Shown here piece after piece: positions 1-12,596 of a stretch of DNA of 12,596 bases. The position numbers were made by a program, and so were the translations under genes. The notes under the pieces were generated by a model, which was not told the DNA's origin, did no database searches, and saw nothing but the letters and a program-made list of their open reading frames with translations. Within the stretch, counting starts at the first letter, position 1, and each line of letters begins with the position of its first letter. Source of the stretch: Hyphomicrobiales bacterium (GTDB lineage Bacteria > Pseudomonadota > Alphaproteobacteria > Rhodobacterales > Rhodobacteraceae); contig PWLT01000212.1 of the NCBI GenBank assembly GCA_003558415.1, positions 1 to 12,596 on the forward strand, written 5' to 3'.

Positions 1-65
1 CCGGCTGTTCAGGACAACCGGGTGCGGGTGTTTATGCGTCGGTCACACGCGAGGTTTGAGGGACA

Positions 66-2342
66 ATGGCAGGAGACAGCGACCCGAACGCCCCCTGGAT
101 CACGCTGGCGGGGATGCTCCCGGTCGCGATCACGGCGGCGCTGTTTGTCTTCTTCCTGGGCTACGTTCCGCAGATCGCGGCGATGGAGACGGTGCGCTGG
201 GCCTGGCCGTGGATTCCCAGCCTCGACATCGAATTCAGCTTCTGGCTCGACGGGCTCAGCCTGACCTTCGCGCTGCTGATCACCGGCATCGGGACGCTGG
301 TGATGCTCTATGCGGCGAAGTATCTGCAGGGGCACCCGCATTTTCCACGCTTCGCGCTCTACCTGTTCCTGTTCATGCTCTCGATGCTGGGGCTGGTGCT
401 GGCCGACAACCTGATCGCGCTCTTCGTGTTCTGGGAGCTGACGACCTTCACCTCCTATCTGCTGATCGGCTATCTGCACACCGATCCGAAATCGCGCCGC
501 AACGCGTTGCAAGCGCTGCTGCTCACGGCCGCCGGCGGGCTGGCGATGCTGGCCGGTTTCATCCTGATCGGCATCACCCAGGGCACGTTCGAACTCTCCG
601 AGCTTAACGCCGCCGGGTCGATGGCTGCGCATGCGATGTATGTGCCGATGCTGGTGCTGGTGCTGATCGGCGCCTTTACCAAATCGGCGCAGGTGCCCTT
701 CCATTTCTGGCTGCCCAACGCCATGGCCGCACCGACGCCGGTTTCGGCCTATCTGCACTCGGCCACGATGGTCAAAGGCGGTGTCTACCTGCTGGCGCGG
801 ATGCATCCCTCGCTGTCGGGCAGCGATCTGTGGGTGTGGTCGCTGACGATTTTCGGGGGCGTGACGGCGGTTTACGCCTCGCTGATGGCGCTGCGCCAGA
901 CGGATCTCAAGCAGACACTGGCCTATACCACGCTGATGGCGCTGGGCACGCTGGTGATGTTTCTCGCCGGCGATACGGGCTATGCGATCACCGCGGCGAT
1001 GACCTTCCTGGTGGTGCATTCGCTCTACAAGGCGGGGCTCTTTCTCATGGTCGGCGTGATCGACCATGAAACCGGCACGCGCGAGGCGGGCGTGCTGGGC
1101 GGGCTGGCGCGCGCCATGCCGATCACGGCGATGGCCGCAGCGCTCGCGGCGCTGGCGATGGCGGGCATCCCCCCCTTCCTGGGCTTCATCGCCAAGGAGG
1201 TCGCCTATGCCGGGGTGCTCGAGCTGGGCCTGATGTGGTTCGCGCTGCCCATGGCGCTGGCGGCCTTCGCGCTGATGTTCGCGGTGGCGGGCATCGTGGC
1301 CTACAAACCCTTCTTCGGCCCGCAGGGCGATCTGCCGAAAGCACCCCTTGAAGGCCCCTGGGCGATGCTGGCGGGGCCGGTGATCCTGGGTGTTCTGGGG
1401 CTAAGCTTCGGCCTCATGCCGGGGCTTGCGGCGACGACGCTCATCGAACCTGCGGTCGCCGCGGTGATGGGCGAGGTGGATCGCGGCGGGCGCGTGCAGC
1501 TCTGGGCCGGGTTCAACCTGCCGCTGCTGCTCAGCGTGATCACCTTCGCACTTGGCGGCGTGCTCTACTGGAAGCATCAGGCGCTGCGCGAATGGCTTGC
1601 GCGCATCGAGGCACGCGGCCCCGATTTCGACGCGGGCTGGGACCGCCTGCTCGACTGGCTCATGGCGCTGGCCAAAGGGCAGACGCGCATCATCCAGACC
1701 GGATACCTGCGCCAGTACCTCTTCGCCACCTTCACGGTCCTCGCGGTCACCATCGGGCTGACCATCATGCTGCGCGGCGTGGCGATGCCCGGCGTTGCCT
1801 TCGGCGGTCTCTCGGTGCGCGAATGGGCAATCGCGGGCCTCGTGGTGGCCGGCACGGCGGTGGTGGTGCTGACCTCCTCGCGCATCGCGGCGATCGTGGG
1901 GCTCGGCGTCGTGGGGATCGCCGTGGCGCTGATCTTCATCGTCTATTCGGCGCCCGATGTCGCGATCACCCAGCTTCTCGTGGAGCTTCTGGTGGTGGTG
2001 CTCTTCGCGGTGGCCGCGCTCAACATGCCCCATCTCGACCCCGAGGGCCGGCAGCGCCACCGCCCCGCCGATGCGGTGCTCGCTGTGGCCGTGGGCGCGG
2101 CGACCACGGTGGTGCTCCTGATGGTGGTGGACACGCCCTTCGACCGCCGCCTGACCGACTTCTTCGAGGCGGCGAGCTGGCCCGAAGCCTTCGGGCGCAA
2201 CATCGTCAATGTCATTCTGGTTGACTTCCGCACGCTCGACACCTTCGGCGAGATCGCCGTGGTGATCGTCGCGGCGCTGGGCGCCTACGCGCTGCTCAAG
2301 GGGCATATGCGCCGCAAAGCGGACAAGAGGGACGACGCATGA
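66..2342 (+). CDS. mrpA: Mrp Na+(K+)/H+ antiporter subunit A
   Basis: This is the largest subunit of the multisubunit Mrp monovalent cation/proton antiporter of the inner membrane and is homologous to the NuoL proton-pumping subunit of complex I. The 758-residue protein is almost wholly hydrophobic. The antiporter core carries the expected buried charges: E124 in FWELTTF, K206 in FTKSAQVPFHFWLP, K237 in MVKGGVYLL, and H318/K322 in VHSLYKAGLF. The C-terminal third has the MbhD-like segment (about residues 580-650, with YSAPDVAITQLLVE) and the MbhE-like segment (about 690-745, with RTLDTFGE). The start at ATG 66 follows GAGGGA at 58-63, and an in-frame TGA at 57-59 excludes a longer frame. The protein begins directly with what looks like the family's second helix (residues 11-33), so the usual first helix seems missing. 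The stop overlaps the mrpB start as ATGA. Confidence 0.95.
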   Translation: MAGDSDPNAPWITLAGMLPVAITAALFVFFLGYVPQIAAMETVRWAWPWIPSLDIEFSFWLDGLSLTFALLITGIGTLVMLYAAKYLQGHPHFPRFALYLFLFMLSMLGLVLADNLIALFVFWELTTFTSYLLIGYLHTDPKSRRNALQALLLTAAGGLAMLAGFILIGITQGTFELSELNAAGSMAAHAMYVPMLVLVLIGAFTKSAQVPFHFWLPNAMAAPTPVSAYLHSATMVKGGVYLLARMHPSLSGSDLWVWSLTIFGGVTAVYASLMALRQTDLKQTLAYTTLMALGTLVMFLAGDTGYAITAAMTFLVVHSLYKAGLFLMVGVIDHETGTREAGVLGGLARAMPITAMAAALAALAMAGIPPFLGFIAKEVAYAGVLELGLMWFALPMALAAFALMFAVAGIVAYKPFFGPQGDLPKAPLEGPWAMLAGPVILGVLGLSFGLMPGLAATTLIEPAVAAVMGEVDRGGRVQLWAGFNLPLLLSVITFALGGVLYWKHQALREWLARIEARGPDFDAGWDRLLDWLMALAKGQTRIIQTGYLRQYLFATFTVLAVTIGLTIMLRGVAMPGVAFGGLSVREWAIAGLVVAGTAVVVLTSSRIAAIVGLGVVGIAVALIFIVYSAPDVAITQLLVELLVVVLFAVAALNMPHLDPEGRQRHRPADAVLAVAVGAATTVVLLMVVDTPFDRRLTDFFEAASWPEAFGRNIVNVILVDFRTLDTFGEIAVVIVAALGAYALLKGHMRRKADKRDDA

Positions 2343-2761
2343 ATTCGATCATCTTCTCGGCGGGCGCGCGGCTGCTCGTGGCGCTGCTGCTCGTCTTTTC
2401 GCTCTTCATGCTGCTGCGCGGGCACAATCTGCCCGGCGGCGGCTTCATCGGCGGGCTGATCGGGGCGGTGGGCTTCATCGTCTATTCGCTCGCCTGCGGC
2501 CCGGCCGAGGCCAAATCCGCGCTGCGCATCAGCCCCGAGGTGCTGGGTATGGTGGGGCTGGGCATCGCGCTGCTGGCGGGGCTGGCCTCGCTGCCCTTCG
2601 GCGATCCGCTCTTTACCGGACAGTGGTACTGGGTCGGCGGCGACAGCTACGAGACGGCCGCCTTCTCGATCAATTCGGTGCTGGTGTTCGACATCGGCGT
2701 CTATCTGGTGGTTCTGGGCGGCATCCTGTCGCTGGCCTTCGCCTTCGAGGAGGAGACCTGA
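2339..2761 (+). CDS. mrpB: Mrp antiporter subunit B
   Basis: This is the small membrane subunit of the Mrp complex (MnhB domain), 140 residues, the usual length for a stand-alone MrpB. It has about four membrane helices. The hallmark GHNLPGGGFIGGL lies at residues 28-40 between helices 1 and 2, and FDIGVYLVVLG at 117-127 marks the last helix. In many bacteria this domain is fused to the end of MrpA, but here it is a separate gene. Its ATG overlaps the mrpA TGA (2339-2342), which implies translational coupling. The GAGGAGGAGA near its 3' end also serves as the ribosome binding site for mrpC. Confidence 0.95.
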   Translation: MNSIIFSAGARLLVALLLVFSLFMLLRGHNLPGGGFIGGLIGAVGFIVYSLACGPAEAKSALRISPEVLGMVGLGIALLAGLASLPFGDPLFTGQWYWVGGDSYETAAFSINSVLVFDIGVYLVVLGGILSLAFAFEEET

Positions 2762-2762
2762 G

Positions 2763-3124
2763 ATGGAAAGCCTTACCGCATTGCTCATCGGTGTGCTGGT
2801 CGCGGCGTCGGTCTATCTGATGCTGGCGCGCAACTTCCTGCGCTTCCTCTTCGGGCTGATCCTGCTGTCGAACGCCGCCAATCTGGTGATCTTCGCCTCC
2901 GGGCGCATGACGATGGGCGCGCCCGCGCTGGTGCCCTATGGCGCAGACGCGCCGGTGGGCGTGGTCGGCAACGCGCTGCCGCAGGCGCTGGTGCTCACCG
3001 CAATCGTGATCGGCTTCGGCCTGCTGGCCTTCACTCTGGCGCTTGCCTTCGAGGCCTATCGCCGCCTGCGCACGCTCGACACCGACGACATGGATGACGC
3101 CGAACCGAAGGAGGAGCCCGCGAA

Positions 3125-3128
<4 letters not shown>
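2763..3128 (+). CDS. mrpC: Mrp antiporter subunit C (NuoK-like)
   Basis: This 121-residue protein has three predicted membrane helices (about residues 4-22, 27-46 and 73-97) and is homologous to NuoK of complex I. Family marks are LLSNAANLVIFASGR (34-48) and ALPQALVLTAIVIGFG (71-86). The C-terminal 20 residues are a charged cytoplasmic tail rich in Asp, Glu and Lys. The ATG lies one base after the mrpB stop and is preceded by a strong GGAGGAGA Shine-Dalgarno inside the mrpB end. The TGA overlaps the mrpD start as ATGA. Confidence 0.94.
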
Positions 3129-4620
<1,492 letters not shown>

Positions 4621-4624
<4 letters not shown>

Positions 4625-5100
4625 ATGTCCTCGTCTACAACCTGATCCTGGCCTTCTGCTGGGCGGCGATCACCGGCTCCTTCACGCTGGGGTCGCTGTT
4701 TACCGGGCTGGTGATGGGCTATTTCGCGCTGTGGCTGTCACAGCCGCTGATCGGCGTGGACAGCTTCTATTTCATCCGCGTCTTCCGGGTGATCCGGCTG
4801 GCACTGTATTTCCTGTGGGAGCTGCTTCTGTCCTCGCTGCGCGTGGCATGGGACGTGATCCGCCCCTTCCCTTCCAACAATCCCAAGATCATCGAGGTAC
4901 CGCTCGACGTCAAAAGCGATCTGGAAATCCTGCTCGTGACGAACCTGATCTCGCTCACGCCCGGTACGCTGAGTGTCGATGTCACGCCCGACCGCAAGAC
5001 GCTCTATGTCCACCACATGTTCGCCGACGACCCCGAGGCAGAGGTGGCCGCGCTCAAGGGGGGCATGGAGCGCATGGTGCTGGAGGTATTTCACAGATGA
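4621..5100 (+). CDS. mrpE: Mrp antiporter subunit E
   Basis: This 159-residue Mrp subunit has two or three N-terminal membrane helices (about residues 4-40 and 55-80) followed by a soluble C-terminal domain. The family signature NLISLTPGTLSVD lies at residues 108-120. MrpE is thought to support assembly and full activity of the complex rather than to form its main ion path. The ATG overlaps the mrpD TGA (4621-4624), and its own TGA overlaps the mrpF start. Confidence 0.94.
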
Positions 5101-5417
5101 GCCCGGCCGCGTTTCTCGACCTCGCCGTGCAGATCGGCTTCGTGATGGTGATGCTGGCGCTGGGCATCGCCATGATCCGCCTTGTCCGGGGGCCCAGCCT
5201 CGCCGACCGTGTGGTCGCGCTCGACATGATGAACATCACCATCATCGGCTTCTGCGCGCTCTATGCGGTGCTTGTGGAGGATCCCTCCTTCCTCGACGTG
5301 GCCATCGTGCTGGCGCTGGTGGGCTTTCTCGCCACCGTGGCGCTGGCGCGCTACGCCGAGCGGCGATTCATCCGTGACAAGGAAGGCTACGACACCGGGG
5401 AGTCAGAGGATGGCTGA
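5097..5417 (+). CDS. mrpF: Mrp antiporter subunit F
   Basis: This 106-residue protein has three predicted helices (about residues 8-29, 40-60 and 64-84). It shows the MrpF hallmark RGPSLADRVVALD at residues 31-43, including the conserved Asp (D37), followed by a charged tail. The start at ATG 5097 overlaps the mrpE stop and has GGAGG at 5082-5086. The end overlaps mrpG by 8 bases, so the two are likely translated in a coupled way. Confidence 0.94.
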   Translation: MSPAAFLDLAVQIGFVMVMLALGIAMIRLVRGPSLADRVVALDMMNITIIGFCALYAVLVEDPSFLDVAIVLALVGFLATVALARYAERRFIRDKEGYDTGESEDG

Positions 5418-5727
5418 AATCATCGCCGGCATTCTGGTCCTGGCAGGTGCGGGCTTCACCCTGATCGCCGCGATCGGCATCGTGCGCCTGCCCGATCTTC
5501 TCACGCGGATGCACGCCTCCACCAAGGCGGGCACGCTGGGCAGCGCGCTTCTGGTCGGGGCGTTGATCGCGGTGTTCTGGGAGACCACCGTGACCTCCAA
5601 GGCCATCGCGACGATCCTGTTTCTGCTTCTGACCGCGCCCATTGCCGCACACATGATCGGGCGCGCCTACGCCAAGACCGAGCGCGACAAGTACATCGCG
5701 CGCGACCGCAAGCAGCGCGAGGGCTGA
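5410..5727 (+). CDS. mrpG: Mrp antiporter subunit G
   Basis: This is the last subunit of the Mrp operon, 105 residues with about three helices and a charged, Arg/Lys-rich C-terminal tail. The signature RLPDLLTRMHASTKAGTLG (26-44) and the following TAPIAAHMIGRAYA (76-89) are typical of MrpG/PhaG. GGGGAG at 5397-5402 lies 7 bases before the ATG, inside mrpF. The gene ends 9 bp before the stop of the convergent trmB. Confidence 0.94.
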   Translation: MAEIIAGILVLAGAGFTLIAAIGIVRLPDLLTRMHASTKAGTLGSALLVGALIAVFWETTVTSKAIATILFLLLTAPIAAHMIGRAYAKTERDKYIARDRKQREG

Positions 5728-5729
5728 TC

Positions 5730-5744
5730 GGCGCGCTCAGCGCC
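5730..5744. terminator. Weak GC hairpin between convergent mrpG and trmB
   Basis: GGCGC (5730-5734) and GCGCC (5740-5744) form a 5-bp perfect stem around a 5-base loop that contains the trmB stop codon. There is no T-run on either side, so it is not a classical intrinsic terminator. It is the only folding element seen in the 9-bp convergent gap. Confidence 0.2.
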
Positions 5745-6432
5745 GCCTGAAGGTCAGGTAATGCGGCACGCGCCCCTCGCGCAGCGCCTTCTGCTCGTAT
5801 CGCGTCGAGTGCCAGTCCTCCCAGGGCGCGTGCCAGTCCGCCGGATCGGGGTTGAGGCAGTCGAACCCGGCGGGCGGAACCTCCTCCATCGTCTGACGCA
5901 CGTAATCGGGGATGTCGGTGGCGACACGGAACTCCGCGCCCGGCTCCATCACTCGTGCCAGCGGCTCCAGATGCTCCGGCGTGACAAATCGCCGCCGGTG
6001 GTGGCGCGCCTTGGGCCAGGGATCGGGATAGAGCAGGAAGGCCCGCGCGAGGCAGCGATCGGGCAGCACGTCGAAGAGATCGCGCACATCGCCGGGATGG
6101 ACGCGGATGTTGCCCACCCCTGCCCGCCGGATGCGCCCCAGCAGCATCGCCACCCCGTTGAGGAAGGGCTCACAGCCGATCAGCCCGATATCGGGGTTAC
6201 ACTCGGCTTGATGCACCAGATGTTCGCCCCCGCCGAATCCGACCTCCAGCCAGAGCGCGCGAACCCCGCCGAAGACCGCCCGGGGATCGCTACGGGCACG
6301 TTCGGGGTTGGTCACGGGATCCACCCCGGGCAGCACCAGCGCATCGAGATCCTCCTCGAGCCAGCGGCGCTGGTTGGGCTTGAGCGCCTTGCCCTTTCGG
6401 CGGCCGTAGAAGTTGCGCGCGGGCCGGCTCAT
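5737..6432 (-). CDS. trmB: tRNA (guanosine(46)-N7)-methyltransferase
   Basis: TrmB transfers a methyl group from S-adenosylmethionine to N7 of G46 in the tRNA variable loop, in the cytoplasm. The 231-residue product is of normal length. The SAM-binding loop is EVGFGGGEH (63-71), and an acidic residue follows at E88 (GCEPF). The family signature PDPWPKARHHRRR spans 136-148, D173 lies in ATDIPDY, and the substrate motif STRYEQKA spans 209-216. The frame is open for 33 further codons upstream, but ATG 6432 is chosen because GGAGG (complement of 6438-6442) sits 5 bases away and because homologues begin with a short basic segment like MSRPARNFYGRRKG. It is a lone gene on the minus strand, convergent with mrpG and divergent from the SDR gene. 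Confidence 0.94.
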   Translation of the reverse strand: MSRPARNFYGRRKGKALKPNQRRWLEEDLDALVLPGVDPVTNPERARSDPRAVFGGVRALWLEVGFGGGEHLVHQAECNPDIGLIGCEPFLNGVAMLLGRIRRAGVGNIRVHPGDVRDLFDVLPDRCLARAFLLYPDPWPKARHHRRRFVTPEHLEPLARVMEPGAEFRVATDIPDYVRQTMEEVPPAGFDCLNPDPADWHAPWEDWHSTRYEQKALREGRVPHYLTFRRR

Positions 6433-6540
6433 CTGATCCTCCAAGTCCTTGGCTGGGCTGCGCCGTGCCGTATGGGCCGGGCGCGATGCGCCGTCAAGCG
6501 CACGCGCTTCGGCAAGAGCCCGCCGCCGCACCGGTTTCGG

Positions 6541-6569
6541 TTAACATTCGCCGATTCAGGGAGTACCAT
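6541..6569 (+). promoter_or_regulatory. Candidate sigma-70 promoter for the SDR-ATPase-ackA/pduL operon
   Basis: TTAACA (6541-6546, 5/6 to the -35 consensus) is followed after exactly 17 bp by TACCAT (6564-6569, 4/6 to the -10 consensus). Transcription would begin near 6576 and give a leader of about 57 bases before the SDR start codon. The placement fits the 200-bp divergent intergenic region (6433-6632), where no other element stood out. It was identified by eye only. Confidence 0.4.
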
Positions 6570-6583
6570 TGCACTTGCCGCAA
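6569..6583. promoter_or_regulatory. TTGC-N7-GCAA dyad at the presumed transcription start
   Basis: TTGC (6569-6572) and GCAA (6580-6583) form a short symmetric element that overlaps the end of the candidate -10 and the expected start point. Its position would suit a repressor operator. The arms are only 4 bp, so chance occurrence is quite possible. Confidence 0.2.
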
Positions 6584-6632
6584 CGCAGCATCATTTCGCG
6601 GCGAGCGTGCCACACAGGAATTGGAGACAGAC

Positions 6633-7391
6633 ATGGCGGATCGGGATTTCACAGGCAAGACGGCAATCGTCACAGGTGCGGGTTCGGGTATCGGCGCGGC
6701 GATCGCGCGCGAGTTGGGCGCGCGCGGCGCCCATGTGATCGTAAGCGACCTCGACGTGGCCAACGCCGATCAGGTCGCCGGCGAAATCGTCACCGAAGGC
6801 GGCAAGGCCGACGCAGCGGTTGCCGATGTCAGCGACGCCATGGCGATGCAAAAACTCGTGCAGACCGCCGTGGACAAGGGCGGCGCGCTGCATCTGGCGG
6901 TCAACAATGCCGGAATCGGCGGGCCTTCCGAGAAGGTCGGCGACTACCCCACGGACGGGTGGCGCAAGGTGATCGACATCAATCTCAACGGCGTGTTCTA
7001 CGGCATGCGCCACCAGATCCCCGCGATGCTCGACGCCGGTGGCGGCGCCATCGTCAACATCGCATCGATTCTCGGTTCGGTGGGATTTCGCAATGCCTCG
7101 GCCTATGTCGCCGCGAAACACGGCGTGGTCGGGCTCACCAAGGCGGCGGCGCTGGAATACGCGCAGGAGGGAATCCGCGTGAACTCGGTCGGGCCGGGCT
7201 TCATCGAGACGCCGCTTCTGTCCAAGAATCTCGATCAGGATGCTATCGACGGGCTTTCGGCGCTGCATCCGGTGGGGCGCATCGGCACGCCCGAGGAGGT
7301 ATCGGCGCTGACCTGTTTTCTGCTCTCGGACCGGGCGAGCTTCATCACCGGCAGCTATCATCTGGTGGACGGAGCCTATACCACGCAATAG
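6633..7391 (+). CDS. SDR-family NAD(P)-dependent oxidoreductase
   Basis: This is a classical short-chain dehydrogenase/reductase of 252 residues, the usual length. The Rossmann glycine motif TGAGSGIG spans 14-21. D39 at the end of the second strand (VIVSDLD) favours NAD(H) over NADP(H). NNAG lies at 91-94, and the catalytic set N117, S145, Y158 and K162 (YVAAK) is complete. The PGF (188-190) and IETPLL segments are typical of the substrate loop. The substrate cannot be deduced; the protein resembles the broad 3-oxoacyl/sugar/alcohol dehydrogenase group. The frame is open further upstream, but ATG 6633 is preceded by GGAG at 6623-6626 and starts just before the first strand. It is the first gene of the operon with the cation ATPase (27-bp gap) and the ackA-pduL fusion, which suggests a role in redox balancing beside acetate formation, but this is inferred. 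Confidence 0.9.
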   Translation: MADRDFTGKTAIVTGAGSGIGAAIARELGARGAHVIVSDLDVANADQVAGEIVTEGGKADAAVADVSDAMAMQKLVQTAVDKGGALHLAVNNAGIGGPSEKVGDYPTDGWRKVIDINLNGVFYGMRHQIPAMLDAGGGAIVNIASILGSVGFRNASAYVAAKHGVVGLTKAAALEYAQEGIRVNSVGPGFIETPLLSKNLDQDAIDGLSALHPVGRIGTPEEVSALTCFLLSDRASFITGSYHLVDGAYTTQ

Positions 7392-7418
7392 GTACGTCTG
7401 TCGGAACGGGAGCGCTTG

Positions 7419-10163
7419 ATGGACAGTGTTGAACGCGGCTGGGCGGAACCGGCCGATACCGTGCTCAATACCCTCGAGTCCGGCAGCGACGGGCTGAGCA
7501 GCGAGGAAGCCGCGCGCCGCCTTGAGGAACATGGCCCCAACAGCCTGCCCAGTGTCGAGCGGCCCACGCTGATTGCGCGGCTGGCGCGGCAGTTCAACAA
7601 TCTGCTCATCCTCGTGCTGATCGCCGCGGCGGTGATCACCGCCCTGCTCGGTCACTGGGTGGACACAGCCGTGATCATGGCGGTGGTGATCATCAACGCG
7701 GTGATCGGCTTCGTCCAGGAAGGCCGCGCCGAGGCCGCGCTGGAGGCGCTGCGCGACATGCTCGCGCCCAAGGCCTCGGTCCTGCGCGACGGTGAGCGCC
7801 TCACGATCGCGGCGGACGAATTGGTGCCCGGTGACGTCGTCGTGCTGGAGGCCGGCGACAAGGTGCCCGCCGATCTGCGGCTGATCGATGTCTCCTCCAT
7901 GGCCGTTGAAGAGGCGATTCTGACCGGCGAATCCGTGCCGGTGGACAAGCACACCGACCCCGTCGATGCCGATGCCGATCTGGGCGACCGGGCGAGCATG
8001 GCCTTCAGCGGCACTCTGGTCGCAAAGGGCTCGGCCAGCGGTGTGGTGGTGGCGACCGGTGCACAGACCGAAATCGGCCGCGTCAGCGGCATGGTCGAAG
8101 GCGTCGAGCAGCTCACCACGCCCCTGATCCGCCAGATGGGCCAGTTCGCCAAGTATCTCACCGGGTTCATCCTCGTCGTCGCAAGCGCCATCCTGGCCTT
8201 CACCACGCTGGTGCGGGGCATGGAATTCGCCGAGGCATTCATGATCATCGTGGCGATCTTCGTCGCCTCGATCCCCGAGGGGCTACCGGCGGTTCTGACG
8301 GTTACGCTGGCCATCGGCGTGCAGACAATGGCGCGCCGCAACGCCATCATTCGCCGCCTGCCCGCGATCGAGACGCTGGGCGCGGTCTCGACCATCTGCT
8401 CGGACAAGACCGGCACGCTGACCCGCAACGAGATGATGGTGGCCACCGTCGTCACCGCCGAGGGGCTGCACGAGATTTCGGGCGAAGGTTACGCCCCCGA
8501 GGGCGATGTGACCCGCGACGGCGAGGCAGTAGAGACAGGGCCGGTGCTGGCGGCGCTGGGGCGCGTGGCGGGGCTGTGCAACACCGCCAGCCTGAAACGG
8601 CCGGACGGTGATCGACAATCCGACGAGAAGGACGCGGAACCGACCGAGGAGAATGGCGCCGCCAAGGACAAGGCATCGAGCGCCTGGCGGGTGGCGGGCG
8701 ACCCGATGGAGGGCGCGCTGCTCGCCCTCGCGGCCAAGCTGGAGCAGCCCTGGCGCAACCGCCCCCAGGCGAAACGCACCATCCCCTTCGACGCCAGCTA
8801 CCGCTACATGGCGGTTCTGCACGAGGATGAGGAGGAGGGCGGGCTGATCCTGCTCAAGGGCGCGCCCGAGGCGGTGCTTGAGCGGTGCGACAGCCAGATG
8901 GGCACCGACGGCCCCGAGACGCTGGACCGCGACTGGTGGTCCGAACAGGCCGAGGCGATTGCCGACGAGGGCCAGCGCGTCCTGGCGCTGGCGCACAAGC
9001 CGCACAAGGGCGACAGGCTGTCGCATGATGACGTGGAGAGCGGCCTCGTCCTGCTTGGCTTCGCCGGGCTGATGGACCCGCCGCGCCCCGAGGTGATCGA
9101 CGCGGTGGCCGACTGCCACAGCGCCGGGATCGACGTGAAGATGATCACCGGCGACCACAAGGGCACCGCCGCCGCGATCGGACGGCAGATCGGGCTGAAA
9201 CTCACCGATGAGGTCGTCACCGGCGCCGATATCGAGCGGATGAGCGATGACGAGCTGAGCAAGGCGGTGCTGCGCTCCGATGTCTTCGCGCGCACCAGCC
9301 CCGAGCACAAGCTACGCCTCGTCAAGGCATTGCAGGCCGATGGCAAGGTCGTGGCGATGACCGGCGACGGGGTGAACGATGCCCCCGCGCTCAAGCGCGC
9401 CGATGCCGGGATCGCCATGGGCATCAAGGGCTCGGAAGCCGCGCGCGAGGCCTCGGAGCTGGTGCTGGCCGATGACAATTTCGCCTCCATCGCCGAGGCG
9501 GTGCGACAGGGGCGCACGGTCTATGGCAACCTCAAGAAGGTCATCACATTCCTGCTGCCGGTGAATGGCGGTGAAAGCCTCAGCCTGGTGATCGCGGTGA
9601 TGTTCGGGCTGATGCTGCCGATCACGCCGTTGCAGGTGCTGTGGGTGAACATGGTGTCTTCGGTGGCGCTGGCCATGAGCCTGGCCTTCGAGCCACCCGA
9701 GCGCGAGGTGATGAAACGTCCGCCGCGCCGGGCGGATGCGCCGATCCTGTCGCGCTTTATCCTGTGGCGGGTGTTTCTGGTGTCGCTGCTGTTCTCGGCC
9801 GGCATCTTCGGGCAGTTCATCTATCAGCAGAGCGCCGGCGCCTCGGTCGAGATGGCGCGCACCATGGCATTGAACACGCTGGTGGCGATGGAGGTGTTCT
9901 ATCTCTTCTCGGTGCGCTACCGGCTGGGTGCCTCCTTCACGCTGGGGGGGATCAAGGGCACGCCGGCGGTGCTGATCGCGATCGCGGTCGTGCTGGTTCT
10001 GCAGGCGGTCTTCACCTACGCGCCACCGATGCAAATGCTGTTCGAGACGGTCGCGCTTTCGCCCTGGCAACTGGCGCAATGCGCATTGGCGGGGCTGATC
10101 CTGCTGGTGGTGCTCGATATCGACAAGCGCGCGGCCATGATCTGGAAGGGGATGCGAGCATGA
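7419..10163 (+). CDS. P2-type cation-transporting ATPase
   Basis: This is a full-length P-type ATPase of 914 residues in the inner membrane, of the Ca2+/Na+-pump-like P2 group. Domains run in order: N-terminal cation-ATPase domain (about 5-75), M1-M2, actuator with TGES (169-172), M3-M4 with PEGLPA (286-291), phosphorylation site DKTGT (D329), nucleotide domain with GDPMEGALL (427-435) and KGAPE (480-484), hinge TGDGVNDAP (648-656), and M5-M10. M4 E287, M5 N716/E719 and M6 N744 match cation ligands of SERCA, but the M6 Asp position is Ser (S748), so the transported ion is uncertain. A charged, low-complexity insert (about 393-420) lies in the nucleotide domain. ATG 7419 has GGAG 6 bases upstream; an adjacent TTG at 7416 is less well spaced. 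The stop overlaps the next start as ATGA. Confidence 0.93.
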   Translation: MDSVERGWAEPADTVLNTLESGSDGLSSEEAARRLEEHGPNSLPSVERPTLIARLARQFNNLLILVLIAAAVITALLGHWVDTAVIMAVVIINAVIGFVQEGRAEAALEALRDMLAPKASVLRDGERLTIAADELVPGDVVVLEAGDKVPADLRLIDVSSMAVEEAILTGESVPVDKHTDPVDADADLGDRASMAFSGTLVAKGSASGVVVATGAQTEIGRVSGMVEGVEQLTTPLIRQMGQFAKYLTGFILVVASAILAFTTLVRGMEFAEAFMIIVAIFVASIPEGLPAVLTVTLAIGVQTMARRNAIIRRLPAIETLGAVSTICSDKTGTLTRNEMMVATVVTAEGLHEISGEGYAPEGDVTRDGEAVETGPVLAALGRVAGLCNTASLKRPDGDRQSDEKDAEPTEENGAAKDKASSAWRVAGDPMEGALLALAAKLEQPWRNRPQAKRTIPFDASYRYMAVLHEDEEEGGLILLKGAPEAVLERCDSQMGTDGPETLDRDWWSEQAEAIADEGQRVLALAHKPHKGDRLSHDDVESGLVLLGFAGLMDPPRPEVIDAVADCHSAGIDVKMITGDHKGTAAAIGRQIGLKLTDEVVTGADIERMSDDELSKAVLRSDVFARTSPEHKLRLVKALQADGKVVAMTGDGVNDAPALKRADAGIAMGIKGSEAAREASELVLADDNFASIAEAVRQGRTVYGNLKKVITFLLPVNGGESLSLVIAVMFGLMLPITPLQVLWVNMVSSVALAMSLAFEPPEREVMKRPPRRADAPILSRFILWRVFLVSLLFSAGIFGQFIYQQSAGASVEMARTMALNTLVAMEVFYLFSVRYRLGASFTLGGIKGTPAVLIAIAVVLVLQAVFTYAPPMQMLFETVALSPWQLAQCALAGLILLVVLDIDKRAAMIWKGMRA

Positions 10164-11950
10164 GGGTTCTGGTCTTCAACGCCGGCAGTTCAAGCCTGAA
10201 ATTCGCGGTCTTCAACACCGGCGACGGCGACCGGCAGCTCTTCAAGGGCAGCTTCGAGCGGTTCGGCGACGAGGGCTGCGATTTCAGCTTCCGCACCCCG
10301 GAGGAGGAGAATTCGGGCCGCGCCCCCTACCCCGACATCGCCTCGGCCATCGAGGCCGTGCCCAGGGCACTGGAGACCCACGGGGTGGAGGTGATCGATG
10401 CCGTCGGCCACCGCATCGTGCATGGCGGCGAGAAGCACGCCACCGCGACCCGGCTGGATGACGATCTGGTCGAGGCGCTGCGCAAGCTCACCCCGCTTGC
10501 CCCCCTGCACAACCCCGCCAATCTCGCCGCCGTCGATCTGGCGCGCTCGATCTGGCCGGATCTGGCACAATTCGCGGTCTTCGACACCGCCTTTCACCTG
10601 AGCGCGCCGCCGCGCGCCACCACCTATGCCGTGCCGAAGCGATGGCGCGAGGCGGGGCTGCGCCGCTACGGCTTTCACGGCACCTCGCACAAATACGTCG
10701 CCCACCGCGCGGCACAGGAAATCGGCACGGCGCTGGAGGATCTTCGCATCATCTCGGTGCACCTAGGCAACGGTGCGAGCGCCTGCGCGATCAATCGCGG
10801 GCGCAGCATGGACACCTCGATGGGCATGACGCCGCTGGAGGGGCTGGTGATGGGCACGCGCTCGGGCGATGTGGATCCGGGCGCCTTCGGCTATCTCAAC
10901 CGGCGGCTGGGGCTGGGCATCGAGGAGATCGAGGAGGCGCTGCACCGCGACAGTGGCCTCAAGGGGCTCACCGGCGTCTCGGACATGCGCGATGTGGAAC
11001 ACCGCGCCGCGCAAGGCGACGCGGAGGCGCAGCTTGCCATCAACATCTACGCCTACCGCGCGCGCAAGTATATCGGCGCCTATGCGGCGGCGATGGGCGG
11101 GCTGGATGCGGTCGTGTTCACCGGCGGCATCGGCGAGAATTCCCCCTCCATGCGCCGGCGCATCTGCGACGGGCTGGAATTCATGGGCCTGCAACTGGAT
11201 TACGACCGCAATCATGCGGTCGCTCTCGACAACCGCGCGGCACCACAGATTCAGGCCTATGAATCGCGTGTGCGCGTGATCGTGACGGAAACCGCCGAAC
11301 AGCTGATGATCGCGCGCGAGGTGGCCGAGGCGCTGGAGCGCCCCGCCCTGACCCCGCGCCCCCTCCCCGTCGCCGTCTCGGCGCGCCATGTTCATCTCTC
11401 CCGCGAGGCGGTGGAGGCCCTTTTTGGCGCGGGTTACGAACTGACCCCGGCCAAGGATCTGCGCCAGCCGGGCAATTTCTGCGCCAAGGAGCGCGTCACC
11501 GTCGAAGGCCCGCGCGGGCGGCTCGAAAACGTCGCGATTCTGGGGCCCGAGCGCAACCGCACCCAGATCGAGGTGTCGCGCACCGACAGTTTTGCGCTGG
11601 GCATCGACGCGCCGGTGCGCGAAAGCGGCAAGCTCGACGGCACGCCGAGGGTGACGCTGATCGGCCCCGCCGGGCGGTTCGAGACCGACGGGCTGATCGT
11701 CGCCGCCCGACACATCCACATCAACCCCGAGGACGCGCAGGCCATGGGGCTGAGCGACGGGCAGGTGATCGAGGTGCATGTCGGCGAGAACGCGCGCGGG
11801 CTGATCTTTTCACACACGTTGGTGCGGGTGCAGGACAACGCCTTCACCGAAATGCATATCGACACCGACGAGGCCAACGCCGCCGGAATCCGGGTGGAGG
11901 GTGAAGGCGCGCTCGTCGAAGGCCACAGCGCGCGCGTGAGGCAAGGCTGA
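10160..11950 (+). CDS. Acetate kinase-PduL phosphotransacylase fusion protein
   Basis: This 596-residue protein joins two complete enzymes. Residues 1-392 are acetate kinase: nucleotide/phosphate motif FNAGSSSLKF (6-15), GHRIVHGGE (83-91), catalytic D142 in FDTAFH, H173 in RYGFHGTSH, HLGNGAS (201-207), R234 in MGTRSGDVDPG, and TGGIGENS (321-328). After a linker of about ten residues rich in Pro, residues 402-594 are a PduL-type phosphate acyltransferase: metal-binding HVH (410-412), E444 in NFCAKERV, GPERNRTQIE (462-471), second HIH (518-520), and H566 in MHIDTDEANAA. PduL would turn acetyl- or propionyl-CoA plus phosphate into the acyl phosphate and CoA; AckA would then make acetate or propionate plus ATP, or the reverse. 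There is no encapsulation peptide and there are no shell-protein genes nearby, so it is presumably cytosolic. GGAAGGGGA at 10144-10152 precedes the ATG, which overlaps the ATPase stop. No plausible internal start exists at the domain junction. Confidence 0.94.
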   Translation: MRVLVFNAGSSSLKFAVFNTGDGDRQLFKGSFERFGDEGCDFSFRTPEEENSGRAPYPDIASAIEAVPRALETHGVEVIDAVGHRIVHGGEKHATATRLDDDLVEALRKLTPLAPLHNPANLAAVDLARSIWPDLAQFAVFDTAFHLSAPPRATTYAVPKRWREAGLRRYGFHGTSHKYVAHRAAQEIGTALEDLRIISVHLGNGASACAINRGRSMDTSMGMTPLEGLVMGTRSGDVDPGAFGYLNRRLGLGIEEIEEALHRDSGLKGLTGVSDMRDVEHRAAQGDAEAQLAINIYAYRARKYIGAYAAAMGGLDAVVFTGGIGENSPSMRRRICDGLEFMGLQLDYDRNHAVALDNRAAPQIQAYESRVRVIVTETAEQLMIAREVAEALERPALTPRPLPVAVSARHVHLSREAVEALFGAGYELTPAKDLRQPGNFCAKERVTVEGPRGRLENVAILGPERNRTQIEVSRTDSFALGIDAPVRESGKLDGTPRVTLIGPAGRFETDGLIVAARHIHINPEDAQAMGLSDGQVIEVHVGENARGLIFSHTLVRVQDNAFTEMHIDTDEANAAGIRVEGEGALVEGHSARVRQG

Positions 11951-11979
11951 GCGCCCTTCACCGGCTGCGCATCGGGCGC
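11951..11979 (+). terminator. Possible weak hairpin after the ackA-pduL gene
   Basis: GCGCCC (11951-11956), directly after the stop codon, is complementary to GGGCGC (11974-11979), with a 17-base interval between them. There is no following T-run, so if it ends transcription it is not a standard intrinsic terminator. Such short GC repeats also arise by chance in sequence of this composition. Confidence 0.2.
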
Positions 11980-12025
11980 GGGGGACGGTGGCAACTGCGT
12001 CACGGGCTGAAAAGAATTTCGCACT

Positions 12026-12058
12026 ACGGGCCGAACCATGACCACAGGTTCTGGCCGT
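12026..12058. promoter_or_regulatory. 33-bp interrupted dyad upstream of the ABC gene
   Basis: The left arm ACGGGCCGAACC (12026-12037) and the right arm GGTTCTGGCCGT (12047-12058) are symmetric at 9 of 12 positions around a 9-base spacer. In RNA they could pair over about 11 bp with one bulged base on each side. No T-run follows on the plus strand, so a terminator is unlikely. The centre lies about 30 bp, close to three helical turns, upstream of the centre of the FNR-like box. It may be an operator for a dimeric regulator or an RNA hairpin; which one is not known. Confidence 0.4.
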
Positions 12059-12065
12059 CAAAAAA

Positions 12066-12079
12066 ATGATCTGTATCAA
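12066..12079. promoter_or_regulatory. FNR/FixK-type binding box
   Basis: ATGAT-CTGT-ATCAA matches the consensus TTGAT-N4-ATCAA at 9 of 10 specified bases, the first base being the only mismatch. FNR, FnrL and FixK proteins of alphaproteobacteria bind such sites under low oxygen. The centre (12072.5) is only about 40 bp before the start codon at 12113. A class II activator arrangement (centre near -41.5) would therefore put the transcript start almost at the ATG, so repression or a near-leaderless mRNA are the options. No good -10 hexamer was seen downstream. Confidence 0.55.
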
Positions 12080-12112
12080 TGCAAACCACGTCGTCCGACC
12101 TAGGAACGCGTC

Positions 12113-12596
12113 ATGGAACAGCGAAACCCGGTCTTCAGAACCGAAGGGATCACCAAGGTCTATGGCGAGGGCCATACGGCCGTGCACGCGCTGCGCGGCG
12201 TCGATCTGGAGCTCTATGAGGGCGAGATGGTGGTGATGCTGGGCGCCTCGGGCTCGGGCAAGTCCACGCTGCTCAACATCCTCGGCGCGCTCGACACCCC
12301 CACCGACGGACGGGTGTTCTTCCACGACAGGGAGCTCACGCGGCTGTCGGACAAGGCACTCACCGCCTTTCGCCGCGACCATGTGGGATTCGTGTTCCAA
12401 TTCTACAATCTGGTGCCCAGCCTGACGGCGCGCGAGAACGTGGCGCTGGTCACCGAGATCGCGCGCGAGCCCATGCGCCCCGAGGAGGCGCTGGAGCGCG
12501 CCGGTCTGCCCGACCGGATGGACCACTTCCCCGCCGAACTCTCGGGCGGCGAGCAACAGCGCGTGGCCATCGCCCGCGCCATCGCCAAGCGCCCCG
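12113..12596 (+). CDS. ABC transporter ATP-binding protein (MacB/LolD-like), 3' end cut by window
   Basis: The first 161 codons of an ABC ATPase are present; the frame is open to the window end. Walker A is GASGSGKST (44-52), the Q-loop lies in [17 protein letters not shown] (94-110), and the signature LSGGEQQR spans 143-150. The Walker B region lies beyond the window. The [14 protein letters not shown] form and the length of the N-terminal part are typical of the MacB/LolD/FtsE group, which power lipoprotein, macrolide or peptide export with a FtsX/MacB-type permease. That permease would be expected just downstream. AGGAA at 12102-12106 lies 6 bases before ATG 12113. The gene follows a 162-bp gap after ackA-pduL that contains the FNR-like box and a dyad, so it likely begins a separate transcription unit. 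Confidence 0.9.

Follow-up and report, generated by a model that had tools for sequence, protein, structure and literature searches.

An AckA-PduL fusion in a Rhodobacteraceae genome: a probable one-gene Pta-AckA route outside microcompartments

In this study, a window of 12,596 nucleotides (the whole of the stretch analysed, contig PWLT01000212.1) was examined, and acetate kinase (AckA) and the phosphotransacylase PduL were confirmed to be encoded in one polypeptide: positions 10160-11950 (+ strand) form a single open frame of 596 amino acids, with no internal stop. Judging from its sequence and from a structure model, the product is very probably a cytosolic, non-microcompartment bifunctional enzyme, which would hold the whole Pta-AckA route in one gene, with PduL replacing Pta. 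The PduL half would interconvert acetyl-CoA and phosphate with acetyl phosphate and CoA, standing in for an enzyme of the Pta family (PF01515), and the AckA half would interconvert acetyl phosphate and ADP with acetate and ATP. With both half-reactions in one protein, a single gene would thus supply the entire route, giving ATP at the substrate level or, in the reverse direction, activating acetate. We infer the two activities, the acetyl rather than propionyl nature of the substrate, and the direction of flux.

Both enzymes are complete, as the earlier sequence-only reading had proposed. The AckA half (residues 1-393, 10160..11338, +) matches the Pfam profile Acetate_kinase PF00871 over residues 3-386 (profile positions 2-392 of 392, 436.5 bits), and the PduL half (residues 402-577, 11363..11890, +) matches PTAC PF06130 over residues 403-577 (positions 1-175 of 176, 240.4 bits), both far above the cut-off. 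The NCBIfam models for ackA (TIGR00016, 420.2 for a cut-off of 293.4) and for phosphate propanoyltransferase (NF011652, 243.9 for a cut-off of 209) were also passed. A Shine-Dalgarno-like stretch, GGAAGGGG (10144..10151, +), predicted from the sequence, lies 5' of the start codon, within the upstream gene. The C-terminal tail (residues 578-596 and the stop codon, 11891..11950, +) is poorly conserved (0.37), and its last 8 residues have a pLDDT below 50.

A structure prediction from the single sequence, with a mean pLDDT of 36.5, was replaced by an AlphaFold model made with 39 fused sequences (mean pLDDT 86.6, pTM 0.70). Foldseek aligned this model to acetate kinase structures over about 400 columns (E 9e-43), and superposed it on PduL 5cuo with an rmsd of 1.1 over 187 columns; no PDB chain spanning both halves was among the matches listed by the sequence search. 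In the model, the final AckA helix spans residues 380-393 and the first PduL strand residues 402-407, so that the linker would be about 8 residues long (approximately residues 394-401, 11339..11362, +). Since both families are dimeric in solved structures, according to the parts of the literature consulted, active sites on different chains of the fusion might face one another.

Active-site residues are likewise intact by alignment. R85, R234 and E380 correspond to Arg91, Arg241 and Glu384 of Methanosarcina thermophila AckA, whose mutation abolishes all or nearly all activity in the P. gingivalis or M. thermophila enzymes (PMC6461089). H410, H412, E471, H518, H520 and H566 correspond to His48, His50, Glu109, His157, His159 and His204 of R. 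palustris PduL, which are its zinc ligands, and R465 and S489 to Arg103, which contacts phosphate, and Ser127 of the same enzyme (PMC4784909). Conservation was measured over 82 rows, namely the window, 80 loci from named genomes and one duplicate record (L002, the same record as L023); these 80 loci are the best-scoring of 576, and are therefore uninformative on the overall frequency of AckA fusion. R85, R234, E380, H410, H412, R465, E471 and H520 are conserved in 82/82 rows, H518 in 81 (one row has P) and H566 in 81, the exception being a gap in the broken locus L080; in the alignment of 39 rows, S489 does not vary. The claim that the catalytic and metal-binding residues are preserved thus holds for the three essential AckA residues and for all six PduL zinc ligands, and a degenerate domain was rejected.

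Such an architecture is not new, having been in print since 2016 (PMC4784909). Erbilgin et al. (2016) reported PduL domains within proteins annotated as acetate kinases and devoid of encapsulation peptides, for which they suggested channelling and proposed a replacement of Pta (PMC4784909). The window protein likewise carries both domains on a single chain and lacks an encapsulation peptide, and no difference from their Ack-PduL proteins was found in the passage concerned; we infer its identity with that family, as the passage names neither protein nor organism. To this we add that the fusion is spread patchily over several phyla, that close relatives have most likely lost their PduL half, and that the fusion and a separate Pta nearly exclude one another. 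No biochemical assay of an AckA-PduL fusion was found in open-licence PubMed Central (subscription papers may contain one), and an open-literature search on the hypoxia and phosphoketolase context returned nothing on the fusion. In the portions consulted, PMC4207490, PMC10327494 and PMC10823632 deal with separate genes.

Microcompartment PduLs, which function with PduW/AckA, have in common with the fusion the PF06130 fold and the zinc ligands (as in 5cuo), but they differ from it on two points. First, the fusion has no N-terminal encapsulation peptide, PduL starting at most 10 residues after the end of AckA. Second, with PF00936 as the one shell profile searched, neither the window's genome (75% complete) nor the complete fused genome G003 yielded a shell gene, and PF00936 was absent from 10 of 11 fused genomes. 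The sequence-only reading was therefore right on both counts, and a microcompartment PduL was rejected. Genome G732 carries PF00936 shell-protein genes at C1:2390561-2391698, more than 500 kb from its fusion.

Compared with the separate Pta-AckA pathway, the overall reaction is expected to be identical, but one polypeptide would take the place of two enzymes. PduL is unrelated to Pta and employs two zinc ions (PMC4784909). A separate non-malic PF01515 gene was found in 21/23 Rhodobacteraceae-type genomes with a stand-alone AckA, versus 1/11 with the fusion (Fisher p 5e-6, which overstates the contrast and is not a probability, as the AckA tree holds just 1-2 phylogenetically independent pairs, with which an independent-pair test has no power). 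In the stand-alone genomes first tested, the proportion was 20/20, and it became 21/23 upon adding three less complete genomes; the two negatives are G025 (79% complete) and G026 (85% complete). This count omits G023, whose AckA hit is 59 residues long and which yielded malic enzyme alone, as well as G035, which has a weak AckA-like hit and an adjoining Pta-like gene; G034, in which AckA and PduL are apart, was placed in neither group. The 11 fused genomes are G000, G003, G425, G606, G618, G708, G428, G565, G743, G732 and G380, the last from another family. PF01515 matches were classified by alignment for the 21 positives and for G743, G708, G025, G026, G000 and G003, and in the other fused genomes malic enzyme was deduced from frames of at least 751 residues.

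The 21 positives comprise 14 MaoC-Pta fusions, 5 shorter relatives of the Pta half of MaoC-Pta, and 2 Ptas of another type (G005 and G031). In 15/20 stand-alone genomes of the family, ackA has a Pta-family gene no more than about 100 bases away. MaoC-Pta (PRK08190), found beside ackA in family relatives, is also a phosphotransacetylase next to or with AckA, but it has the Pta fold, is a separate gene, and gives way to the PduL half where the fusion is present. Within the window's genus, G001, G002 and G004 have AckA without PduL, together with a MaoC-Pta enzyme, and no MaoC-Pta enzyme was found in the complete fused genome G003. Both PF01515 matches of the window's own genome are malic enzymes, and this genome, being 75% complete, may conceal a Pta. 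For the malic enzyme MaeB of the EUT1 locus, the PTA-like domain is reported not to function (PMC4207490). G034, with its separate PduL gene and stand-alone AckA, has no Pta beyond malic enzyme, and G743 is the single genome in which a MaoC-Pta gene (C115:6686-7321) accompanies the fusion. As a control, a non-malic Pta was found in 4 of 9 AckA-less relatives (G007, G013, G018 and G033), so that Pta occurs without AckA. From these gene contents, the PduL half most likely replaces a separate Pta, and the same-genus pairs, G003 and G000 with the PduL half versus G001, G002 and G004 without it, make this replacement testable.

The fusion is rare and patchy. Counting the window's own genome each time, PF06130 exceeded its cut-off in 2/385 genomes of the class, 10/394 of the family and 3/299 of the phylum. 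In 9 of the 10 family genomes, the frame that carries it is long enough to encode the fusion; the tenth, G034, has a separate PduL gene of 199 residues. This gene (L146, 3960-4559, +) belongs to the fused clade, is away from AckA and is followed by an integrase-like gene. Named fusion loci belong, from their record titles, to six phyla, Pseudomonadota, Bacteroidota, Myxococcota, Bdellovibrionota, Acidobacteriota and Planctomycetota, the last two being represented by one metagenome bin each; Alkalilacustris brevis is a member of the window's genus. One Myxococcales bin has two fusion copies about 20 kb apart (L082 and L093, contig JAEUJZ010000127.1). Of the 413 plasmid records that gave a match, 4 span 80% or more of the query, and plasmid-borne copies were found in Sinorhizobium, Paracoccus and Polaromonas. 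On the Polaromonas plasmid pPNAP02, fabI and a DUF3141 gene flank the fusion, and a heavy-metal ATPase and ppk2 precede it; the Paracoccus copy has a phasin gene nearby, and that of S. meliloti pSmeRU11d adjoins a cation ATPase and is surrounded by transposases. On this last, conjugative plasmid, the fusion gene is broken within its PduL half and annotated as two genes (L152, 12001-13798).

The history of the two halves was then read from gene trees. A PduL tree of 110 rows, built by a quick method without the duplicate L002 of L023, groups the fused rows with a number of stand-alone ones on a branch whose SH-aLRT is only 80, away from Paenibacillus-like, Syntrophotalea-like and microcompartment PduLs; the fused or stand-alone label requires 11 changes. 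Some of these stand-alone rows do not represent genuine separate genes: P0123, P0125, P0161 and P0230 start within the end of AckA, and P0133 has the same PduL letters as the fused L041. P0135, P0145, P0159, P0187 and L146 are apparently genuine separate PduL genes. An AckA tree of 101 rows, from which the cut rows L061 and L063 and the duplicate L002 were left out, places the stand-alone AckAs of G001, G002 and G004 in a starred set of 43 rows, 40 of them fused; this set in turn nests in a larger starred one, with 48 fused rows out of 51. From this nesting, the PduL half was most likely lost in these three same-genus genomes, perhaps twice; a careful 24-row tree places G001 and G002 beside, not within, the fused rows.

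Why the halves should be fused can be explained in several ways. It is rather probable, in our view, that fusion mainly fixes a 1:1 expression and moves the pathway as a single gene, without kinetic coupling. The patchy spread (the few PF06130 genomes at each rank), the mixing of orders and phyla in the gene trees, and the copies carried by plasmids in three genera all argue for this explanation, which alone does not account for the halves staying fused, and not merely adjacent.

Acetyl phosphate is the intermediate between AckA and PduL and also a signal, which makes the fusion a natural system in which to ask whether acetate flux can be separated from acetyl phosphate signalling. Here, the earlier interpretation stood in part: an intact bifunctional AckA-PduL that belongs to no microcompartment and uses PduL instead of Pta was retained, but the direct passage of acetyl phosphate between the two sites, and its shielding from response regulators, found no support in the computed evidence. 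Conservation is lowest in the linker (mean majority fraction 0.32, versus 0.66 in AckA and 0.70 in PduL), and the distance along the chain between two anchor residues ranges from 17 to 36 residues. A linker so variable in sequence and length does not suggest a fixed tunnel. We thus regard as unlikely a site-to-site channelling of acetyl phosphate, away from solvent and response regulators: the fused arrangement is kept across six phyla and channelling has been proposed in print for Ack-PduL proteins (PMC4784909), but the linker varies, and same-genus relatives and G034 do without the fusion, having separate halves or another Pta. Slightly more doubtful still is a broader scheme, in which an acetate module of one origin would move across the six phyla, be exchanged with Pta, and hand acetyl phosphate over within the protein, bypassing the free pool. 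If true, this handover would uncouple flux from the free acetyl phosphate pool that phosphorylates regulators and acetylates proteins.

The neighbouring genes, a cation P-type ATPase here and a phosphoketolase in other lineages, suggest that the fusion is used when energy is scarce, or as an acetyl phosphate sink. Directly upstream of the fusion is a cation-transporting P-type ATPase gene (7416..10163, +; E1-E2_ATPase, Cation_ATPase_N and Cation_ATPase_C), whose stop overlaps the fusion start by 4 bases (ATGA), and whose best NCBIfam model is a PMR1-type Ca ATPase, with a score below the cut-off of that model. It is preceded by an SDR-family oxidoreductase gene (6627..7391, +; PF13561), probably the first gene of the operon. 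A scan for promoters and terminators over 9900-12200 gave 0, where 0.3 and 1.1 were expected. In the other loci, neighbours were identified by tblastn with named genes. A P-type ATPase gene is directly upstream and co-directional in 8/81 distinct loci, window included, and the order SDR, ATPase, fusion is also that of L023, L049, L057 and L060. In L004 and L005, the ATPase gene still overlaps ackA, and a gene for an AbrB-like membrane protein then follows.

That the fusion mainly shares acetyl phosphate made elsewhere, for instance by a phosphoketolase, between acetyl-CoA and ATP seems improbable to us: a phosphoketolase gene is present in the flanks (of differing lengths) of 6/81 distinct loci (L028, L030, L048, L055, L056 and L064), but none was found in the flanks of the other 75 or in the window's genome (75% complete). 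Just as improbable is a propionyl or other acyl group as natural substrate. PduL is the phosphotransacylase of the propanediol route, with a named activity on propionyl groups, and the NCBIfam names read acetate/propionate family kinase and phosphate propanoyltransferase; against this, propanediol and propionate genes are absent from the window, and the AckA half is below the propionate-kinase cut-offs of NCBIfam.

The two-domain architecture also recurs in other genomes. Both Pfam domains are present in all of the best 120 of at least 7998 protein matches, a protein from another source (P0002) is 98% identical to the fusion, and 79/82 rows give, counted from the match start, an unbroken frame of 575 residues or more, the three short ones being contig ends (L061 and L063) and a frame break inside PduL (L080). 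That a missed stop and start conceal two separate proteins is hardly credible, and a sequencing error at about 11336-11365, which the sequence-only reading had named as a danger, is refuted: although the S. meliloti pSmeRU11d copy is annotated as two genes, its break is inside PduL and not in the linker, no in-frame start codon was found at residues 389-417, and independent assemblies carry the same continuous frame, so that an assembly artefact was rejected. Two separate products would then require cleavage of the chain after its translation.

The rest of the window holds genes of other kinds. Genes for an Mrp-type Na+/H+ antiporter occupy 66-5727 (+), with subunits A and D identified by NCBIfam and the remaining frames being, by size and order, putative B, C, E, F and G. 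A putative methyltransferase gene (PF02390, 5737-6456, -), which we take to be of the tRNA guanine-N7 type, is on the strand opposite to its neighbours. Downstream of the fusion, 12114-12596 (+) is the start of a putative ABC transporter ATPase gene, read from the sequence and cut by the contig end.
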